This document shows, in pieces, positions 1 through 64,000 of a stretch of DNA of 64,000 nt. The position numbers and the translations under genes are program-made. The stretch is from a virus. The DNA lies in the IMG/VR virus record IMGVR_UViG_3300025646_000012, positions 56,964 through 120,963 of that record, one strand, 5' to 3'. How positions within the stretch are numbered: position 1 is the stretch's first letter; each line of letters begins with the position of its first letter. The notes beneath the pieces are model-generated. The model saw nothing but the letters and a program-made list of their open reading frames with translations. It was not told where the DNA came from and searched no databases.

Positions 1-273
1 TACTATCAATTTCGTCCTTGGTTGGTATATCAAGATAAAAAAGACTATTTCCAAGTATTAAATGCTGATCATATTATTGCGGAAGCAACACCTGCTGATG
101 AACTTCTTGTACATTATTATAGAGTAATAAATGATACTGATGAAAATGAAAAAGAATTGGAAGATAAAATTGCTAAATTGGAAAAAGTATTAGAAGAATA
201 TATGTCGGATAAAACATTTAATGATAGTGATTCAAATAATCTAATCCAATTTCCGGGCAGAAAATTACATTAA
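1..273 (+). CDS. Hypothetical protein, 5'-truncated by the window edge
   Basis: The reading frame is open from the first base, so the true start lies upstream; the TTG at 22 is only the first possible internal start. The visible part is acidic, and residues E-K-E-L-E-D-K-I-A-K-L-E-K-V-L-E-E near the middle look like a short coiled coil. It ends NLIQFPGRKLH. I do not recognise the family. Its TAA overlaps the ATG of the next gene (TAATG at 271-275), so the two are translationally coupled. Position just before gp55, gp47 and gp46 suggests the early or middle replication module. Confidence 0.6.
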   Translation, partial: YYQFRPWLVYQDKKDYFQVLNADHIIAEATPADELLVHYYRVINDTDENEKELEDKIAKLEKVLEEYMSDKTFNDSDSNNLIQFPGRKLH

Positions 274-932
274 TGATAAGAACTGATCAAGAAGCATGGG
301 AACAATATCCCCATCACCACAACTGGTTTAACAAGCTATGGGTATCTGAGAAGCTAGGATATAAATGTGGACCGGGCGGAACAGCACCCAAGACTAGTGG
401 GTGGTATGTTGTTAGACCCACATATAATCTTTCCGGTATGGGTGTAGGCGCTAAGAAAGTATTCATTGAGGCTGGCGACTTGAAAGCTGTTCCTGCCGGC
501 TACTTCTGGTGTGAATGGTTTGAGGGAACTCATTACTCTGCCACATTCAAGTTTATTCATGATCACAAGCCTAGATGGGATGTTGTTTCTTGCTGGGAAG
601 GACTTTCAAATCCAGCTATGTTGCAACAATTTAGAGAATGGTATCGTACAGAAGAAGTTCCTTATGTTCCTTGGGCATTAAATGAATTATCTGATGTAGG
701 AATTATAAATGTCGAATTCAAAGATGATAAAGTGATTGAGGTTCATCTGAGAGATACACCTGATCCTGACTATGATCATATTATTCCCACATGGATGTCA
801 GATCAAGCCAATGGAAAAGTTCTTTCCGAACGTAATGATCGGTTGACAAAAGATGGTTATAGATGGGTATCTGACTATGATGATGCCGATGGCCAACTTT
901 CTGATCCTCGTACTGGTTTCTGGGTAAAGTGA
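273..932 (+). CDS. Conserved phage protein, possibly ATP-grasp-like
   Basis: A 219-residue protein rich in Trp and Tyr. The segment WYVVRPTYNLSGMGVGA (about residues 44-60), then YFWCEWFEGTHYS, and later EVHLRDTPDPDYDH, recall the order of nucleotide-binding and metal-binding strands in ATP-grasp enzymes. That is a resemblance by eye, not an identified family. There is no signal peptide or membrane segment. The start overlaps the stop of the upstream gene. It is followed by a roughly 120 bp gap that holds a divergent promoter pair before gp55. Function is unknown; a ligase or kinase-like role would be a guess. Confidence 0.7.
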   Translation: MIRTDQEAWEQYPHHHNWFNKLWVSEKLGYKCGPGGTAPKTSGWYVVRPTYNLSGMGVGAKKVFIEAGDLKAVPAGYFWCEWFEGTHYSATFKFIHDHKPRWDVVSCWEGLSNPAMLQQFREWYRTEEVPYVPWALNELSDVGIINVEFKDDKVIEVHLRDTPDPDYDHIIPTWMSDQANGKVLSERNDRLTKDGYRWVSDYDDADGQLSDPRTGFWVK

Positions 933-963
933 TATACCACCCATCTCTAACATGTACTATGTT

Positions 964-991
964 ATTATATCAACATTTCTAATCTTGTAAA
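964..991 (-). promoter_or_regulatory. Possible antisense early-type promoter
   Basis: On the - strand, TTTACA (986-991) is followed after 16 bases by a perfect TATAAT (964-969). Transcription would run antisense into the 273-932 gene. The -35 forms a 9-bp inverted repeat with the -35 of the + promoter at 1005 (TGTAAACAA at 986-994, TTGTTTACA at 1002-1010). It could be a real antisense promoter, an operator palindrome, or a by-product of the repeat. Confidence 0.4.
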
Positions 992-1004
992 CAACTATTT
1001 TTTG

Positions 1005-1033
1005 TTTACATATCAATATTTTTGTGTTACAAT
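1005..1033 (+). promoter_or_regulatory. T4 early-type promoter for gp55 operon
   Basis: TTTACA (1005-1010), a 17-base spacer, then TACAAT (1028-1033). The element is preceded by TTG, giving the GTTTACA -35 typical of T4 early promoters. The expected transcription start near 1040 lies upstream of the ATGs at 1046 and 1058. It would drive gp55-gp47-gp46-gp45 and the genes after them. Confidence 0.75.
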
Positions 1034-1057
1034 ATAAAAAACAAAATGGATTTTATT

Positions 1058-1657
1058 ATGGCAAAAGAAAAACGAGCAAGCATTCATTATGTAAACAATA
1101 AGGATTTTTCCGAAGCAGTGGTAGAATACTGCACTCTAATTGCTGAAGCAAAAGAGAAAAAACAACCATTACCTGTTGTACCGGATTATATTGCATTATC
1201 TTTCCTACGAATTGCCGAAGGTCTTTCACATAAATCTAATTTCATTAGATATACTTACCGTGAAGAAATGGTAATGGATGCAGTTGAAAATTGTTTAAGA
1301 GCAATTGAAAATTATAATATTGATGCTGCAACAAGAACTGGTTTACCAAATGCCTTTGCTTATTTTACCCAAATTTCCTGGTATGCATTCCTTCGTCGAA
1401 TTGCAAAAGAGAAAAAGCATCAGGATGTCAGACTAAGATATCTCTCTCAATCTGGTATTGAGGATTATATTGTATCAGGTGATCTGGATCCAGTATCAAT
1501 CCAAGCAATGCAAAGCTTTATTGACACACTTAAGGATCGTATTGATAAGGTAAAAGAAAAAGATGATGATCTAAAAGAATTTGTAAAAAAAGAAAAGCAT
1601 AGAAAAAAATATCAACTTTCAGTAGATTCTGATTTAATGGACTTTTTTGAAGAATGA
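1058..1657 (+). CDS. 55: Late-transcription sigma factor gp55
   Basis: T4-type sigma factor that redirects host RNA polymerase to late promoters (TATAAATA) together with gp33 and the gp45 clamp. The sigma region 2-like core is visible around residues 75-125 (NAFAYFTQISWYAFLRRIAKEK), and the 199-residue length matches the family. The ATG at 1058 (MAKEKR) is preferred over the in-frame ATG at 1046 by similarity to relatives; the GGA at 1048 can act as a weak ribosome site. The stop overlaps the start of gp47 by 4 bases. Two exact TATAAATA sites in this window (11925 and 30000) are its likely targets. Confidence 0.95.
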   Translation: MAKEKRASIHYVNNKDFSEAVVEYCTLIAEAKEKKQPLPVVPDYIALSFLRIAEGLSHKSNFIRYTYREEMVMDAVENCLRAIENYNIDAATRTGLPNAFAYFTQISWYAFLRRIAKEKKHQDVRLRYLSQSGIEDYIVSGDLDPVSIQAMQSFIDTLKDRIDKVKEKDDDLKEFVKKEKHRKKYQLSVDSDLMDFFEE

Positions 1658-2715
1658 AATTTGCAATTTTGAATGATACCCATTGTGGTGTTCGTAATAG
1701 TTCTGATATATTTCTTGATAATGCAGAGAAATTCTATAAAGAAATATTTTTTCCTTATTTAATTGAAAATGGAATTAAGCATATTCTCCACCTCGGCGAT
1801 TACTATGACAATAGAAAATTTATTAACTTCCGTGCATTGAATCGTAATCGTAATCATTTTCTTAAGAAACTAAGAGAATATGGAATTACAATGGACATTT
1901 TTGTAGGTAATCATGATACCTATTATAAAAATACTAATAATCTAAATTCATTAAAAGAATTGTTTGGACATTATACCGATGTGGTGAATATTATCCATGA
2001 GCCAACAAATGTCCAATATGGTGATGTAACTTTTGCTTTGATTCCTTGGATTAATCAGGAAAATGAAAAGACAACCATGCAATTTCTAAAAGAAACCAAG
2101 GCAACACACGTTGGTGGACATTTTGATATTATTGGTTTTGAAATGCTAAAGGGTGTTGAAAGTACACATGGTTTGGATCCATCAATTTTTGAACGCTTCC
2201 AAGCCGTATATACTGGTCACTACCATGTAAAATCATCTAAGAATAATATCCATTACCTCGGATCCCAAATGGAATTTTTCTGGAGTGATGCACATAACGA
2301 CAAATATTTCCATGTATTTGATACAGAGACCCAGGAACTTATCAAGATCCGAAATCCACACACACTGTTCCATCGTATTCATTATGATGATACAAATTTT
2401 AATTATTTGGAATATGACTTCTCTTTGGTTGAAAATAAATTTGTAAAAATTGTTGTCATAAACAAAAGTGACGTGTTTACATTTGACCGGTTTGTTGATA
2501 AGATACAATCATGTAAAATACACGAGCTTAAAATCCAAGAGAACTTTAATGAGTTCATTGGTGAAAAAGTGGATGATGACACAATTCTGCTAGAAGATAC
2601 CACGTCACTCCTCAATAGTTATATTGATGGTGTTGATACCGAACTTGACAAGGATCGGATTAAACTTCAAATGCATGAACTAATGACTGAGGCACAGACC
2701 CTAGAAGTAGCATGA
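1654..2715 (+). CDS. 47: Recombination endonuclease subunit gp47
   Basis: SbcD/Mre11-like nuclease subunit of the gp46-gp47 complex, which resects DNA ends for recombination-dependent replication. Metallophosphoesterase motifs are present in order: NDTH (residues 7-10), HLGDYYD (46-52), VGNHD (84-88), GGHFD in the middle and TGHYH further on. Length is 353 residues, as in T4-like relatives. It starts with ATGA overlap after gp55 and itself overlaps gp46 by 4 bases, so the subunits are made together. Confidence 0.96.
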   Translation: MKFAILNDTHCGVRNSSDIFLDNAEKFYKEIFFPYLIENGIKHILHLGDYYDNRKFINFRALNRNRNHFLKKLREYGITMDIFVGNHDTYYKNTNNLNSLKELFGHYTDVVNIIHEPTNVQYGDVTFALIPWINQENEKTTMQFLKETKATHVGGHFDIIGFEMLKGVESTHGLDPSIFERFQAVYTGHYHVKSSKNNIHYLGSQMEFFWSDAHNDKYFHVFDTETQELIKIRNPHTLFHRIHYDDTNFNYLEYDFSLVENKFVKIVVINKSDVFTFDRFVDKIQSCKIHELKIQENFNEFIGEKVDDDTILLEDTTSLLNSYIDGVDTELDKDRIKLQMHELMTEAQTLEVA

Positions 2716-4427
2716 TTATATTTAAAAGTTTGAGATGGCGCAACTTTTTGTCCACAGGCAATAATTGGACAGAAGTTGATTTTCTTACCCATAAAACACA
2801 TCTGGTTGTAGGACACAATGGTGCCGGAAAATCCACTATGTTGGATGCATTGGCATTTGCTCTATTTGGTAAACCGCATCGTAATATCAATAAACCACAA
2901 CTTGTAAATTCAATTAACAACAAAGATTGTTCCGTTGAGGTTATTTTTACCGTTGGTGGTTTTGAATATAAGATTATCCGTGGTTTAAAACCTGTTGTAT
3001 TTGAAATTTATAGGAATAACGTCCTATTAAATCAAGAGTCACATAATAAAGAATACCAAAAGATTCTAGAACAAAACATTCTAAAACTTAATCACAAAAG
3101 TTTCCATCAGATTGTTGTTCTAGGTTCATCTTCGTTTATTCCGTTTATGCAATTGCCTGCACAACATCGTAGGGATGTCATTGAAGATCTATTGGATATT
3201 GGTATCTTCTCAAAGATGAATATTATCCTTAAAGAGAAAAATTCCAATCTCAAAGATAAAATCCGTGATGTGGAATATCAAATTGAGGTTCTAAAAAATA
3301 AAATTGAAACTCAAAAGAAATACATTACCGATATTAATAGGATTAATAAGGATCTTAGAGAACAAAAAGAGGCACATATCAGAACTCTTAGAGATGAATC
3401 TGCGGAACTCAGCCGTCAAAATGATGAGTTACTTATAAAAATTAGTCATAATAATGCGGTTTGGCCATTTACACTTCAAAAACTACAAAAGAAACAATCT
3501 TTATTGTTCCAATATCAAACACAATTTAATACAGATATTAAAACTGTAGTTAAAGATGCTAAATTCTTTGAAGAGAATGATGATTGTCCAACATGTACAC
3601 AAAAGATTGATGAGAGTGTAAGACAATCCAAATTGGATTATGCTAAAAATAGAGCAAAAGAATTACAAGATGCTCTATCAAAACTTAACACAGAGATTGA
3701 AAATATTGCATCAGAATTAAAAACCGCACAAGATAGAATTACCGATATAAATACATGGCAGAATGAATTGAACAATAATTCACAAACCATTCATCGGATC
3801 AATTCTCAAGTTAATTTGATTCACGATGAAATAGAAAATCTTACAGATACAACCAGTGACATATCTCTGGCTAAAAATGATCTACAAAAATTTATTGATG
3901 AAAAAGACTCTAGGTTTGAGGAGAAGCTCAAGCATAGTGAACAATACCAATATAATGCAGCTATTGCAGAAATGCTCAAAGATACTGGTATCAAAACAAA
4001 GATTGTGAAGCAGTATCTTCCGGTCATCAATAAATTGGTAAATCAATATTTACAAACGCTTGACTTTTTTGTACACTTCCATTTGGATGAAGCATTTACG
4101 GAATCAATCAGATCTAGACATAGAGATAGTTTTTCGTATGATTCGTTCTCTGAAGGTGAAAAACAACGCATTGACCTGGCTCTACTATTCACTTGGCGCC
4201 AGGTAGCTAAAATGAAAAATTCAATTGCTACAAATCTATTGATTTTGGATGAAACATTTGATTCATCTCTTGACTATGAAGGTGTGGACAATCTAATGAA
4301 AATTATCTACAGCCTTGATGATAATACAAATGTTTTTGTTATTTCGCATAAAGGGGATATTCTGGACGGTAAATTTGAAAATAAAATTGAGTTTGTAAAA
4401 GATAAAAATTTCAGCAAAATTAAGTGA
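2712..4427 (+). CDS. 46: Recombination endonuclease subunit gp46
   Basis: SbcC/Rad50-like ATPase partner of gp47. Walker A GHNGAGKS is at residues 34-41. Long coiled-coil arms run roughly from residue 175 to 440 and are broken by a zinc-hook CPTC in the middle. The ABC signature SFSEGEKQ and Walker B LLILDE lie near the C-terminus, the normal order. At 571 residues it is the usual size. The end is followed by AGGAAC before the gp45 ATG. Confidence 0.96.
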   Translation: MIIFKSLRWRNFLSTGNNWTEVDFLTHKTHLVVGHNGAGKSTMLDALAFALFGKPHRNINKPQLVNSINNKDCSVEVIFTVGGFEYKIIRGLKPVVFEIYRNNVLLNQESHNKEYQKILEQNILKLNHKSFHQIVVLGSSSFIPFMQLPAQHRRDVIEDLLDIGIFSKMNIILKEKNSNLKDKIRDVEYQIEVLKNKIETQKKYITDINRINKDLREQKEAHIRTLRDESAELSRQNDELLIKISHNNAVWPFTLQKLQKKQSLLFQYQTQFNTDIKTVVKDAKFFEENDDCPTCTQKIDESVRQSKLDYAKNRAKELQDALSKLNTEIENIASELKTAQDRITDINTWQNELNNNSQTIHRINSQVNLIHDEIENLTDTTSDISLAKNDLQKFIDEKDSRFEEKLKHSEQYQYNAAIAEMLKDTGIKTKIVKQYLPVINKLVNQYLQTLDFFVHFHLDEAFTESIRSRHRDSFSYDSFSEGEKQRIDLALLFTWRQVAKMKNSIATNLLILDETFDSSLDYEGVDNLMKIIYSLDDNTNVFVISHKGDILDGKFENKIEFVKDKNFSKIK

Positions 4428-4437
4428 GGAACATATT

Positions 4438-5112
4438 ATGCAGCTGAACGAACAAGCAATGCAAGTGCTAAAAAACTTTGCAACAATTAATCCTAATATT
4501 GTTATCGAACAAGGTAACGTCATTCGAACACTTTCCGAAGGTAAAAATATCTTTGGTAAGGCAATTGTAGATCTTGACTTTCCAGTAAAGTTTGGTATCT
4601 ACGACCTTAATGAGTTTTTGAATGTCCTTGGTCTTGTTGATGAACATTCACTTACCTTCAATGATAAATATGTTGTTGTAAATGACAACGTAGGTTTGTC
4701 AAAGGTAAAATATTTCTTTACGGATACGGATTATCTTACCACGTCCAATAAGGATATTGCAATGCCTTCGACTGAGGTTAGATTTAACCTCACAAATGAC
4801 ACTCTAAATAAACTCAAGAGAGCGGCTTCTGCTCTTGGTCATGATGTTGTTTCTATCCGACCAAATAATGGTGCAATTAGTTTGACCGTATTTGATAAGG
4901 ATAATCCGACCTCGAACTCTTTCACTATTGATGTTGATGGATCTTATGAAGGTTCTGATTTTGATTTTATTATTACAATTTCAAATCTAAAACTCATTCC
5001 TAATGACTATCAAGTGGAAATTTCATCTAAACTTATCTCACATTTTATTAACAAAGATTCTAAGGTTGAATATTGGATTGCCTTGGAAAAATCATCTAAA
5101 TATGGAGCTTAA
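4438..5112 (+). CDS. 45: Sliding clamp gp45
   Basis: Processivity clamp for gp43 polymerase and, in T4, the mobile enhancer for gp55-dependent late transcription. It is 224 residues, the length of T4-like gp45 proteins. It is recognised by overall sequence (N-terminal LNEQAMQVLKNFATIN, middle VKFGIYDLNEFLNVLGL) and by its place between gp46 and gp44. It starts 10 bases after gp46 with GAGGAAC as ribosome site. The clamp-loader genes follow after two intervening genes. Confidence 0.95.
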   Translation: MQLNEQAMQVLKNFATINPNIVIEQGNVIRTLSEGKNIFGKAIVDLDFPVKFGIYDLNEFLNVLGLVDEHSLTFNDKYVVVNDNVGLSKVKYFFTDTDYLTTSNKDIAMPSTEVRFNLTNDTLNKLKRAASALGHDVVSIRPNNGAISLTVFDKDNPTSNSFTIDVDGSYEGSDFDFIITISNLKLIPNDYQVEISSKLISHFINKDSKVEYWIALEKSSKYGA

Positions 5113-5114
5113 TA

Positions 5115-5330
5115 ATGGCAACTAAAATTGCAAATCAAGAAAATCATTCACAAATTTACGATCTTTCCAACCGTGTAGCACGTAGTACAATTGCAGTAAT
5201 TGATACTCTTACCCAACGTGGTGCATTTAAGGGTGAGGAACTTTCTACCATCGGCGGATTGAGGGATCAAGCTGCTCATCTAATTCAACTTGCAGAAGCA
5301 TGGCAGGCTGAGAACGCATCAAATAGTTAA
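5115..5330 (+). CDS. Small conserved protein next to the clamp gene
   Basis: A 71-residue, soluble, probably helical protein with no recognised motif. It begins 2 bases after the gp45 stop, and its own TAA overlaps the ATG of the radical SAM gene. In related marine T4-like phages a short ORF often sits after gp45 (from memory). Base composition resembles the core genes, unlike the following AT-rich insert, so it probably belongs to the ancestral clamp operon. Confidence 0.75.
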   Translation: MATKIANQENHSQIYDLSNRVARSTIAVIDTLTQRGAFKGEELSTIGGLRDQAAHLIQLAEAWQAENASNS

Positions 5331-6154
5331 TGATAAACGAAATTACATTAAATATTACAGAATTATGTAATCTTAAATGTGGATTTTGTCCTAGATCTAC
5401 ATGGTATCCGAATCAAAATTTAAATATGAGTTCGGATACCATTCATGCAATTTGTAACCAAATTTTAAAATTACCTAATTTTAAAGATTTTATTACCAAT
5501 GGAAGTTTAAGAATTATAGGTAGAGGTGAACCTACATTACATCCTGAATTTGATAAGATAATTGAGATTATATCATCATATAATATAGATAATATTGTTC
5601 TTTATACTAATGGGATAAAACTAAAAAAAATTAAACACATTTCCCATAAAATTAAACAAATAAGATGGGCAGTATATTCTGATAATGATGCAGATTTTAT
5701 AGAAGCAATTTCAGAAATAAAAACATATAATTCTAAAAATAAACTTGTTTTTATGAAACCCGATAATGAAAAAGAAGGTGGCACTGTCCGTCACTATTTT
5801 ATAAATGGAACCTTATTTTTAAATAGTAATTATCCCTTTCTTGATAATAGAGCAGGATCTATAGAAAATCCCATTTATGAAAAACATTTTAATTATAAAC
5901 ACGCAACCTATCACGATGGTAAAAAATGTTATTATATAGATAATAAAATTTACATAGATTGGAATGGTAATTATAATTTATGTTGTAATGATTGGTCGGG
6001 CAGAGTATTAGGTAACATATTTAAAGAAGATATTATAAGTTATTATGAAAAAAATAATATCCTAAAAAAATATAAAGAAGGCATAAAAAATAAAAAGCCT
6101 TTAAATCCTTGTAAAAGTTGTTCAATACTAACGTGCATAAGAAATAATGTATGA
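5330..6154 (+). CDS. Radical SAM protein with C-terminal Cys cluster (SPASM/Twitch-like)
   Basis: The N-terminal CxxxCxxC (C13, C17, C20 in LCNLKCGFCPRS) binds the S-adenosylmethionine [4Fe-4S] cluster, and GRGEPTLHPEF is the GGE-like motif. The C-terminal Cys set (LCCNDW, then CKSCSILTC) suggests an auxiliary cluster domain. The protein is 274 residues. It is strikingly more AT-rich than its neighbours gp45 and gp44 and sits between them with a TAATG junction, which suggests a later insertion into the clamp/clamp-loader operon. A clear paralogue lies at 28805-29578. Family members modify peptides or sugars; the substrate here is unknown. Confidence 0.85.
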   Translation: MINEITLNITELCNLKCGFCPRSTWYPNQNLNMSSDTIHAICNQILKLPNFKDFITNGSLRIIGRGEPTLHPEFDKIIEIISSYNIDNIVLYTNGIKLKKIKHISHKIKQIRWAVYSDNDADFIEAISEIKTYNSKNKLVFMKPDNEKEGGTVRHYFINGTLFLNSNYPFLDNRAGSIENPIYEKHFNYKHATYHDGKKCYYIDNKIYIDWNGNYNLCCNDWSGRVLGNIFKEDIISYYEKNNILKKYKEGIKNKKPLNPCKSCSILTCIRNNV

Positions 6155-6167
6155 CGTAATAAATGAG

Positions 6168-6196
6168 TTTACAAGTATAAGAAAATGATATAAAAT
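6168..6196 (+). promoter_or_regulatory. Early-type promoter for gp44
   Basis: TTTACA (6168-6173), 17-base spacer, TAAAAT (6191-6196). It lies in the 76-base gap between the radical SAM gene and gp44 and restores transcription of the clamp-loader genes downstream of the insert. Confidence 0.65.
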
Positions 6197-6230
6197 TGAT
6201 GTATGCACTATATAATGAAAAGGGCTTATA

Positions 6231-7157
6231 ATGTCTAATGATTTTCTTTGGGTAGAAAAATATCGTCCTCGTAAAATTGCAGATACAATTCTACCAAAAC
6301 CTCTTAAGGATACCTTCCAAAAAGTAGTTGATTCTGGTGAGATGCAAAACATGCTTTTTACCGGCACAGCAGGTCTTGGTAAAACAACTGTTGCCAAAGC
6401 CTTGTGTAATGAACTAGGTCTTGACTATATTATTATTAACGGATCCGAAGAAGGTAATATTGATACCCTCCGTGGTAAGGTAAAACAATTTGCCTCATCA
6501 GTTTCACTTCAAGGCGGCTATAAAGTTGTAATCCTTGACGAAGCTGATTACCTTAACCCTCAATCAACACAACCTGCTCTCCGTGGGTTTATTGAGGAAT
6601 TTAGTAATAATTGTCGCTTTATCCTTACCTGTAATTTTAAAAATCGTATCATTGAACCTCTCCATTCTCGGTGTGGTGTGTATGAATTCAATACCACCAA
6701 AAAGGAAATGGCAGAACTTGCCGCTCAATTTATGAAAAGAATTGAGTACATTCTTGATCAAGAGAATGTTGACTACGGTAAGAAAGATATTGCAAATCTT
6801 ATTATGAAACACGCACCAGATTGGCGCCGTGTAATTAATGAATTGCAGAGAAGAGTAAGTACCGGTGAATCGGCGCATAAAGAGGACATTAGCAATTATA
6901 ATGATCTGTTTATGTATCTTAAAGATAAAGACTTTAAGAAAATGCGTGGTTGGGTTGTAAATAATATGGATGTGGATACCGCTGCTATTATGCGTTCACT
7001 CTATGATAATATGTTCCAATATGTGAAACCACACTCAATTCCACAATTGGTTCTTATCCTTGCAGATTATCAATACAAAGATTCTTTTGTAGCCGATCAT
7101 GAGCTTAATATGGTTGCATGTATGACCGAAATTATGGCTGGGGTAGAATTTCTATAA
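6231..7157 (+). CDS. 44: Clamp loader large subunit gp44
   Basis: AAA+ ATPase that with gp62 loads the gp45 clamp. Walker A GTAGLGKT is at residues 45-52 and Walker B VILDEAD at 101-107; the C-terminal helical collar is present. At 308 residues it is family-typical. The RBS is AAAAGGGC 9 bases before ATG. The stop overlaps the next gene (TAATG), placing a sulfotransferase-like gene between gp44 and the nuclease/gp62 pair. Confidence 0.95.
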   Translation: MSNDFLWVEKYRPRKIADTILPKPLKDTFQKVVDSGEMQNMLFTGTAGLGKTTVAKALCNELGLDYIIINGSEEGNIDTLRGKVKQFASSVSLQGGYKVVILDEADYLNPQSTQPALRGFIEEFSNNCRFILTCNFKNRIIEPLHSRCGVYEFNTTKKEMAELAAQFMKRIEYILDQENVDYGKKDIANLIMKHAPDWRRVINELQRRVSTGESAHKEDISNYNDLFMYLKDKDFKKMRGWVVNNMDVDTAAIMRSLYDNMFQYVKPHSIPQLVLILADYQYKDSFVADHELNMVACMTEIMAGVEFL

Positions 7158-7843
7158 TGTCAAATATAATTGACATAATGTATGAAAAAACACCAGAGAT
7201 TACTAAGGAATCAAATGATATAAGAGATAATCCTTTAAAAGGGTATCGTACACTTTATTTTGATAATAAAATTGATATAAGATTATGTCCTAAGAATGCA
7301 AATACATCTTTAAAATATGCATATAGTCTCTTACATTATGGTATAGATTCACCTATGACCTTTAGTAAAAGAAAATTTGTATATGATTTATTAATGGAAA
7401 AAAAAGAAATAGATGAAAAAAGTGGATTATTGTTATTTAGATATAATTCCTATAAAATTGCATTAAAAAGAGATCCTATTGATAGAGCATTATCTGCGGT
7501 AAAATACTTATTAGAAACTCGGCTGAATATAATAGAACCATCAATAGAATTAATAGAAGAATTTTTGATTAATATAAATTTGGAAATTAATGAGGTTGAT
7601 CACCACCTTTTACCCCAAACATTTTGGATGGGCAATTCCAATGTGTATGATAAAATTTATTATGTAAAAGAATTTAAAAATATGATAGAATATTTACAAG
7701 ATAATTATATTTGGTTCGATAGAATAGATAATATTCATAAAAATCCTTCCAAAAATAAGTTAAATACAAATGCTCTATCAGATAATACTATAAAAAAATT
7801 AAAAAAAATTTATGAAATTGATTATGATAATGGATGGTATTAA
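7157..7843 (+). CDS. Sulfotransferase-like protein (PAPS-binding fold)
   Basis: A 228-residue protein starting at the ATG that overlaps the gp44 stop. CPKNANTSL (residues 44-52) matches the 5'-phosphosulfate-binding loop of Golgi-type sulfotransferases (Sulfotransfer_2), and KRDPIDRALSAVKY (104-117) matches the 3'-phosphate-binding RDPxxRxxSxY. DHHLLPQTF further on is also family-like. It would move sulfate from PAPS to a sugar or peptide. Very AT-rich and without its own promoter, it looks like an insert between gp44 and the exonuclease gene. No PAPS synthesis gene is seen here, so the host would supply the donor. Confidence 0.65.
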   Translation: MSNIIDIMYEKTPEITKESNDIRDNPLKGYRTLYFDNKIDIRLCPKNANTSLKYAYSLLHYGIDSPMTFSKRKFVYDLLMEKKEIDEKSGLLLFRYNSYKIALKRDPIDRALSAVKYLLETRLNIIEPSIELIEEFLININLEINEVDHHLLPQTFWMGNSNVYDKIYYVKEFKNMIEYLQDNYIWFDRIDNIHKNPSKNKLNTNALSDNTIKKLKKIYEIDYDNGWY

Positions 7844-8448
7844 TGAACTACATATTTGATTTTGAAACACTATCAACCGATAGAATTAATGCACCCATTA
7901 TATCAATGGCAATTCTTGAATTTGATTTTGTCAAATTTACCGATAATAAACCTTATGAGTATTCAGAACTTTTGGATAACGTAGGGCTTATTAAATTTAA
8001 TGTTGAGGATCAGGTAAAAAATCATGGAAGAAAAATTAATCCTGATACCTTAAAATGGTGGGGAGAACAATCTGCTGAGGCTCGAGCTAAATTAAAACCA
8101 TCGACCAATGATCAATTGCTATCTGAGTGTATCCCTTTTATTAGTAAATACATCGGTAATACTAAAATAGATAAAGTATTTTCCCGTGGTAATACTTTTG
8201 ACCCTATTATTCTTGATTATATTGGTTTACAATATAGTCAAGTAATACCTTGGGAACATTGGCAAAATAGAGATACCCGGTCTTTTATTGATGGTATGGC
8301 TTGGGGAACAGATATTAAAAATTCTTTTATTCCAGAAGGATTAGAATCACTTTTTATTGCTCATGATCCCGCGCATGATATTACAATGGATGTTATGAGA
8401 ATGCAAACTTTGGTTAGAGCTTTAGAGTTTGGAGCTGTACAGGCATGA
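7843..8448 (+). CDS. dexA: DexA-like 3'-5' exonuclease
   Basis: DEDD-family exonuclease. The N-terminal FDFETLST carries the first catalytic Asp-Glu pair, HDPAHDITMDVMR near the C-terminus the last two acidic residues, and RGNTFDPIIL the middle one. It degrades DNA from 3' ends, as DexA of T4 or RNase T-like enzymes do. The ATG at 7843 is chosen because it overlaps the upstream stop (TAATG); another ATG lies 9 bases earlier. The end overlaps gp62 by 4 bases. Confidence 0.8.
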   Translation: MNYIFDFETLSTDRINAPIISMAILEFDFVKFTDNKPYEYSELLDNVGLIKFNVEDQVKNHGRKINPDTLKWWGEQSAEARAKLKPSTNDQLLSECIPFISKYIGNTKIDKVFSRGNTFDPIILDYIGLQYSQVIPWEHWQNRDTRSFIDGMAWGTDIKNSFIPEGLESLFIAHDPAHDITMDVMRMQTLVRALEFGAVQA

Positions 8449-8825
8449 ATCCCTTTGAATATCTAAATTCAATTAATGATACCAAACAAGATATCATGCA
8501 CGATGATATTGCCGAAAAAGCATATAATCCTTTTATGACTAATCGTTCACTATCTTATTTTCAGGACACTGTATTCTTTGCCAATGAAATGAATCGGTAT
8601 CATCATCTTGACAAAAAACTACAATTTCACTTCCTTATAAATATTGTTAGGAAACGGAAACGTTTCTCTAAATGGAACAAACCTGAACTAGTTAGTGATA
8701 TTGATGTGGTTAAAGAGTATTATGGCTACAGTAATGAAAAGGCTCGCCAAGCTCTTACACTTCTATCGCCTAGCCAAATAGAAGAACTAAGAAAAAAGGT
8801 GAGCAAAGGTGGAAGAACAAAATAA
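8445..8825 (+). CDS. 62: Clamp loader small subunit gp62
   Basis: Partner of gp44 in the clamp loader. It is recognised by FEYLNSINDTKQ at the N-terminus, the internal NPFMTNRSLSYFQDT, and its fixed position before regA. At 126 residues it is the short form seen in marine T4-like phages. It starts at the ATGA overlap with the exonuclease and ends overlapping regA by 17 bases. Confidence 0.92.
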   Translation: MNPFEYLNSINDTKQDIMHDDIAEKAYNPFMTNRSLSYFQDTVFFANEMNRYHHLDKKLQFHFLINIVRKRKRFSKWNKPELVSDIDVVKEYYGYSNEKARQALTLLSPSQIEELRKKVSKGGRTK

Positions 8826-9219
8826 TATAGTACAATGGTCTCCAACTGATATGTTGGAAATTATACTGAACGAACCTGATGACTTTTTAAAGGTACGTGA
8901 GACGCTGACCAGGATTGGTGTTGCATCTCGTAAAGATAAAAAACTATTCCAAAGTTGTCATATTCTCCATAAACAAGGACGATATTTTATTGTCCATTTT
9001 AAAGAGTTGTTTTTACTTGATGGTAAAAAAGCAAACTTAGAAGAGAATGATATTAGCCGTAGAAATACAATTGCAACTTTGTTAAGTGACTGGGGATTAA
9101 TTTCCTTTGCAGTTAAAAAAGAATTAGAGTGTGCACCACTAAGACAAATTAAAATTATTCCTTTTAAAGAAAAATCAGAATGGGAGCTTTGTCCAAAGTA
9201 TAATATTGGTAATAGTTAA
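8809..9219 (+). CDS. regA: RegA translational repressor
   Basis: RNA-binding protein that shuts off early mRNAs by covering their ribosome sites. The 136-residue protein has typical RegA features: IVQWSPTDMLEI at the N-terminus, FKELFLLDGK, and the DISRRNTIATLLSDWGL helix. It overlaps gp62 by 17 bases with a GTG-rich leader (AAGGTGGAAGA), so it is coupled. In T4 RegA also limits its own synthesis; that is family knowledge, not visible here. Confidence 0.94.
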   Translation: MEEQNNIVQWSPTDMLEIILNEPDDFLKVRETLTRIGVASRKDKKLFQSCHILHKQGRYFIVHFKELFLLDGKKANLEENDISRRNTIATLLSDWGLISFAVKKELECAPLRQIKIIPFKEKSEWELCPKYNIGNS

Positions 9220-9221
9220 AA

Positions 9222-10028
9222 ATGGATATAGTAGATCAAGTACTTTCCATACCAAAAAATATAGATTTTTATATCTACGCACCAGGTAGTGGTGGGGAAT
9301 TTTTTACATCTCTTATAGCTTTATCACACAAAAAAACAAGAGAAATATTAAAATTAAAATATTTTGATGGCTTAAAAAATGATGAAGGTTTAATGAGATA
9401 TAATAGACCGCAATATTTTACATATGATGAAAATTTTAAATTTCTAAATCTTAATATAAATAATGAGTTTTATAATGAAGTAGATCTACTTACAATGTTA
9501 GGACATCTCATGAGTCCATTAGATAGAATTAATTATTGTAAAATGTTATTATTTCAAGGTATTTTTCAATCTATGTTACCAAACAGAAATAAAGACGAGT
9601 TTAAGGAAAATATTAATATGTTTAAAGGTGTTAATATTATACTATCTACACACTGGATAGAACTTCCTTTATTAATTAAAACCAAAAATTTTGAATCTAA
9701 AAATTTTGGATTAAAATTATTTGAAAAAGAAAAATACTGGAATGTTATAAACTTAGACCCTCAAACTGAAAAAGGTAGAAATTTAGTTTTAAATTTTTGT
9801 AAAAAATATAAACTTATAACAAATGTTAAAAAAGTAGAGATGCAGTTTAATCACTCAGCATTTAGTAATATAAAATTAAAATTTCCTTTTATGGACTACA
9901 TGGCAACCGGAGATTTTAATTCAATAAAAAATTATATTACAAATCGTTATGGCCCTGATTTGGATTATGAATTTATTGATAAGGCACTTATTGATTATAA
10001 AAAACTAAGAATAGAGCCATATCTATGA
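9222..10028 (+). CDS. P-loop-like protein of unknown function, paralogue 1
   Basis: A 268-residue AT-rich gene just after regA. The N-terminus has a strand-loop motif FYIYAPGSGGEFFTSL (about residues 16-31), like the nucleotide or PAPS-binding loop of sulfotransferase or kinase folds. The C-terminus ends NRYGPDLDYEFIDKAL...RIEPYL. Both features recur in the protein at 10585-11325, so these are paralogues separated by a cupin gene. The stop TGA overlaps the start of that cupin. I do not know a characterised family; a transferase acting with the neighbouring oxygenases is inference. Confidence 0.7.
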   Translation: MDIVDQVLSIPKNIDFYIYAPGSGGEFFTSLIALSHKKTREILKLKYFDGLKNDEGLMRYNRPQYFTYDENFKFLNLNINNEFYNEVDLLTMLGHLMSPLDRINYCKMLLFQGIFQSMLPNRNKDEFKENINMFKGVNIILSTHWIELPLLIKTKNFESKNFGLKLFEKEKYWNVINLDPQTEKGRNLVLNFCKKYKLITNVKKVEMQFNHSAFSNIKLKFPFMDYMATGDFNSIKNYITNRYGPDLDYEFIDKALIDYKKLRIEPYL

Positions 10029-10576
10029 TGTTTAATGAAAATGCCTTAAAATCAATAAGAAATCGAGAGATAGTTATAGGTTATACAACCCCAGACTGGA
10101 ACTATGATATGTATGATCTTATATCATATATGAATACTCAACCAGAGAAATTTAAAATATGGGAACCTAAAAATAGACGTTTAGGTTTAACCAAAATGGA
10201 AGCTCGGAAATCTACACCAGATTTTGCAAAAAATATTATAAAAGATTTAAAAAATACTTTTTATAAAAATCATATTTCATGTCATGCATATTGCGGTTTT
10301 ACTGAGTATAGTAAAAGTTTTGATATACACAAAGATCGAATGGATGTTCTATATCTTCAAGTTATTGGTAATATCGAATGGAGTATATGGAAATCCGATT
10401 CAAATAAAACAAATATAACACCAGATCAAGGTAGTTGTATTCTTAAGGAAAAATTTATGCCGGGTAAATGGATTTGGGTGCCAAGGGGTACATATCATTT
10501 AGTAGAACCTATAGACCCTCGAGTAGGATTTTCATTTGGGGTTGAAAATAATCCTGACCCATCAACATATATTTGA
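10025..10576 (+). CDS. Cupin / JmjC-like 2OG-Fe(II) oxygenase, copy 1
   Basis: A 183-residue single-domain cupin. HxD (H102, D104 in FDIHKDRMD) and a later H158 (PRGTYHLVEP) form a plausible Fe(II) triad. The spacing and the GKWIWVPRGTYH turn resemble cupin_4/JmjC-type hydroxylases. It sits between the two paralogous P-loop genes with ATGA overlap upstream. A second, divergent cupin lies at 11370. Hydroxylation of a protein or small molecule is the family role; the substrate is unknown. Confidence 0.65.
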   Translation: MMFNENALKSIRNREIVIGYTTPDWNYDMYDLISYMNTQPEKFKIWEPKNRRLGLTKMEARKSTPDFAKNIIKDLKNTFYKNHISCHAYCGFTEYSKSFDIHKDRMDVLYLQVIGNIEWSIWKSDSNKTNITPDQGSCILKEKFMPGKWIWVPRGTYHLVEPIDPRVGFSFGVENNPDPSTYI

Positions 10577-10584
10577 GATTCTTT

Positions 10585-11325
10585 ATGTCTGAGAATTATG
10601 ACATTGAATTATTAAAAATACCAAAAAAAATTGATTTTTATAATTATGAGTGTGGCGCAGGTGGTGAATTTTTTCAAAGTATGATTACTCTTTCTTGTCC
10701 TAAAACAAGAAATATTTTATCAAATGATTCTCTTGTTACAAGAAAAATTGGTAATAATGATAATATTTTTTTTTCTAGAAGTGCATATAAACCTCCCATT
10801 AAAATATATTCTCAATTCCCTACAGTCAATTTATTATCGTATCAAAGTATAATAGATTTATATAAATGTCAAATAATTAATAATATGATATTTTTGGAAA
10901 AACCCTGGCCTTTATTTATTAATTATAAACCAAAAATTTATAAAAAATATAAAGATATCCTTTTTATATTTTCAAATCACTGGACAATTGATCCTGAAAA
11001 AATGAAAAAGTTATCTGAATATGAATATTGGAATTTTTTAGATTTAAATCCTGAAACAAAATTTGCAAGAAATTTAATTCGTAAAGTAAATAGAATTATA
11101 GGAATGTTTCCTGATAATATTTTAAACGAACCTCCTATTATTGAAGAGCAATTTGATAGATATCCATTTCTTGAAAATTTTCCATTTTTTGATTGTATTT
11201 TATATAACGATTATAATTCAATAAAATATTTTATTGAAAATAGATATGGATCTAATTTAGATTTTGATTTTATAGATCAATCATTAAAAATGTGGAAAAA
11301 AGTTAGAGTTGATCCTTATCTATAA
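10585..11325 (+). CDS. P-loop-like protein of unknown function, paralogue 2
   Basis: 246 residues from the ATG at 10585 (a TTG at 10573 overlapping the upstream stop is an alternative). It shares with the 9222 protein the motif IDFYNYECGAGGEFFQS near the N-terminus, a middle SNHWT segment (THWIE in the other), NLIRKV, and the C-terminal ENRYGSNLDFDFIDQSL...RVDPYL. The order is paralogue-cupin-paralogue-cupin, which suggests duplication of a two-gene unit. Strongly AT-rich. Confidence 0.68.
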   Translation: MSENYDIELLKIPKKIDFYNYECGAGGEFFQSMITLSCPKTRNILSNDSLVTRKIGNNDNIFFSRSAYKPPIKIYSQFPTVNLLSYQSIIDLYKCQIINNMIFLEKPWPLFINYKPKIYKKYKDILFIFSNHWTIDPEKMKKLSEYEYWNFLDLNPETKFARNLIRKVNRIIGMFPDNILNEPPIIEEQFDRYPFLENFPFFDCILYNDYNSIKYFIENRYGSNLDFDFIDQSLKMWKKVRVDPYL

Positions 11326-11329
11326 AAAA

Positions 11330-11353
11330 TTTACATTGTAATCTTAACATAAT
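11330..11353 (+). repeat. Direct repeat copy 1: promoter-like sequence with damaged -10
   Basis: A 24-base stretch beginning TTTACATTGTAATC matches 22 of 24 bases at 11886-11909. Copy 2 runs on into a perfect TATAAT; copy 1 instead continues AATCCATC and lacks the -10. The two copies flank the cupin gene at 11370-11897 almost exactly, which suggests that gene arrived by recombination at, or duplication of, the hsp20 promoter. Confidence 0.7.
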
Positions 11354-11369
11354 CCATCAAGTTATATAG

Positions 11370-11897
11370 ATGCATAATATAGATTTTAATATATTACATG
11401 AATTACTAATAAATAAAAGACCTAAATTATTAGGAAATATAACTTTGTCAAAAGACAACTCATTTGAAGATATGACAGAGGTAATGGATTTTTTAAATAA
11501 TCTGGATAATTCAAACGATAAAGTTTATAGATCTGAAATTGATATGATTGAGGTCCATTTCTTACAAAAACAAAATAATTGCCCTCAAATAATAAAAAAT
11601 ATTTCAAAAAATTTAAAGAAATTTGAACCTTTTAAAAGTCGTGAGCTGAATGTAGTAGGATTCATAGGATTTGATAATGCAATTGGTTATAATTGGCACT
11701 ACGACGATTATCATTTAGTGGCAATGAATATTATAGGTAATACTACTTGGTATTTTAAAGATGGTAGTACAATTGAAATGAATCCAGGAGATTTAATGTT
11801 CGTCCCAAGTCCGATAGAACATAAGGTGGTAGGTACAACAGAAAGATTTACAATTAGTTTTTGTTGTCTCATCAATAAAAATAGGTTTACATTGTAA
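11370..11897 (+). CDS. Cupin / JmjC-like 2OG-Fe(II) oxygenase, copy 2
   Basis: 175 residues. The Fe(II)-binding pattern is H110-x-D112 (YNWHYDDYH) with H151 (SPIEHKVVG), and MNPGDLMFVPSP is the typical cupin turn. It is distantly similar in layout to the 10025 protein but with little sequence identity by eye. It is flanked by the 24-base promoter repeats at 11330 and 11886, and its last codons contain the -35 element of the hsp20 promoter. Confidence 0.65.
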   Translation: MHNIDFNILHELLINKRPKLLGNITLSKDNSFEDMTEVMDFLNNLDNSNDKVYRSEIDMIEVHFLQKQNNCPQIIKNISKNLKKFEPFKSRELNVVGFIGFDNAIGYNWHYDDYHLVAMNIIGNTTWYFKDGSTIEMNPGDLMFVPSPIEHKVVGTTERFTISFCCLINKNRFTL

Positions 11898-11909
11898 TCC
11901 TAACATGAT
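11886..11909 (+). repeat. Direct repeat copy 2 (intact promoter copy)
   Basis: Matches copy 1 at 11330-11353 with two mismatches. This copy overlaps the end of the cupin gene and continues into the hsp20 promoter. Confidence 0.7.
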
Positions 11910-11914
11910 ATAAT
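11886..11914 (+). promoter_or_regulatory. Early-type promoter for hsp20
   Basis: TTTACA (11886-11891), 17-base spacer ending ATGA, perfect TATAAT (11909-11914). It overlaps the 3' end of the upstream cupin gene. Confidence 0.8.
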
Positions 11915-11924
11915 GGAATTACTA

Positions 11925-11932
11925 TATAAATA
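11925..11932 (+). promoter_or_regulatory. T4-type late promoter TATAAATA upstream of hsp20
   Basis: An exact TATAAATA lies 11 bases after the early -10 and about 60 bases before the hsp20 ATG. With gp55 encoded in the window this would give hsp20 both early and late expression. Confidence 0.65.
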
Positions 11933-11990
11933 ACAACGAGTGCGGATACTCCGGCTCGAAATTTAATCTTGCTTGTAGAAGGAGATAACT

Positions 11991-12500
11991 ATGACAGGCG
12001 TTACATCACTATTTCCCCGTTCATCTTTTGTAGGGTTTGATCATCTATTTAATGAGCTCGAACATGTAGCTCGTCATGCTAATGATCACTATCCTCCTCA
12101 CAACATTCTTAAAACTGGTGAGACAGACTATCTGATCGAATTAGCTGTTGCAGGCTTCTCTCGAGAAGAGCTCTCAATAGAAGTTAAGGATCGTACTCTT
12201 ACAATTACGGGTGAACATACTAGCAAAGGTCGCGAATACATTCATCGTGGTATTTCTACAAAGAAGTTCAAACGCACCTTTAGGCTGTCCGAACACGTTC
12301 AAGTACACGGAGCAGATCTCAGAGACGGAATATTGTCAGTTGAATTGAAATATGTAGTCCCTGAAGAACTGAAGCCTCGTAAAATCGAAATCGGTCATTA
12401 CGAGGGATTATCAAATGACACAATTAGTACAGACACTAAACAACTACTCACTGAAACCCCTTGGATCGGCACTGGCGGGTCTTCTAGTACGGTTGGGTAA
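11991..12500 (+). CDS. hsp20: Small heat-shock protein Hsp20
   Basis: Alpha-crystallin-domain chaperone, a standard gene of marine T4-like phages, thought to protect scaffold or host proteins during infection. The domain runs from about residue 40 to 135 (YLIELAVAGFSREELSIEVKDRTLTI at its core, then the DGILSVEL strand). It has a very strong ribosome site, AAGGAGATAACT, before the ATG. The C-terminal 28 codons overlap another frame (12415-12672). Expression is probably early and late from the two promoters upstream. Confidence 0.95.
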   Translation: MTGVTSLFPRSSFVGFDHLFNELEHVARHANDHYPPHNILKTGETDYLIELAVAGFSREELSIEVKDRTLTITGEHTSKGREYIHRGISTKKFKRTFRLSEHVQVHGADLRDGILSVELKYVVPEELKPRKIEIGHYEGLSNDTISTDTKQLLTETPWIGTGGSSSTVG

Positions 12501-12672
12501 TTTCTTTGTTATTCTCTTTAATGCTTATGTAGAAGCAAGAGAAAAACAAGCAGCTTATGAATTGGCAAGATATCTAAAACAAAATAGAGATTTTGCTAGT
12601 TACAGTGAGATTGATTTGTTCCATATGATTCTAGAACGTAAACTAGATTCTGAGAACAAAACAAAAGGTTGA
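12415..12672 (+). CDS. Small protein overlapping the hsp20 3' end
   Basis: 85 residues; the first 28 codons lie inside hsp20 in another frame. GAGGG upstream of the ATG supports the start. After a hydrophobic segment (about residues 16-38, LGSALAGLLVRLGNFFVILF) comes AYVEAREKQAAYELARYLKQN, like the short DUF1127-type helices. It may be a membrane-associated regulator. A hairpin follows the stop. The overlap of 86 bases is long, so translation might start further in. Confidence 0.55.
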   Translation: MTQLVQTLNNYSLKPLGSALAGLLVRLGNFFVILFNAYVEAREKQAAYELARYLKQNRDFASYSEIDLFHMILERKLDSENKTKG

Positions 12673-12689
12673 TCGCTTAATAGATCCGA

Positions 12690-12712
12690 GAGGGGCCAAC
12701 GGTTAGCCCCTC
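12690..12712 (+). terminator. Hairpin, possible terminator or processing site
   Basis: GAGGGGC (12690-12696), 9-base loop, GCCCCTC (12706-12712), followed by ACTTTATTAAAGT rather than a run of T. It is a strong stem but a weak T tract, so it may only attenuate transcription or stabilise the mRNA end. Confidence 0.5.
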
Positions 12713-12738
12713 ACTTTATTAAAGTGAAAGGATACATT

Positions 12739-12945
12739 ATGCAACTATCTAGATCTAATATGCTTGAAGTTATTCACGATCATGCCATGGCACATATTAA
12801 TAAACATCGCATGAATGTGGAGGTTTATCTTGCTAATCCAGTTGGCGTAGGTGAACACCCAGATATTATGGAAGCTATTGAAAAAGAACTTGAAGAAATG
12901 GCTAAATATCATGATCACATAGAGGTATTGAAAGAATACTTCTAA
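12739..12945 (+). CDS. Conserved small marine T4-like phage protein
   Basis: 68 residues from the ATG at 12739, which has AAAGGA at good spacing; a GTG at 12724 is less likely. The sequence MLEVIHDHAMAHINKHRMNVEVYL...IMEAIEKELEEMAKYHDH is a pattern I remember from cyanophage genomes as a conserved hypothetical protein. It is acidic, helical and soluble. It is first of three small genes before the terminator at 13470. Confidence 0.78.
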   Translation: MQLSRSNMLEVIHDHAMAHINKHRMNVEVYLANPVGVGEHPDIMEAIEKELEEMAKYHDHIEVLKEYF

Positions 12946-12970
12946 AATATAAACACACAGGAGAGTAAAA

Positions 12971-13246
12971 ATGGCACACGTTCCGTACTACGGAGAAGAT
13001 CTCTCAAACACACAGGAGAAAAAAGAAATGGTTTACAACTTTAACCAACTCATTGAACACAACGTAAAGATGATGGATGCTTTTATTGATCTTAAGACTG
13101 AAGGCTGGAAGTCATATTCAAATGCACTCAATCAGTATACATTCAATTTTTTCAGTAAACAACTGAAGAGCATGGATGAATCAGTAGAAAAAATGTCAGT
13201 TGAAATGAAAGGTGCTATGAAGCCTTTCCGTGGAGTATGTAAATAA
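12971..13246 (+). CDS. Small helical protein, possibly phasin-like
   Basis: 91 residues with a clean GGAG ribosome site. The helical stretch from about residue 20 to 85 (MVYNFNQLIEHNVKMMDAF then SMDESVEKMSVEMKGAM) and its partner gene downstream resemble paired helical proteins of the phasin type, but this is only a resemblance. TAATG overlap with the next gene indicates coupling. Confidence 0.72.
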   Translation: MAHVPYYGEDLSNTQEKKEMVYNFNQLIEHNVKMMDAFIDLKTEGWKSYSNALNQYTFNFFSKQLKSMDESVEKMSVEMKGAMKPFRGVCK

Positions 13247-13464
13247 TGGCAAAGAATCCTTTTGAAATCCGTGCAGAAATGATTACTCTTGCAAAAGAGT
13301 ATCTTGACCAAGTTACTGCTCTTAATATTGAAGCAGCCACCAAGATGATGGAGCAGGGCAAGCTTCAAGTTGAAGAATACCAGAAAGCCGTCCAGATGTA
13401 TTCGATGGATGACCTAATGGCAAAAGCCAAAGAGATGTACACCTTCGTCTCTACCAAGGAATAA
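13246..13464 (+). CDS. Small helical partner protein
   Basis: 72 residues, start overlapping the stop of the previous gene. The body is helical, with EYLDQVTALNIEAATKMMEQG and VEEYQKAVQMYSMDDLMAKA, again phasin-like in feel. It is followed directly by a strong terminator, so it ends the hsp20 operon. Function unknown. Confidence 0.72.
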   Translation: MAKNPFEIRAEMITLAKEYLDQVTALNIEAATKMMEQGKLQVEEYQKAVQMYSMDDLMAKAKEMYTFVSTKE

Positions 13465-13469
13465 AATTA

Positions 13470-13491
13470 GGCGGCTTCGGCCGCCTTTTTT
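13470..13491 (+). terminator. Rho-independent terminator
   Basis: GGCGGC, a TTCG tetraloop, GCCGCC, then six T residues (13486-13491). A textbook terminator that ends the hsp20 operon directly ahead of the gp43 promoter. Confidence 0.92.
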
Positions 13492-13492
13492 A

Positions 13493-13521
13493 TTTACATT
13501 GACTCGTTTGTATTATATAAT
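13493..13521 (+). promoter_or_regulatory. Early-type promoter for DNA polymerase gp43
   Basis: TTTACA (13493-13498), 17-base spacer, TATAAT (13516-13521), starting inside the T tract of the terminator. The next start codon is the gp43 ATG at 13559. Confidence 0.82.
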
Positions 13522-13558
13522 ATACACGAGATAGGTTTATGTATCATAGGTAGGACAT

Positions 13559-16051
13559 ATGAAATTTTTTACATCTGTAAATCGTTACGGTAGTCAGATT
13601 TTGTATTGCGGATATAATGAAAGTGGATACCGCATTGAAAATAAAGTTCACTTTAAACCAACACTTTTTGTAAAAGCAAATAAACCAACCGAGTGGATTG
13701 CACTTGATAACACACCGGTTGAACCAATCCAATTTGAATCCATGCGTGAAGCAACCGATTTCATTAATCGGTACGAGGAAGTCGAAGGGTTCAAGGTATA
13801 TGGTAATACAAATTTTGTTCAACAATTTATTACAGAGCGCTTTCCCAATGAAATTCCTTGGGACATTAACGATATTAATATTGTCAATTTTGACATTGAG
13901 GTTGCATCAGATGATGGTTTTCCACGACCCGAGGAAGCTTCACAACCTATTATTTCAATTGCATTAAAATCCAGCAAATCATCCATTTATCACGTTTGGG
14001 GTCTCGGTGATTATGACTACACCAAATGTGAAGTTGAAATGTATGGTGATCTAATCCAGTATCATAAATGTGCTACTGAAGAAGAGTTGCTTGCCAGGTT
14101 TCACAAATATTGGTGCGATAATCGTCCTGATATTATTACCGGTTGGAATTGTAGATTTTTTGACGTTCCATATATTGTAAATCGTATTCGTAAAATTGGA
14201 TCGGAGGAAGCGGCCAAAAGACTCTCGCCTTGGAATAGAGTAAATGAAAACAATATTACCGTTCAGAATAAAACAAACTATGGGTATGATATTGTAGGCA
14301 TTCAACAGGCTGATTATCTAGAACTATTCAAAAAGTTTGGTTATTCGTATGGTACTCTTGAATCATATAAGCTCGACCACGTGGCTAATGTGGTGCTAGG
14401 CGACCGTAAGCTCTCGTACGAAGAGGTTGGTAACCTATACACACTGTATCAAACCAACCACCAAAAATTTATTGATTATAACATCAAGGACGTTCAACTT
14501 GTGAATCGTCTAGAGGAAAAGATGGGACTTATCAGCCTTGCTTTGACCATGGCATATAAGGCTGGTGTGAACCTGGAAACCACATTTGGTACAACTGCCA
14601 TTTGGGATTCAATTATTTACCGTGAGTTGAATAAAAAGAAAATTGCACTTCCGCCTAATATACACACATCAAAAAGTGATTACCCAGGTGGTTATGTAAA
14701 AGATCCGCAGGTGGGTAAACACGAGTGGGTTGTATCATTTGACCTTAATTCACTTTATCCAAATCTTATTGTTCAATACAACATGTCGCCTGAAACATTG
14801 GTGGGTCAAACAGAGCCAGATAATGTTGATTATTATCTCATGCTAAATAAAAAGGTTGAAAGTGAATTTGCTGTAGCCGCAAATGGATCTACATATCGTA
14901 AGGATTTCCAAGGTATTCTGCCCTTAATCATTGAATCGTATTATGCCGAGCGGACAACAATTAAAAATGCCATGTTGTCGGCAAAACAAGAGTATGAAAA
15001 AAATAAATCAGTTGAATTAGAACGTAAAATCAATCAACTTGAAAATCGCCAAATGGCAATTAAAATTCTTTTGAACTCTTTGTATGGTGCTCTTGGTAAT
15101 CAGCACTTCCGATACTTTGACATTCGTTTGGCAAAAGGTATTACACTTTCAGGTCAATTGGCAATCCGTTGGGCGGAAAGAGCAATCAATAATGAATTAA
15201 ATAAAATTCTTAAAACAAATGATTTTGATTATGTTATTGCCATTGATACGGATTCGCTATATCTTAATCTAGGTCCGTTAGTTGAAAAACTCAAACCCAA
15301 AAATCCAGTTGCTGCATTGGATAAGATTTGTTCCGAACATCTTGAAAAAGTTCTATTGGATGCCTATGCCGATTTGTTTGAAAAGACAAATGCATATAAA
15401 AACCGGATGGTTATGAAACGTGAATCCATTGCTGACCGTGGTATCTGGACTGCCAAAAAGAGATATATCCTTAATGTTCATAACAATGAGGGTGTGCAAT
15501 ATGCCGAACCTAAACTTAAGATTATGGGCATTGAGGCGATTAAATCATCCACACCACAAATCGTCCGAGACAAATTTAAAGATGCCTTTAAAATTATTGT
15601 AAATGGATCTGAGGCTGAAACACAAAAGTTTATCCTTGAATTTAAAAATGAATTTAAACAATATCCTCCACATATGGTTGCATTTCCCCGTGGTGTATCC
15701 AATGTGAGTGATTGGTTTGACCGAAAGACAATTTACAAAAAAGGCACACCAATTCACGTCCGGGGTAGTCTCCTATATAATAACGAGCTGAAACAAAGAG
15801 GATTGGATAAAAAAATTATGCCAATCCAAAACGGCGAAAAAATCAAATTCTGCTATCTTAAAATGCCCAACCCAATCAAGGAAAATATTATCGCCTTTCC
15901 TGATTATCTACCTGCGGAATTTAAGCTTGAAAAATATGTTGATTATGATACTCAGTTTGAAAAAACATTTATTGAACCACTGAAACTTATTCTGGATGCC
16001 ATCGGATGGGAAGTAGAACCATCGGCAAGCCTTGACTCATTCTTTGTATAG
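13559..16051 (+). CDS. 43: Family B DNA polymerase gp43
   Basis: Replicative polymerase with proofreading. Exo I is FDIEVASDDG (D112, E114) and Exo III is in YNIKDVQLVNRLEEK. Polymerase motif A DLNSLYPN lies near residue 394, motif B KILLNSLYG near 502, and motif C DTDS near 562. At 830 residues it is a complete single-chain polymerase, with no intein or split. It is preceded by its own promoter and followed 8 bases later by mazG with GGAGAA. Confidence 0.97.
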   Translation: MKFFTSVNRYGSQILYCGYNESGYRIENKVHFKPTLFVKANKPTEWIALDNTPVEPIQFESMREATDFINRYEEVEGFKVYGNTNFVQQFITERFPNEIPWDINDINIVNFDIEVASDDGFPRPEEASQPIISIALKSSKSSIYHVWGLGDYDYTKCEVEMYGDLIQYHKCATEEELLARFHKYWCDNRPDIITGWNCRFFDVPYIVNRIRKIGSEEAAKRLSPWNRVNENNITVQNKTNYGYDIVGIQQADYLELFKKFGYSYGTLESYKLDHVANVVLGDRKLSYEEVGNLYTLYQTNHQKFIDYNIKDVQLVNRLEEKMGLISLALTMAYKAGVNLETTFGTTAIWDSIIYRELNKKKIALPPNIHTSKSDYPGGYVKDPQVGKHEWVVSFDLNSLYPNLIVQYNMSPETLVGQTEPDNVDYYLMLNKKVESEFAVAANGSTYRKDFQGILPLIIESYYAERTTIKNAMLSAKQEYEKNKSVELERKINQLENRQMAIKILLNSLYGALGNQHFRYFDIRLAKGITLSGQLAIRWAERAINNELNKILKTNDFDYVIAIDTDSLYLNLGPLVEKLKPKNPVAALDKICSEHLEKVLLDAYADLFEKTNAYKNRMVMKRESIADRGIWTAKKRYILNVHNNEGVQYAEPKLKIMGIEAIKSSTPQIVRDKFKDAFKIIVNGSEAETQKFILEFKNEFKQYPPHMVAFPRGVSNVSDWFDRKTIYKKGTPIHVRGSLLYNNELKQRGLDKKIMPIQNGEKIKFCYLKMPNPIKENIIAFPDYLPAEFKLEKYVDYDTQFEKTFIEPLKLILDAIGWEVEPSASLDSFFV

Positions 16052-16059
16052 GAGAAACT

Positions 16060-16353
16060 ATGGAACTCGTTGAAAAAATTGCCCAATGGCACCGTGATCG
16101 TAATCTTATTGATGGCAGCACTGATAAGGACCAATATATGAAATTGATCCAAGAGGCAGGTGAACTATCTGATAGCATCTGCAAGGGTAAGGATATCCGT
16201 GACGATATTGGTGATATGATGGTTGTTCTTATTAATATTATGACCCGCAATAACCTATCCATGGAAGAATGTCTACAGGTTGCCTATGATGATATCAAGG
16301 ACCGCAAGGGTAGAATGATTGATGGAATTTTTGTAAAAGAAGCAGATTTGTAG
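16060..16353 (+). CDS. mazG: MazG-like nucleotide pyrophosphohydrolase
   Basis: 97-residue all-helical NTP-PPase. The metal-binding signature EAGELSDSICKGKD...DDIGDMMVVL (EExxE-type followed by ExxD-type) is intact. Phage MazG proteins are thought to hydrolyse dNTPs or lower (p)ppGpp-like signals in starved hosts; substrate varies. RBS TAGGAGAAACT. Shares the gp43 transcript. Confidence 0.88.
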   Translation: MELVEKIAQWHRDRNLIDGSTDKDQYMKLIQEAGELSDSICKGKDIRDDIGDMMVVLINIMTRNNLSMEECLQVAYDDIKDRKGRMIDGIFVKEADL

Positions 16354-16382
16354 TTTACATTTTTGCTAAATAATATTATAAT
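16354..16382 (+). promoter_or_regulatory. Early-type promoter for the TAGT-like gene
   Basis: TTTACA (16354-16359), 17-base spacer, TATAAT (16377-16382), starting directly after the mazG stop. Confidence 0.8.
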
Positions 16383-16406
16383 GGATCTATTCAATGTGAG
16401 GTTACC

Positions 16407-17351
16407 ATGGATACACAACCAAAATATCCAATTTATATCATTTCAAAAGGTCGGGCGGACTCTCGTCTGACCTCAAAAACACTTGAGGAAATCAATGTTC
16501 CATATCGGATTGTTATTGAGGAATCCGAATATGATGCATATGCAGCGGTCATTGATCCTAAGAAAATCCTAACACTTCCACCTGGGTTTAGAGAAAACCC
16601 ATTGTATGCACATCCAGATACCGAAGGACGTGTGGGTGGTTCTATCCCTGCACGAAACTTTGTTTGGGAACACTCAATCAAGGAAGGACATGCACGTCAC
16701 TGGATTATGGATGATAATATGAGATATTTCTATCGTTTGAATAGAAATAAAAAACGTCCAGTGACTACAGGTGCCGTCATTCGTGCCGTTGAGGACTTTA
16801 CTGATCGTTATACCAATGTAAAACAATCTGGTATGAACTATGCATTCTTCTGCCCTTCGGATATTAAACGACCACCATACTATCTAAATACTCGTATCTA
16901 CAGTTGTATTTTAAACTCTAATGATATTTCACATCGTTGGCGTGGTAAGTATAATGAGGATACCGATCTCAGTATTCGTATTCTAAAAGATGACTGGTGT
17001 ACATTCCTTTTCAACTTCGCACTTTGTGGTAAAGCCGCTACACACTCAATGAAAGGTGGTAATACTGAGGAAGTGTATAACGTTGGTAATAAGGATAACT
17101 TTGATAATCGTAGGGAATTTGCCGATTCACTTGCGGCACAACACCCAGATATTGTAAAGGTTACACAAAAGTGGGGACGTTGGCACCACCAGGTTGATTA
17201 TACTAAATTTATTCAAAAGCCCATCAAAAAAGAGGGTCTAAATATCCGTAAAGGTAATAATGAATATGGTATGAAACTTAATAAAATTACCGAGGAACAA
17301 TATTCTAAAATTTTCTTTAATAATGTAAGAGGAAAAAATGGGAGCGAATAA
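16407..17351 (+). CDS. TET/JBP-associated glycosyltransferase-like protein (TAGT family)
   Basis: 314 residues. The N-terminus PIYIISKGRADSRLT, then VPYRIVIEESEYDAYA, then RNFVWEHS and IMDDNM (DDN as the metal-binding acidic motif) match what I recall of the TAGT family of GT-A glycosyltransferases. These are encoded beside TET/JBP base oxygenases in phages and are proposed to add sugar to oxidised DNA bases. No obvious TET/JBP gene is next to it; the oxygenase at 27093 is the nearest DNA-related candidate. RBS GAGGTTACC. Confidence 0.7.
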   Translation: MDTQPKYPIYIISKGRADSRLTSKTLEEINVPYRIVIEESEYDAYAAVIDPKKILTLPPGFRENPLYAHPDTEGRVGGSIPARNFVWEHSIKEGHARHWIMDDNMRYFYRLNRNKKRPVTTGAVIRAVEDFTDRYTNVKQSGMNYAFFCPSDIKRPPYYLNTRIYSCILNSNDISHRWRGKYNEDTDLSIRILKDDWCTFLFNFALCGKAATHSMKGGNTEEVYNVGNKDNFDNRREFADSLAAQHPDIVKVTQKWGRWHHQVDYTKFIQKPIKKEGLNIRKGNNEYGMKLNKITEEQYSKIFFNNVRGKNGSE

Positions 17352-17634
17352 CGTTGATAAAGTATCCCAAAATCTATTTTTGATTTTGGATGATGAAGAT
17401 AATACCACGCCGTATGATTGGGATGATATGCCTGAGTTTGTCCAAGAGGATAAAGAGGCATTTGAAGAGGTTACGGTTCGATTCCGCACTAAAGAGGATC
17501 TTGAGGCTTTTGCCAAATTGGTGGATCAACTTAATATTATACCACCTCGGAAACGTAAGAAATCAATTTGGTATCCAGCCATTGATCGTAATGCAAATAG
17601 TCTACTATTCTGGGTGGATGAAACCGAAGAATAA
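17338..17634 (+). CDS. Conserved protein coupled to the TAGT-like gene
   Basis: 98 residues, start 14 bases inside the previous gene with AAGAGGAAAAA as RBS. The acidic N-terminal part is followed by VTVRFRTKEDLEAFAKLVDQL and KKSIWYPAIDRN. I remember similar short proteins beside TAGT-like genes in phages, but the family has no assigned role. Tight coupling suggests it acts with the glycosyltransferase. Confidence 0.72.
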   Translation: MGANNVDKVSQNLFLILDDEDNTTPYDWDDMPEFVQEDKEAFEEVTVRFRTKEDLEAFAKLVDQLNIIPPRKRKKSIWYPAIDRNANSLLFWVDETEE

Positions 17635-17654
17635 TTCGGATTGAATTTTATATT

Positions 17655-18587
17655 ATGTATAGTATAACGATCTTTAAAAACATGTATGATAACAAGACGC
17701 ATCGTCGTCTTGATATTGATTCTTGGGATCAATTTACTAATTTTCTGTATAAACTATCACAGAGACCATTGAAAGGTAAAAAGGATGCGGAACTTATTTC
17801 TCCGGCTACTTATCAGATTGGAACCACACGGGCAAACAAAAATGTTATTGCTTGGGCAGGTTGGGCTGCTATTGATGTTGATAATCATGTTTTTCATGGG
17901 GATTTAAAAAATGAACTTTGTTCTAGGTTTGGTGATTGGGATTACATTTGTTATTCAACAGCTAGCAGTAATGAAGTACATCCAAAGTTCCGACTTGTTT
18001 TCCGACTTGAGAGAGATGTTAAGGGATCGGAGATTAAACATTTCTGGTATGCACTTAACACAGCACTTGATTCAATCGGAGATAGACAAACTAAGACCTT
18101 TTCAAGAATGTATTACATCCCTGCGAAATATGCTGATGCTTACAATTTTTTCTTCACTAATACTGGCCGGCCTATTGCTGTCGATGATCTTTTAGATAAG
18201 TATCCCTACGAAGATAAATCTACCAAAAACTTTCTTGATAGATTACCAGACGAATGGCGCAGACAGATTATTGAACATCGTAAATCGGCAATGGAAAATA
18301 CCAGTATCTATTGGAATGGTTATCAGGATTGCCCATTTATAAACAAAAAGATTATTAGAGACTGGAATTCAATTGCTACCATTGATGGCACCGGTCGTTA
18401 TGGTATGCTATATAAGATTATGGTGTCCATTGCAATGAATGCAATTAAAGAGAATTATCCTATTACATCCCAACAAATAGTGACCTTAATTCGGCAATTG
18501 GATATGGATACATCACGTAAATATGAAAACCGAGCCTTGGATGTTGAGGCTGAAAACGCATTGGAGTATGCATATAGAAATGTATAG
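17655..18587 (+). CDS. Primase-polymerase-like (AEP fold) protein
   Basis: 310 residues. AAIDVDN (about residues 74-80) gives a DxD motif; YICYSTASSNEVHPKFRLVFRL resembles motif II with the basic strand of archaeo-eukaryotic primases; SRMYYIPAKY resembles the third motif. A helical C-terminal half follows, as in plasmid and phage prim-pol proteins. If so it would make primers alongside or instead of T4-type gp61, which is not in this window. Family assignment is by motif order only. Confidence 0.55.
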   Translation: MYSITIFKNMYDNKTHRRLDIDSWDQFTNFLYKLSQRPLKGKKDAELISPATYQIGTTRANKNVIAWAGWAAIDVDNHVFHGDLKNELCSRFGDWDYICYSTASSNEVHPKFRLVFRLERDVKGSEIKHFWYALNTALDSIGDRQTKTFSRMYYIPAKYADAYNFFFTNTGRPIAVDDLLDKYPYEDKSTKNFLDRLPDEWRRQIIEHRKSAMENTSIYWNGYQDCPFINKKIIRDWNSIATIDGTGRYGMLYKIMVSIAMNAIKENYPITSQQIVTLIRQLDMDTSRKYENRALDVEAENALEYAYRNV

Positions 18588-18601
18588 GATTAATATTAAA
18601 A

Positions 18602-19309
18602 ATGAATCGTTATATTTTTGATATAGATGGAACTTTAACACCATCAAGAGGTATCATAGATCCGGATTTTAAAAATTGGATGCTGGATTTTGCTAGTAAA
18701 AATCCAGTTTATTTAGTTACTGGTAGTGATAAAATAAAAACGCTTGAGCAAATTGGTACCTCTCTATATAATTTATGTCAGAAGGTTTATCAATGTTCCG
18801 GTAATGATGTTTGGGAAAAAGATAATAATCTTTATACAAACTCATTCAATATGGAAGAACATCTTTTAAAAGATTTAAAAAGAATTTTAAAGGATAGTAA
18901 ATTTTATAAGAAAACAGGTAATCATATAGAAATACGACCTGGACTTTGCAATTTTAGTATTCTCGGCCGAGGGGCAACACTGGAAGATAGAGCTATGTAC
19001 AAGCAGTGGGACGAGCATAAAAATGAAAGAGAAAAAATTGTATTTACATTAACTAAAATATATGATAAAATATATGATATTAAAGTTGCTGGGGAAACCG
19101 GAATTGATATTGTTATGAAAGGTTTTGATAAATCACAAATTATTCAAGATTTCAGCCCGCATGATAAAGTAATTTTTTTTGGTGATAAAATGAATCCAGA
19201 TGGCAACGATTACACCCTTGCTTTGGAAACTATAAATTCTGGTGGTGATATCCATCATATTAAAAATTGGCAAGAAACTTGGTCTATTCTAAGGAAATAT
19301 GTGCAATGA
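18602..19309 (+). CDS. Eukaryotic-type phosphomannomutase (HAD family)
   Basis: 235 residues. The HAD nucleophile FDIDGTLT (D7, D9) starts the protein. RPGLCNFSILGRGATLEDRAMY is close to the PMM2 substrate loop (RNG/RPGMLNVSPIGR type), and FFGDKMNPDGNDY is the acidic C-terminal motif. It interconverts mannose-6-P and mannose-1-P, the entry to GDP-mannose. Followed with ATGA overlap by a cytidylyltransferase-like gene, so a sugar activation pair is likely. Usually a eukaryotic enzyme, so unusual in a phage. Confidence 0.82.
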   Translation: MNRYIFDIDGTLTPSRGIIDPDFKNWMLDFASKNPVYLVTGSDKIKTLEQIGTSLYNLCQKVYQCSGNDVWEKDNNLYTNSFNMEEHLLKDLKRILKDSKFYKKTGNHIEIRPGLCNFSILGRGATLEDRAMYKQWDEHKNEREKIVFTLTKIYDKIYDIKVAGETGIDIVMKGFDKSQIIQDFSPHDKVIFFGDKMNPDGNDYTLALETINSGGDIHHIKNWQETWSILRKYVQ

Positions 19310-19722
19310 AAATTGGTATTACATTTTCAACTTTTGATTTACTTCACGCTGGTCATGTGGCAATGCTTCGTGAAGCAAAAACCGTTTGTGATTATCTAAT
19401 TTGCGGTCTCCAAGTAGATCCATCACTTGATAGACCAGAGAAAAATAAACCCGTACAAACATTGGTTGAGCGCTATGTTCAACTATCAGGTGTAAAATAT
19501 GTCGATGAAATTATTTGCTACCAATCAGAAGCAGATGTTGTTGACATCTTGGAAATGTTTAATATTGACGTAAAAATTATGGGCTCTGAATATAGAGATA
19601 AGGATTTTACCGGCAAAGATGTTTGTAAACGTAAAGGTATTCAATTATATTTTAATAATAGAGCACACAGATTCAGTTCAAGTGATCTAAGGAAAAGAGT
19701 AGCGGAAGGGGAAAACAAATGA
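19306..19722 (+). CDS. TagD/RfaE-like cytidylyltransferase
   Basis: 138 residues from the ATG that overlaps the upstream stop (ATGA). HAGH (residues 14-17) is the nucleotidyltransferase HxGH motif, and HRFSSSDLRKR near the end is the second ATP/CTP-binding motif. Members couple CTP or ATP to glycerol-3-P, heptose-1-P or ethanolamine-P. Linked to phosphomannomutase it probably activates a sugar or polyol phosphate. The stop overlaps the next small gene. Confidence 0.82.
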   Translation: MKIGITFSTFDLLHAGHVAMLREAKTVCDYLICGLQVDPSLDRPEKNKPVQTLVERYVQLSGVKYVDEIICYQSEADVVDILEMFNIDVKIMGSEYRDKDFTGKDVCKRKGIQLYFNNRAHRFSSSDLRKRVAEGENK

Positions 19723-19898
19723 CTGAAGGTCCTTTTAAAAACGCGTTTGACGCAGATATTAGAGGTGTTGTTCGTAGGGAAATTGTAACCTACAGAAAAC
19801 TACCAAATGGTTATATGAGTAAAGAAGTTACGGTTCGTGATTATTATGAAAGTGGTGATTATCACGATTCACAAACAACATTAATTCTAACAAAATAA
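19719..19898 (+). CDS. Small conserved phage protein (59 aa)
   Basis: ATG overlaps the stop of the cytidylyltransferase gene (ATGA) and the frame runs 59 codons to TAA at 19896-19898. It starts MTEGPFKNAFDADIRGVVRR and ends HDSQTTLILTK. The pattern of REIVTYRKLPNG followed by DYHDS resembles a short protein I recall from cyanophage genomes. GGAAGGGGAAAA provides the ribosome site. Function unknown; it ends the operon before the promoter at 19902. Confidence 0.75.
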   Translation: MTEGPFKNAFDADIRGVVRREIVTYRKLPNGYMSKEVTVRDYYESGDYHDSQTTLILTK

Positions 19899-19901
19899 GT
19901 A

Positions 19902-19930
19902 TTTACAACAATGTATATTTGTGATAGAAT
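19902..19930 (+). promoter_or_regulatory. Early-type promoter for epimerase/dehydrogenase/uvsX
   Basis: TTTACA (19902-19907), 17-base spacer ending TTTGTGA, TAGAAT (19925-19930); the TGTGA before the -10 makes it an extended -10. Confidence 0.78.
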
Positions 19931-19956
19931 ACCTATATCACAACAAGGAATCCATT

Positions 19957-20916
19957 ATGTTTAAAATTGCAATTACCGGCGGTGCCGGGTTTATCGCTTT
20001 TCATTTGGCACAAAGTTTGCATGCAGATGGGCATGAAGTGATTGGTCTTGATAATTTTAATGATTATTATGATCCAGCACTTAAACGTGCTAGAGCCAGA
20101 AAACTTGCCGAAATTGGAATTGGTATTGCCAAATGTGATCTAAAAGATAAGAGTGATGTTCATGATTTTATGAAACTACATCATCCTGATCTTGTGATCC
20201 ATCTTGGTGCTTATGCTGGTGTTCGTCACTCACTAGAAAATCCACAAGTATACATTGATAATAATATTACCGGAACACAAAATCTTATTGATGCATGTAC
20301 CGCAAATAATGTTCAACACGTAGTTTATGCTTCAACTTCTTGTACCATGGCTGGTAATCAATTGCCTTGGAAAGAGGATGAAAAAACCGGCTACCAATTG
20401 AATCCGTATGGTTATTCCAAATCCACAAACGAATGTCAGTTTATGGCAAGTACTCTCAAAAATGCTATCGGACTTCGTTTCTTTACGGTTTACGGTCCTT
20501 GGGGTAGACCAGATATGGCTCTATTCACATTTACTAAAAACATTGTGGATGGTAAGCCAATCACTCTATATAATAACGGCGATATGATTCGTGATTTTAC
20601 ATATGTTGATGATATTGTCCAAGGTATTAAAATTGTCACATATCGTTGCCTTGACCAAAATAATGCTGGTGAAAAAGAAATTTATAATATTGGCTATGGT
20701 GATAAAGTTCCACTTATGGAATTTGTTGATCACATTGAAAAGAATCTAGGTCGGACTGCAATCAAGGATTATGCTCCTATGCATCCTGCTGATACACAAG
20801 CTACCTGGTCAGATACAACTAAACTACAGAAATTGGGTTATAAACCAACTACCGATATTGCAACTGGTGTTGAAAGGTTTGTTACCTGGTATAAATCTTA
20901 TTACGGAGTAAATTAA
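19957..20916 (+). CDS. NAD-dependent sugar epimerase (UDP-glucuronate 4-epimerase-like SDR)
   Basis: 319 residues from the ATG at 19957 (RBS AAGGAATCC). Rossmann TGGAGFIAFHL (GxxGxxG), the Ser of ASTSCTMAG, and YGYSK (YxxxK) give the SDR triad; FTVYGPWGRPDMA is typical of UDP-glucuronate or GDP-mannose type epimerases. The neighbour downstream is a UDP-sugar dehydrogenase, so the pair would turn UDP-glucose into UDP-glucuronate and then UDP-galacturonate. TAATG overlap couples them. Confidence 0.9.
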   Translation: MFKIAITGGAGFIAFHLAQSLHADGHEVIGLDNFNDYYDPALKRARARKLAEIGIGIAKCDLKDKSDVHDFMKLHHPDLVIHLGAYAGVRHSLENPQVYIDNNITGTQNLIDACTANNVQHVVYASTSCTMAGNQLPWKEDEKTGYQLNPYGYSKSTNECQFMASTLKNAIGLRFFTVYGPWGRPDMALFTFTKNIVDGKPITLYNNGDMIRDFTYVDDIVQGIKIVTYRCLDQNNAGEKEIYNIGYGDKVPLMEFVDHIEKNLGRTAIKDYAPMHPADTQATWSDTTKLQKLGYKPTTDIATGVERFVTWYKSYYGVN

Positions 20917-21749
20917 TGAAACTCGGAATTGTCGGTCACGGATTTGTTGGTAAAGCAGTTGATTATGGATTTTCACATCCATTGGTAGAAAAGTTTTATG
21001 TAGATCCTAATTATAATACCACCATTGATGATTTAATTAAATGGGAACCTAACGTTGCATTTATCTGTGCACCAACACCCATGCTTCCAAATGGTGCAGT
21101 TGATGCTACAATTGTACAAGATGCAGTATTGAAACTAGCACAGCATACTCAATGTTTGATTATTATCAAATCAACTGTAACTCCTAGTATTATCAAAAAT
21201 CTTATGGTCACGCTTAAATTTAAAGAACTTGAACATAGAGTAGTATATAATCCTGAGTTCCTTACAGAGAAAAATGCATTTGCAGAATTTGTACATCCTG
21301 ATGTTCACATTTTTGGTGGGACTCCAGAAGCAAATAATGCCGCTGTAACAATCTATAAACTCTTTTCCATGTGTAATATGGATAATATTTTCTTTACAGC
21401 CCCTGTTGAAGCATCATTTATCAAGTATGCAATCAATACCTACCTTGCAACCAAGGTAACGTTCTTCAATCAGCTCTACGATGCTGCAAGTGAACTAGGC
21501 GCAGGGTTCAACAATATCATTATGGGTATGGAACAAGATCCAAGGATCGGTAGTTCCCATATGAGAGTACCTGGTTTTGATGGTAAACGTGGATTTGGTG
21601 GTGCTTGTTTCCCAAAAGATACCGCTGCATTCTCAAAGGAATTTAAAGGGTTTACAATGCTGCAAGAAGTGATTAAAATTAATAATCAATATCGTCAGCA
21701 ATATGAACTTGATGATAGAGAAATTGCACAAAATATTAAATTTGGTTGA
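20916..21749 (+). CDS. UDP-glucose/GDP-mannose dehydrogenase-like, short form
   Basis: 277 residues. N-terminal Rossmann GIVGHGFVG, NPEFLTEKNA, and the catalytic Cys in GFGGACFPKD (C231). The usual family length is about 400 or more; the C-terminal UDP-binding domain is missing, as in other short phage versions. It oxidises the C6 hydroxyl of a nucleotide sugar to a carboxylate, consistent with the epimerase before it. Followed 11 bases later by uvsX. Confidence 0.88.
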   Translation: MKLGIVGHGFVGKAVDYGFSHPLVEKFYVDPNYNTTIDDLIKWEPNVAFICAPTPMLPNGAVDATIVQDAVLKLAQHTQCLIIIKSTVTPSIIKNLMVTLKFKELEHRVVYNPEFLTEKNAFAEFVHPDVHIFGGTPEANNAAVTIYKLFSMCNMDNIFFTAPVEASFIKYAINTYLATKVTFFNQLYDAASELGAGFNNIIMGMEQDPRIGSSHMRVPGFDGKRGFGGACFPKDTAAFSKEFKGFTMLQEVIKINNQYRQQYELDDREIAQNIKFG

Positions 21750-21760
21750 AGGGATAAATT

Positions 21761-22816
21761 ATGAGTATTATGGACAAACTAAAAAAGAATAGTAAGGTAA
21801 AAGAGACCTCTGTTCTATCTGAATCCAAATTCTTTAATGAAAAGGATATGGTTCAAACCGATGTGCCTATGATTAACGTGGCTCTATCTGGTTCCGTTGA
21901 TGGAGGTCTATCATCTGGGCTTACTGTTCTTGCAGGTCCATCGAAACACTTTAAAACATCATTTGCCCTTCTTATGGCTGCAGCATATTTGAATAAGTAT
22001 TCTGATGCTGTTATGCTTTTTTATGATTCAGAATTCGGTTCACCGCAATCTTATTTCCAACAATTTGGTATTGATACGGCACGTGTGCTTCATACACCGG
22101 TTACTAATGTTGAGGAACTAAAGTTTGATATTATCGGTCAATTGGAACAATTGGATCGTAAAGATAATGTAATTATTGTTATTGATTCTATTGGTAACTT
22201 GGCATCCAAAAAAGAACTTGAGGATGCAATCAATGAAAAATCGGTTGCGGATATGTCTCGTGCAAAGGCTCTGAAAGGTCTTTTCCGTATGTGCACACCA
22301 TATCTGACTATGAAAAACATTCCGCTTATTGCAATTAATCACACATATAAAGAAATTGGTTTGTTTCCTAAAGATATTGTATCTGGTGGTACTGGTATCT
22401 ATTATTCAGCGGATAATATTTGGATCCTTGGTCGTCAACAAGATAAACAGGGCACTGAAATCAAAGGTTATCACTTTGTGATTAACGTAGAGAAATCTCG
22501 TTATGTAAAAGAAAAATCCAAGATTCCTATCTCTGTTTCTTGGGAAGGTGGTGTTCAACGTTGGTCTGGATTGCTTGAGGTTGCAATTGCAGGACAATAT
22601 GTTGCCAAACCTTCCAATGGTTGGTATCAACACGTTGACCGAGAAACAGGTGAGCTTACTGGTCAAAAATACAGAGAAAAAGATACTCTTACCGAAGAGT
22701 TCTGGCAACCAATTATGACTGGAACAGATTTTAAGGAATTCCTAAAGAAACAATACTCAATTGGTTATCAATCTCTAATTGATATGGATTCCATTGTTGA
22801 GGAGATTGATGAATGA
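21761..22816 (+). CDS. uvsX: RecA-like recombinase UvsX
   Basis: Strand-exchange ATPase for recombination-dependent replication. Walker A is GPSKHFKTS (residues 59-67), the T4-type GPSKxxKS. Walker B is in VIIVIDSIGNL, and VINVEKSRYVKEKSKIPI is the DNA-binding and late region. At 351 residues it is family-typical. RBS AAGGGATAAATT. Ends with ATGA overlap into the next small gene. Confidence 0.96.
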   Translation: MSIMDKLKKNSKVKETSVLSESKFFNEKDMVQTDVPMINVALSGSVDGGLSSGLTVLAGPSKHFKTSFALLMAAAYLNKYSDAVMLFYDSEFGSPQSYFQQFGIDTARVLHTPVTNVEELKFDIIGQLEQLDRKDNVIIVIDSIGNLASKKELEDAINEKSVADMSRAKALKGLFRMCTPYLTMKNIPLIAINHTYKEIGLFPKDIVSGGTGIYYSADNIWILGRQQDKQGTEIKGYHFVINVEKSRYVKEKSKIPISVSWEGGVQRWSGLLEVAIAGQYVAKPSNGWYQHVDRETGELTGQKYREKDTLTEEFWQPIMTGTDFKEFLKKQYSIGYQSLIDMDSIVEEIDE

Positions 22817-23064
22817 TTGAGTGTATGCTTTTAGCAGGATTATGGTATATAGCCGGTACTGATATTAATGGTGATAGATATTTTGTTAATATTGATATGA
22901 TTGTATCTGCAACTCAGAATATGAGTATTAGTGATATAGGAGGATCATCTAGAACTATTATTCAAACATTAAATGGCACTATTGTCGAAGATTTGGATAT
23001 TTTGGATGTAGCTATTGGTATTTCAAGGTGCGAGGATTTATATAATGAACTTAATGGAGAATAA
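22813..23064 (+). CDS. Hypothetical protein (83 aa)
   Basis: Start overlaps the uvsX stop (ATGA). The sequence alternates short strands (LLAGLWYIAGTDINGDRYFVNIDMI) and looks like a small beta protein. I do not recognise it. It overlaps the next gene by about 20 bases, so all three uvsX-operon genes are coupled. Confidence 0.65.
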   Translation: MIECMLLAGLWYIAGTDINGDRYFVNIDMIVSATQNMSISDIGGSSRTIIQTLNGTIVEDLDILDVAIGISRCEDLYNELNGE

Positions 23065-23323
23065 AGACTATCAATATATTCCTGTAAATAGAGATGGTAA
23101 AGAATCATGGGATATTCGTATTCTTGAAGGTGACTTTGTCGAAACAGTATTCTATTTTGATAAATTACAGGTAGCAGAAGATGGCGAACATCTGAAATTT
23201 AATTTCCATATTGTATCAACACCAAACCCTGATCTAAATGAGGACGACCAGGGTTTACAAGAATATGCTGGTATGGTATTATATAGTATATTAGAAAATT
23301 CAATACCAATGGATAAAGAATAA
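23045..23323 (+). CDS. Conserved protein between uvsX and gp41
   Basis: 92 residues from the ATG at 23045 (a second ATG at 23054 is possible); it overlaps the previous gene by 20 bases. NKDYQYIPVNRDGKESWDIRI, VETVFYFDKLQV and then STPNPDL...LQEYAGMVLYSILE are a pattern I recall in cyanophages after uvsX as a conserved hypothetical. Acidic and soluble; no motif of known function. Confidence 0.75.
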   Translation: MNLMENKDYQYIPVNRDGKESWDIRILEGDFVETVFYFDKLQVAEDGEHLKFNFHIVSTPNPDLNEDDQGLQEYAGMVLYSILENSIPMDKE

Positions 23324-23325
23324 GA

Positions 23326-24696
23326 ATGAATATTAATCTCGAGCAAACCATTCTAAGAAATCTACTGACCAACGAACCTTACATGCGTAAGGTTCTTCCT
23401 TTTGTGAAGCCTGATTATTTTGAGGGAGTGTATCGACTTCTCTATAAAGAGATCGGCAAATATGTTGCCAAATATAATAAATTGCCTCGGTTTGAGGAAT
23501 TTAAAATTGAATTAGATAATAGTGATAAGTTTAATGATGAACAATTTCGTCATGCCATGGAAATCATTCCTAATATCTTCACTAAAGAAGATGTAAATGA
23601 CCAGTGGCTTATAGATACTACAGAAAAGTGGTGTCAGGACCGTGCGGTCTATAATGCCATTATGGAATCAATTTCCATCATTGATGGTAAACACGAGGCC
23701 TTGAGTAAAAATGCGCTACCGGACATTCTTCAAAAGGCCCTGGCGGTATCGTTTGACACCAACATCGGTCACGACTATATTGAAAACGTTGAACAGCGAT
23801 ACGATTTCTACCATGAGCAAGAAGAAAGAATTCCTTTTGATCTTGACTATTTTAACAAGATTACGAAGGGAGGTCTACCAAACAAAACTCTTAATATTGC
23901 TCTTGCTGGTACTGGGGTTGGTAAATCTCTCTTTATGTGTCACGTTGCTGCTAATGCCCTAGTTCAAGGTAGAGCGGTACTTTATATTACATTGGAAATG
24001 TCCGAGGAAAGAATTGCCGAACGTATTGATGCCAATCTCTTGGATGTACCTATTGACCAATTGGAAACTCTATCCAAATCAATGCTTAAGGAAAGAGTCT
24101 CAAGTATTAGTCGTAAGGGTAATGGTAAACTTATCATTAAAGAATATCCTACTGGACAAGCAAATACCTCACACTTCCGTGCTCTACTAAATGAACTCAA
24201 ACTAAAAAAGAACTTTATCCCAAATATTATCTTTATTGACTATTTGAATATCTGTGCATCATCACGTATGAAAGGTATGGGAGGATCAATTAATTCCTAT
24301 ACATATATTAAAGCCATTGCCGAGGAAATGAGAGGACTTGCAGTTGAATTCAATGTACCGATTGTCTCTGCAACGCAAACGACGCGTTCTGGTTATGCTA
24401 ACTCGGATCCTGGGCTTGAGGATACGTCCGAGTCTTTTGGACTACCCGCAACGGCGGACCTAATGTTTGCTCTAGTTTCCAATGATGAACTACAGCAACA
24501 AGGTCAGATTATGGTCAAACAACTTAAAAATAGATATAACGATCCAAATATGAATAAGCGGTTCGTCATTGGTGTTGATAGAAGTAAAATGCGACTATGT
24601 GATGTAAATATGGGTGAACAAACATTAGTTGATGATACCCCAGCTTTTGACAAGGGTAATGTAAGTGAACGATTTAAGGATTTTAAAATTGAATGA
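23326..24696 (+). CDS. 41: Replicative helicase gp41
   Basis: DnaB-like hexameric 5'-3' helicase. The N-terminal helical domain is followed by Walker A AGTGVGKS near residue 196, EMSEERIAERI, Walker B IIFIDYLN, and the ATQTTRSGY sensor loop. At 456 residues it is normal. It overlaps a glycosyltransferase gene by ATGA at the 3' end. Confidence 0.96.
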   Translation: MNINLEQTILRNLLTNEPYMRKVLPFVKPDYFEGVYRLLYKEIGKYVAKYNKLPRFEEFKIELDNSDKFNDEQFRHAMEIIPNIFTKEDVNDQWLIDTTEKWCQDRAVYNAIMESISIIDGKHEALSKNALPDILQKALAVSFDTNIGHDYIENVEQRYDFYHEQEERIPFDLDYFNKITKGGLPNKTLNIALAGTGVGKSLFMCHVAANALVQGRAVLYITLEMSEERIAERIDANLLDVPIDQLETLSKSMLKERVSSISRKGNGKLIIKEYPTGQANTSHFRALLNELKLKKNFIPNIIFIDYLNICASSRMKGMGGSINSYTYIKAIAEEMRGLAVEFNVPIVSATQTTRSGYANSDPGLEDTSESFGLPATADLMFALVSNDELQQQGQIMVKQLKNRYNDPNMNKRFVIGVDRSKMRLCDVNMGEQTLVDDTPAFDKGNVSERFKDFKIE

Positions 24697-25472
24697 AAGT
24701 ATTACTTTATCAATTTCATTTAAATCAAAGTAAATTGTCTTTTGCTACAAAAGACAAATATATTAATGATTATGGTGAATATTGGAAATTAAGTAGTAAT
24801 ACCTGTAAACTATATGCAGAAAAGTGGGGTTGGGATTATATTTTTGATAACCCAACGTCAGAAGAATGGGAACCTTTTTTTATACCAGAACCGCAATTTG
24901 AACAATTCCGTTGTATAAAATATCTAAAAGATTATGATGCGGTTTTATTTGTTGATAGTGACATTTTAATTAAACCAGATTCACCTAATGTAGTTGAGGA
25001 GTATAAAAAGAATAAAACGTCAATAGTAGTAAATACTTCAATTGGTAATAAACTTTTAGGTGAAAATGATTACTCAGTTATTGGTGTAAATACCGGCGTT
25101 GTAATATGGTATAAAGATTCAAATAATATAGCGAACCTTCCTTATATTAAAAATGACCAGTATTTTGATAATGGTGTATATTCACTTGGTTCTTTTTTAG
25201 AATCAAGAGGCAGCATAAAGTGGTGGAAAAATCTAGAAGATTTTGAGTCATTTATAGGTAAGTTTGAATCTGGGTTTCATAATGATGATAAGTTCTTAAC
25301 TTTTCTAATATCAATATATAATATTCCAGTAAGTCATTTACATTCCAAATATAATTATAGGTTTACAAATAGAACAAATAGTGATATACTATCTGATAAC
25401 ATACACTTTATACATTATATAGCAAATATGAAATCCTATATAAAACAGCATTACAATTTAATTATGGTGTAA
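24693..25472 (+). CDS. GT-A glycosyltransferase-like protein, tandem copy 1
   Basis: 259 residues. AVLFVDSDILIKPDSP (about residues 86-101) contains the DxD metal motif, and GVNTGVVIWY is typical of GT8/DUF-type phage glycosyltransferases. The C-terminus SYIKQHYNLIMV is shared with the next gene. AT-rich; coupled to gp41 by ATGA. Sugar and acceptor are unknown. Confidence 0.75.
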   Translation: MKVLLYQFHLNQSKLSFATKDKYINDYGEYWKLSSNTCKLYAEKWGWDYIFDNPTSEEWEPFFIPEPQFEQFRCIKYLKDYDAVLFVDSDILIKPDSPNVVEEYKKNKTSIVVNTSIGNKLLGENDYSVIGVNTGVVIWYKDSNNIANLPYIKNDQYFDNGVYSLGSFLESRGSIKWWKNLEDFESFIGKFESGFHNDDKFLTFLISIYNIPVSHLHSKYNYRFTNRTNSDILSDNIHFIHYIANMKSYIKQHYNLIMV

Positions 25473-25474
25473 TA

Positions 25475-26191
25475 ATGTCTAAAGTATTAGTGTGTCAGTG
25501 TTATATTATACCAGACAATTATAATTCTAATCATTATGAATATTCTTTTGAAAGTGTAAAAAGATATTGTGATAAATTTGGTTTTGATTACCATAATGAA
25601 TTATATGAATCTAAAAATTATAAACCTTTTGCTTTAAATAACTTTTATTTTGAAAGATATAAATTTGTTGAAAAACTAGAAGAATATGATCACGTACTTT
25701 ATTTAGATAGTGATATTATAGTAAATAATTTTAATAAAAATATAATTGATGAATATAAGGATAAATTGGGGCTAGGTGTAAATTATTCAATAGTAAATGA
25801 TTATCTTGAAATAGATTCTTATAAATTTAATAGGCCACTAAATTCAGGTGTTCTTTTATTTAATAGGAAAACCAATAATCATATGTTCCCTTTGCATAAA
25901 TGGCCGAATACTTTTTATGATAAAACTCCTTGGTATAAATCATTAGATCAATATTCTCATCTTACTTATAGATGGCATAATAAATATCATCTTATTGATG
26001 ATGAACCTATGTTGGCAAGACTAATACCTATTATGCAAATACCAAGTTTTCATATAGATTATGAATGGAATACTTTTGCTACAAATAGAGATTTACATTC
26101 TTTAAAAAATTCATACTTTTTACATTACGGTATGAGTGAAGGTAAAAAACAACTTATTAAAAATCATTACAATTTAATTATGGAGCAATAA
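25475..26191 (+). CDS. GT-A glycosyltransferase-like protein, tandem copy 2
   Basis: 238 residues. HVLYLDSDIIVNNF gives the DxD motif and NSGVLLFNRKT the following strand. It is a paralogue of the previous gene and ends in nearly the same way (KNHYNLIMEQ). The 3' ends share a 19-base identical DNA stretch (25449-25467 and 26165-26183), pointing to tandem duplication. Confidence 0.75.
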   Translation: MSKVLVCQCYIIPDNYNSNHYEYSFESVKRYCDKFGFDYHNELYESKNYKPFALNNFYFERYKFVEKLEEYDHVLYLDSDIIVNNFNKNIIDEYKDKLGLGVNYSIVNDYLEIDSYKFNRPLNSGVLLFNRKTNNHMFPLHKWPNTFYDKTPWYKSLDQYSHLTYRWHNKYHLIDDEPMLARLIPIMQIPSFHIDYEWNTFATNRDLHSLKNSYFLHYGMSEGKKQLIKNHYNLIMEQ

Positions 26192-26192
26192 A

Positions 26193-26435
26193 ATGGCTAA
26201 AGGTAAAAAATCCAGCGGTAAAAACTACACATCAAAGGCTGAGCGTAAAAGTTCAATTAGTACAAAAATTAAAGATCCCGCGCTTACATTGCTTCGTAAA
26301 ATGGATGCACTCAGTAAAGGCAAGGATGTTTGGTTTACTATTGATAATCCAAATAAGAATGAAACTAATAAGCGGAAGATTCGTGTGAAACGTAGCGGTC
26401 GTGAATGGCTTAAGAGATTGGAAGGTAAAGTATAA
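26193..26435 (+). CDS. Small basic conserved protein
   Basis: 80 residues, strongly basic (KGKKSSGKN at the start, NKRKIRVKRSGREWLKRL at the end). DVWFTIDNPNKNETNKR sits before the last basic run. Charge suggests nucleic-acid binding. I recall similar proteins in cyanophages. TAATG overlap couples it to thyX. Confidence 0.75.
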   Translation: MAKGKKSSGKNYTSKAERKSSISTKIKDPALTLLRKMDALSKGKDVWFTIDNPNKNETNKRKIRVKRSGREWLKRLEGKV

Positions 26436-27100
26436 TGAAAGCTCGTCTAGTTGGATATACACAACCCGCAGAAGAATTTGAGGATGATTTTAGCAATGTC
26501 CAAGATCTCATCGCGTATTGCGCCCGTGTCTCCAATCCATCGAACCAACTTAACACGGAGACAGGTGAGAAACTCATTCGATACCTCGTTAAACACAAGC
26601 ACTGGTCTCCACTCGAGATGGCAAGCGCAACGATCGAAGTCGAAACGACCAGAGACATCGCAAGGCAATTCCTTCGCCATCGGTCTTTTAGTTTTCAAGA
26701 GTTTAGCCAGCGTTATGCTGATCCTACTTCTGATCTCGATTTTGTTCTGAGAGAAGCTCGTCTACAAGATCAAAAGAATCGTCAGAACTCAATTGAAACT
26801 GATGATCGCGAATTAAAAATGTATTGGGAAATTAAGCAGCAAATGGTTATTAATGCTGCTAAGGAAGCTTACAAGTGGGCCATAGATAATGGTATTGCTA
26901 AAGAACAAGCACGAGTAATTCTTCCAGAAGGTAATACGCTTTCAAGACTCTATGTGAATGGAACTCTTCGTTCATGGGTTCATTATATTGAGCTGCGCTC
27001 TGGTAACGGAACGCAAAAAGAACACATTGATCTGGCTCGAGCATGTGCTGAAGCCATTACAAAGATTTTTCCGATGATTGAGGAATTTGTACATGACTGA
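26435..27100 (+). CDS. thyX: Flavin-dependent thymidylate synthase ThyX
   Basis: Makes dTMP from dUMP using FAD, NADPH and methylene-tetrahydrofolate. The signature RHRSFSFQEFSQRY (residues 81-94) fits RHRxxSxxxxSxRY exactly, and the C-terminal RSWVHYIELRSGNGTQKE helix is present. At 221 residues it is complete. It is less AT-rich than its neighbours. It overlaps the next oxygenase by 8 bases. Confidence 0.96.
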   Translation: MKARLVGYTQPAEEFEDDFSNVQDLIAYCARVSNPSNQLNTETGEKLIRYLVKHKHWSPLEMASATIEVETTRDIARQFLRHRSFSFQEFSQRYADPTSDLDFVLREARLQDQKNRQNSIETDDRELKMYWEIKQQMVINAAKEAYKWAIDNGIAKEQARVILPEGNTLSRLYVNGTLRSWVHYIELRSGNGTQKEHIDLARACAEAITKIFPMIEEFVHD

Positions 27101-27770
27101 AGTAGTTATTCGTAATAAAAATCTTTTAAATAAATTAAATGCATTTGTTGATGAATTTTTTTCAATTGATGGATATAACAATAATTCTTATCATACCTAT
27201 GATGGGGAAAAAGCATTAACTGATCCTGAATACTATTGTGACCGAGAATGGCTTGATCAGATGTTGTTAAATTGGAAAACTCATAGTGGATTTCCTGAGC
27301 AACATTTTTCACAACCAATTTCACGTATGGCTACAGCAAATCCTGAAAAGTTTTTAGGATTACGGAATAAAGTAAGACAAGATTTTACTACAGAAATTGG
27401 TGCTACACACGCAGCACTTTCAAATTATTATCCACCTAAGGGTTTTGTAGGTTGGCATACAAATTGGAATGCCAATTGTTATCAGATTCTTTTTACTTGG
27501 TCTAAAACAGGTAATGGTTACTTTAAATATTATGATAAACAAAATAATAAAATTGTAACTATTCAAGATGTACCAGGATGGCAATGCCGACATTTTTATT
27601 TTGGTCGTAAGGATGAACCAGAGCACCATTGTTGGCATGCTGCATATGCAGGAGAGGATCGTATTACACTAGCATATAAGTTTGCAAATAATAGTCTTAA
27701 AGATCCAATGGATGTAAATGCACGGATGCTAAGAGACCAGTTAATTGAGGAAATTGAATCGGAGGAATAA
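27093..27770 (+). CDS. 2OG-Fe(II) oxygenase-like protein with HxN instead of HxD
   Basis: 225 residues from the ATG inside the thyX end. GWHTNWNANCYQILFTW (H122-T-N124) sits where the HxD is expected, with HHCWHAAYAGEDRITLAYKF giving the distal H182 and R190. The order and spacing fit a 2OG oxygenase jelly roll, but the acidic ligand is Asn. Either another residue binds iron or the chemistry differs (halogenase-like enzymes also lack the acid, though with Ala or Gly). Coupling to ThyX hints at pyrimidine or DNA modification; this is inference. Confidence 0.65.
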   Translation: MTEVVIRNKNLLNKLNAFVDEFFSIDGYNNNSYHTYDGEKALTDPEYYCDREWLDQMLLNWKTHSGFPEQHFSQPISRMATANPEKFLGLRNKVRQDFTTEIGATHAALSNYYPPKGFVGWHTNWNANCYQILFTWSKTGNGYFKYYDKQNNKIVTIQDVPGWQCRHFYFGRKDEPEHHCWHAAYAGEDRITLAYKFANNSLKDPMDVNARMLRDQLIEEIESEE

Positions 27771-27772
27771 AC

Positions 27773-27988
27773 ATGGGTAAAAAGATATCTACATACTATT
27801 CTGATTTTGGAAAGGGTTATTGTGAACTTCATGTAGATTATAAACAAGAAATGTTTTATCTTAAATATTTTGACAACAACGGTAAACAATTTTTTGTAGA
27901 AGATTTTCCTAATAAATCCATGCGATATGTAGAAGATGCAGCAGAGAACTGGGCACTTGGTATTAAGAAACTCGAGGATATAGAATAA
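27773..27988 (+). CDS. Small hypothetical protein (71 aa)
   Basis: GGAGGAATAAAC gives a strong ribosome site 2 bases after the oxygenase stop. The sequence DFGKGYCELHVDYKQEMFYLKYF...YVEDAAENWALGI suggests two strands and a helix. I recall similar proteins in marine phages as conserved hypotheticals. No motif. Confidence 0.7.
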   Translation: MGKKISTYYSDFGKGYCELHVDYKQEMFYLKYFDNNGKQFFVEDFPNKSMRYVEDAAENWALGIKKLEDIE

Positions 27989-27998
27989 TCTAAATATA

Positions 27999-28331
27999 AT
28001 GTCGATGTATGATAAGCTTCGAAGAGATATAAGAATTAGTAAAGGGTACACTGATAGTAATCCTTGGGTACCAGATTGGGCATCAGGAGAAAGTTCAATG
28101 TTTACAATTGAAATGGAGGATGATGAATCCTTAATTACCATTTTGGATGATACAGGAGAATTGGATGACGTTTCAATTCTCCTGTATGATGATTATTGTC
28201 ATATTCGACAGTGGAATGAAAAAAAACAATTTTGGGAAATAGTTACTCTTACATCTACAATGTATCTTGAACTTATGAAAGCTTGGAATCTACCACAAGG
28301 AACTTATAAAATTGTTAAAACAGATGGATAG
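27999..28331 (+). CDS. Hypothetical acidic protein (110 aa)
   Basis: MYDKLRRDIRISKGYTDSNPWVPDW at the start, followed by an acidic strand-rich middle (FTIEMEDDESLITILDD). Soluble, no motif recognised. It overlaps the next oxygenase gene by 8 bases. The DNA composition is like the other accessory genes. Confidence 0.68.
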   Translation: MSMYDKLRRDIRISKGYTDSNPWVPDWASGESSMFTIEMEDDESLITILDDTGELDDVSILLYDDYCHIRQWNEKKQFWEIVTLTSTMYLELMKAWNLPQGTYKIVKTDG

Positions 28332-28821
28332 CGATTTTTTCTATAAAGTAAAAATAAAAGAACATGAATTTATTAAGGAATGGTTTCTTAGTGAATATGA
28401 TGATTATATAAAACAACTTCCTATGAAACCTTCCAAAACTGATTATCAATTAAATATTAAAAGAAAATCGCCTTATTCAGATGAATGGAATCGTCTCATT
28501 CGACCTTACATAAAAGATTTTTGTAAAATTTTTGGAGTTGAAAATTATAAACTCCAATCATGGTTTGCACAGTATGATACAAATGTAGATCACCATTGGC
28601 ATATCCATTCTGGATCACATTTCGGTGTAGTGTATTATATGGAATTACCTTATAATGAAAATAGTACAGAATTTTGGAAAAAAAATTTTCCCGCGGATGA
28701 AGGTGAAATGGTTTTCTTTCCTTCATGGTGGATTCATAGATCCACCCCCAATCTATACGATAAAAGAAAAACAGTAATTGCAGGTAATTTAACTTTTAAA
28801 AATCATGCTTTTCTTCCATGA
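28324..28821 (+). CDS. 2OG-Fe(II) oxygenase-like protein
   Basis: 165 residues from the ATG at 28324. HHWHIHSGSHFGVVYYMELP (iron-binding His around 93-95), FFPSWWIHRSTPN (H138) and RKTVIAGNLTF (R148 for 2OG) match the short prolyl-hydroxylase-like oxygenases annotated in cyanophages. Substrate unknown. It directly precedes and overlaps the second radical SAM gene by 17 bases, so both may work on the same molecule. Confidence 0.75.
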   Translation: MDSDFFYKVKIKEHEFIKEWFLSEYDDYIKQLPMKPSKTDYQLNIKRKSPYSDEWNRLIRPYIKDFCKIFGVENYKLQSWFAQYDTNVDHHWHIHSGSHFGVVYYMELPYNENSTEFWKKNFPADEGEMVFFPSWWIHRSTPNLYDKRKTVIAGNLTFKNHAFLP

Positions 28822-29578
28822 AATAAAACAAATAGAGATTAATCCGACAGAATTATGCAATCTTCAATGTGTATTTTGTCCTAGATCACTATCATATCCT
28901 AATTTAAATGAACATATGTCCCTTGATGTTGCAAAAGAAATCAGGGATCAAATGGTATCAGCTAAATTTTCTGGAGTATTATCAATAACTGGTAGAGGTG
29001 AACCTACATTACACCCACAGTTTGAAGAATATGTTTCCATATTTGTAGGTTACAATTGGAAATTAAAAATGCATACTAATGGTAAAAGATTTAAGCAATA
29101 TGAATCTTTTATTTTAAAGCATTTTCATGATATTCATTATAATTGCTATGATTGTAATCCACAGGATATTTATGATAAGTATGGATATTATAAAAATATA
29201 AAGATTATAGCTAAAGATTTAAATGAATGGTTTCCGAATGCTACAAATAGAGCAGGATCATTTCCTACCAATAAATATCCAGAAGATGAACGATGTGATG
29301 TAATATTCCATAAAATGTTTATTGACATTGATGGAACATATAGATTATGTTGTGAAGATTGGAAAGAAAAAATATCTCTTGGTAATATCTACGAACAAAG
29401 TATAGTAGATTATATTGAAGATAATGAACAATTACACAAATATCGTAAAAGATTAGTCAATGGTAACAGAGATTTATTACCTTGTATTTCTTGTAACTAT
29501 AATATAAGTTGTGACAAATATAATAGAAAACAAGATTTACAAAAATATTCAAAATTAGTAGAAATAAGGGACCTATAA
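28805..29578 (+). CDS. Radical SAM protein, paralogue of the 5330 gene
   Basis: 257 residues. CxxxCxxC at C18, C22, C25 (LCNLQCVFCPRS), GRGEPTLHPQF, and C-terminal LCCEDW plus CISCNYNISC repeat the pattern of the 5330-6154 protein, so the two are duplicates 23 kb apart. Start overlaps the oxygenase. The stop codon sits in the loop of the terminator at 29564-29594. Confidence 0.85.
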   Translation: MLFFHEIKQIEINPTELCNLQCVFCPRSLSYPNLNEHMSLDVAKEIRDQMVSAKFSGVLSITGRGEPTLHPQFEEYVSIFVGYNWKLKMHTNGKRFKQYESFILKHFHDIHYNCYDCNPQDIYDKYGYYKNIKIIAKDLNEWFPNATNRAGSFPTNKYPEDERCDVIFHKMFIDIDGTYRLCCEDWKEKISLGNIYEQSIVDYIEDNEQLHKYRKRLVNGNRDLLPCISCNYNISCDKYNRKQDLQKYSKLVEIRDL

Positions 29579-29594
29579 CGGTCCCTTATTTTTT
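29564..29594 (+). terminator. Rho-independent terminator ending the replication block
   Basis: A 10-bp perfect stem (29564-29573 with 29580-29589), 6-base loop TATAAC that holds the TAA stop, then a T run. It separates the + operon from the convergent EF-hand gene. Confidence 0.9.
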
Positions 29595-29599
29595 AAATA

Positions 29600-29935
29600 T
29601 TATTCAGATGAATTTCTCTTATTAAGAGCATCAGCACCAAAGAATGCAGAAACTAGAACTGCAATTGATGCAAAATAAGTTGGAGCAATATCAGCAATAA
29701 GTTGTGCTGCAGTATCCAAACCTAATAAAGATGTAACAGCAATACCAATTGGATAAATCAATAAACCTATTAAAGCAAACCATGCCATCTTACGAATGGC
29801 ATCTCTTTGAGCGTCTTTATCTTCTAAAGCTTTTCTTTTAAACTCTAAATGCATCGCCATCTCTTCTTTTGAGATGTGACCGTCACCATTTAGGTCGATA
29901 CCTTCGACCGCTTCTTCATCTATAGTTTTTACCAT
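29600..29935 (-). CDS. EF-hand membrane protein
   Basis: 111 residues. The N-terminal calcium loop DLNGDGHISKEE (residues 14-25) is a canonical EF-hand with D14, N16, D18, S22, E25. Two hydrophobic segments follow (about 50-71 and 85-102), with charged ends. It could be a calcium-sensing membrane protein; a holin-like role is possible from size and topology but unproven. RBS TAGGAGAATT. It is the only - strand gene between two + strand blocks. Confidence 0.78.
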   Translation of the reverse strand: MVKTIDEEAVEGIDLNGDGHISKEEMAMHLEFKRKALEDKDAQRDAIRKMAWFALIGLLIYPIGIAVTSLLGLDTAAQLIADIAPTYFASIAVLVSAFFGADALNKRNSSE

Positions 29936-29999
29936 AATTCTCTCCTATACTGAACTTAACAAAGTCATTATATAGGAATCACTTAACTCAGAGTATATA

Positions 30000-30007
30000 T
30001 ATAAATA
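30000..30007 (+). promoter_or_regulatory. T4-type late promoter
   Basis: An exact TATAAATA about 65 bases before the first gene of the secreted-protein cassette. It is the expected gp55 target and marks the following genes as late. Confidence 0.75.
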
Positions 30008-30071
30008 GTAAAACGACTCGAATATTCTTTATATTATGCAATTAAAATTCTATAGTATAAAGGTATATTAT

Positions 30072-30647
30072 ATGCTAAGATCTATTATTATTCTTATAGC
30101 ATTATTTGTTTCCACAGCAGTATACGCACAAAACACTCCAGAATGCCCTGCAGGGTTTATATGTACTGAATCAAATACTAATAGTAATGTTAATACTACT
30201 GGTAATATGGAAACAACAGTGAATTCTCCCCCACCATCTGCAATTGCTCCTAATATTAATACATCAAACTCTGATATTTGTACCGTTGGTGTTTCTGGTG
30301 CCGTACAAACACAAATTTTAGGTTTGGCAGCAGGAGCTACAGTTCGTGATATGAACTGTGAAAGATTAAAATTAGCAAAGACTATGTTTGACATGGGTAT
30401 GAAAGTTGCTGCCGTTTCTGTTATGTGTCAGGATGAAAGAATCTTCCAGGCTATGATTGATGCTGGAACACCTTGTCCATATGAAGGTTTAATTGGTTCA
30501 CAAGCAAGAGATGCATGGGAAGCAGATCCAGATAGAATACCTGGCTCTGAAAGTAATCAAAGATTGGATTTAGAACTTGACGATACTCAAAAGAAGTGGC
30601 TTGGTGGTGGCGCTGTTGGCAGCCTCCTCCTCTTATTGCTACTCTGA
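30072..30647 (+). CDS. Secreted late protein 1, hydrophobic C-terminal tail
   Basis: 191 residues from the ATG at 30072 (AAAGG upstream). Signal peptide LRSIIILIALFVSTAVYA with cleavage before QNTPE. A Thr/Asn-rich stretch follows, then a conserved-looking Cys-containing domain (DICTVGVSGAVQTQ, MNCERLKLAKTMFDMGMKVAAVSVMC, GTPCPYEGLIG). It ends GGGAVGSLLLLLLL, a tail that may insert in a membrane. I recall similar proteins in marine T4-like phages without known role. The last 71 bases also encode the signal peptide of the next gene. Confidence 0.8.
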   Translation: MLRSIIILIALFVSTAVYAQNTPECPAGFICTESNTNSNVNTTGNMETTVNSPPPSAIAPNINTSNSDICTVGVSGAVQTQILGLAAGATVRDMNCERLKLAKTMFDMGMKVAAVSVMCQDERIFQAMIDAGTPCPYEGLIGSQARDAWEADPDRIPGSESNQRLDLELDDTQKKWLGGGAVGSLLLLLLL

Positions 30648-31488
30648 AGTTATAAACGGATTAAGTAATAATGCTGCTCAAAATGGCTTGAGTTGGCAAA
30701 TGACTCCTTTATTACCACCGGAAACAGGATTAACGGTTGGTGGTGTATTTTATCGTTATACAATTGAAAAGGATCCCACCACAGATTCACAGGTCCATAT
30801 TCAAAATCAAGATGCAATAAATGGTGGGCTATTATATCGTAATACAGATGATTGGTCTGGTCTTCCTGGTAATACCATTATTAATAGATTTAACTTACCG
30901 GATATACCATTAGAATATTTTGGTACCGGATCTATTGAAGTTGAAGGCGATGGAGTTATAAAGGATCCAGTAATAATTTATTCATATACTTATGATACGT
31001 GCGATAATCCTATATCAGATCCATCTTGCCCTGGTTATTCTTTAGCAATGTATCAATATTTACTTGATAACGGTTTATTGAACGAAGCATCAATATGGAA
31101 TCCTCTTGATGATGAATTTGTACAAGCAGCCCTAAATAGAAATGTTGATCGAGATGATGAAGAAAGTGATGATACAGAAAAAAAGGACGAAGATGAAGAT
31201 GAAGAAATTGATTTACAAGAGGCATTAGCTGCTGCTGATAATGCAATTGCAATTGGAGAAGGTGCTGTGGATTTGGCATCATTAGCAGCAACTGCAAATA
31301 TGAATCAATTTAATGCATATTTACAAATGATCATTCCTGGTGGAGTATATAATGATAGATTACAATTTGAACCTAAGGAAATACCAGAGAATAGACAGGC
31401 ATTGAGAGTAGGACTTGCTCAGCAATTATTACATGAACAAATGGTTGACTCTCAATATCAACTTGGTTATGCTAATACCAATGACTAA
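30577..31488 (+). CDS. Secreted late protein 2 (303 aa), TTG start
   Basis: The only start that gives a proper signal peptide is TTG at 30577: TILKRSGLVVALLAASSSYC with cleavage near YS/EV. The mature part is rich in Asn, Asp, Gly and Thr (strand-like), has a Cys pair (YDTCDNPISDPSCPG), a highly acidic run near residue 190-215 (DRDDEESDDTEKKDEDEDEE), and an Ala-rich helix after it. It could be a surface, pore or adhesion protein. Function unknown. Confidence 0.75.
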   Translation: MTILKRSGLVVALLAASSSYCYSEVINGLSNNAAQNGLSWQMTPLLPPETGLTVGGVFYRYTIEKDPTTDSQVHIQNQDAINGGLLYRNTDDWSGLPGNTIINRFNLPDIPLEYFGTGSIEVEGDGVIKDPVIIYSYTYDTCDNPISDPSCPGYSLAMYQYLLDNGLLNEASIWNPLDDEFVQAALNRNVDRDDEESDDTEKKDEDEDEEIDLQEALAAADNAIAIGEGAVDLASLAATANMNQFNAYLQMIIPGGVYNDRLQFEPKEIPENRQALRVGLAQQLLHEQMVDSQYQLGYANTND

Positions 31489-31509
31489 TAACATTTTGGA
31501 GAAAAAGAA

Positions 31510-32010
31510 ATGTTTAAACCAATAACTTTTGCACTAGCACTTATTCTAACAAGTACTACTGCATACGCAACAACAACACCAATCGTAGGTACTGTGCAAT
31601 CTAAATGTACGATTGTCACTACCAGAACTGGTGTTTATGCACAACCAACCCCAGATGAATTAACTACGGCTGCTGCTGACGGAGGTAGAACTCCCATTAT
31701 ACGTGTCGATGTGTCACTTGCAAATTACTATACTGCAAAATTCTATACACCAACTGAGTTTTCATCGAGCCCAAGTTTAACCGATACGGTTACATGGACT
31801 GGTTCGGTATCAGTATCATCAGTATCAGCACCAGGAATGTCTGACTATGATACAAATAAAATTACATATAATAACGTATCTGAATATGATCTTCACACAG
31901 CAGGTTCAACTTGGTTTGAAATAGAATCATCAGCAACATATGGTGTTGATAAATCATTTCCTGGTGGTAACTATACTGCCGTTGTAACAGCAGAATGTAT
32001 TGCCAATTAA
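31510..32010 (+). CDS. Secreted late protein 3, pilin/spore-coat-U-like strand protein
   Basis: 166 residues. Signal peptide FKPITFALALILTSTTAYA. The mature start TTPIVGTVQSKCTIV, a Cys near both ends (SKCTI and AECIAN), and all-beta Ser/Thr-rich middle resemble secreted chaperone-usher-type subunits (spore coat U-like). That is a shape argument only. RBS TGGAGAAAAAG. Confidence 0.75.
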   Translation: MFKPITFALALILTSTTAYATTTPIVGTVQSKCTIVTTRTGVYAQPTPDELTTAAADGGRTPIIRVDVSLANYYTAKFYTPTEFSSSPSLTDTVTWTGSVSVSSVSAPGMSDYDTNKITYNNVSEYDLHTAGSTWFEIESSATYGVDKSFPGGNYTAVVTAECIAN

Positions 32011-32019
32011 GGAAAACTG

Positions 32020-32394
32020 ATGAAACATATTATTAGTGCTTTGATATTTGGGTTAGCTTGTGGGTCGGTATCGGCTCACGAGCTAACACCTACCTACCCA
32101 GAATTTCGTCCATCTTTTATGGATGGCATATCTGTAACATCTTTGGAATTATATAACGCCAGAGAAGAAATAGAATTTTATAGAATTAGTGTATATACAG
32201 AAAATTGGAATAGAATACCTTTTGCTACAAAAAATTCTACAATTAGGATTTTACATAATCAAAGACAAATATTTGATGTTTACATTAAAGATAGTGATTT
32301 AGATAAAGTCGAATATATTTGCACCGATTCACGTAATTTACAAAATGGTGATAGTACTACAATTACATCTAGAGTTTGTTCAAGAGTAAGATGA
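32020..32394 (+). CDS. Secreted late protein 4, possible periplasmic chaperone-like
   Basis: 124 residues. Signal peptide KHIISALIFGLACGSVSA before HELTPTYPEF. The following DGISVTSLELYNAREEIEFYRISVYTENW looks like an Ig-type strand array, as in pilus chaperones, with a Cys pair near the end (EYICTDSRN, RVCSRVR). Placed next to a strand-rich subunit-like protein this would fit a chaperone/subunit pair, but this is inference. Confidence 0.72.
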   Translation: MKHIISALIFGLACGSVSAHELTPTYPEFRPSFMDGISVTSLELYNAREEIEFYRISVYTENWNRIPFATKNSTIRILHNQRQIFDVYIKDSDLDKVEYICTDSRNLQNGDSTTITSRVCSRVR

Positions 32395-32402
32395 GATGAG
32401 TT

Positions 32403-32813
32403 ATGAAATTATTATATGCAATACCATTTATATTTGTTGGTAGTATAGCGTTTGCACAAAGTAATACTTTAGGATTAGCATTACCAAGTGCTCCACAAAA
32501 CTATCAAAGTGATAGTGTTAGATCTGGTGATCTTGATTGCTCTAATGCAATTGGTGCGGCTACAAATTTGGAATTTGGTGTGACTGGATTAATTGATAAT
32601 GGACAATATGATTCATTTAATAATTATATAAACGGACCATCGGTAGGAAGTGTTGGTGTATATGCTAGAATTACCATACCTATTGGCGGACCAAAAGAAA
32701 GAGTAAATTGTAATGATCTTTATGAGCTGGAACTTCAGCGCAAGCGACTTGAAATAATGAGACTTGAAGCAGAACTACAACAACTAAGAGAATTGCAATT
32801 CACAACAGAATAG
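32403..32813 (+). CDS. Secreted late protein 5 with C-terminal coiled coil
   Basis: 136 residues. Signal peptide KLLYAIPFIFVGSIAFA before QSNTLGL. The middle GSVGVYARITIPIGG is strand-like. The C-terminal YELELQRKRLEIMRLEAEL is a clear coiled coil. Members of the cassette seem designed for the envelope of the host. Function unknown. Confidence 0.75.
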   Translation: MKLLYAIPFIFVGSIAFAQSNTLGLALPSAPQNYQSDSVRSGDLDCSNAIGAATNLEFGVTGLIDNGQYDSFNNYINGPSVGSVGVYARITIPIGGPKERVNCNDLYELELQRKRLEIMRLEAELQQLRELQFTTE

Positions 32814-32820
32814 GTAAAAA

Positions 32821-33282
32821 ATGCCATACGAGTATAATTGTACGATTAAAAGAATAGTTGACGGTGACACAGTTGACGTTGACATTGATTTAGGATTTAA
32901 TATTATTCTTTCAGGAGAAAGAGTTCGTATCATGGGTATTGATACCCCTGAATCAAGAACATCAGATCCAGTAGAAAAAATATTTGGTTTAGCAAGTAAG
33001 AAAAGATTACAAGAACTTCTAGGTGAAACCGCTATCCTTAAAACCGAAATAAGTCCAGACGGTGAGGATATGAAAGGCAAATTCGGTCGTATCCTTGGTG
33101 ACTTCTTAACACCAGATGGACAGAGAGTAACTGAGATACTTATCAATGAAGGTCATGCTGTTCGTTATCACGGACAGAATAAAGCTGATGTACAAATAGC
33201 ACATATGGCAAATCGGAATCTTCTTATGGAAAATGGCACTGTTGATAAAGCCGATGTGCAGAAAGCACAGGAAGAAAAATAA
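32821..33282 (+). CDS. Thermonuclease-like (SNase family) nuclease
   Basis: 153 residues. VDGDTVDVDIDLGF, RVRIMGIDTPESR (catalytic Arg and metal Asp), GRILGDF and INEGHAVRYHGQ follow the staphylococcal nuclease order. There is no signal peptide, so it acts inside the cell. A role in host DNA breakdown or competitor exclusion is possible. It lies inside the late cassette, 7 bases after the previous gene. Confidence 0.88.
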   Translation: MPYEYNCTIKRIVDGDTVDVDIDLGFNIILSGERVRIMGIDTPESRTSDPVEKIFGLASKKRLQELLGETAILKTEISPDGEDMKGKFGRILGDFLTPDGQRVTEILINEGHAVRYHGQNKADVQIAHMANRNLLMENGTVDKADVQKAQEEK

Positions 33283-33900
33283 ATGTCTGAGAAGGATCTA
33301 GGTGAAGGTCTCGAGAAATTTGATGAAGAGATTGAAAACCTAAAGAATAAAGAGTTTCGACTATTCGGAATTAAAGTCACGGCTGTAACCATTGGTGCAG
33401 CCATGACTCTTATCAGCTCTGGTATTGGCGCTCTTTATGGTGCATTTGTTGTGTACCAGGACTATATGGATATGAAGGAACAAATCCAAAGCTATGTAGC
33501 TCCAGATCTTTCCGGATTTCAGGAACAACTTTCGGTACTAGATCAAAGGGTAAATGCAGCAGAGGATTCTGTTCTAGAAGCACGTGAATATACAAGAGAT
33601 ATTCGACTTGGTATTGCAGAGGATGTTACACAACTAGAGAATATTGTAAGTGCAACCGAAGATAGAATGAGAGAACTTGAAACCGATGTAAGGGATCAAC
33701 TCAGAACAAGTGAACAAGAGGTTCGTACTGAAATTAGATCTGCTGAGGAAAGATTTGATGCAATTCGTAATCGTATGATGTCCGACTTTGATCAGAAGCG
33801 TGATTCATTAGCTACAGACACAGATAGACAGATACGAGATCTAGAGACTCGTTTAGAACAAAGGATTCAACGAGCACTAGATAACCCACTTGCAAATTAA
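33283..33900 (+). CDS. Membrane-anchored coiled-coil protein
   Basis: 205 residues, starting right after the nuclease stop. One transmembrane segment at about residues 31-57 (VTAVTIGAAMTLISSGIGAL), then a long coiled coil from about 75 to 200 (EDRMRELETDVRDQLRTSEQ and similar). Topology recalls spanin-like or holin-regulating proteins, and the endolysin gene is next. This is inference from position. Confidence 0.75.
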   Translation: MSEKDLGEGLEKFDEEIENLKNKEFRLFGIKVTAVTIGAAMTLISSGIGALYGAFVVYQDYMDMKEQIQSYVAPDLSGFQEQLSVLDQRVNAAEDSVLEAREYTRDIRLGIAEDVTQLENIVSATEDRMRELETDVRDQLRTSEQEVRTEIRSAEERFDAIRNRMMSDFDQKRDSLATDTDRQIRDLETRLEQRIQRALDNPLAN

Positions 33901-33912
33901 TTAAATAAGGTG

Positions 33913-33941
33913 TTTACTTATAACAAGTAATGTGATAGAAT
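33913..33941 (+). promoter_or_regulatory. Early-type promoter for the cell-wall hydrolase
   Basis: TTTACT (33913-33918), 17-base spacer ending ATGTGA, TAGAAT (33936-33941). The extended -10 TGTGATAGAAT is the same as at 19921-19930. Confidence 0.7.
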
Positions 33942-33971
33942 ATAATCATAAAAATACTATGAGGCAGTGAA

Positions 33972-34451
33972 ATGAATATCCTATCAAATACAATTACAGG
34001 ACTTGTAATGGTAGGTGCTGTAGTTGTGACCCTGGATTGGGCCAAGGCTTCAGTAGAGGTCCAATCACGTGACATCGAGTGTTTGGCTCTAAATATCTAC
34101 CACGAAGCTCGAGGCGAACCTGTTATAGGTCAAATTGCAGTAGCTCAGGTTACAATGAATCGAGTTGAACACGAATATTTTCCTGATGATGTTTGCTCTG
34201 TTGTATGGCAAAATGCTCAATTTAGTTGGACTCGTGATGGACGATCGGATCGTATTCAAGATTATGATAGTTATACTGTAGCTTTAAGTGTTGCCGAAAC
34301 CGTATATAATGATGAAGAAGATGACCCCACCGAAGGATCTCTCTTTTATCATGCCACATATATTAAAGCCCCAGAATGGACTGAGTATATGGAAGTTTCA
34401 ACAGAGATTGGCATTCATATTTTCTATAACTGGGATGGTAGTTGGAATTAA
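33972..34451 (+). CDS. SleB-like cell-wall hydrolase (endolysin candidate)
   Basis: 159 residues. A N-terminal hydrophobic segment (ITGLVMVGAVVVTLDWA) acts as signal or signal-anchor. The Hydrolase_2 domain follows: CLALNIYHEARGEP (catalytic E45), GQIAVAQVTMNRV, VCSVVWQNAQFSWT. The family cleaves peptidoglycan, so this is the best lysis candidate in the window. The stop overlaps the stop of the convergent gene at TTAA (34448-34451). Confidence 0.88.
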   Translation: MNILSNTITGLVMVGAVVVTLDWAKASVEVQSRDIECLALNIYHEARGEPVIGQIAVAQVTMNRVEHEYFPDDVCSVVWQNAQFSWTRDGRSDRIQDYDSYTVALSVAETVYNDEEDDPTEGSLFYHATYIKAPEWTEYMEVSTEIGIHIFYNWDGSWN

Positions 34452-35563
34452 TCAAATCCGTAATCAATTACGCCAACATTACCTCTTTCAGGAAAATAAT
34501 CTACCATTGATCCTTCTCTATATAGATCAAGAGTAAGGCAATGTAAACCACCATCATGGAAGAATCTATGTCTCCACGGGATATGGATTCCTTCCATTTT
34601 GTGTTTTTTAAGAAATGCATTTACCTCTTTATTATTTGGGTTATTGATACAAACGTGATTTTCATCCAATACCAAAACATTTACATCAAACACAGTTTCT
34701 TCTACATAACCGACCCAGTTATCCAACCAATTTTCCACAAATAATGTGAATTCAATATTATCTTCTTCTCCTGGAACCCACCATTTTCCTCTTACATGTT
34801 GTTTTATTTGTAAAAATCCATCAACTTTATCCCAACTTTGATTTGGTAAGTAACATACATCCCATTCAGGAAAAGTTTTATCATATGTTTGAATTTCTCT
34901 TAAACTTATAATTGCACCTGGTTTTATAGTATGAAAACATGCATCGCTATGACCACCATGATGTAAATAATTTAATCTTATGTCTTTTGTTTTACTTAAT
35001 AGTTTTTGTTTATGAAGTTCAATAATTTTTAAATCACCTTGATCTATATAAAGATCCTTTCCAACCACAGTATAACTTGGAGCGTCGATTACATTATTAT
35101 CAAAATCTCGAGGTTTAATATTTATTTTTATATTTTTTCTTAAATCTATAACATCTTTATTATTATAATTATGCAATAATTTTATCCAATAATTTTTAAA
35201 TTCATTATTAGTATATACAATTCTATTTCCTAGTACAAATTGTGCATCTCTAGGAAATAGAGGAGGACGTGGTACACCACCTGAGCTACCCTTTAGTCTT
35301 CCTTTATTGTCAACATAATTCATAATATTATCATTCGGATCCATTTTAGGTCTTAAGACTTTACACCCGAAATCTTTTAATACCTTTTCAAAATACTCTA
35401 AATCTTCAAGAGTTTCTTCACATATTCTAAGAAGAACATCTCTTACGTTATTGTCCTTAATTCCATTATAGAATTCAGGCTTATAAGTATCACCAAGGAC
35501 AACGACCTTTAATGGATCCCATTTGTTCCAAATATTATAACGATTTTCCATTGGAGTTCCCAT
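34448..35563 (-). CDS. Glycine amidinotransferase-like enzyme
   Basis: 371 residues. PRD (104-106), HHGGHSDACFHTI with H205, and GGLHCLTLD with C342 are the catalytic elements of the amidinotransferase/arginine deiminase fold. The whole domain is present. It would transfer an amidino group from arginine to an amine or hydrolyse a guanidino compound. Similar genes occur in cyanophages. Its ATG overlaps, on the opposite strand, the ATG of the GNAT-like gene (CATG at 35561-35564); the in-frame ATG at 35551 is an alternative. Confidence 0.88.
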   Translation of the reverse strand: MGTPMENRYNIWNKWDPLKVVVLGDTYKPEFYNGIKDNNVRDVLLRICEETLEDLEYFEKVLKDFGCKVLRPKMDPNDNIMNYVDNKGRLKGSSGGVPRPPLFPRDAQFVLGNRIVYTNNEFKNYWIKLLHNYNNKDVIDLRKNIKINIKPRDFDNNVIDAPSYTVVGKDLYIDQGDLKIIELHKQKLLSKTKDIRLNYLHHGGHSDACFHTIKPGAIISLREIQTYDKTFPEWDVCYLPNQSWDKVDGFLQIKQHVRGKWWVPGEEDNIEFTLFVENWLDNWVGYVEETVFDVNVLVLDENHVCINNPNNKEVNAFLKKHKMEGIHIPWRHRFFHDGGLHCLTLDLYREGSMVDYFPERGNVGVIDYGFD

Positions 35564-36002
35564 GATTTATTCCAGAATTAATTTAGAAAAGACAAACTAT
35601 AAAGATAATTTAGATTGGAAAAAATTAAATTTATGGCCGCCTCATAGCGATTTAAATTTTAATACACTTAATTCTATCTATACCAAATATTGTCGATATA
35701 AGAATTTTAAAAGTGTCATGCCCATATTTGACAGTGAATATATTGATATGTCAAATGATGTAATAGGATATTATTATAATAGAAAATTAGTTGCATTTAG
35801 TATTATTCGTAAACACGATAAAGAAAATATTGAGGCAATTCAATTTGCTTGGGACTATGAAAATCCAAAATTAAACTTGGGAATTAAAACTCTTAAGAAT
35901 GAATGTGCAGTATATAAGAGTAAAGGTTATAAGTACTTATATCTCGGTGAAGCTGCAGAATATAAAAAAATTAATGGTTATGAGGAATTAGGACCGATAT
36001 AA
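35562..36002 (+). CDS. GNAT-fold transferase-like protein
   Basis: 146 residues. AFSIIRKHDKENIEAIQFAWDYENPKLNLGIKTL followed by YKSKGYKYLYLGE resembles the C-terminal half of arginyl-tRNA-protein transferases and other GNAT members. It is divergent from the amidinotransferase with start codons overlapping, so its promoter must lie inside that gene. TAATG overlap downstream. Arginine-related chemistry could link the pair; this is inference. Confidence 0.65.
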   Translation: MIYSRINLEKTNYKDNLDWKKLNLWPPHSDLNFNTLNSIYTKYCRYKNFKSVMPIFDSEYIDMSNDVIGYYYNRKLVAFSIIRKHDKENIEAIQFAWDYENPKLNLGIKTLKNECAVYKSKGYKYLYLGEAAEYKKINGYEELGPI

Positions 36003-36331
36003 TGGATGTATATACAATTTACGCTGATCATACCGAAAATGTAAATGCTCATGAATTTGTAGCATTTATGAAAAAATTTATGGATAAAATGGTAGAGATG
36101 GGTCGAATGGAAACCTATCGTATTACTCGTATGAAACTTGGATTTCGTAGTATGGATCTACCAGAATTTCGTATTGATATGGAATTTAAAAATATGCAAC
36201 AATTAGATGATGCTATGACTAGTGTTATTAGAAATGAACAAAATATTGAAGGTGAACATGTTGGCTTTAACCATCTTGTGGATGTAGAAACAATCCAACA
36301 TTTTCTATATAGAGACTTTCCTGATGAATAA
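36002..36331 (+). CDS. DUF6614-like protein (dimeric alpha-beta barrel type)
   Basis: 109 residues. YTIYADHTENVNAHEFVAFM, RITRMKLGFRSMDLPEFRIDMEF and FLYRDFPDE match a family I recall in cyanobacteria and their phages (DUF6614). The fold should be a small ferredoxin-like barrel. No catalytic residues are evident. Coupled on both sides by overlaps. Confidence 0.72.
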   Translation: MDVYTIYADHTENVNAHEFVAFMKKFMDKMVEMGRMETYRITRMKLGFRSMDLPEFRIDMEFKNMQQLDDAMTSVIRNEQNIEGEHVGFNHLVDVETIQHFLYRDFPDE

Positions 36332-36824
36332 GGTTGCAGAACTACAGCATGATGTAGAGAACTGGATACACGATTTCGTAAGTGTGTACAATGAGCAATT
36401 GGAAAATATTCCATGTCCGTTTGCAAAACAAGCTGTGGTTCGGCATCAAATTACATATGAAATAGCTGAAAGCGTATCCGATTTAGATAGACTGTGTATA
36501 AAATATAAAAATCCTGCCCTATGGGAAATCAAGGAAGTGCTTGTAATAGGACTGGTACCGCAGCTTATAAGTGCTATGACACTAGTAGATACGGTAGAAA
36601 GGTTAAATAAAGAGATTCTAATTCCAGCAGGACTCATAGCACTTGAGGATCACCCTGATAATAAAGAAGTCATTTCCGATGTTGAAATGAATCAGGGCAA
36701 ATGGGCTTTGATTCTTATCCAGTCAAAAGATAAATTAAAAAATGCAAGTAAAATACTTGAACGCCAAGGTTACTATAAAAATTGGACTCAAGAACAATTA
36801 GATGAAGTTGTTACGTGGAGATGA
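36324..36824 (+). CDS. Conserved phage protein with CPFAK motif
   Basis: 166 residues. HDFVSVYNEQLENIPCPFAKQAV resembles the DUF1415-type CPFA motif, and the C-terminal part has WALILIQSKDKLKNASKILERQGYY. Soluble, helical and strand mix. Starts 8 bases before the previous stop. Function unknown. Followed by the PHO box region of pstS. Confidence 0.7.
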   Translation: MNKVAELQHDVENWIHDFVSVYNEQLENIPCPFAKQAVVRHQITYEIAESVSDLDRLCIKYKNPALWEIKEVLVIGLVPQLISAMTLVDTVERLNKEILIPAGLIALEDHPDNKEVISDVEMNQGKWALILIQSKDKLKNASKILERQGYYKNWTQEQLDEVVTWR

Positions 36825-36840
36825 AAATATAATCTAATTA

Positions 36841-36884
36841 TTACAAAACTGTTACCTGTTTGTTACAACCTCTAGATATATAAT
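36841..36884 (+). promoter_or_regulatory. PHO box and promoter of pstS
   Basis: Three consecutive 11-base units begin with TTAC: 36841-36851 (TTACAAAACTG), 36852-36862 (TTACCTGTTTG), 36863-36873 (TTACAACCTCT). CTGTTAC and TTGTTAC repeat with the PhoB spacing, and TATAAT follows at 36879-36884. A 7-bp hairpin (36885-36891 with 36901-36907) sits just before the AAAGAGG ribosome site. This would put the phage pstS under the host PhoB regulator. Confidence 0.8.
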
Positions 36885-36921
36885 TTGTTAGAATTTTTTA
36901 CTAACAATAAAAGAGGTTCCA

Positions 36922-37905
36922 ATGAAAAATGTATTTTTACTAACTGCAGCACTTTCCCTTGCAGCAACTACCGCTTATGCTCGTGATAATATCCAAATTA
37001 CTGGATCCAGTACTGTTCTCCCATATGCAACTATTGTTGCGGAAGCATTTGGTGAAAACTTTGATTTTCCAACGCCAATTGTAGAAGGTGGTGGTTCTGG
37101 TGCCGGTCGTAAAAGACTTTGTGAAGGTGTAGGTACTAATACTGTTGATATTGCTAACAGTAGTTCTAAAATGAAAGAAGAAGAATGGGCAGCTTGTGAA
37201 GCAGCAATTGGTCCAATCACAGAAGTTCGTATTGGTTATGATGGCATCGTATTTGCCAGCCGTAATGAAAATCAAGGTTTTAATAACTTAACTCCAGCTC
37301 ACATCTACCTTGCTATCAGTGCAAGATCAACTGTTACTAACTGGCAAGAGGTTGACCCATCACTTCCTAACCGTGACATCTTAGTCTATATTCCAGGAAC
37401 CAAACACGGCACACGTGAAGTGTTTGATATTAAAGTAATGGAAGAAGGCTGTAAGATGGTAGGGACCTACGATCTTATTATGAGACAAAATGGTGGTGAT
37501 GCCAAGGCTGCTACTGCTGAATGTGTTACAGTTCGTACAGACAGTGTTGCAATAGATATTGATGGTGATTATACCGAAACACTTTCCAGAATGGAAAATA
37601 ATACCAATGGTATTGGTGTATTTGGTCTAAGTTTCTTACTTAATAACACATCAACTCTATATGCTGCTACAATGAACGGCGTATCTGCCAGTGCAGAAAC
37701 CATTGCTAGTGGTGAATATCCTGTAAGTCGTCCACTTTATTTCTATATAAAGAATGCACACCTAGATGTAATACCTGGTTTAAGAGATTACATTCAATTC
37801 TTTATGAGTGATGATATGGCAGGACCAAACGGACCTCTAGCAGAATATGGCTTGGTATCAGATCCTGAACTGGCTGAAACTCAGAAAATGTTATCAGGTC
37901 TTTAA
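36922..37905 (+). CDS. pstS: Phosphate-binding protein PstS
   Basis: 327 residues. Signal peptide KNVFLLTAALSLAATTAYA, then ITGSSTVLPY (phosphate-binding Thr-Gly-Ser-Ser) and VEGGGSGAGRKRLCEG. It binds phosphate in the periplasm for the host PstCAB transporter. A common auxiliary gene of marine phages. It has its own PHO box upstream and a hairpin terminator downstream. Confidence 0.95.
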   Translation: MKNVFLLTAALSLAATTAYARDNIQITGSSTVLPYATIVAEAFGENFDFPTPIVEGGGSGAGRKRLCEGVGTNTVDIANSSSKMKEEEWAACEAAIGPITEVRIGYDGIVFASRNENQGFNNLTPAHIYLAISARSTVTNWQEVDPSLPNRDILVYIPGTKHGTREVFDIKVMEEGCKMVGTYDLIMRQNGGDAKAATAECVTVRTDSVAIDIDGDYTETLSRMENNTNGIGVFGLSFLLNNTSTLYAATMNGVSASAETIASGEYPVSRPLYFYIKNAHLDVIPGLRDYIQFFMSDDMAGPNGPLAEYGLVSDPELAETQKMLSGL

Positions 37906-37926
37906 TTTACCGAATAATATAAAAAA

Positions 37927-37947
37927 GGCGGCATTTAGCCGCCTTTT
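37927..37947. terminator. Bidirectional terminator between pstS and the barrel gene
   Basis: GGCGGC (37927-37932), ATTTA loop, GCCGCC (37938-37943), with T run on the + side and A run (AAAAAA, 37921-37926) giving a T run on the - side. It can end both convergent transcripts. Confidence 0.9.
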
Positions 37948-37974
37948 CTTTATTTTTTACCGAATAAGGTAAAA

Positions 37975-38334
37975 TCAGAATGCTAGACGAGTACCGATAG
38001 TTACGTCACCGAACTCAAAGTCTGCATCAGCTGAAACTTCACCGTATACTTCTACAGCGCCATACTGATATGCGGCATCAAAATCCACACCAGTGAAAAG
38101 ATCATTGTCAGTGTTTAGGTCTAGAAGATCCCAAGTAGTTTCTGCATTGAAAGTTACGCCCCACTTTGAGAAGCCAGCGCCAGTAGTAAGATCCAAAGCA
38201 TAATCCTCTACACCAGTAGTGTAGTTAAAATCAACTTCGCCGCCGATGTTAATACCAGTGTCGCCAAGTTCCCAAGCTGAAGCAGCAGACGCTGCGCCAA
38301 AAAGTACTGCAGTTGCAAGAAGAATATTTTTCAT
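37975..38334 (-). CDS. Small outer-membrane beta-barrel-like protein
   Basis: 119 residues. Signal peptide KNILLATAVLFGAASAASA, then alternating strands (INIGGEVDFNYTTGV, YALDLTTGAGFSKWGVTFNAETTW, AVEVYGEVSADADF) ending TIGTRLAF with a C-terminal Phe, the usual outer-membrane signature. It is too short for a full porin. It could block phage receptors or change permeability. Directly downstream of the tmRNA, probably on the same transcript, with AGGGA as ribosome site. Confidence 0.75.
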   Translation of the reverse strand: MKNILLATAVLFGAASAASAWELGDTGINIGGEVDFNYTTGVEDYALDLTTGAGFSKWGVTFNAETTWDLLDLNTDNDLFTGVDFDAAYQYGAVEVYGEVSADADFEFGDVTIGTRLAF

Positions 38335-38359
38335 TTTAGTTCCCTATTGTTTGAATGAA

Positions 38360-38658
38360 AGTGCAACTTTTCTGTTTCTAGGTAAGTTGCCAACCCACCA
38401 GCATTAGGCCGCTAGGGCGTAACCTGTAGGAGCAAAGTTATCGTTTGCATTTAGTTTAATTGACCGATACGAGGTCATCCGGTAAACTCCACTCTATCTT
38501 CACACCTGTCGATCCTAATTTCGACCCCATCAAAGATACACTGCCAAACGGCGTAAAGCCTGTCCCCGTGTAACTGAATACCCTAAACAGTGTATCTATG
38601 GTGGAGTCGCTGGGTACCGCCCCCAGGTCCAGAATGTGTCCACGTCGCTTCAACGTTT
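38360..38658 (-). ncRNA. ssrA: Circularly permuted two-piece tmRNA
   Basis: Read on - strand, the acceptor piece comes first: T stem CTGGG/CCCAG with a 7-base loop, then CGACTCC-A-CCA (38609 to 38599, CCA encoded). An intervening segment follows, closed by a perfect 10-bp stem (38588-38597 with 38534-38543). The coding piece starts GGGGTCGA at 38528; GGGGTCG pairs fully with CGACTCC and includes a G3-U wobble, the alanine identity. A D-loop-like GGATCGACAGG, a pseudoknot-like CCGGATGACC region and the tag ORF (38404-38448) follow, then a hairpin at 38363-38390. Ends are approximate. This gene order (3' half first) is that of alphaproteobacterial and cyanobacterial tmRNAs. Confidence 0.9.
38404..38448 (-). 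other. tmRNA tag reading frame ANDNFAPTGYALAA-stop
   Basis: Fourteen codons from the resume codon GCA to TAA encode ANDNFAPTGYALAA. The ANDN start and ALAA end are what proteases such as ClpXP recognise in proteobacterial tags; E. coli is ANDENYALAA. The middle is longer than the E. coli tag. Confidence 0.9.
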
Positions 38659-38666
38659 ACAAGTAT

Positions 38667-38695
38667 ATTTAATCATATTACATGGTAAATGTAAA
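38667..38695 (-). promoter_or_regulatory. Promoter of the tmRNA
   Basis: On the - strand TTTACA (38690-38695), 17-base spacer, TTAAAT (38667-38672). The predicted start near 38659 fits the 5' end of the acceptor piece. Confidence 0.7.
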
Positions 38696-38732
38696 CAACT
38701 AAATTTAAAAATTATTGTGTGTATTATTTATG

Positions 38733-39017
38733 TCACAATTGATTATCATGAATATAAAGTTGAATGATTGCATAGTGCAGAATCTTCATAAGATCCTTAC
38801 GAGCATCATCACGAGTGCCTTTATTTCCATAACGATTGGAATACTTATCGACATTTCCCATACAGAAACCTGTACCGTGACCACGGTCAATGATTACTTC
38901 TGTTGATTGAATCTTGTGTTTGGAATAGTGTTGTCCATATGTACTATCAATATATTCTTGAATCTCTTGAATATATTTGCCTTCATTAAATTTATAATCA
39001 ATCATTTCATTATCCAT
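38733..39017 (-). CDS. DUF3310-like protein
   Basis: 94 residues. IQEYIDSTYGQHYSKHKIQ, GTGFCMGNVDKYSNRYGNKG and DLMKILHYAI match the DUF3310 pattern known from many phages, where it is a small helical protein, sometimes fused to nucleotide kinases. End of the operon that begins at the 40029 promoter. No RNA gene or other ORF lies between it and the tmRNA promoter. Confidence 0.78.
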   Translation of the reverse strand: MDNEMIDYKFNEGKYIQEIQEYIDSTYGQHYSKHKIQSTEVIIDRGHGTGFCMGNVDKYSNRYGNKGTRDDARKDLMKILHYAIIQLYIHDNQL

Positions 39018-39042
39018 AGATTAAGAGTAGTTGGTTGGCAGC

Positions 39043-39996
39043 TCACGCTGCCAACGCCATTTTTACTGCAAGCTCTGCGGCTTGAACCTTACGAGCCTGG
39101 TTTGAACCATACCATTGGCTGTGAAGCCGATTTTCTGCATTCCGACCTTGCACGTGATCCGTAATGTAGGTTACGGAATTGAATGCCTGCCACCAGGTAC
39201 CTTCAGCATATTGTGCACCAGGTTGTGTTTCCAAAACATCGAAAGCCTGACGAGCACTACGAGACAAAGTATCCTTTGTGAGTTCTTTACGCTTTTCCAA
39301 GCCAGAGGACAGGGGAAACACATTGTCATAGTACTGGAGCAAGGATTCAGCTGTAACTTTACGCGAACCAAGAAACTCAGCCATTTCCTTATATTTTGCA
39401 AATTTCTCGTGAGCAATGCCGAGAGTTACTTTAACCGAGTCAGCATCAAAAGTGGTACGATGACCAACTTTGATGGCACGATCCGATTTCATATTCAGAG
39501 ACATTGTCAAGGTATTGTTGCAAACCACTCGGATCGGAGTGAACCGAATATCAATTGCCTTACCGTATTGGTGAGGATTTGAGAAAAGCATAAAGGAGTC
39601 AACCTGGTCACCACCAAAAAGGTCAAAGGATTCTTTAACTTTGGCAAGAGCCCACACAACCTGTCCGCCTTTCAACGAACCAGCCGTATGCATTTCCATA
39701 TCACCAGCAAGAACATATTCAGAAAAGAATTCAAATGCGGTTTGGTTTTGAACCGGTTTCCAATCCTCACCAACGTTTGTAAGAATTTTACCATCGGTAC
39801 CACGGACCAGAGATTTCTGACCTGTGGATTTACGAACACCATTGAACTCGATGAACGATTCAACTTCATGTACTTCCCAATCCACGCCAGCCTTCTGCAT
39901 CATTTGTGCAGGAGTCAGATCATTGGATACCTTTTCACCAAGCCCGTGCCAGGGAAGTTCACCAGCATAAGCCATTGTTTCAACCATATGTGCCAT
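39043..39996 (-). CDS. DUF932 phage/plasmid protein
   Basis: 317 residues. LPWHGLGEKVSNDLTPAQMMQKAG, KILTNVGEDWKPVQN and RFTPIRVVCNNTL are signatures of the DUF932 (phage/plasmid-like TIGR03299) family. The role is not established; members are common in large phages and plasmids. RBS GAAAGGAACC, 35 bases after its promoter. Less AT-rich than most of the window. Confidence 0.88.
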   Translation of the reverse strand: MAHMVETMAYAGELPWHGLGEKVSNDLTPAQMMQKAGVDWEVHEVESFIEFNGVRKSTGQKSLVRGTDGKILTNVGEDWKPVQNQTAFEFFSEYVLAGDMEMHTAGSLKGGQVVWALAKVKESFDLFGGDQVDSFMLFSNPHQYGKAIDIRFTPIRVVCNNTLTMSLNMKSDRAIKVGHRTTFDADSVKVTLGIAHEKFAKYKEMAEFLGSRKVTAESLLQYYDNVFPLSSGLEKRKELTKDTLSRSARQAFDVLETQPGAQYAEGTWWQAFNSVTYITDHVQGRNAENRLHSQWYGSNQARKVQAAELAVKMALAA

Positions 39997-40028
39997 AATG
40001 TAGGGTTCCTTTCATTTCCTATAGTAGT

Positions 40029-40057
40029 ATAGTAATACATCTAAAATGAAATGTAAA
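40029..40057 (-). promoter_or_regulatory. Early-type promoter for the DUF932 operon
   Basis: On the - strand TTTACA (40052-40057), 17-base spacer, TACTAT (40029-40034). It shares the following CTACTATAGG with the 43690 promoter. Confidence 0.65.
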
Positions 40058-40086
40058 CACTTTTTTTTAATTATTTGAAAAAAAAT

Positions 40087-40710
40087 TTAGTCCCATAGTG
40101 CTTCATAATACTTACCAAATAGTTGGAAGCCGTTGCTCATACGTTTTTGATGAGCTTTCATTCCTTCACGATCACATGATTCAAAGCTTCCTCCTAATGC
40201 TTTAGAATCATCTTCGATCCATTCACCGTAGTAATCACTTTCCCAATCACCACGGATCTTTTGCTCAAACGCCCAGATCATTTCATCAAGAACCCATTCC
40301 CAACGAGCGTGATGATTGTCGTCAATGTCACCATTCCAAAACTCTTTATCGTTGGGACTATTGTTTCTAAGATGCTCAGGAACATCTACATCGTCAACAT
40401 AAGGAGAACCATGCTTAGTCTCTTTCAGTTGCTTGAGCATCGGAACAACGATATGAGCAAGAGTGTGATCCATGCTCCAAGTATCTTCACGATCAATGCG
40501 AATATTAATTTTACGTTCTAGTTCTACCTTGTCGAGATACAGGTTGATGGTGTGGTTGTAGATCCACTGAAAAACATCTTCTACTCGTTCCCAAGCACGG
40601 TCTTCCCAGTCTTTGTTATCAGTCCACTCAAGACCATACTTCAACATCATATGACGATCGTGGATGGTGCTAATCCAACGACTACGATATGGTCCGATAT
40701 AGATTTTCAT
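40087..40710 (-). CDS. Conserved phage protein of unknown function (207 aa)
   Basis: Starts MKIYIGPYRSRWISTIHDRHMML. Rich in Trp, Asp and His. The DNHHARWEWVLDEMIWAFEQK stretch is a recurring pattern in T4-like phage hypotheticals as far as I remember. Soluble; no motif with known chemistry. Last gene of the takeover-type operon. Confidence 0.75.
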   Translation of the reverse strand: MKIYIGPYRSRWISTIHDRHMMLKYGLEWTDNKDWEDRAWERVEDVFQWIYNHTINLYLDKVELERKINIRIDREDTWSMDHTLAHIVVPMLKQLKETKHGSPYVDDVDVPEHLRNNSPNDKEFWNGDIDDNHHARWEWVLDEMIWAFEQKIRGDWESDYYGEWIEDDSKALGGSFESCDREGMKAHQKRMSNGFQLFGKYYEALWD

Positions 40711-40719
40711 TTTGCTTTC

Positions 40720-40953
40720 CTATATTTGCGATGTTACTTGCATTTGAATAGGGCAATCAAGGTTGCTACAATAGTAACTCATCACGCCTTCCCAACGTAT
40801 TCCACATCTAGTGCACGTGGTGCTGTTTGACTTCAACGGTGTCATTGGAACAACTGGAGGCACATAGGTAATACGATCAAGCTTTGCTTCAAGGTCTCTT
40901 ACCTGAGCTTGCAGTTCCCAGATCTGTTCTTGAAGATCTTCAATTCCGCTCAT
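40720..40953 (-). CDS. Small zinc-finger protein with coiled coil
   Basis: 77 residues from the ATG that overlaps the upstream stop (ATGA). An N-terminal coiled coil (IEDLQEQIWELQAQVRDLEA) is followed by a CxxC...CxxxxC zinc site (TCTRCGIRWEGVMSYYCSNLDC). It could bind nucleic acid or a host protein. A TTG start at 40992 would add 13 residues but overlaps the previous gene. Confidence 0.7.
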   Translation of the reverse strand: MSGIEDLQEQIWELQAQVRDLEAKLDRITYVPPVVPMTPLKSNSTTCTRCGIRWEGVMSYYCSNLDCPIQMQVTSQI

Positions 40954-41078
40954 TTCAAATACTCTTTTAAATAAATTGCAATTACACGCCAAGGAATGTG
41001 GCCCATCTGCAATGGGCCTTGATTGGTTTCCTCAATCAGCCAGATACCATCATCATCAAAGTCTAATGTAATGCTCAT
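40950..41078 (-). CDS. Microprotein (42 aa)
   Basis: Starts MSITLDFDDDGIWLIEE and ends WRVIAIYLKEYLK. ATGA overlaps join it to the genes on both sides (41075-41078 and 40950-40953), which is strong evidence for translation. The mixed strand/helix pattern is unrecognised. Confidence 0.65.
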   Translation of the reverse strand: MSITLDFDDDGIWLIEETNQGPLQMGHIPWRVIAIYLKEYLK

Positions 41079-41269
41079 CCCCAATCCTCAAGCGTATGCT
41101 TTAATTGTACCAAAATCTGATTCAGTTGTAAACGGTCTTGTTCACGAGTACAATAGATTTTTACAGGACGATGGGCGAATCCTTCGTCAGTTGTTTCAGT
41201 CTTATCCAATAGAACAAATAGCTCTTTGACAAGAACATCATATGCTTGTGCTTTACTTGTTAGGCTCAT
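41075..41269 (-). CDS. Small hypothetical protein (64 aa)
   Basis: The ATG at 41269 overlaps the stop of the previous microprotein (TAATG), better than the GTG at 41281. SLTSKAQAYDVLVKELFVLL and QDRLQLNQILVQLKHTL suggest two helices. No known family. Confidence 0.65.
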   Translation of the reverse strand: MSLTSKAQAYDVLVKELFVLLDKTETTDEGFAHRPVKIYCTREQDRLQLNQILVQLKHTLEDWG

Positions 41270-41382
41270 TATAGTAACCACTTCCCTAAGTATAGTCCAA
41301 TTGCAAACGTTGTTAGAGGAAAAAGTTTAATTGAAGTCTTCGTGAACCCTTCCTTGAAACCTTTCCAGAAATGCTTAATCAT
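41269..41382 (-). CDS. Single-span membrane microprotein (37 aa)
   Basis: Starts MIKHFWKGFKEGFTKTSIK, basic, then hydrophobic FPLTTFAIGLYLGKWLL: one membrane segment with positive N-side. The start lies 8 bases inside the upstream gene and the TAATG junction couples it downstream. Such peptides in phage early regions often target host envelope proteins; inference. Confidence 0.6.
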   Translation of the reverse strand: MIKHFWKGFKEGFTKTSIKLFPLTTFAIGLYLGKWLL

Positions 41383-41575
41383 TACAAATCTCTTCATCTT
41401 CTTCGTACGTCAAAAAGATTTTCAGAGTCTTACCATCATCTTGCAAGTCTGGCACAACAGCCTGAACGTTGTTTTTCACATAAGCACGACCGGTGTTGTC
41501 GATTACCTCAACACGATTTACTGCTTCAAAACTTGGATAGCCTTTTTCAAAAACTGGAGATTCAAACCGTGACAT
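41375..41575 (-). CDS. Small acidic protein (66 aa)
   Basis: MSRFESPVFEKGYPSFEAVNRVEVID... then TLKIFLTYEEDEEICND at the end. Strand-rich and acidic. It overlaps the upstream gene by 14 bases and the downstream microprotein by 8. Unknown function. Confidence 0.65.
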   Translation of the reverse strand: MSRFESPVFEKGYPSFEAVNRVEVIDNTGRAYVKNNVQAVVPDLQDDGKTLKIFLTYEEDEEICND

Positions 41576-42002
41576 CTTCTACTACCTTTTCAAATTGACC
41601 ATTGACAACTTTCAGAGTTGCCCGAGGAACATTGATATCACCAACCAAACGAATATATGCTCGACCACCATCAATGCTTGTACCACCAACACTATAGAAG
41701 TCATGACGATGTTGACTGTAGTGCCACTGATCATTTACTTCAATCATATCAAACGTAAGATCTTCAACAATATCTGCATTGGTAATCATGATTTCGGCGT
41801 AGCCTGCATATGGATTACGATACAACCCGAAATAACGATTACCGAATTCAGGGTGTGGTTTCTCACGATAGAACACATCAACTGCCTGAGTACCACTACC
41901 AAGTGCAGTAGTGCAAACATATGTCACTGGAACTCCATCCTTTTCAGAATAGAGTTCACAAGCAGTTTGAGTATTAAATTGTGGGCGATGATGAATGTTC
42001 AT
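41562..42002 (-). CDS. Conserved hypothetical protein (146 aa)
   Basis: MNIHHRPQFNTQTACELYSEKDGVP, FGLYRNPYAGYAEIMITNADIVED and GGRAYIRLVGDINVPRATL. An all-beta look, no signal peptide. Coupled by ATGA to its upstream neighbour. Unknown family. Confidence 0.7.
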   Translation of the reverse strand: MNIHHRPQFNTQTACELYSEKDGVPVTYVCTTALGSGTQAVDVFYREKPHPEFGNRYFGLYRNPYAGYAEIMITNADIVEDLTFDMIEVNDQWHYSQHRHDFYSVGGTSIDGGRAYIRLVGDINVPRATLKVVNGQFEKVVEDVTV

Positions 42003-42304
42003 CGGTTATCAAACCTCCAGTTACGGATATGTTCAAGCTTTTTCTCTTTTGACCACGTAGTCAGATAGTTATTGTCTTTATCAAATTGTTCTAGGATTTC
42101 ATCCTCAGTAAGAACATTATAGTCAACAATGAGTTCACCAAGGTGTTCCTGAGAGAATTCATCCACTTCATTCATTACAACACTATCACAAGCCCATGCA
42201 GGATCCACAGGCATATCTTCATTCATCTTTTGAAGATCATCCAACGGAATGCAATACCGCATACGATGGGTTGAAATGGCCGTAACCAAAACGTATTTAT
42301 TCAT
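41999..42304 (-). CDS. Conserved hypothetical protein (101 aa)
   Basis: The ATG at 42304 overlaps the upstream stop (ATGA) and is preferred to the earlier in-frame start. MNKYVLVTAISTHRMRYCIPLDDLQKM starts a strand-helix fold; the C-terminus is charged (TTWSKEKKLEHIRNWRF). Acidic. Unknown. Confidence 0.68.
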   Translation of the reverse strand: MNKYVLVTAISTHRMRYCIPLDDLQKMNEDMPVDPAWACDSVVMNEVDEFSQEHLGELIVDYNVLTEDEILEQFDKDNNYLTTWSKEKKLEHIRNWRFDNR

Positions 42305-42504
42305 GTCAATTTCTCCAGCCAATAGAGTCGTACGTGTTCTTTCCATGATTTATTATAATCAAATGGACCAGAATTGTAAATATCTTTTTCAACCATATCT
42401 TCAAAGTCTGAACGAACAGGCTTAGCGTTAATGCGATCCAGCTCTGATTGAATAGCAATACGAACATTTAGTTGTTCACGCCATTTATTGAAATCGTCAC
42501 TCAT
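42301..42504 (-). CDS. Small hypothetical protein (67 aa)
   Basis: MSDDFNKWREQLNVRIAIQSEL, helical, ending HVRLYWLEKLT. ATGA overlaps on both sides. Unknown. Confidence 0.65.
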   Translation of the reverse strand: MSDDFNKWREQLNVRIAIQSELDRINAKPVRSDFEDMVEKDIYNSGPFDYNKSWKEHVRLYWLEKLT

Positions 42505-42677
42505 CTCCGATTCTTCCCTGCTGCGAGTTCATCTAAAATAAACGAGGTCACGCTTACACCTGAAATTTTTTCTTCAACAGGTCTACACACTATGACATGA
42601 CCTAACGGCGCGAACCGTATGTAGTTTATTGCTCGTCTAGTCAGAGGCCCATTTGTGATAATCAGCGTTTTGCTCAT
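42501..42677 (-). CDS. Small hypothetical protein (58 aa)
   Basis: Starts MSKTLIITNGPLTRRAINYI and ends FILDELAAGKNRR, 59 codons with stop. Its start (ATGA at 42674-42677) and stop (ATGA at 42501-42504) both overlap neighbours. It resembles a short restriction-alleviation or nucleotide-binding fragment only vaguely. It lies at the edge of the GC-rich island. Confidence 0.6.
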   Translation of the reverse strand: MSKTLIITNGPLTRRAINYIRFAPLGHVIVCRPVEEKISGVSVTSFILDELAAGKNRR

Positions 42678-42985
42678 CCCCGGCCCTCCCCTGCCTTCTT
42701 GATGATCGCCGCCACTTCGGCAGGGTCGGATGCGAGGGCGCGGATGGCCTCGTGTCTTGCGTCCATATCTGCGACTACAAGGCTGCGCTCGCCGTGTTCT
42801 TCGACAGCGTATGCTCGCCCATCAAGCATCAAATTAGCCGCCTGAAACAGCGCCGCCGTCACGATAGCTTCTTCCCTTGCCTCCAGTTCCTCGATCCGAT
42901 CGGCTGCTTCTTCGAGAGTCTCCCACACCTGAGCATGAGACATGCTTCCTGTATTTCGCAGCCGCTTCACCAGATCGTCACTCAT
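42674..42985 (-). CDS. GC-rich island protein 1 (coiled-coil, siphophage-like)
   Basis: MSDDLVKRLRNTGSMSHAQV then EEAADRIEELEAREEAI, a helical pattern often seen in early genes of alphaproteobacterial siphophages. The C-terminus ALASDPAEVAAIIKKAGEGRG is repeated in the next gene. GC content is far above the window average. A GTG at 42994 with GTGA overlap is an alternative start. Confidence 0.7.
   Translation of the reverse strand: MSDDLVKRLRNTGSMSHAQVWETLEEAADRIEELEAREEAIVTAALFQAANLMLDGRAYAVEEHGERSLVVADMDARHEAIRALASDPAEVAAIIKKAGEGRG
42691..42715 (-). repeat. 25-base exact direct repeat, copy A
   Basis: Identical to 43008-43032, 317 bases apart, within the two duplicated GC-rich genes. It encodes AEVAAIIKKA. 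Flanking bases stay similar for about 30 more bases. Confidence 0.85.
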
Positions 42986-42990
42986 CACAC

Positions 42991-43203
42991 TCACCGATCC
43001 TCCTCTGCTGCCTTCTTGATGATCGCCGCCACCTCTGCGGGGTTGGATGCGACACGGCGGATAGAATTAGCTGCATCCCACGCAGCAGAAGACTTAGGTG
43101 GGTTGGACAATAACATTGCGGTGTTACGCAATTCGTCTTCGCAGCATGTTACCGCCCTCTCCAGCGCCGCACGCACGATGGCTTCATGTAGCTTGTCACT
43201 CAT
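42991..43203 (-). CDS. GC-rich island protein 2, paralogue of protein 1
   Basis: 70 residues from the ATG at 43203. MSDKLHEAIVRAALERAVTC at the start and VASNPAEVAAIIKKAAEEDR at the end, the latter nearly the same as in the gene at 42674. The pair arose by tandem duplication. Composition suggests recent transfer from a GC-rich phage or host. Confidence 0.68.
   Translation of the reverse strand: MSDKLHEAIVRAALERAVTCCEDELRNTAMLLSNPPKSSAAWDAANSIRRVASNPAEVAAIIKKAAEEDR
43008..43032 (-). repeat. 25-base exact direct repeat, copy B
   Basis: Identical to 42691-42715; see that entry. Confidence 0.85.
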
Positions 43204-43276
43204 AGAAAACCTCCAGGATTGCTCCACCAACAACAAGGACCACAAGAAAGATTGCTACTGCTGCTACGGTTCCCAT
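43196..43276 (-). CDS. Single-span membrane microprotein (26 aa)
   Basis: MGTVAAVAIFLVVLVVGGAI then LEVFYE. Almost entirely one membrane helix. The start overlaps the stop of the upstream gene (TAATG at 43274-43278) and the end overlaps the next start by 8 bases. Coupling makes translation plausible; alone the length is weak evidence. Confidence 0.5.
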   Translation of the reverse strand: MGTVAAVAIFLVVLVVGGAILEVFYE

Positions 43277-43464
43277 TAGTTTGCCTCCACCCAATCATTC
43301 TGCATTTGAATGATCATTTTCATTTCAAGATTCTCTGCAACCTTCTCGAGGTTCTCAGCAGCAAAGATCAGCTCTTCAAGAATGCGCTGACGATCATGAC
43401 CAAAAGTATCAGCTCGACGAGCAATGCCACGTAGGCTTTTTGCAAATTCATAATATTCCATCAT
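43276..43464 (-). CDS. Small helical protein (62 aa)
   Basis: MMEYYEFAKSLRGIARRADT and ILEELIFAAENLEKVAENLE, two helices. ATGA overlap with the upstream gene, TAATG with the downstream one. Unknown. Confidence 0.65.
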   Translation of the reverse strand: MMEYYEFAKSLRGIARRADTFGHDRQRILEELIFAAENLEKVAENLEMKMIIQMQNDWVEAN

Positions 43465-43661
43465 TTGTTGACTCCGGCCTTATAGATTTCCAATTTATAC
43501 AAAACTTCATATAAACTAGTACAAAAGTTCTCATCACTCCATATACCTTCACCCGAACCGTCATCCTTGACAAGCCAATAACCCCAGCCCGTGTCGTCGC
43601 GGTCAGCTTCGATCCTAACACCAAGTCCCTTGCCGATCTTGCGAAGTTCTTTGAGTTTCAT
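43461..43661 (-). CDS. Small hypothetical protein (66 aa), first in operon
   Basis: The ATG at 43661 has AAGGTTATATC before it; an in-frame ATG at 43676 is also possible. MKLKELRKIGKGLGVRIEA then DDTGWGYWLVKDDG suggests a small strand-rich domain. It is the first gene after the promoter at 43690. Confidence 0.68.
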   Translation of the reverse strand: MKLKELRKIGKGLGVRIEADRDDTGWGYWLVKDDGSGEGIWSDENFCTSLYEVLYKLEIYKAGVNK

Positions 43662-43689
43662 GATATAACCTTCCATTGCCTATAGTAGT

Positions 43690-43718
43690 ACTATATCACG
43701 TCTAGTCGGGTATGTAAA
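43690..43718 (-). promoter_or_regulatory. Early-type promoter for the small-gene operon
   Basis: On the - strand TTTACA (43713-43718), 17-base spacer ending GTGA, TATAGT (43690-43695). Confidence 0.82.
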
Positions 43719-43750
43719 CAACTTTGTTTTGTTTAAAAGCAATCACTTAG

Positions 43751-44581
43751 TCAAAAATGAAAAGAAATTTTGCCTTCGGTTCTATATGGAAAATTTCTAC
43801 TTTGCATGTACATACGTAGTGGCTTTTTATCATCGTCTTTTAACTGCCATTCTAAGGAATGATACATGAAAAAGACGTGTGGATCCAGTAATGGATATCT
43901 AAGCTGAATATCATGTTTGTGATAGTAGTGACTGGATTCTCTAAAGAATGTTGTAGCTAGTTGATAGTCTCGTGTATCAAGGTATTCATCAGCGCCGAGA
44001 CCTAAGAGCAAAGTCTTACATGTGTATTGTGCCAAACCATCTGCGGCAACCTCGTGTGCTTCTTTGGTATCATCATATTTATCAATAAGGATGCCTTCGG
44101 TTAACCAAAGTCTCTGATTTAGTACCTTCATATCCTCTACCGCTTTTACCGATAGAGTATTGAATTTTAAATCTTGACTGAGAGCCGATGCTACTATGGT
44201 ACCACTATCATGACCTGAACTCATAGTAATCCAAGGATCGTCTATACAGCGTAATTTTACAGCGTCGTCAATGGCTTGAAATAACTCATCATATGTACCT
44301 CTTACCTTTATACCTTGAGGTGGTTTGTAAAAAAGACTAGATATTTCTATATTTTCTTTATGATAGATTATTTCATTATTCTGTACAACCAGTGTAGAAT
44401 TTCTAGGTAATTTATTAAAAGTCTGAGTGCCAGCAAAGTCAGTAATATAGACGGTTTTATTTCCGTCTATAATCTCAATGGTATAATCACCTTTTATATG
44501 GTTATGGGTATAAAGACCTTCGGATAGATATATTTCTTTTATATCAAAAGGGCAGAATCCATGGACTTTAATATCAAGCAT
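43751..44581 (-). CDS. Asparagine-synthetase-like ATP-pyrophosphatase
   Basis: 276 residues. SSGHDSG (121-127) is the PP-loop (usually SGGxDS), and LLLGLGADEYL (191-201) the second ATP motif, as in AsnB and beta-lactam synthetase. The N-terminal 85 residues keep strand patterns of the glutaminase half (YTIEIIDGNKTVYITDFAGTQ) but lack the catalytic Cys2, so glutamine hydrolysis is unlikely. It may form an amide bond with free ammonia or another amine. Very likely an active ligase with unknown substrate. Confidence 0.75.
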   Translation of the reverse strand: MLDIKVHGFCPFDIKEIYLSEGLYTHNHIKGDYTIEIIDGNKTVYITDFAGTQTFNKLPRNSTLVVQNNEIIYHKENIEISSLFYKPPQGIKVRGTYDELFQAIDDAVKLRCIDDPWITMSSGHDSGTIVASALSQDLKFNTLSVKAVEDMKVLNQRLWLTEGILIDKYDDTKEAHEVAADGLAQYTCKTLLLGLGADEYLDTRDYQLATTFFRESSHYYHKHDIQLRYPLLDPHVFFMYHSLEWQLKDDDKKPLRMYMQSRNFPYRTEGKISFHF

Positions 44582-45143
44582 TTTCTAGTGGGTTACCGCC
44601 TTCATCACAAGGTGTTATTGATACACTACACTGAATTTCAAATGTAGTATCAAAGTATTCCCAACCAAGTTCTTCCACACCTTCTTCATTATTTTCATAA
44701 AAGGCTTCGGAAGCTTGTTCTGCCATGGATTCCTTTTCATCATAACTGAGTTCAGTTTTAAATGAATATGCAATCCAATCTTCCCAGATACCATCCCATG
44801 CTTCAATAACTGTTGCATTGGAATAATCATCTGTTACATCAACAAATTCATCCGATTCACTTGGTAGCAATTTACTTGTGATAATTTCAGCGTTGGTTTT
44901 GGATTCCATCTGATCCTCAAACCCATAATCGTTTACCCACTCCAAAAAAGTTTCATAACCCTGGTCACTAATATAATCATTAATTTCCTCGTCAGTCTCA
45001 GGTACTGAAAAAAGAAATGAACCCCAGCGCCAACCTAGTTCTCTTTTAAGAAAAATATAATTGCCATTTTCATCCTTCCTACGAAAGATGGTATTTTCAA
45101 TTACTGATTTTTTATGGGTCGGTTCAATACGATAATATTTCAT
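44574..45143 (-). CDS. Hypothetical acidic protein (189 aa)
   Basis: MKYYRIEPTHKKSVIENTIF then a Trp-rich, strongly acidic body (DETINDYISD-like, EWVNDYGFEDQMES, WEDWIAYSF). No motif. Overlaps the ligase-like gene by 8 bases and follows the 45153 gene by 9, so the three form one operon. Unknown. Confidence 0.68.
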   Translation of the reverse strand: MKYYRIEPTHKKSVIENTIFRRKDENGNYIFLKRELGWRWGSFLFSVPETDEEINDYISDQGYETFLEWVNDYGFEDQMESKTNAEIITSKLLPSESDEFVDVTDDYSNATVIEAWDGIWEDWIAYSFKTELSYDEKESMAEQASEAFYENNEEGVEELGWEYFDTTFEIQCSVSITPCDEGGNPLENA

Positions 45144-45152
45144 AATTATATC

Positions 45153-45707
45153 CTATGCTGCTTTAAACCATGAAGGAACTTCACGTTTGGTCCAGGTCAT
45201 TTTAAATCGTTCCTGTTTGGTTTGATAAAATGCACGATATGAACCAACAGGATCTTTGTGATTAATACACTGAGGTGCCACACCCATTGCCAATTTAAAT
45301 GGCGTAAGACCTTTCTGAGGAATATTTTTAGGTGGTGTTTTTAGAATATCACGAAGTTTTGTTTCTGTGCCGTGAATCTTACCATAACGATATGTATATT
45401 CATCACACAATGCTACAAAATGTTCATAGTGCCACATATAATTGGCAACTGATTCCATTGTCCAAATAGTGCAGGGATGTTTTGTGTGAACCGCTTTGTA
45501 AATAATACTATCCATGTTATCGGATAGTAGCCATCCGTCAACAGTCCGTTTACCGGATTTAGATGTAATTTTGGTTTTAGTACCATCCAGAATCCGATGT
45601 GCCGTGGATAGCATCTGAGCAGATTCAAGGATCATTTTTACAATATGCTTGTCACACTGCTGCTTGGCTGCAGCAACTGGATGGTAGTCAAGTACAAAAA
45701 TGTTCAT
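45153..45707 (-). CDS. Conserved T4-like phage protein (CDKHIVKM family)
   Basis: 184 residues from the ATG at 45707 with GGAG at good spacing. MNIFVLDYHPVAAAKQQCDKHIVKM then ILESAQMLSTAHR is a pattern I know from T4-like phages as a conserved protein, sometimes labelled as a DNA glycosylase-like fold. Catalytic role is not proven. First gene after the 45731 promoter. Confidence 0.75.
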   Translation of the reverse strand: MNIFVLDYHPVAAAKQQCDKHIVKMILESAQMLSTAHRILDGTKTKITSKSGKRTVDGWLLSDNMDSIIYKAVHTKHPCTIWTMESVANYMWHYEHFVALCDEYTYRYGKIHGTETKLRDILKTPPKNIPQKGLTPFKLAMGVAPQCINHKDPVGSYRAFYQTKQERFKMTWTKREVPSWFKAA

Positions 45708-45730
45708 AGTATTCTCCAAATCAACATGAT

Positions 45731-45759
45731 ATAATAATATATTTTGGATTAAATGTAAA
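45731..45759 (-). promoter_or_regulatory. Early-type promoter
   Basis: On the - strand TTTACA (45754-45759), 17-base spacer, TATTAT (45731-45736), located just after the stop of the 45763 microgene. Confidence 0.7.
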
Positions 45760-45762
45760 TCA

Positions 45763-45840
45763 TTATTTTTTACTCTTTAACCATTTTGATAGATTCTTAC
45801 CTGTTATATCATCACAGGGATCGTCGCTATCGCTAGACAT
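45763..45840 (-). CDS. Microprotein (25 aa)
   Basis: MSSDSDDPCDDITGKNLSKW then LKSKK. It starts immediately after the TAA of the ligase-like fragment gene and ends before the promoter at 45731. Acidic first half, basic end. The length is short, so it is only a candidate. Confidence 0.4.
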   Translation of the reverse strand: MSSDSDDPCDDITGKNLSKWLKSKK

Positions 45841-46182
45841 TTAAATATTCCTTACTTGTTTTACTGCCCCAGCTATTATACTTGGGTATTTACCTATAAA
45901 AGTACCAGCTTTTAATGCGTCAAGTGTTATGAGATTTTTATGCCTATGTTCAATCTTATTCCAGTTATCAATCATTCGGTGAACCAAACGATCATACTGT
46001 GCGTCTGTAAGAATGGGATCATCTTCCACATAATAGGCATATGCTGCCATAAGAAACCAGGGTACTGTGAGATTAATGTTGGTTTCTATGGAATCAAAGC
46101 ACTTTTTGTCGCAATTTGTCTCGGTAGAGAAGAATTGTTCTAGACTCAAATTCGTATGCTTCCTTTTCCCAAGGTCGATCAA
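45841..46182 (-). CDS. NAD-dependent ligase N-terminal-domain-like protein
   Basis: Up to 113 residues. VPWFLMAAYAYYVEDDPILTDAQYDRLVHRM resembles domain Ia of NAD-dependent DNA ligase, the part that binds NMN, and I recall short stand-alone versions in cyanophages. The start is uncertain: the TTG at 46182 is the longest option, and a later TTG in the 46140s is possible. The upstream gene overlaps by up to 89 bases. Confidence 0.6.
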   Translation of the reverse strand: MIDLGKRKHTNLSLEQFFSTETNCDKKCFDSIETNINLTVPWFLMAAYAYYVEDDPILTDAQYDRLVHRMIDNWNKIEHRHKNLITLDALKAGTFIGKYPSIIAGAVKQVRNI

Positions 46183-46510
46183 GGTATGCTACATTACTAT
46201 AGTCTTTACCTTCCCAGATAGTTTGATCGAGCCTTCCGTTTGCTGTTTGCTCAACATGTTTCATTTCATGGAACAAGGTTACTATCATTTCATCACGAGA
46301 TAGTTTATTATTTATATCCACATGGAAGCGGTGATAACCATCATCATCTTCTTCCATATCAACTGCACCACCACAGGAATTATCCTTATTGGATACAATA
46401 AAAAGATCTACCCAAACATTATTGGGTAGATCCAGATGATCAATTATAAAGCCCATAGCTTCATCTATGGTCTTTGAGTATTTTTTGCCGGTGTGGATTT
46501 CATATAACAT
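46094..46510 (-). CDS. Zincin metallopeptidase-like protein
   Basis: 138 residues. HEMKH (81-85) in LFHEMKHVEQTANG is a HExxH zinc motif, and a downstream RPWEKEAYEFE could provide the third ligand Glu. Stand-alone, no signal peptide, so cytoplasmic. Similar short zincins are found in cyanophages. Substrate unknown. Confidence 0.75.
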   Translation of the reverse strand: MLYEIHTGKKYSKTIDEAMGFIIDHLDLPNNVWVDLFIVSNKDNSCGGAVDMEEDDDGYHRFHVDINNKLSRDEMIVTLFHEMKHVEQTANGRLDQTIWEGKDYSNVAYLDRPWEKEAYEFESRTILLYRDKLRQKVL

Positions 46511-46516
46511 AGTTTC

Positions 46517-46545
46517 ATACTATCACAACTAGACTATAATGTAAA
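46517..46545 (-). promoter_or_regulatory. Early-type promoter for the zincin operon
   Basis: On the - strand TTTACA (46540-46545), 17-base spacer ending TTGTGA, TAGTAT (46517-46522). Confidence 0.78.
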
Positions 46546-46548
46546 CAA

Positions 46549-47157
46549 CTATTTTTTGACTCTACTGGTATCAATGATGACGTTGTCTGGTATTTGAATT
46601 TTAATCTGATTATGTTTGTGATAAAGAACAAATTTTGTCTTTGGGAACTCTTTAAACATTTGTTCCCAGATTGGTCGCCAATTGCTGTTAAGTCTGTGGG
46701 TATTTAAAGGGCTGCGGTCAGAGAACAAATAAAGATCTGTGACACTACGGAGATTCATATCAAAGATGGAATCAAACCCATACATGTGTATTTCATCTGC
46801 TTTTAATTTGTTCGCCGCATAATGGACCGCCATATGACCACAATTAAATTCTGTGTAGTTACCTACGTATGATGGTAAATGTGTATAGAATTCTTTTACA
46901 TTCTTGGCATATTTCATGTAAAACTGTGGTTGCATCTCCATCCATTTCTTTGGTCTGAAACCTAGAATCCAATCATATGCATCCAGTTTTAATGACCCTT
47001 CGGCAAGAGCCTTCATCATTTTAAAATCAACCATTACCGTTCCATATACATCCGCAATATCAAATGCAGGCATATTACAAGTTAATTTAATTCCTGGTGC
47101 AGGTCTGTAGAATGTGGCACAATCACCATTACCAATAATATGTACAACTCTTCCCAT
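46549..47157 (-). CDS. Rossmann-like glycan enzyme (DUF115/GT29-like)
   Basis: 202 residues. VVHIIGNGDCATFYRPAPG at the start and HMAVHYAANKLKADEIHMYGFDSIFD further on resemble the CMP-sugar-binding and acceptor regions of sialyltransferase-type or DUF115 proteins. Coupled to the upstream glycosyltransferase by TAATG-like overlap. Assignment by motif order only. Confidence 0.6.
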   Translation of the reverse strand: MGRVVHIIGNGDCATFYRPAPGIKLTCNMPAFDIADVYGTVMVDFKMMKALAEGSLKLDAYDWILGFRPKKWMEMQPQFYMKYAKNVKEFYTHLPSYVGNYTEFNCGHMAVHYAANKLKADEIHMYGFDSIFDMNLRSVTDLYLFSDRSPLNTHRLNSNWRPIWEQMFKEFPKTKFVLYHKHNQIKIQIPDNVIIDTSRVKK

Positions 47158-47846
47158 TAGTGATACCAGTAGTCCTTAATCCAATTTTGAGGTTCATATG
47201 TCGCCAAAGGTGTTGTAACTGAATGTTCCAATGCCTGGACAATACTCGGCCGACCGTGAAAACAAATGATTGAGACATCTTTTTTCGGAGGGCCAGGATA
47301 TATATCATATTTGTAGGACTTTAGTTTACCAGGATATTCATGCTGTAGTAGTTTACGATGATATGGATTAATCTTAGTATTTAGATATTCACCATCGCCT
47401 CTAAATTTATTTTTTAGAATATCATAGTTCATTACAAAATCAGTATAGATGAAAGAGTTGGCATGGAAATCCCAAGCCATAACCCCAGTTTGTAGAACAT
47501 TTTTCAGATGCTGTTGCCATGGATTTACGGCACCAACATCCTCAATTCCCATGAACCAGAAATTCTTTTCAAATAGAAAATCAATATTACCAGTAATCAA
47601 CGTATCAAGGTCAAAATAAACCACGTGATCAGCCACGTGTAGTTTAGGATCAAATAGCTGAAGTTTATTCCACCAACCTTCAAATCCTGGTTTCAGTCTG
47701 ACGGTTTCAACCCCAGGAATAGCTCTATCACTATAGCAAACAAAACGGACTGGATCTGTCACATTTCGTTCTACCATTGCTTTTAGGTTATACACATAAT
47801 CTACAGAGAATTTGTTACCCCACCATACACAAACTACTGCTTTCAT
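47157..47846 (-). CDS. Glycosyltransferase (GT8-like)
   Basis: 229 residues. VVYFDLDTLITGN (DxD) after WWNKLQLFD, and LQTGVMAWDFH, then IICFHGRPS with the late His. A typical GT-A retaining transferase layout. Sugar not predictable. Its stop overlaps the start of the next gene. Confidence 0.82.
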   Translation of the reverse strand: MKAVVCVWWGNKFSVDYVYNLKAMVERNVTDPVRFVCYSDRAIPGVETVRLKPGFEGWWNKLQLFDPKLHVADHVVYFDLDTLITGNIDFLFEKNFWFMGIEDVGAVNPWQQHLKNVLQTGVMAWDFHANSFIYTDFVMNYDILKNKFRGDGEYLNTKINPYHRKLLQHEYPGKLKSYKYDIYPGPPKKDVSIICFHGRPSIVQALEHSVTTPLATYEPQNWIKDYWYH

Positions 47847-47847
47847 A

Positions 47848-48504
47848 TTAGATTTCCTCTATTACATAATCTTTAGTATAGCCGTGTTTTGCCAAACAAC
47901 CTTTAGTATGCTGAATAGTACTAAATGAATCTTTACACTCTACTGGCCAAGGATAATATTCCTCAAGCCAAGGAAAGTTTTCAAGCCGAAGAAATACGTC
48001 AGTCGGTTCTGCATTATCTTTAGCATGTTTAATTAATGCTTTAGCTCCAGAAACCGTTAGCCGATATGCATGAGCACCTGGAAAATAAATCTTTGATGTA
48101 AGAGTATTTACGCCCACCTTTTTTGGCGTTTTAAATTTACCGTATGATGGTTTACCTAGATTAACACAGCCTTTAAAATTAATAAAATCTGGAATTCGAT
48201 CTACAACTACAGCATCATGTTCAAATACTGTAATTTCATGATTTAGTTCTACACACTTTTTCCAGGTTGAGTAATGTGAAAAGAATGCTGACATACAGTT
48301 TTCCAACCGAGAATATTGTTCATCAAAACGTGAAGGATTAATGCCTTCATCTTTAAATTTTTGTTGAATATTATCCTTTGGTGTAATTGCTTGAAAGTGG
48401 TGGCATTCGATTCCAAACCTAGTAGCCGATTCAATGCATCGCTTGGCTGCGGCTACAGATCGTTCATTGTCCATAATGGTAATAACATACGCCTGTGTTT
48501 TCAT
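47848..48504 (-). CDS. Glycosyltransferase family 25-like protein, copy 1
   Basis: 218 residues. AYVITIMDNERSVAAAKRCIE at the start, SHYSTWKKCVE, and VFEHDAVVV with the ExDA motif, then GAHAYRLTVSGAKALIKHA are GT25 features. These enzymes add sugars to lipooligosaccharide in bacteria. The next gene downstream in the genome (48512-49414) is a second GT25 member. Confidence 0.82.
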   Translation of the reverse strand: MKTQAYVITIMDNERSVAAAKRCIESATRFGIECHHFQAITPKDNIQQKFKDEGINPSRFDEQYSRLENCMSAFFSHYSTWKKCVELNHEITVFEHDAVVVDRIPDFINFKGCVNLGKPSYGKFKTPKKVGVNTLTSKIYFPGAHAYRLTVSGAKALIKHAKDNAEPTDVFLRLENFPWLEEYYPWPVECKDSFSTIQHTKGCLAKHGYTKDYVIEEI

Positions 48505-48511
48505 AATATAA

Positions 48512-49414
48512 TCACTTTGTTGTGGTTGAAGCAGAGCCTTGAACTTTAGTAAAATAAGGAAAATAATGTTGCAACCAAGGAAAAAATTGCCGACACATTA
48601 ATGCATCATTTGGCCATATACCTATTTCAGAAGTTTTTTCCAGAAGTTTTTTAGCAGCCCATGGTTTAATAATATAAGCAGAATTACCCGGAAGACCAGA
48701 AGGTAATGGTATGTCACCAGGTTCATCAACATATGGGACTGTAGCAAGACCATTTTTTAATGGGTCTGATGTAGTTCCTATTGTGTGTTCAAGTTTCATA
48801 TGAAATATGCCGCTTTTTCTTGTAGCACCTCTAGGATCATTTATACCACAAATACCCCCAGTCCATTCTCCTACAGGATTTAAATTTGCAGATTCAATTT
48901 CATCATGTCCATAATATTGATTTCCATCTTTTTTACCACACATTGCTATTTTAATATATTTAAATTTTGTTATAAAATAGGCATCGTGTTCTAAAATTAA
49001 AATTGGTTCATCCAAATCAATACAATGTTGCCAAAGTTTCATATGACTTATTGAACACGCAGCAACTTTTCTCCAATCTGCTGCAGCATATGCTCTTTTA
49101 TAAATTCCAGTTGAAAAATCAATGCCATCCTCAGCCGGAGTTTTTGGCCAAGTATATCTTAGTTTTCCTGTTTTGTCATATAAAGTTTTAATATATTCTT
49201 TATTAAAATTACATATAATATCTAAATCAATTGTTTCAGGTGTTGTAGCAGGAACAATAAATGGTTGTATTTGTGATTTCGTAACATTTATAGAATGAAG
49301 TAAATTACGAGTTGTGTACTGTGCTTGAGAATTATTCATTAATGAAATAATAAATGCTTTTATTATAAAATCATTATGGCCATGATCAAGCTTATACATT
49401 ATTTCCTCTGTCAT
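48512..49414 (-). CDS. Glycosyltransferase family 25-like protein, copy 2
   Basis: 300 residues. CSISHMKLWQHCIDLDEPILILEHDAYF carries the ExDA-like motif and GNSAYIIKPWAAKKLLEK matches the C-terminal GT25 helix region. Longer than copy 1 because of an insert around residues 160-215. Starts one base after the methyltransferase stop. Confidence 0.8.
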   Translation of the reverse strand: MTEEIMYKLDHGHNDFIIKAFIISLMNNSQAQYTTRNLLHSINVTKSQIQPFIVPATTPETIDLDIICNFNKEYIKTLYDKTGKLRYTWPKTPAEDGIDFSTGIYKRAYAAADWRKVAACSISHMKLWQHCIDLDEPILILEHDAYFITKFKYIKIAMCGKKDGNQYYGHDEIESANLNPVGEWTGGICGINDPRGATRKSGIFHMKLEHTIGTTSDPLKNGLATVPYVDEPGDIPLPSGLPGNSAYIIKPWAAKKLLEKTSEIGIWPNDALMCRQFFPWLQHYFPYFTKVQGSASTTTK

Positions 49415-49415
49415 A

Positions 49416-49991
49416 TTATTTTTTCTTTAATACAGTATAACCAACATTTGTAATACCGCGTTCAATAATTTCCCAGTTATTTTCAGAGGCAAATTTTTTT
49501 AAGCATTGATAAAGAGAATCATTGGGTTTACCATTTATAATACTGGTATCATGAGCAATAATATATTTACGAACATTAGGCCCGTGAATATTTAATTCTC
49601 TTTGCATATGTGTCGGATGATGATAGGAATCAATAACCAACATATCCGTCATATTAATTGTAGCAACACTAGTTGAATCTATTTCTCTTACAATAAGTTC
49701 AATATCGTTCTTGTCACAAAAGTCTGATGCAATAGGTTCAAGAAACTTACGGTACCTTGACATATCCATATCAACAAGATATACTCGATTCGGTTTACAA
49801 AGCATGGCTGCAGAAGCGGTACCCCCTTGGTGTGTACCAAGTTCCATATAGCTTTTACACTCTTTCATATATTTTTTAATTGCATCATGAATTTGACAAT
49901 AATCGGCTCCGTGAGCTTCTTCTTGCTGTCTACGGATTTCACTGTTGAATTCCTTTAACGATTTTACATGACTTAAATCTGCATTAATCAT
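49416..49991 (-). CDS. SAM-dependent methyltransferase-like protein
   Basis: 191 residues. KSYMELGTHQGGTASAAML is motif I with acidic residue in YLVDMD (motif II), and DMLVIDSYHHPTHMQREL like the Methyltransf_24 or cephalosporin hydroxylase-type families. Probably modifies a sugar in the same cluster. First gene after the promoter at 50009. Confidence 0.72.
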   Translation of the reverse strand: MINADLSHVKSLKEFNSEIRRQQEEAHGADYCQIHDAIKKYMKECKSYMELGTHQGGTASAAMLCKPNRVYLVDMDMSRYRKFLEPIASDFCDKNDIELIVREIDSTSVATINMTDMLVIDSYHHPTHMQRELNIHGPNVRKYIIAHDTSIINGKPNDSLYQCLKKFASENNWEIIERGITNVGYTVLKKK

Positions 49992-50008
49992 TTCATATCC
50001 TCAAATGT

Positions 50009-50037
50009 ATAATATCAAATAACTTCTATAATGTAAA
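50009..50037 (-). promoter_or_regulatory. Early-type promoter
   Basis: On the - strand TTTACA (50032-50037), 17-base spacer ending TTGA, TATTAT (50009-50014). Confidence 0.75.
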
Positions 50038-50040
50038 TCG

Positions 50041-50868
50041 TTAACCTTCGTTCGGCCAATTTTTATTTACAGGTAGTTGCCATTCAGATACTGGTTTATT
50101 TGTAATTTGCCATAGAGATTCCTCTGGCCAATCATCTGCCGTTCTAAACATAATATGTACCAATTTAGTATTTGCGGTACGAGTATCATTCACAGTAGCA
50201 TTTGGGTGGGATCCTAACTTATGAACGTAAGAGTTCCAATTATTATCCAATGCTTTAAATTTAAAACCACGCATATGAATGAATGCAGAGAAGTAATCTT
50301 GGAATAGAAGATAAAATCTAGGGAATCCAGCTCTACGAACTACATTAACATATTCTTGGAATTTTGGCCAATTCTTTTTCATTTTAGCCAAACCATTTTT
50401 GGATATAATAACAACACCAGTATTATAAACCATGGGACGACCATCAATGTCACGTGAATATTCAATTCCCCATTGTTTCTTTAGAAGTGCAGCCCAATTG
50501 GAATCATTACTATTTGTAATACCAGCTACATTATAGATTTGTCTAAACTTTGGTTGCATAGGCTCGGTACAAATACCAGCATCTTCGCCATTTAGTTCTT
50601 CGAAGATATTCTGAGTTAAGCCTTCAACTGGAAATACATCAATATCAACCAAAGCAATATTATCATACTTATCAAAGAATCCATCAACAAGAGGATTTGC
50701 CGGTTCATAATAAATCGGAATATCTACTACTTGACTTGCCATTTCGATATTATGATCAAACCGATATTCAGCACCAATACGATCAGCATATTCTTTCATT
50801 AGCTTGGTACTTGCTTTCACACCAGGTTTCATTGGACCTTTCCAATATTGATAGATGATGTTTCTCAT
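50041..50868 (-). CDS. GT-A glycosyltransferase-like protein
   Basis: 275 residues. IALVDIDVFPVEG (DxD) follows a conserved-looking MKEYADRIGAEYRFDHN; MVYNTGVVIISKNG and HIMFRTADDWPEE come later. The same layout recurs at 52487 and 53751, so three related transferases lie in this cluster. Overlaps glf by 4 bases. Confidence 0.78.
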   Translation of the reverse strand: MRNIIYQYWKGPMKPGVKASTKLMKEYADRIGAEYRFDHNIEMASQVVDIPIYYEPANPLVDGFFDKYDNIALVDIDVFPVEGLTQNIFEELNGEDAGICTEPMQPKFRQIYNVAGITNSNDSNWAALLKKQWGIEYSRDIDGRPMVYNTGVVIISKNGLAKMKKNWPKFQEYVNVVRRAGFPRFYLLFQDYFSAFIHMRGFKFKALDNNWNSYVHKLGSHPNATVNDTRTANTKLVHIMFRTADDWPEESLWQITNKPVSEWQLPVNKNWPNEG

Positions 50869-51875
50869 TTAAACCTCTTTCTAAATCTTTCTACTGTGGC
50901 CAATGCCGAATTAATTGCCTGATGCATATCGATGTAAACATACATACCACATCGACCTATAAATTCCATATTCTCTGTAGGAATGGCTTTATATCGTTCA
51001 TAAAGCTTTCTATTCTTTCCGTTAATATCTTTTACTGGATAATATCTTTCATAATTATTATCCACATAATCACAGGGTTCCTCGTATGTTAATGAGGTCC
51101 AATGATTATTTATCCCGTGATATGGAAAATTTTTCCATTCTGTGGTTCGAGTATATTTACTATCATTTGTATTATTTACAACGGCAGTCGGTAATACCTT
51201 TACCATAGGAATATCTATATGGTGAAATCTAATGGATCTATAAGGCAATCTACCAAAAATGTAATCATAGTATTCATCAATCGGCATAGAATTAAATGTA
51301 TAGTCAAATCCATATTCCATACCATCATCATAACTTGTGTTTAAATGATATGTGATATTTGGGTGATTTAGTATTTCTTTAAAGATAGCTGTGTAGCCAT
51401 TTTTTGGCATAAAGTTATACTTATCATTCGGAAAGTAATATTCATTATCATCATTACGGATAGGAATTCTATTTAAAATTCCTGGATCTAATTCCTCAAT
51501 GTCTTTATTCCACATTTTTTTAGTATATGGGCGATAAAAGGTATCTACAATATTTTCCTCACCAACAATTCTTTTTGTTTCATTATTTACAGGAATTGTA
51601 ACATAATCACCATTAGATAATTGTGCTTTTACTTTATGCTTATATTCTACCCACTCACCGAATTGGGTAATCCATTCTGCGGCTTGTTGTGAATTGGTGT
51701 GAAAGATATGCGGTCCGTACTTATGAACTCGAATGCCTTTATCATTTACATAATCATACGCATTACCACCAATATGATCACGTTGGTCAATAATTGTAAT
51801 CTTATGCTCATCTTTAGCAAGTTCATGAGCTATTACGGAACCTGAAAATCCAGCACCAATAATAAAAACCTTCAT
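50865..51875 (-). CDS. glf: UDP-galactopyranose mutase
   Basis: 336 residues. FAD-binding GAGFSGSVIAHELA, HIGGNAYD, VHKYGPHIFHTN, WVEYKHKV, and FYRPYTKKMWNKD are family signatures. It converts UDP-galactopyranose to UDP-galactofuranose, used for galactofuranose-containing surface glycans. Strong sign that the cluster makes or alters a bacterial-type polysaccharide. Confidence 0.94.
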   Translation of the reverse strand: MKVFIIGAGFSGSVIAHELAKDEHKITIIDQRDHIGGNAYDYVNDKGIRVHKYGPHIFHTNSQQAAEWITQFGEWVEYKHKVKAQLSNGDYVTIPVNNETKRIVGEENIVDTFYRPYTKKMWNKDIEELDPGILNRIPIRNDDNEYYFPNDKYNFMPKNGYTAIFKEILNHPNITYHLNTSYDDGMEYGFDYTFNSMPIDEYYDYIFGRLPYRSIRFHHIDIPMVKVLPTAVVNNTNDSKYTRTTEWKNFPYHGINNHWTSLTYEEPCDYVDNNYERYYPVKDINGKNRKLYERYKAIPTENMEFIGRCGMYVYIDMHQAINSALATVERFRKRFK

Positions 51876-51887
51876 ATCAAATTCCTG

Positions 51888-52490
51888 TTATATTGATTCC
51901 AAATTACCTGAAAAAGTAATTCTATATTCATCTGAGGTATAAAATGGCATTACCGAATGTTGTAATTTGGCGGGAAAAACACATATAGTTTTTTCCCATG
52001 TTTTATCAACCCTTAAAGTTAAACTCTCTACAGTATCTTCTAATTCGTAATGAAAATTAAAACATCCATTTATTGTTTTACTATCTAACTTGAAAAAAGT
52101 TTCTTCATCCTCCGCAATATATGGAATTTTATACCAAATTACAAAACTAAAATCGCCGCCATGAAGATGGATTGGGTTAAATTCATATTTTTTTTGATAA
52201 TTAATCCAAAATTTTTTAATTTTTAATGTTTCATATTTTGAATCAAGAAACATATCTAATTTTAAAGATAAATCAATAATATAATTATTAAATTCATGAT
52301 TTATTTTGTTTGTGTGATCAATTGTATATGATGAATTTAAATGACCTACTAATTGGCTTGTTAACTCATCGGTATGCCTCATATTTACATACAAATCCAT
52401 TAAAGAGTGAAATTTATCTGGCAAACTTTCAATAATATAGCCTGTTTTTCTATTTGGTGTTGGTAGACTCTTAAATTGAAATTTTTTCAT
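51888..52490 (-). CDS. 2OG-Fe(II) oxygenase-like protein
   Basis: 200 residues. FNPIHLHGGDFSFVIWYKIPY (H108, H110 or D113) and KLQHSVMPFYTSDEYRITFSGN (H178, R190) match the short phage prolyl-hydroxylase-like oxygenases; compare the protein at 28324. AT-rich compared with the flanking genes, overlapping the next by 4 bases. Confidence 0.75.
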   Translation of the reverse strand: MKKFQFKSLPTPNRKTGYIIESLPDKFHSLMDLYVNMRHTDELTSQLVGHLNSSYTIDHTNKINHEFNNYIIDLSLKLDMFLDSKYETLKIKKFWINYQKKYEFNPIHLHGGDFSFVIWYKIPYIAEDEETFFKLDSKTINGCFNFHYELEDTVESLTLRVDKTWEKTICVFPAKLQHSVMPFYTSDEYRITFSGNLESI

Positions 52491-53161
52491 GATAAAATTC
52501 CAGAATTTACTAAATCTTTATAGTTTTGTATCTTTTCTCTTTTCGGTCCTTGTGGAGTAATTTTAGTACGGATATGAATAAATCCTGCCTTTTCCGGATT
52601 CGGTAGGAAACTACACTGACACCACTTTGGATCTAAGTAAGTCCCTTCAGGTTTTACACCTGCTCTATTTGCAAGGACGTGCATAATACCTTCATCTTCA
52701 AAATGATATAGTTTATTAAATTTCAGCATCCAAGATTGGTTTGTATTTAAACCACCACGTAACCTTTGTCTCAAGCTTCTATTCATCTTATAGATCGCAC
52801 CACCCCAGTATGGAGCGTTGATATTTCCAAGCATAGGGTATAATTGTACTAATTGCTTATGAAGTCTTTGTTGTACGGTATGATATAATCCAACACCAGG
52901 TAAATCAAATATATTTTCAGTCATTCCTTTTGGCGCAAACATATCAATATCAAGCATAAGCACATCGTCGTATGCATCAAATTCCTTTTCAATCATATAA
53001 ACCTTTTGACAGGGTGCTGTAAGATTTTGATTAAAAGGTTTGCCTTTTACTAATTTATATTCAGCATCTACCATTTGAGCATATTGCTTAATATTTTGGA
53101 TTGACAAATAATCCAATTCCCTTAGTTCGCCATCAAAGTGCTGAAGAATAATATTTACCAC
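52487..53161 (-). CDS. GT-A glycosyltransferase-like protein
   Basis: 224 residues. VLMLDIDMFAPKG with DxD, then APYWGGAIYKMNRS and HFEDEGIMHVLANRAG. Same family as the 50041 and 53751 genes by layout. The overlap with the methyltransferase gene suggests a joint product. Confidence 0.78.
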   Translation of the reverse strand: MVNIILQHFDGELRELDYLSIQNIKQYAQMVDAEYKLVKGKPFNQNLTAPCQKVYMIEKEFDAYDDVLMLDIDMFAPKGMTENIFDLPGVGLYHTVQQRLHKQLVQLYPMLGNINAPYWGGAIYKMNRSLRQRLRGGLNTNQSWMLKFNKLYHFEDEGIMHVLANRAGVKPEGTYLDPKWCQCSFLPNPEKAGFIHIRTKITPQGPKREKIQNYKDLVNSGILS

Positions 53162-53754
53162 GGCTTGGTCGCCTCTACCACCGCAGAATGAAGTGCGCGG
53201 ATTTGACCTGGAGTATCAATGTTTTTAAATGCAGGAAATCCACTACGCTGATATTCATATTCACGGATATTAGTAAAACCCTGTTCCGAGAATACATTCA
53301 TTAATTCTTGCTTACCCCAAAGATACTTATGTTCACCATTCTGATGTAGTAGACCCAAAGCGCATTGTTCTTGTTTGGACTTATGTTCATTGCCTGGCGG
53401 CGGAAACTTATGTCTCACTACATAAAACTCATAATAATGTTGTACGAAGGGGTGGTTGGATAGATCTTGTGGAGATCGTAACCATTCAACAAAATCCATA
53501 GGAGGCCAAACGGTACGAATTACACCTCCCGGCTTGAGTACTCGGTACATCTCTCGGATAAAGTTAATGCCTTCATCACGCTCAAGATGTTCAATAAAGT
53601 GTTCATTATAAACCCCACTATATGTGTTATCATCTACACCTTTCATGGGTAGATTACGCATATCATACACATAGCATCCTGGCATAGGAACATCACGGAC
53701 TGCATCCCAGTTTAACCCGCGTTTCTTTGATGCTGCAATCTCCAGTAATCTCAT
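53155..53754 (-). CDS. SAM-dependent methyltransferase (Methyltransf_11-like)
   Basis: 199 residues. The C-terminal half of the fold is clear: YNEHFIEHLERDEGINFIREMYRVLKPGG, then IRTVWPPMDF. The N-terminal glycine-rich motif is weak (MRLLEIAASKK). Typical of methyltransferases in polysaccharide clusters. Confidence 0.78.
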   Translation of the reverse strand: MRLLEIAASKKRGLNWDAVRDVPMPGCYVYDMRNLPMKGVDDNTYSGVYNEHFIEHLERDEGINFIREMYRVLKPGGVIRTVWPPMDFVEWLRSPQDLSNHPFVQHYYEFYVVRHKFPPPGNEHKSKQEQCALGLLHQNGEHKYLWGKQELMNVFSEQGFTNIREYEYQRSGFPAFKNIDTPGQIRALHSAVVEATKPW

Positions 53755-54536
53755 TCTACTAATCTCATTAATTCTTCAATATTTTCACCTTCATTCGGAA
53801 TAATATCCTTATGAAAGAAATGTAGGAAATGGCACTGTTTCATTTTATCATGTGGAATGGCATTAAATAATCCATTCCATTTCCAATCCAAATGTTGTAG
53901 ATTCATCTTTTCTTCACGAATCCAAACATTTAATAGAGTCTGATCTGTTGACCATTTCCACGCACCTAACCCATCAATAAAGCCTTTGAATCTAGGCCGA
54001 CGAAGAAATTGCATTGGAGTTTCGCCGTTCAGATATTTGGCAATGGATTTATTCATTACCATCATACCCATATTAAAGAACTCAGCGCCGTATTGATTCC
54101 ATTTCCAATCAACATTCTTAATTGTCTGGTACTGCATTTTGGAATAACCAGTAATCTTTTTAAAGTAATTTGCTGTAAGAGGCATTTCTCTTTCAATCAC
54201 ACCAGCAAAATCTGTTTCTGGTTTTAATTCATCAAACACATTTGGTGCATCTGGACGGATCCAAATATCACCATCAATGATAGCAATTTGATCATAGTCT
54301 CTGAAATAGGCAAAAGCATTTTCTTTTTCATAGATTGGAAGATAGCCACCGTGTTTTTCATATGATTCTTTACTACGATTCATCTGAAATACATCTGGTT
54401 TGATCATAAGAATAGGTGTACGCTGACAAATATAATCAGCACCAATTCTTTTTGCATATGCTTCTACACTTGCTGTGCAGTGGTCATATAGTCGTTTACG
54501 CTTACCAACATAAACCTGATAGATTAATCTTTTCAT
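53751..54536 (-). CDS. GT-A glycosyltransferase-like protein
   Basis: 261 residues from the ATG at 54536 with AGGT as ribosome site; an ATG at 54554 would overlap the upstream gene. IYQVYVGKRKRLYDHCTASVEAYAKRIGADY, IAIIDGDIWIRPDAP (DxD) and EFFNMGMMVMNKS. Related to the 50041 gene. Confidence 0.78.
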   Translation of the reverse strand: MKRLIYQVYVGKRKRLYDHCTASVEAYAKRIGADYICQRTPILMIKPDVFQMNRSKESYEKHGGYLPIYEKENAFAYFRDYDQIAIIDGDIWIRPDAPNVFDELKPETDFAGVIEREMPLTANYFKKITGYSKMQYQTIKNVDWKWNQYGAEFFNMGMMVMNKSIAKYLNGETPMQFLRRPRFKGFIDGLGAWKWSTDQTLLNVWIREEKMNLQHLDWKWNGLFNAIPHDKMKQCHFLHFFHKDIIPNEGENIEELMRLVE

Positions 54537-54540
54537 AGTA

Positions 54541-55500
54541 TTACCTATAATCATTCAAATCAAAATTAGTTCCATGCATCTTATAAAGATCTCTGTCGTG
54601 ATTTGTATAAATCAAAACTTCTGGATCATCAATTAGAAAATCACAGGATTTACAGAAATCTGGATATTCACCCATCTCGTGTTGTTTTCTTAGTTGATTA
54701 TATTTATCACCATACCAAATCTTTTCTAATGGTTCTTCAGAAAGATGGCCAAGTACCGCTTCATCGTCTCGTCCCAATACTTGACAGCAAGGATGAATAG
54801 CTCCAGTGGCCCCATCAAGACCACCAGCACGGATAACCACATCAGGACTAAAAGGCCGCCCACAAGTTTTAATGGCACCCTTACGATCGTACTCAGGACT
54901 ATATACACCAGACCAATTATGCATTTTCCAAATCTCTGTTTTAACGCCAGCCGAATTAACAATCTTAAGGTATTGATCTCGTTCGTAATTGATCTTTTCA
55001 TTGTCGAGGATAAGATGGTATGTAGCAATCGTGCATCCTGACCCAGTTCTTTCAACATATTCTTGTGTTTCATGTAAGTTCTTCACCACTTTACTAAAGA
55101 ACGGACTATTCATCCATTTTGCATAGGTCTCTGCATTATATCCAATAATACTAAATCGAAAGAAATCCGCTCCAGCATCAATTATATCCTGCATAAATTG
55201 TCCGGACATTTTGAGTCCGTTGGAAAACATAAATGCCTTGGCCCCATATTTCTTTACAATAGCAATATACTCTGGAAGATTACTATTGAGTGTAGGTTCA
55301 CCAGACCCTTCAAGATTTACAACATTTAAACCTGCTTCTGCACATTGTGCTACTGCATCCTCAAATTCATCAAGAGACATTTTACGAAGCCAATTTTTAC
55401 CACGAGCTCCTGTTTTACCATCTGGTGTAGTTTGCGGACACATTTGACAGGTATAATTGCAACCACCGTTAATCTCAATTACTGCTCTATCAATTTGCAT
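54541..55500 (-). CDS. Radical SAM / SPASM protein
   Basis: 319 residues from the ATG at 55500 that overlaps the upstream stop. CxxxCxxC in GGCNYTCQMCPQ, GSGEPTLNSNL, and a C-terminal SPASM set (CGRPF, HPCCQVLGRD, FCKSCDFL). It is different from the 5330/28805 paralogue pair. SPASM proteins usually mature peptides or sugars. Substrate unknown. Confidence 0.85.
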   Translation of the reverse strand: MQIDRAVIEINGGCNYTCQMCPQTTPDGKTGARGKNWLRKMSLDEFEDAVAQCAEAGLNVVNLEGSGEPTLNSNLPEYIAIVKKYGAKAFMFSNGLKMSGQFMQDIIDAGADFFRFSIIGYNAETYAKWMNSPFFSKVVKNLHETQEYVERTGSGCTIATYHLILDNEKINYERDQYLKIVNSAGVKTEIWKMHNWSGVYSPEYDRKGAIKTCGRPFSPDVVIRAGGLDGATGAIHPCCQVLGRDDEAVLGHLSEEPLEKIWYGDKYNQLRKQHEMGEYPDFCKSCDFLIDDPEVLIYTNHDRDLYKMHGTNFDLNDYR

Positions 55501-56290
55501 TATACCAATTCCAAAATTTTTCTTTATGTTTATTTGCTTTATAATGTATAAAATCATATACGGAAAGAAATTTTCCTTCATTTCTATATTTTGGACTATA
55601 CATATTATGTATTAATTTTTCAAAATTTTTAGTTCCCAAACGTAATGCATGTCTTGTATGATATGTGGTAATACGATCCTGAGATGAAACTATCATAGGT
55701 TTCATAAAATTTTTAGCTATATAATGCCACATTCCGTCATAACATATTATAAAATCGCAAGTGTTTATATGATATGTAGCTTCTCTAATAGGAGTTCTAT
55801 AACATAATTCTACTACATCATAACCCATAAAATTTAAAAATTTTATTAATTCATTCCAATAATCATTTTGAATTCTACGTTTCCAAAGTCTAGGCGGTTC
55901 TGCATTAAATGTAGGTCTCCAAATAACAACTTTATTTTCATCTATAGGTAAATTAATAGAAGGATCAAACATCCAATTATTGGTATTTTTATTTTCTCTA
56001 GGCTCTAACCAATCATATCTTTTATAGGTTTCCTTTAAATGATACTGATCGCTGTTAAAAATGTGATTTACTTGTACATCAGCTTTTAAATATAGTCCTA
56101 AAATATAGTCGGTTCTTTCAATAATTGTTTCCGGATCTTCTGGATGATGTAAATGATCTTTATCATGAAACCAATGTAGATTTAAAATTATGGGTTGTTT
56201 ATTTTCACATGACCATCTATGAGCACAATTCAATGCCATCATGACATCACCCATACCAGGTGTCATACCCCAATTTAAAATCTTAGTCAT
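55490..56290 (-). CDS. GT-B glycosyltransferase-like (heptosyltransferase family)
   Basis: 266 residues. GMTPGMGDVMMALNCAHRW (glycine-rich start), WRPTFNAEPPRLWKRR, and CDFIICYDGMWHYIAKNFMKPMIV fit the GT9-like nucleotide-sugar site. A short member. Overlaps the carbamoyltransferase gene by one base. Confidence 0.65.
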   Translation of the reverse strand: MTKILNWGMTPGMGDVMMALNCAHRWSCENKQPIILNLHWFHDKDHLHHPEDPETIIERTDYILGLYLKADVQVNHIFNSDQYHLKETYKRYDWLEPRENKNTNNWMFDPSINLPIDENKVVIWRPTFNAEPPRLWKRRIQNDYWNELIKFLNFMGYDVVELCYRTPIREATYHINTCDFIICYDGMWHYIAKNFMKPMIVSSQDRITTYHTRHALRLGTKNFEKLIHNMYSPKYRNEGKFLSVYDFIHYKANKHKEKFWNWYNAN

Positions 56291-57723
56291 TAAAATACTT
56301 TTACTTTATATTCTTTTTCCCATGCCTCGGCATCCTTTTCATCATTGACCATAGGCATACCACGAATATTTAGTGATGTATTCAAAAGCATTGGAACACC
56401 AGTTCTTTCGTAATATTCTTCAAGGATCGGCCGAATAACTGACTTACAATCTTTTTTTACAATTTGTACTCTTGATGTTCCATCTACATGGATGACAGAT
56501 TTATAATCATGAAGAGCTTTTGCTGTATATTTCATATACTCACTCATCGGACCTTCAAAGTATTGATCAGCAAATTCTTCCATTACCGCCGGGGCAAAAG
56601 GTCTATATTTTTGTCTACGTTTTATTTGATTAACAGTATCCTTAACATCATATCTAACATCAGCAATAAGGCTACGATTACCAAGCGCTCGAGGTCCAAA
56701 CTCTGCTCGACCATTTGCAATGCCACAATAGGTATAATTAAGCAAATGATCAACAACTTCCTTGGGATTAATATTACGTTTTATATCATATCCTAGATAA
56801 GCATCTTTCCAATTAATATGATCTTTACCCGTGTTTTTACAATAAATATGAGCAGCAGCACCAAGAGCAGATCCAGCATCACTTGGTGCCGCGGGAATCC
56901 ACATATCATCAAATAAAGGTCTGACCAAAGAATTAGCTACAATATTTTCGGCTACCCCACCAGCATATACTAGTTTTGATCCATATTTTCTAGCTTTATT
57001 TGCCCATTCCAATATTTTTACTTCTGCCAGTTTTTGGACTGAAGCGGCAACATCTTCTTTTGGAGTATTAATAATTTTACGTTTTAGTATTCCAGCAACA
57101 CGTCTAATTACTGCAGCATATTCGGAATAGTTTTTAGCTATTTCCAAATGATCATATACTTTTAGAAAAAAATCAAATAATACAGGCTCTCCGTACGATG
57201 CCAGTCCCATCGTAACATATTCATCGTGCATAGGCTTTAATCCTAAAATACGAGTAACATGAGTATAGAAATTACCAATACTTTTGGGGGTATATTCTTT
57301 TTCTAAAAGATTAAAATTATAATCATAAATTCCCATAGTTTGCATCTGACCTTGACCATCTATAGTCATAATAACAGTATCTTCTTTTGATTGCCAAGGT
57401 CTTGTATAGAATGCATTTGCAGCATGACTAACATGATGATTGACTGAGTTGTCGTAATTAAAAGAACCAGGGATTAATCCTCTATTAGGACCTTGACTAT
57501 GACCGATAGCATGTTCTTTTTTGAATTTTATATCATTTAAATCTTCATAAAATATAGTGTAATCATCTTTACGAATCATTCTCCATAAATCATCGTGTAT
57601 ATGTAAGTCTAATTTTATTTTACTATATCTTTCTGCATGAGTAGCAAATTCAATATCACCTTGTTCAGTAATAAATGCAATTCCAGCATCATGAAAAAAT
57701 TCTGAAATACCACAATATCTCAT
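56290..57723 (-). CDS. NodU/CmcH-type carbamoyltransferase
   Basis: 477 residues. The ASKHA-type N-domain with NHHVSHAANAF (metal/adenylate site), MTIDGQGQ, ASYGEP, and the C-terminal RAEFGPRALGNRSLIADVR are typical of O-carbamoyltransferases. They move a carbamoyl group to a sugar hydroxyl, as in Nod factors. It is usually about 550-600 residues; this one is shorter. Placed among glycan enzymes, it would carbamoylate a sugar. Confidence 0.9.
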   Translation of the reverse strand: MRYCGISEFFHDAGIAFITEQGDIEFATHAERYSKIKLDLHIHDDLWRMIRKDDYTIFYEDLNDIKFKKEHAIGHSQGPNRGLIPGSFNYDNSVNHHVSHAANAFYTRPWQSKEDTVIMTIDGQGQMQTMGIYDYNFNLLEKEYTPKSIGNFYTHVTRILGLKPMHDEYVTMGLASYGEPVLFDFFLKVYDHLEIAKNYSEYAAVIRRVAGILKRKIINTPKEDVAASVQKLAEVKILEWANKARKYGSKLVYAGGVAENIVANSLVRPLFDDMWIPAAPSDAGSALGAAAHIYCKNTGKDHINWKDAYLGYDIKRNINPKEVVDHLLNYTYCGIANGRAEFGPRALGNRSLIADVRYDVKDTVNQIKRRQKYRPFAPAVMEEFADQYFEGPMSEYMKYTAKALHDYKSVIHVDGTSRVQIVKKDCKSVIRPILEEYYERTGVPMLLNTSLNIRGMPMVNDEKDAEAWEKEYKVKVF

Positions 57724-57905
57724 TTTCTACCTTCTATCTCTTTACGAAATTCACAATAATATTTCCAGGTATCGTATAGTGCAATAAAGGCAATTGAACC
57801 TATCATTGACATATACCAGATTTCAGCATTTAAAGCATAAAGAAAGGTACTCATAAGTAGATCGGCAATAATAAAAGCAAGTACCCAATCATACCATCTT
57901 ACCAT
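57720..57905 (-). CDS. Two-span membrane protein (61 aa)
   Basis: WVLAFIIADLLMSTFLYAL and SMIGSIAFIALYDTWKYY are two hydrophobic segments; the C-terminus is basic. TAATG-type overlap upstream and 4-base overlap with the carbamoyltransferase. Possibly a small anchor for the glycan enzymes. Confidence 0.7.
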   Translation of the reverse strand: MVRWYDWVLAFIIADLLMSTFLYALNAEIWYMSMIGSIAFIALYDTWKYYCEFRKEIEGRK

Positions 57906-58096
57906 TAGGCTTTCCTTAGAATTTCCTGTGTGATTTCCACTGCGCGATCATACCCTGGACGGAAGCGATTACCTTTATGACCGCTTTCAATAAACGTTCT
58001 TAGATTATCTATAGTGCCTTCTTTACCGACAAATTTAAAGTCCCTTACCAGTTCTTCCCACTCACTACGCAACAATAGATATTGAAATACGTTCAT
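57905..58096 (-). CDS. Small conserved protein (63 aa)
   Basis: The ATG at 58096, just after the HAD gene stop, is preferred. NVFQYLLLRSEWEELVRDFKF then NLRTFIESGHKGNRFRPGYDRAVEIT. The HKGNRFRPGYDRA stretch is recognisable from cyanophage hypotheticals. Unknown function. Confidence 0.7.
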   Translation of the reverse strand: MNVFQYLLLRSEWEELVRDFKFVGKEGTIDNLRTFIESGHKGNRFRPGYDRAVEITQEILRKA

Positions 58097-58097
58097 A

Positions 58098-58673
58098 TTA
58101 CCACCCTCCAGTAATGTATTCATAAATTTCTTTCCAAGTCTTAAACCGAGGAATACCTTCATGGTTCATATTAAACCCATGTTCCACAAGGATTGATTCC
58201 AAACCGAACTTAAGTCCGAGTTCAGCATTTTCAACTTTATCCTCAATCCAGTAATGTCCAGACATGGCATAAGGTTCAAGAGCTTCATCCTTATCAGCAC
58301 CAGTATCACAGAACACAAATTTTTCAAAAGCGGTCTCACCAAAGAGTTTCTTAGTATTTTCAATACGAAGTTCTTGAGCAGAAGGCTCAAGTGAAAGAGA
58401 TGTAATCATGTGAAACACGTAACCATGTTTACGGTGGAGAAGATCAACATAATACATTGCATCACGAAGGGGAGGAAGGAATCCAATGGCACTGGATTCG
58501 TTGAAGAACTTAACCAGTTCAGTCTTTTTACTTTTGGTTAAGCCGTAGCGCTCACCAATATCATAGTGTTGGTAACCATCTTTAACCATTTTATAGCCAT
58601 GGCGTTTCATCCATGTATTGAAGGCATATTCCCAGTTCAGAAGAACACCATCGCAGTCAGTCAGAATAATCAT
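58098..58673 (-). CDS. HAD-family 5'-nucleotidase-like phosphatase
   Basis: 191 residues. LTDCDGVLLNW (DxD nucleophile), FHMITSLS (motif II) and HYWIEDKVENAELG (motif IV). Similar to NT5C-like deoxyribonucleotidases. It could recycle nucleotides or dephosphorylate a sugar. First gene after the promoter at 58699. Confidence 0.82.
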   Translation of the reverse strand: MIILTDCDGVLLNWEYAFNTWMKRHGYKMVKDGYQHYDIGERYGLTKSKKTELVKFFNESSAIGFLPPLRDAMYYVDLLHRKHGYVFHMITSLSLEPSAQELRIENTKKLFGETAFEKFVFCDTGADKDEALEPYAMSGHYWIEDKVENAELGLKFGLESILVEHGFNMNHEGIPRFKTWKEIYEYITGGW

Positions 58674-58698
58674 AGTTCACTCCATTTTTCATATTATA

Positions 58699-58727
58699 AC
58701 TATATCACAACTGAGTATGGATGTAAA
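58699..58727 (-). promoter_or_regulatory. Early-type promoter for the glycan cluster
   Basis: On the - strand TTTACA (58722-58727), 17-base spacer ending TTGTGA, TATAGT (58699-58704). It would drive about 8.6 kb down to 50041. Confidence 0.82.
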
Positions 58728-58735
58728 CCCCTTTT

Positions 58736-59725
58736 TTACAAAATTTTGCCGTAGAATGACTCATAGTCATCTGCCAGCCGAATGTTACGCTCGGTATATG
58801 CTTTAATTTCATCCATATAATTATCAAGTATGGTATTTGTAGATTTAAAATCCAGAAATAAATCCTTATAATTAATTTCGTGTAAAATCATTTTAGTTTG
58901 TTTTTGTAAATCTCTTATTTCAAATAATTTTTTTAATTCAGTTTCCAAAGTTATATTTGCATTCATGTTATTTTTTACATGACAATTATTATTTTTCATA
59001 AAACTCAAATAAATTTCTTTATTAAATAAATCCCAAGATCTATTATTTTGTAACCAAATACCAAGATAATTTAAATTAAATCTAGAAAAAGAATATGCAT
59101 ATGGAAATTCTTTTAAAAAAATATTAAATTTTTTCCAAACATTAATCCATTCTTTATAATTCATTTGTTCATTTGCTAGAGTAATAATATTATTTGGTTT
59201 ACTGAGTTTTCCTCCATTTGTCATTGCTTGAAGTTTTAAACTATTAAATGATTTTTCAAATGTAACGGAGTTATCTAATTCAGAATATGCAATTATTGAT
59301 CTATAACCATTTGATTTTATGTGAATTAATTTTTTTAAAAAATCTAAAGTTTTTTTGTCATTACAAAATATAAAAAAACTTTCATTAATATTTTTGGAAT
59401 ACTCTTCAGGTGATATACCAATTCTACCTGAGCTTTGTTTATAAATGTTGAATCGTTTAACCATCCCAAAATCATCGTTTATTAACTCATGTTCATGTGT
59501 GATAATAGGATTTGTTATTTCTTTACCAGATACAATATTCCATTTTGAATTACCCCAAAATATTTCTTTTATTGGACCATTACTATCAGAAATTAAATAT
59601 TCTCTGTGAAAATATTCATTAAAGACTTTATCATAGTATATAAGAGTTTTATCATTATAATGTCTGGAAAGTAGTGTAGCTATAAAATTTTTTCCAGCAC
59701 CAGGTATGGCTCTTACTGCTATCAT
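58736..59725 (-). CDS. P-loop protein with altered Walker A
   Basis: 329 residues, very AT-rich. AIPGAGKNFIATLLSRHY (residues 7-24) is a GxxGxGK[N] loop where the usual Ser/Thr is Asn. FFIFCNDKKTLDFLKKL and SIIAYSELDN follow. It is like a kinase or sulfotransferase fold. In position and style it resembles the 9222 and 10585 proteins. Unknown substrate. Confidence 0.65.
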   Translation of the reverse strand: MIAVRAIPGAGKNFIATLLSRHYNDKTLIYYDKVFNEYFHREYLISDSNGPIKEIFWGNSKWNIVSGKEITNPIITHEHELINDDFGMVKRFNIYKQSSGRIGISPEEYSKNINESFFIFCNDKKTLDFLKKLIHIKSNGYRSIIAYSELDNSVTFEKSFNSLKLQAMTNGGKLSKPNNIITLANEQMNYKEWINVWKKFNIFLKEFPYAYSFSRFNLNYLGIWLQNNRSWDLFNKEIYLSFMKNNNCHVKNNMNANITLETELKKLFEIRDLQKQTKMILHEINYKDLFLDFKSTNTILDNYMDEIKAYTERNIRLADDYESFYGKIL

Positions 59726-60252
59726 TCCTTAACCCAAATGGAAAAAATTCTACGATCATTATCCCATTTCATATCAGTCACCTTGCATCCATTTTCACCT
59801 GCAAGTTGATGATTCCATACAAACGACCATGGAAAGAAATCAATATCTTCACATTCCTTATTTCCGTGATCTTGTCGCCCTGGATTTTGTCTCCAGATAA
59901 TTTTACCGCCAGGTTTTACAAATGTTACAACTTTTTCAACTTGAGGTCTAATAACAGAAATATCACCAAAATTAATACTACCTAGACAGAGAACTACATC
60001 CCACTGCTTACCCTTAGGATCAAAATTTTCAACATCAGTGAGTTCGTTTCCGTAATATAAGGCCGGATCAAAAGCATAAAGTCTATCACCCAGATGTAAA
60101 TGAAATGGATTATATCCGCAACCGACGTCGAGTACTTCATCTTCTGGTCCTATTAGACTTAAAATGTAATTTACACTAGTATAATAAAGGTTACCACCAG
60201 GAAGCCAAGATCTAGCAAAATATTCATAGATTTGTTTTTTATTTATAGACAT
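59722..60252 (-). CDS. SAM-dependent methyltransferase
   Basis: 176 residues. EDEVLDVGCGYNPFHLHLG (motif I, DxGxG), LYAFDPAL (acidic motif II), and VTFVKPGGKIIW with RQNPG. A clear class I fold. Coupled to genes on both sides by overlaps. Confidence 0.85.
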   Translation of the reverse strand: MSINKKQIYEYFARSWLPGGNLYYTSVNYILSLIGPEDEVLDVGCGYNPFHLHLGDRLYAFDPALYYGNELTDVENFDPKGKQWDVVLCLGSINFGDISVIRPQVEKVVTFVKPGGKIIWRQNPGRQDHGNKECEDIDFFPWSFVWNHQLAGENGCKVTDMKWDNDRRIFSIWVKE

Positions 60253-60799
60253 AAACCGTTACATCCCGATTTTTATAAAATTCTGGTTTACCAATTGTAG
60301 TTAAACCAAGAGATTCTTGTAATTCAGTATTACTATGTACCCTTGTTACTCTCGTATTGTTATGAATAAAATCCATGATATCTCTGTTTTGCCAAACTAT
60401 GTGTCTATACATGGCATCAAGATCTTTATAATATGGTTTATAATTTGGATATGAAATTCCAAAACCACCAGCTTTTTTCCAATGCTCTAAACACTCAACA
60501 TCATTACGATGTACCAAAATGATTGGATAGTTATAAAAAACTAAGTGTTGTAACTCGTGGGCAAATGTATGTGATTTAATAACTCTAATACCATTACCTG
60601 AAAATGGTTTATCCCATTCTTCACGTTCAATACCGAATTCCATACCAGGATCCCAATAAGCACCAATGTGATGTGCAGGTCCATGATAGTTAGGAGAAAT
60701 ATATTCTCTTTCATTACTGGCATCACTACGATCCAATTCTGGACAATAACGAATATCACGAGCAACCGAGCTCCATTTGGAGCCCGGCGCACCTGTCAT
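60239..60799 (-). CDS. Sulfotransferase-like P-loop protein
   Basis: 186 residues from the ATG at 60799. ILMTGAPGSKWSSVARDI is the phosphate-binding loop; YPIILVHRNDVECLEHWKKAGGF resembles the 3'-phosphate region of sulfotransferases, and FAHELQHLVFYNYP lies before it. No clear ribosome site, so an earlier start inside the TctC gene is possible. Similar genes appear in cyanophages without known substrate. Confidence 0.65.
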   Translation of the reverse strand: MTGAPGSKWSSVARDIRYCPELDRSDASNEREYISPNYHGPAHHIGAYWDPGMEFGIEREEWDKPFSGNGIRVIKSHTFAHELQHLVFYNYPIILVHRNDVECLEHWKKAGGFGISYPNYKPYYKDLDAMYRHIVWQNRDIMDFIHNNTRVTRVHSNTELQESLGLTTIGKPEFYKNRDVTVYVYK

Positions 60800-60809
60800 A
60801 AGAATATAG

Positions 60810-61850
60810 TTATTGTGCAAGTTCTGGTTTATAGACACTGGCAAGATCCAACGCTTCTGTATTAAATTGAACCAAATCCTGTAGTGCATCCTCTGTAATA
60901 AACGTCATAAGATTATCACGAAGGGCATTTGCATCATCACCAATTACCCATTCATATTTACCTACGTCCGCTTCAATTGCAGCAACACTCTCAGGATTAT
61001 TGGTCATTTCTTCAAGTGCAGCAACCAAACGATCACGATTTGGATTATCTGCACTTACCCACATGGCTTTTTGCAGAACATCTCTGAATGAACGAACCAG
61101 ATTATATGCTTCATAGAATTCACCACTTGGTTCTACACCCCATCTTTGATAGAAAAGACCTTCAAACAAAAACCCGGTATAATTAGGATCATCAACTCGA
61201 ACACCATCCAATCCTAAAATACCGTGATGGAACCAAACAGTGGCATTTTCATTAGGAGCTACGTGCTTGAGATAAGCTGCAGGATTCTCACGTGTTGCAT
61301 TCAGCTCACCACTTTGGAACGCCAGGCGACGATCTCCCCCGCTCATACCATTGACCCAAGTAACTTTTTCCTGGAAACATTCAATATACTCTTCTACAGA
61401 CATACCTGGACCACAAAGAAGCAAAGTCATAGCAAATGCCTCGGGTGTATTACCAGATCCAGCTGCAAAGCGTACACCATTCTCCATATCATCATTAAGC
61501 AATTTGCCTACAATAATATTTAGATTCATGAGTCCAATTGCTTCATATTCACGGTAATCATAATCTACTTCTTCTTGTAGAAATGATACAGCATTACCAC
61601 CATGAGATACCATGATAACATTCGGATCATTTAAACGATTATTATGAAATTCATTAAAGCCTGGAATATCACGAGCTCCAGGATAGTACTCAATAACAAT
61701 ATCTTCGTCAAGATATTTTTGAAGTTCAGCAGCTACAATTTCAGCCCATACAGATGTACCGCCACCAGGGCCTTGTGGAACTAACATAGTAAAGTCAGCC
61801 TTTGCCGTAGTAGCAAAAACTGCTAGTACAAAGGAAAGAATATATTTCAT
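60810..61850 (-). CDS. tctC: TctC-like substrate-binding protein of a tripartite tricarboxylate transporter
   Basis: 346 residues from the ATG at 61850. Signal peptide KYILSFVLAVFATTAKA, then FTMLVPQGPGGGTSVWAEIVAAEL, the ligand-loop PGGG typical of TctC/Bug proteins, and the family layout to the end (DVGKYEWV...). It binds a carboxylic acid in the periplasm. It starts one base after tctA, so the two are one transport unit; TctB was not found. Confidence 0.88.
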   Translation of the reverse strand: MKYILSFVLAVFATTAKADFTMLVPQGPGGGTSVWAEIVAAELQKYLDEDIVIEYYPGARDIPGFNEFHNNRLNDPNVIMVSHGGNAVSFLQEEVDYDYREYEAIGLMNLNIIVGKLLNDDMENGVRFAAGSGNTPEAFAMTLLLCGPGMSVEEYIECFQEKVTWVNGMSGGDRRLAFQSGELNATRENPAAYLKHVAPNENATVWFHHGILGLDGVRVDDPNYTGFLFEGLFYQRWGVEPSGEFYEAYNLVRSFRDVLQKAMWVSADNPNRDRLVAALEEMTNNPESVAAIEADVGKYEWVIGDDANALRDNLMTFITEDALQDLVQFNTEALDLASVYKPELAQ

Positions 61851-61851
61851 T

Positions 61852-63288
61852 TTAAGAAAACTCCATTTCAGATTTACGAGTAATACCCCAAATGAATAGG
61901 GCAATGGAAAAGGCAATTAATGTTAGGAAAATTGGACGATCAAGTAATTGATCTATATTATATAGGGTAGTTAATTGTATTGTAAGAGCTTCAAATTTGG
62001 CAGAAAGAATAAATCCAATTAGGATTGCCGGTCTACTAAATTTAAATTTCTTGCATAGTAATCCGATGACTGTAAAAATAGCAAGCACTGCATAATCTTC
62101 CCATCCACCGGTATATTGTACACATGCCCATACAACAAAGGCAAGCAGAATTGGAAAATAATACTTATATGGAATTATAGCAATCATTGCAATATATTTT
62201 GTAGCAAACAAACAAATAATACCAGTGATTAATGTTGCCCACATAAATCCATTTGTCATACTATCAAAGAATCTAGCATCATTAATTAGATCACGTGAAC
62301 CTAAATCAAACCCTACACTTGCATAGATCCCCATAAGAATGGCGGCAAATGATGCTCCAGGAATTCCAAAGAGAACCGTTGGAATCATACTGGTGGCTTT
62401 CTGTGCATTATTAGATCCTTCTGGTCCAATTACACCACGGATATTACCTTTACCAAATGGAACGTCAGGATTCTTGGTAGTTGCTACTGCTTGACCATAA
62501 GCCATCCAATCTGCCATACCACCACCGAGACCTGGTAACGCACCAATAAATGCACCAATAAAACCACCACGGAGTGCTAACCATTTATGAATCCAAACCG
62601 CTTTTATACCATCCCAGGTTTGTCTTGCATTATCTTTAATTGCCGATGTTTTGTCTCTTTTTACAAGACCTTCTAACATTTCAGGAATTGCAAATAAACC
62701 GGCGGTTACAGCAATGAGTTGTAAGCCATCGGCAAGATAATACCAACCGAATGTATATCTATCAACATTGGTTGCTGGATCAACCCCGATAAGACCGATA
62801 AATAGACCAAAACACAGAGCAATAATAGATCGAAACCACCATTTATTACTTACAAATGCCACTGTTGCCATGGCAAGGACAGTAAATGCCCAAAGTTCTG
62901 GTATACGGAATACCATAATTAATTTTGCATACCATGGTAATAGAAAAAAGACTAACGAACCCCATAGGAGTCCGTTAAGAGTGGATGTAACCACTGCTGC
63001 TGTAATAGCATATGTTGCTTTACCCTGAAGTGCCAATGGGAATCCATCAACCATTGTAGCTGCCGCAGAGTTAGCACCTGGAATACCTAGAAGGACACTA
63101 GTATAAGTATCACCAGTAGTAGAGGCAGCGACCACCGCCATTGTAAATATAACCACCGCGTAAGGATCACCAAAATACGCAAGGAAACTATAAATAGCAA
63201 TAAGGCCAGTAGTAGCACCGGCCCCGGGAATGATACCAATAACCAATCCATAGAGTGTTCCCAGTATCAAATAATATAAATCATGCAT
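61852..63288 (-). CDS. tctA: TctA-like membrane subunit of a tripartite tricarboxylate transporter
   Basis: 478 residues with about ten hydrophobic segments. GIIPGAGATTGLIAI near the start, LGIPGANSAAATMVDG, and later GALPGLGGGMADWMAYGQA, FGKGNIRGVIGPEGSNNA and MIPTVLFGIPGASFAAILMG match TctA. The usual protein is about 500 residues, so it is near full length. It would carry organic acids such as citrate across the inner membrane with TctC. A phage copy is unusual. Confidence 0.9.
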   Translation of the reverse strand: MHDLYYLILGTLYGLVIGIIPGAGATTGLIAIYSFLAYFGDPYAVVIFTMAVVAASTTGDTYTSVLLGIPGANSAAATMVDGFPLALQGKATYAITAAVVTSTLNGLLWGSLVFFLLPWYAKLIMVFRIPELWAFTVLAMATVAFVSNKWWFRSIIALCFGLFIGLIGVDPATNVDRYTFGWYYLADGLQLIAVTAGLFAIPEMLEGLVKRDKTSAIKDNARQTWDGIKAVWIHKWLALRGGFIGAFIGALPGLGGGMADWMAYGQAVATTKNPDVPFGKGNIRGVIGPEGSNNAQKATSMIPTVLFGIPGASFAAILMGIYASVGFDLGSRDLINDARFFDSMTNGFMWATLITGIICLFATKYIAMIAIIPYKYYFPILLAFVVWACVQYTGGWEDYAVLAIFTVIGLLCKKFKFSRPAILIGFILSAKFEALTIQLTTLYNIDQLLDRPIFLTLIAFSIALFIWGITRKSEMEFS

Positions 63289-63290
63289 AA

Positions 63291-63485
63291 TTAACTTTCG
63301 TAGTCAAAATCTCCTGGTGTTGTCATACCATGAGTATAGAGATCGTCATCACTATCCTCATACATCCATTCTTTTTTTCTACTACCTTTATTTGTTTCAT
63401 GAATACGAATATCACGTTCCAATGAACGATATTTGTTCCGACCGCTTTTCTTATTCCGTGGGTCAAAACGTCCATACTTAGCCAT
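63291..63485 (-). CDS. Small basic conserved protein (MAKYGRFDPRNKK)
   Basis: 64 residues from the ATG at 63485 with GGAGAT as ribosome site; an earlier in-frame start lies inside the glutaredoxin gene. MAKYGRFDPRNKKSGRNKYR is a start I know from cyanophage hypotheticals. Basic first half, acidic second half (MYEDSDDDLY). Unknown. Confidence 0.75.
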   Translation of the reverse strand: MAKYGRFDPRNKKSGRNKYRSLERDIRIHETNKGSRKKEWMYEDSDDDLYTHGMTTPGDFDYES

Positions 63486-63489
63486 AGTT

Positions 63490-63747
63490 TTAAAAATCTC
63501 CTTGTCCGTAATTGCCAAGTCCTAGGTTTTCAATTTCAGTGGTTAATTCATTATAACCACCAATGTATCTACTATCCCACATTATTTGAGGGATGGTTTT
63601 TGCATCAGGAAATAATTCCATAAATTTCATAAAATATTCATCATCTTGATCAATAGGATAATATGTGAAGGCTAATCTATATTCTCGACAAAGTGCTTTT
63701 GCCTTTTGACAATATGTACAATTATTCCTTCCATATATTTCTATCAT
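63490..63747 (-). CDS. Glutaredoxin
   Basis: 85 residues. Active site CTYC (C10-C13), cis-Pro in KTIPQIMW and the IGGYNEL loop. Reduces disulfides, and in T4-like phages supports ribonucleotide reductase. No nrd gene is in the window. One base after phoH. Confidence 0.93.
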   Translation of the reverse strand: MIEIYGRNNCTYCQKAKALCREYRLAFTYYPIDQDDEYFMKFMELFPDAKTIPQIMWDSRYIGGYNELTTEIENLGLGNYGQGDF

Positions 63748-63748
63748 A

Positions 63749-64000
63749 TTAGTATCCTAACATTTCTTTTGTCATTAAGTAATCTCTAACAAAATCAGAA
63801 CGAACAATATCTTCCCAATCAAATGTAATGGTTTTAAACTTTTTTAGTTGTTCGGCAATGGCAAGGAATTTATGGATCCCTTCCTTTTCATCATTATATT
63901 TAAAATCCGATTGCTTGTAATCCCCACAAAAGATAATTTTGGTATCTTCCCCTACTCTTGTAATAACAGAATCAAGTTCATGGAAGTTTAGATTCTGCAT
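63749..64000 (-). CDS. phoH: PhoH-like ATPase, C-terminal part (truncated by the window edge)
   Basis: The frame is open to the end of the window; the true start lies beyond base 64000. NLNFHELDSVITRVGEDTKI and IIFCGDYKQSDF are typical of the PhoH family around Walker B and after; DIVRSDFVRDYL ends the domain. PhoH is common in marine phages; its function in infection is unclear. Confidence 0.92.
   Translation of the reverse strand: MQNLNFHELDSVITRVGEDTKIIFCGDYKQSDFKYNDEKEGIHKFLAIAEQLKKFKTITFDWEDIVRSDFVRDYLMTKEMLGY

Follow-up and report, generated by a model that had tools for sequence, protein, structure and literature searches.

Introduction

In 2022 a two-piece tmRNA was described in the methylophage Melnitz, and the same study counted 402 phages with a tmRNA among 18,146 genomes, in which 133 tmRNA structures were unique; 53 of these 133 were two-piece, and 50 of the 53 were marine or aquatic (PMC9004378). 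Both the upkeep of the hijacked machinery and the tagging of host proteins were proposed there as functions of the RNA (PMC9004378). The tmRNAs of mycobacteriophages and of Bacillus phage G had been known earlier (PMC4131195), and the tmRNA database has entries for 79 unique bacteriophage sequences (PMC11915505). The tmRNA considered here, which lies in a 64,000-base stretch of viral DNA (the window), is not new in kind, since two-piece phage tmRNAs have already been published (PMC9004378).

Melnitz and the pelagimyophages HTVC008M and Mosig are, like the window phage, marine and T4-like and belong to one broad group with it; they too have a permuted tmRNA (PMC9004378) and no detected phage SmpB, and the DUF932 neighbour protein of Melnitz is 54% identical to that of the window phage. 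Their tmRNAs are about 44-56% identical to the window RNA, and their tags (Melnitz, ANDNYVPVDYALAA; Mosig, GEDNFALAA; HTVC008M, ANFNEYALAA) differ from the window's. Melnitz also has a riboswitch, whereas none was found in or beside the window gene; a permissive Rfam search of 38300-38780 returned neither a riboswitch nor another RNA family.

The alphaproteobacterial two-piece tmRNA (RF01849 and RF04321; Caulobacter type) is like that of the window in gene order, acceptor and T arm, the G3-U70 pair and the encoded CCA, and it has the same ACCUxG..AACAGAA 3' motif and an ANDN-type tag ending in ALAA. It differs in that the window copy sits in a phage genome, and identity to three tmRNAs of alphaproteobacterial plasmids is about 36-40% over the parts compared. 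The Rhodobacterales phages DSS3_MAL1 (annotated ssrA), DSS3P8 and RcXuper also have, as here, a permuted tmRNA in a large phage with tRNA genes; they are different phages from the window's and were found by RNA similarity only. The permuted tmRNAs of RcXuper (L322) and DSS3P8 (L323) carry no annotation in their records. Unlike the window RNA, the tmRNAs of mycobacteriophage Bxz1 and its relatives are of the one-piece, standard unpermuted form. They are, as here, borne by a phage (PMC4131195).

Results

The final 64 kb of a virus record 120,963 bases long make up the window. Sequence reading, Rfam and ARAGORN all find in it a two-piece, circularly permuted tmRNA gene on the minus strand, running from 38720 down to 38360. 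Rfam matched the full alpha_tmRNA model (RF01849, model positions 1-355) with 114.7 bits against a cut-off of 50 (E = 1.5e-30) and the full tmRNA_permuted model (RF04321) with 102.2 bits against a cut-off of 47 (E = 8.6e-19), and ARAGORN placed a gene of class tmRNA* (permuted) at 38313-38693 with the tag ANDNFAPTGYALAA. Because two Rfam models score far over their cut-offs and ARAGORN makes a tmRNA* call, a chance match is ruled out. An earlier note, made from the sequence alone, had proposed that the phage encodes a permuted tmRNA and had named the alpha_tmRNA threshold as a check; the score passes that threshold, and the proposal is supported by it and by the structural selection seen in relatives, the type being alphaproteobacterial. 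The alpha_tmRNA model stretches the 5' end to 38720, and the coordinates of that note are otherwise good.

The order of the gene is permuted in that the 3' half stands ahead of the 5' half on the minus strand, with an intervening segment between the acceptor halves. The acceptor piece, i.e., the 3' half of the tRNA-like domain, is placed by sequence, Rfam and comparison at 38599-38661 (-) and comprises the T arm (CTGGG/CCCAG), the strand CGACTCC, the discriminator A and CCA. The other acceptor strand, GGGGTCG, belongs to the coding piece, which the same three lines of evidence place at 38404-38528 (-) up to the tag stop, and which also holds the D-arm region, an upstream region and the tag frame. 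Together GGGGTCG and CGACTCC form seven pairs including G3-U70, followed by A and the encoded CCA, and the window tmRNA has both the alanine identity pair G3-U70 and the CCA end. The intervening segment, a spacer of 70 nt for which excision is expected, lies at 38529-38598 (-) and is delimited by sequence, fold and relatives; it is closed by a 10-bp stem, AGATACACTG/CAGTGTATCT, and with its flanks folds to -28.5 kcal/mol against -18.0 in shuffles (z = -4.05). The tag reading frame GCAAACGATAACTTTGCTCCTACAGGTTACGCCCTAGCGGCCTAA at 38404-38448 (-), which is backed by sequence, ARAGORN and codon variety in relatives, gives ANDNFAPTGYALAA with a degradation-type ending and then the stop (TAA). At 38360-38390 (-) the comparison of relatives points to a 3' terminal helix, GCAACTT ... 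AAGTTGC, around ACCTAGAAACAGAA. The earlier note had described the half order, the seven-pair acceptor stem with its G3-U wobble and encoded CCA, the T stem, the tag frame ending in TAA and the perfect 10-bp stem around the intervening segment; all are present in the sequence, the order and the tag are returned by ARAGORN too, and the fold agrees with the closing stem.

A promoter at the right place had also been claimed. The candidate returned by a scanner, TTTACC-16-TATACT at 38662-38689 (-), matches at 9 of 12 positions, and the region holds as many such sites as shuffles do. An alternative register, TTTACA-17-TTAAAT, lies where relatives have TTGACA and TATAAATA or TATATATA. In many relatives TTGACA is accompanied by TATAAA- or TATATA-like boxes, near-perfect in some, and the first promoter box is mostly 63-68 bases upstream of the T-arm GGAC. 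Best promoter scores average 9.37 of 12 against 8.14 in shuffles, and 98 of 148 genes score at least 9. The window site, weak as a match when taken alone, is backed as a putative promoter by its position, which is common to relatives.

For the comparison of relatives, 151 distinct permuted tmRNA genes were gathered from viral contigs and phage records. Stem covariation was read in the 115 of the 151 in which both halves can be located by fixed motifs, and the percentages apply to this set; the locating motif required G at positions 1-2 and either G or A at positions 3-4 of the 5' strand and left U70 free. Pairing is kept at every position in 96-100% of these sequences and G3-U70 is invariant, while four combinations are seen at acceptor pair 5 (G-C, C-G, T-A and A-T), mainly three at pair 6 (T-A, C-G and A-T), and each of the four Watson-Crick forms at T-stem pairs 1 and 2. 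The stem closing the spacer has a mean of 10.6 bp against 5.5 in shuffles (at least 8 bp in 77 of 82 relatives), and the 3' helix around ACCUxG..AACAGAA reaches at least 5 bp in 34 of 40 distinct motif-bearing genes, with 20 different stem sequences that covary. Synonymous codons vary within the tag frame, with the stop always at its end, in 70 relatives with ANDNFAPxxYALAA-type tags, a sample mostly picked by tag, which shows codon variety and is no unbiased test. The RNA closest to that of the window (L211) is 85% identical to it. In a quick FastTree analysis the window tmRNA falls inside a 47-member group (support 0.906), with only three cellular tmRNAs in the data set; these are alphaproteobacterial and plasmid-borne, and are too few to judge the origin of the group or host-to-phage transfer. 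By this sequence comparison the window tmRNA is a maintained gene and no remnant.

The window comes from a 121-kb contig of a T4-like marine phage. The DNA polymerase encoded there has its match among T4-like phages (PHROG 262), the best named record in tblastn being Phage C48C1 (56%) with cyanophages next, and C48C1, Melnitz and the Sinorhizobium phages phiN3 and phiM12 have the nearest counterparts of the DUF932 protein encoded close to the tmRNA. The start of the record carries at least 17 tRNA genes within 3.3 kb (L350 6-3248), an array that may run past the contig end. Neither SmpB nor ClpP was found in the record, which may be incomplete, so host partners are assumed for the tmRNA; SmpB was likewise found in none of the 21 records searched. 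Ten relative contigs were picked solely by their DUF932 gene, three more in the same search being picked by tmRNA, and nine of the ten have a permuted tmRNA over the cut-off, the tenth giving a weak match of 27.7 bits. The distance from the tmRNA to the DUF932 gene varies among relatives. Permuted tmRNA is present in Melnitz, HTVC008M, Mosig, DSS3P8, RcXuper and DSS3_MAL1; C48C1 and phiM12 gave no match, so not every related phage depends on the gene.

Several other genes in the window were noted. Directly after the tmRNA, a small ORF at 37975-38334 (-) encodes 119 aa with a signal-peptide-like start; it had no match in Pfam or PHROG, and a strong terminator-like hairpin lies 3' of it. A periplasmic-binding-protein-like ORF (PBP_like_2, 172.8 bits) lies at 36922-37905 (+), and its superfamily includes phosphate-binding PstS proteins, which are carried by some marine phages. 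The 478-aa protein encoded at 61852-63288 (-) matches Pfam TctA with 326.6 bits, an unusual cargo for a phage; TctA is a membrane subunit of tripartite tricarboxylate transporters.

A scan for the tag as ANDNFAP[TS]GYALAA, with near codes included, covered a collection in which each bacterial or archaeal species is represented by one genome; it gave a single match, on a contig that bears the title of a Muricauda MAG (L202). The other ORFs of that contig, judged from their translations, we take to be T4-like replication genes and an Hsp20-like ORF, and the contig is probably that of a phage binned with a bacterium. The same tag pattern is found in 49 loci gathered here, including the Muricauda-titled contig and the window's own record. 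With tens of viral contigs against one phage-like contig in the bacterial and archaeal collection, the tag type appears to be phage-associated.

Discussion

Judged from its sequence and that of its relatives, the window gene is very probably complete and functional, coding for a two-piece tmRNA of the alphaproteobacterial type in a T4-like marine phage, with extra rescue capacity as the likely benefit. The selection on structure in the comparative data makes ribosome rescue with host SmpB the best reading. Transcription would start at the gene's own sigma-70-like promoter and yield a single precursor, from which host tRNA-processing enzymes would cut out the 70-nt hairpin spacer, with RNase P acting at the 5' side and the 3' end trimmed to CCA. 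Two pieces would remain, joined by the acceptor stem and an adjoining helix. Charging by the host alanyl-tRNA synthetase would go through G3-U70, host SmpB would carry the tmRNA to ribosomes that have stalled on broken mRNA, and addition of the tag ANDNFAPTGYALAA would free the ribosome and make the fragment a target of host proteases. The phage would probably gain added rescue capacity in infection, as part of a translation kit with the tRNAs, and this benefit is favoured because the tRNA array accompanies the gene and all the parts of a full tmRNA are kept.

A more tentative idea, which we hold to be possible and rather doubtful, concerns the clade as a whole. The tmRNAs of these phages may be a lineage born in phages, whose tag, ANDNFAPxxYALAA, is its own and unused by bacterial hosts, and the gene may be near-core because infection or RNA-cutting host defences stall many ribosomes. 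If this were true, the tag would mark the proteome of infected cells in a phage-specific way.

The association of the tag type with phages in the collections scanned, and an ALAA end as in degradation tags, would also suit a role in which the phage tmRNA mainly tags and destroys host proteins, or imposes a tag specific to the phage, so that amino acids are supplied for phage synthesis rather than ribosomes kept free, and host-protein tagging has been proposed for Melnitz (PMC9004378). We consider this unlikely as the main role, since trans-translation deals with any stalled ribosome, regardless of where the protein comes from, and selectivity for host proteins would need timing or another factor, of which none was seen; moreover, the tag resembles ordinary alphaproteobacterial ones, e.g., ANDNRAPMAMAA on a Pseudorhodobacter plasmid. 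That the RNA is an inhibitor or decoy, titrating host SmpB and blocking host trans-translation, is very improbable: the TLD-only tmRNA of mycobacteriophage DS6A does resemble a tmRNA-inhibiting molecule (PMC4131195; PMC11915505), but the window gene keeps a reading frame, resume region, stop codon, 3' helix and alanine identity pair, all needless for a decoy. Least credible of all is a functionless captured host remnant, e.g., from integration at ssrA, for although tmRNA genes are common integration sites of mobile elements (PMC11915505), this gene is complete, covaries across many phages, is in nearly all the relatives sampled, and has its sole tag match in the bacterial collection on a contig with T4-like genes. 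Both the decoy and the remnant were rejected on the covariation and completeness of the gene.

Taken as a working tmRNA that rescues ribosomes with host SmpB, the window gene is further evidence that T4-like marine phages in which no SmpB is detected are commonly equipped with a ribosome-rescue RNA. Its tag is distinctive enough for mass spectrometry of infected cells to reveal the proteins to which the phage RNA adds it.
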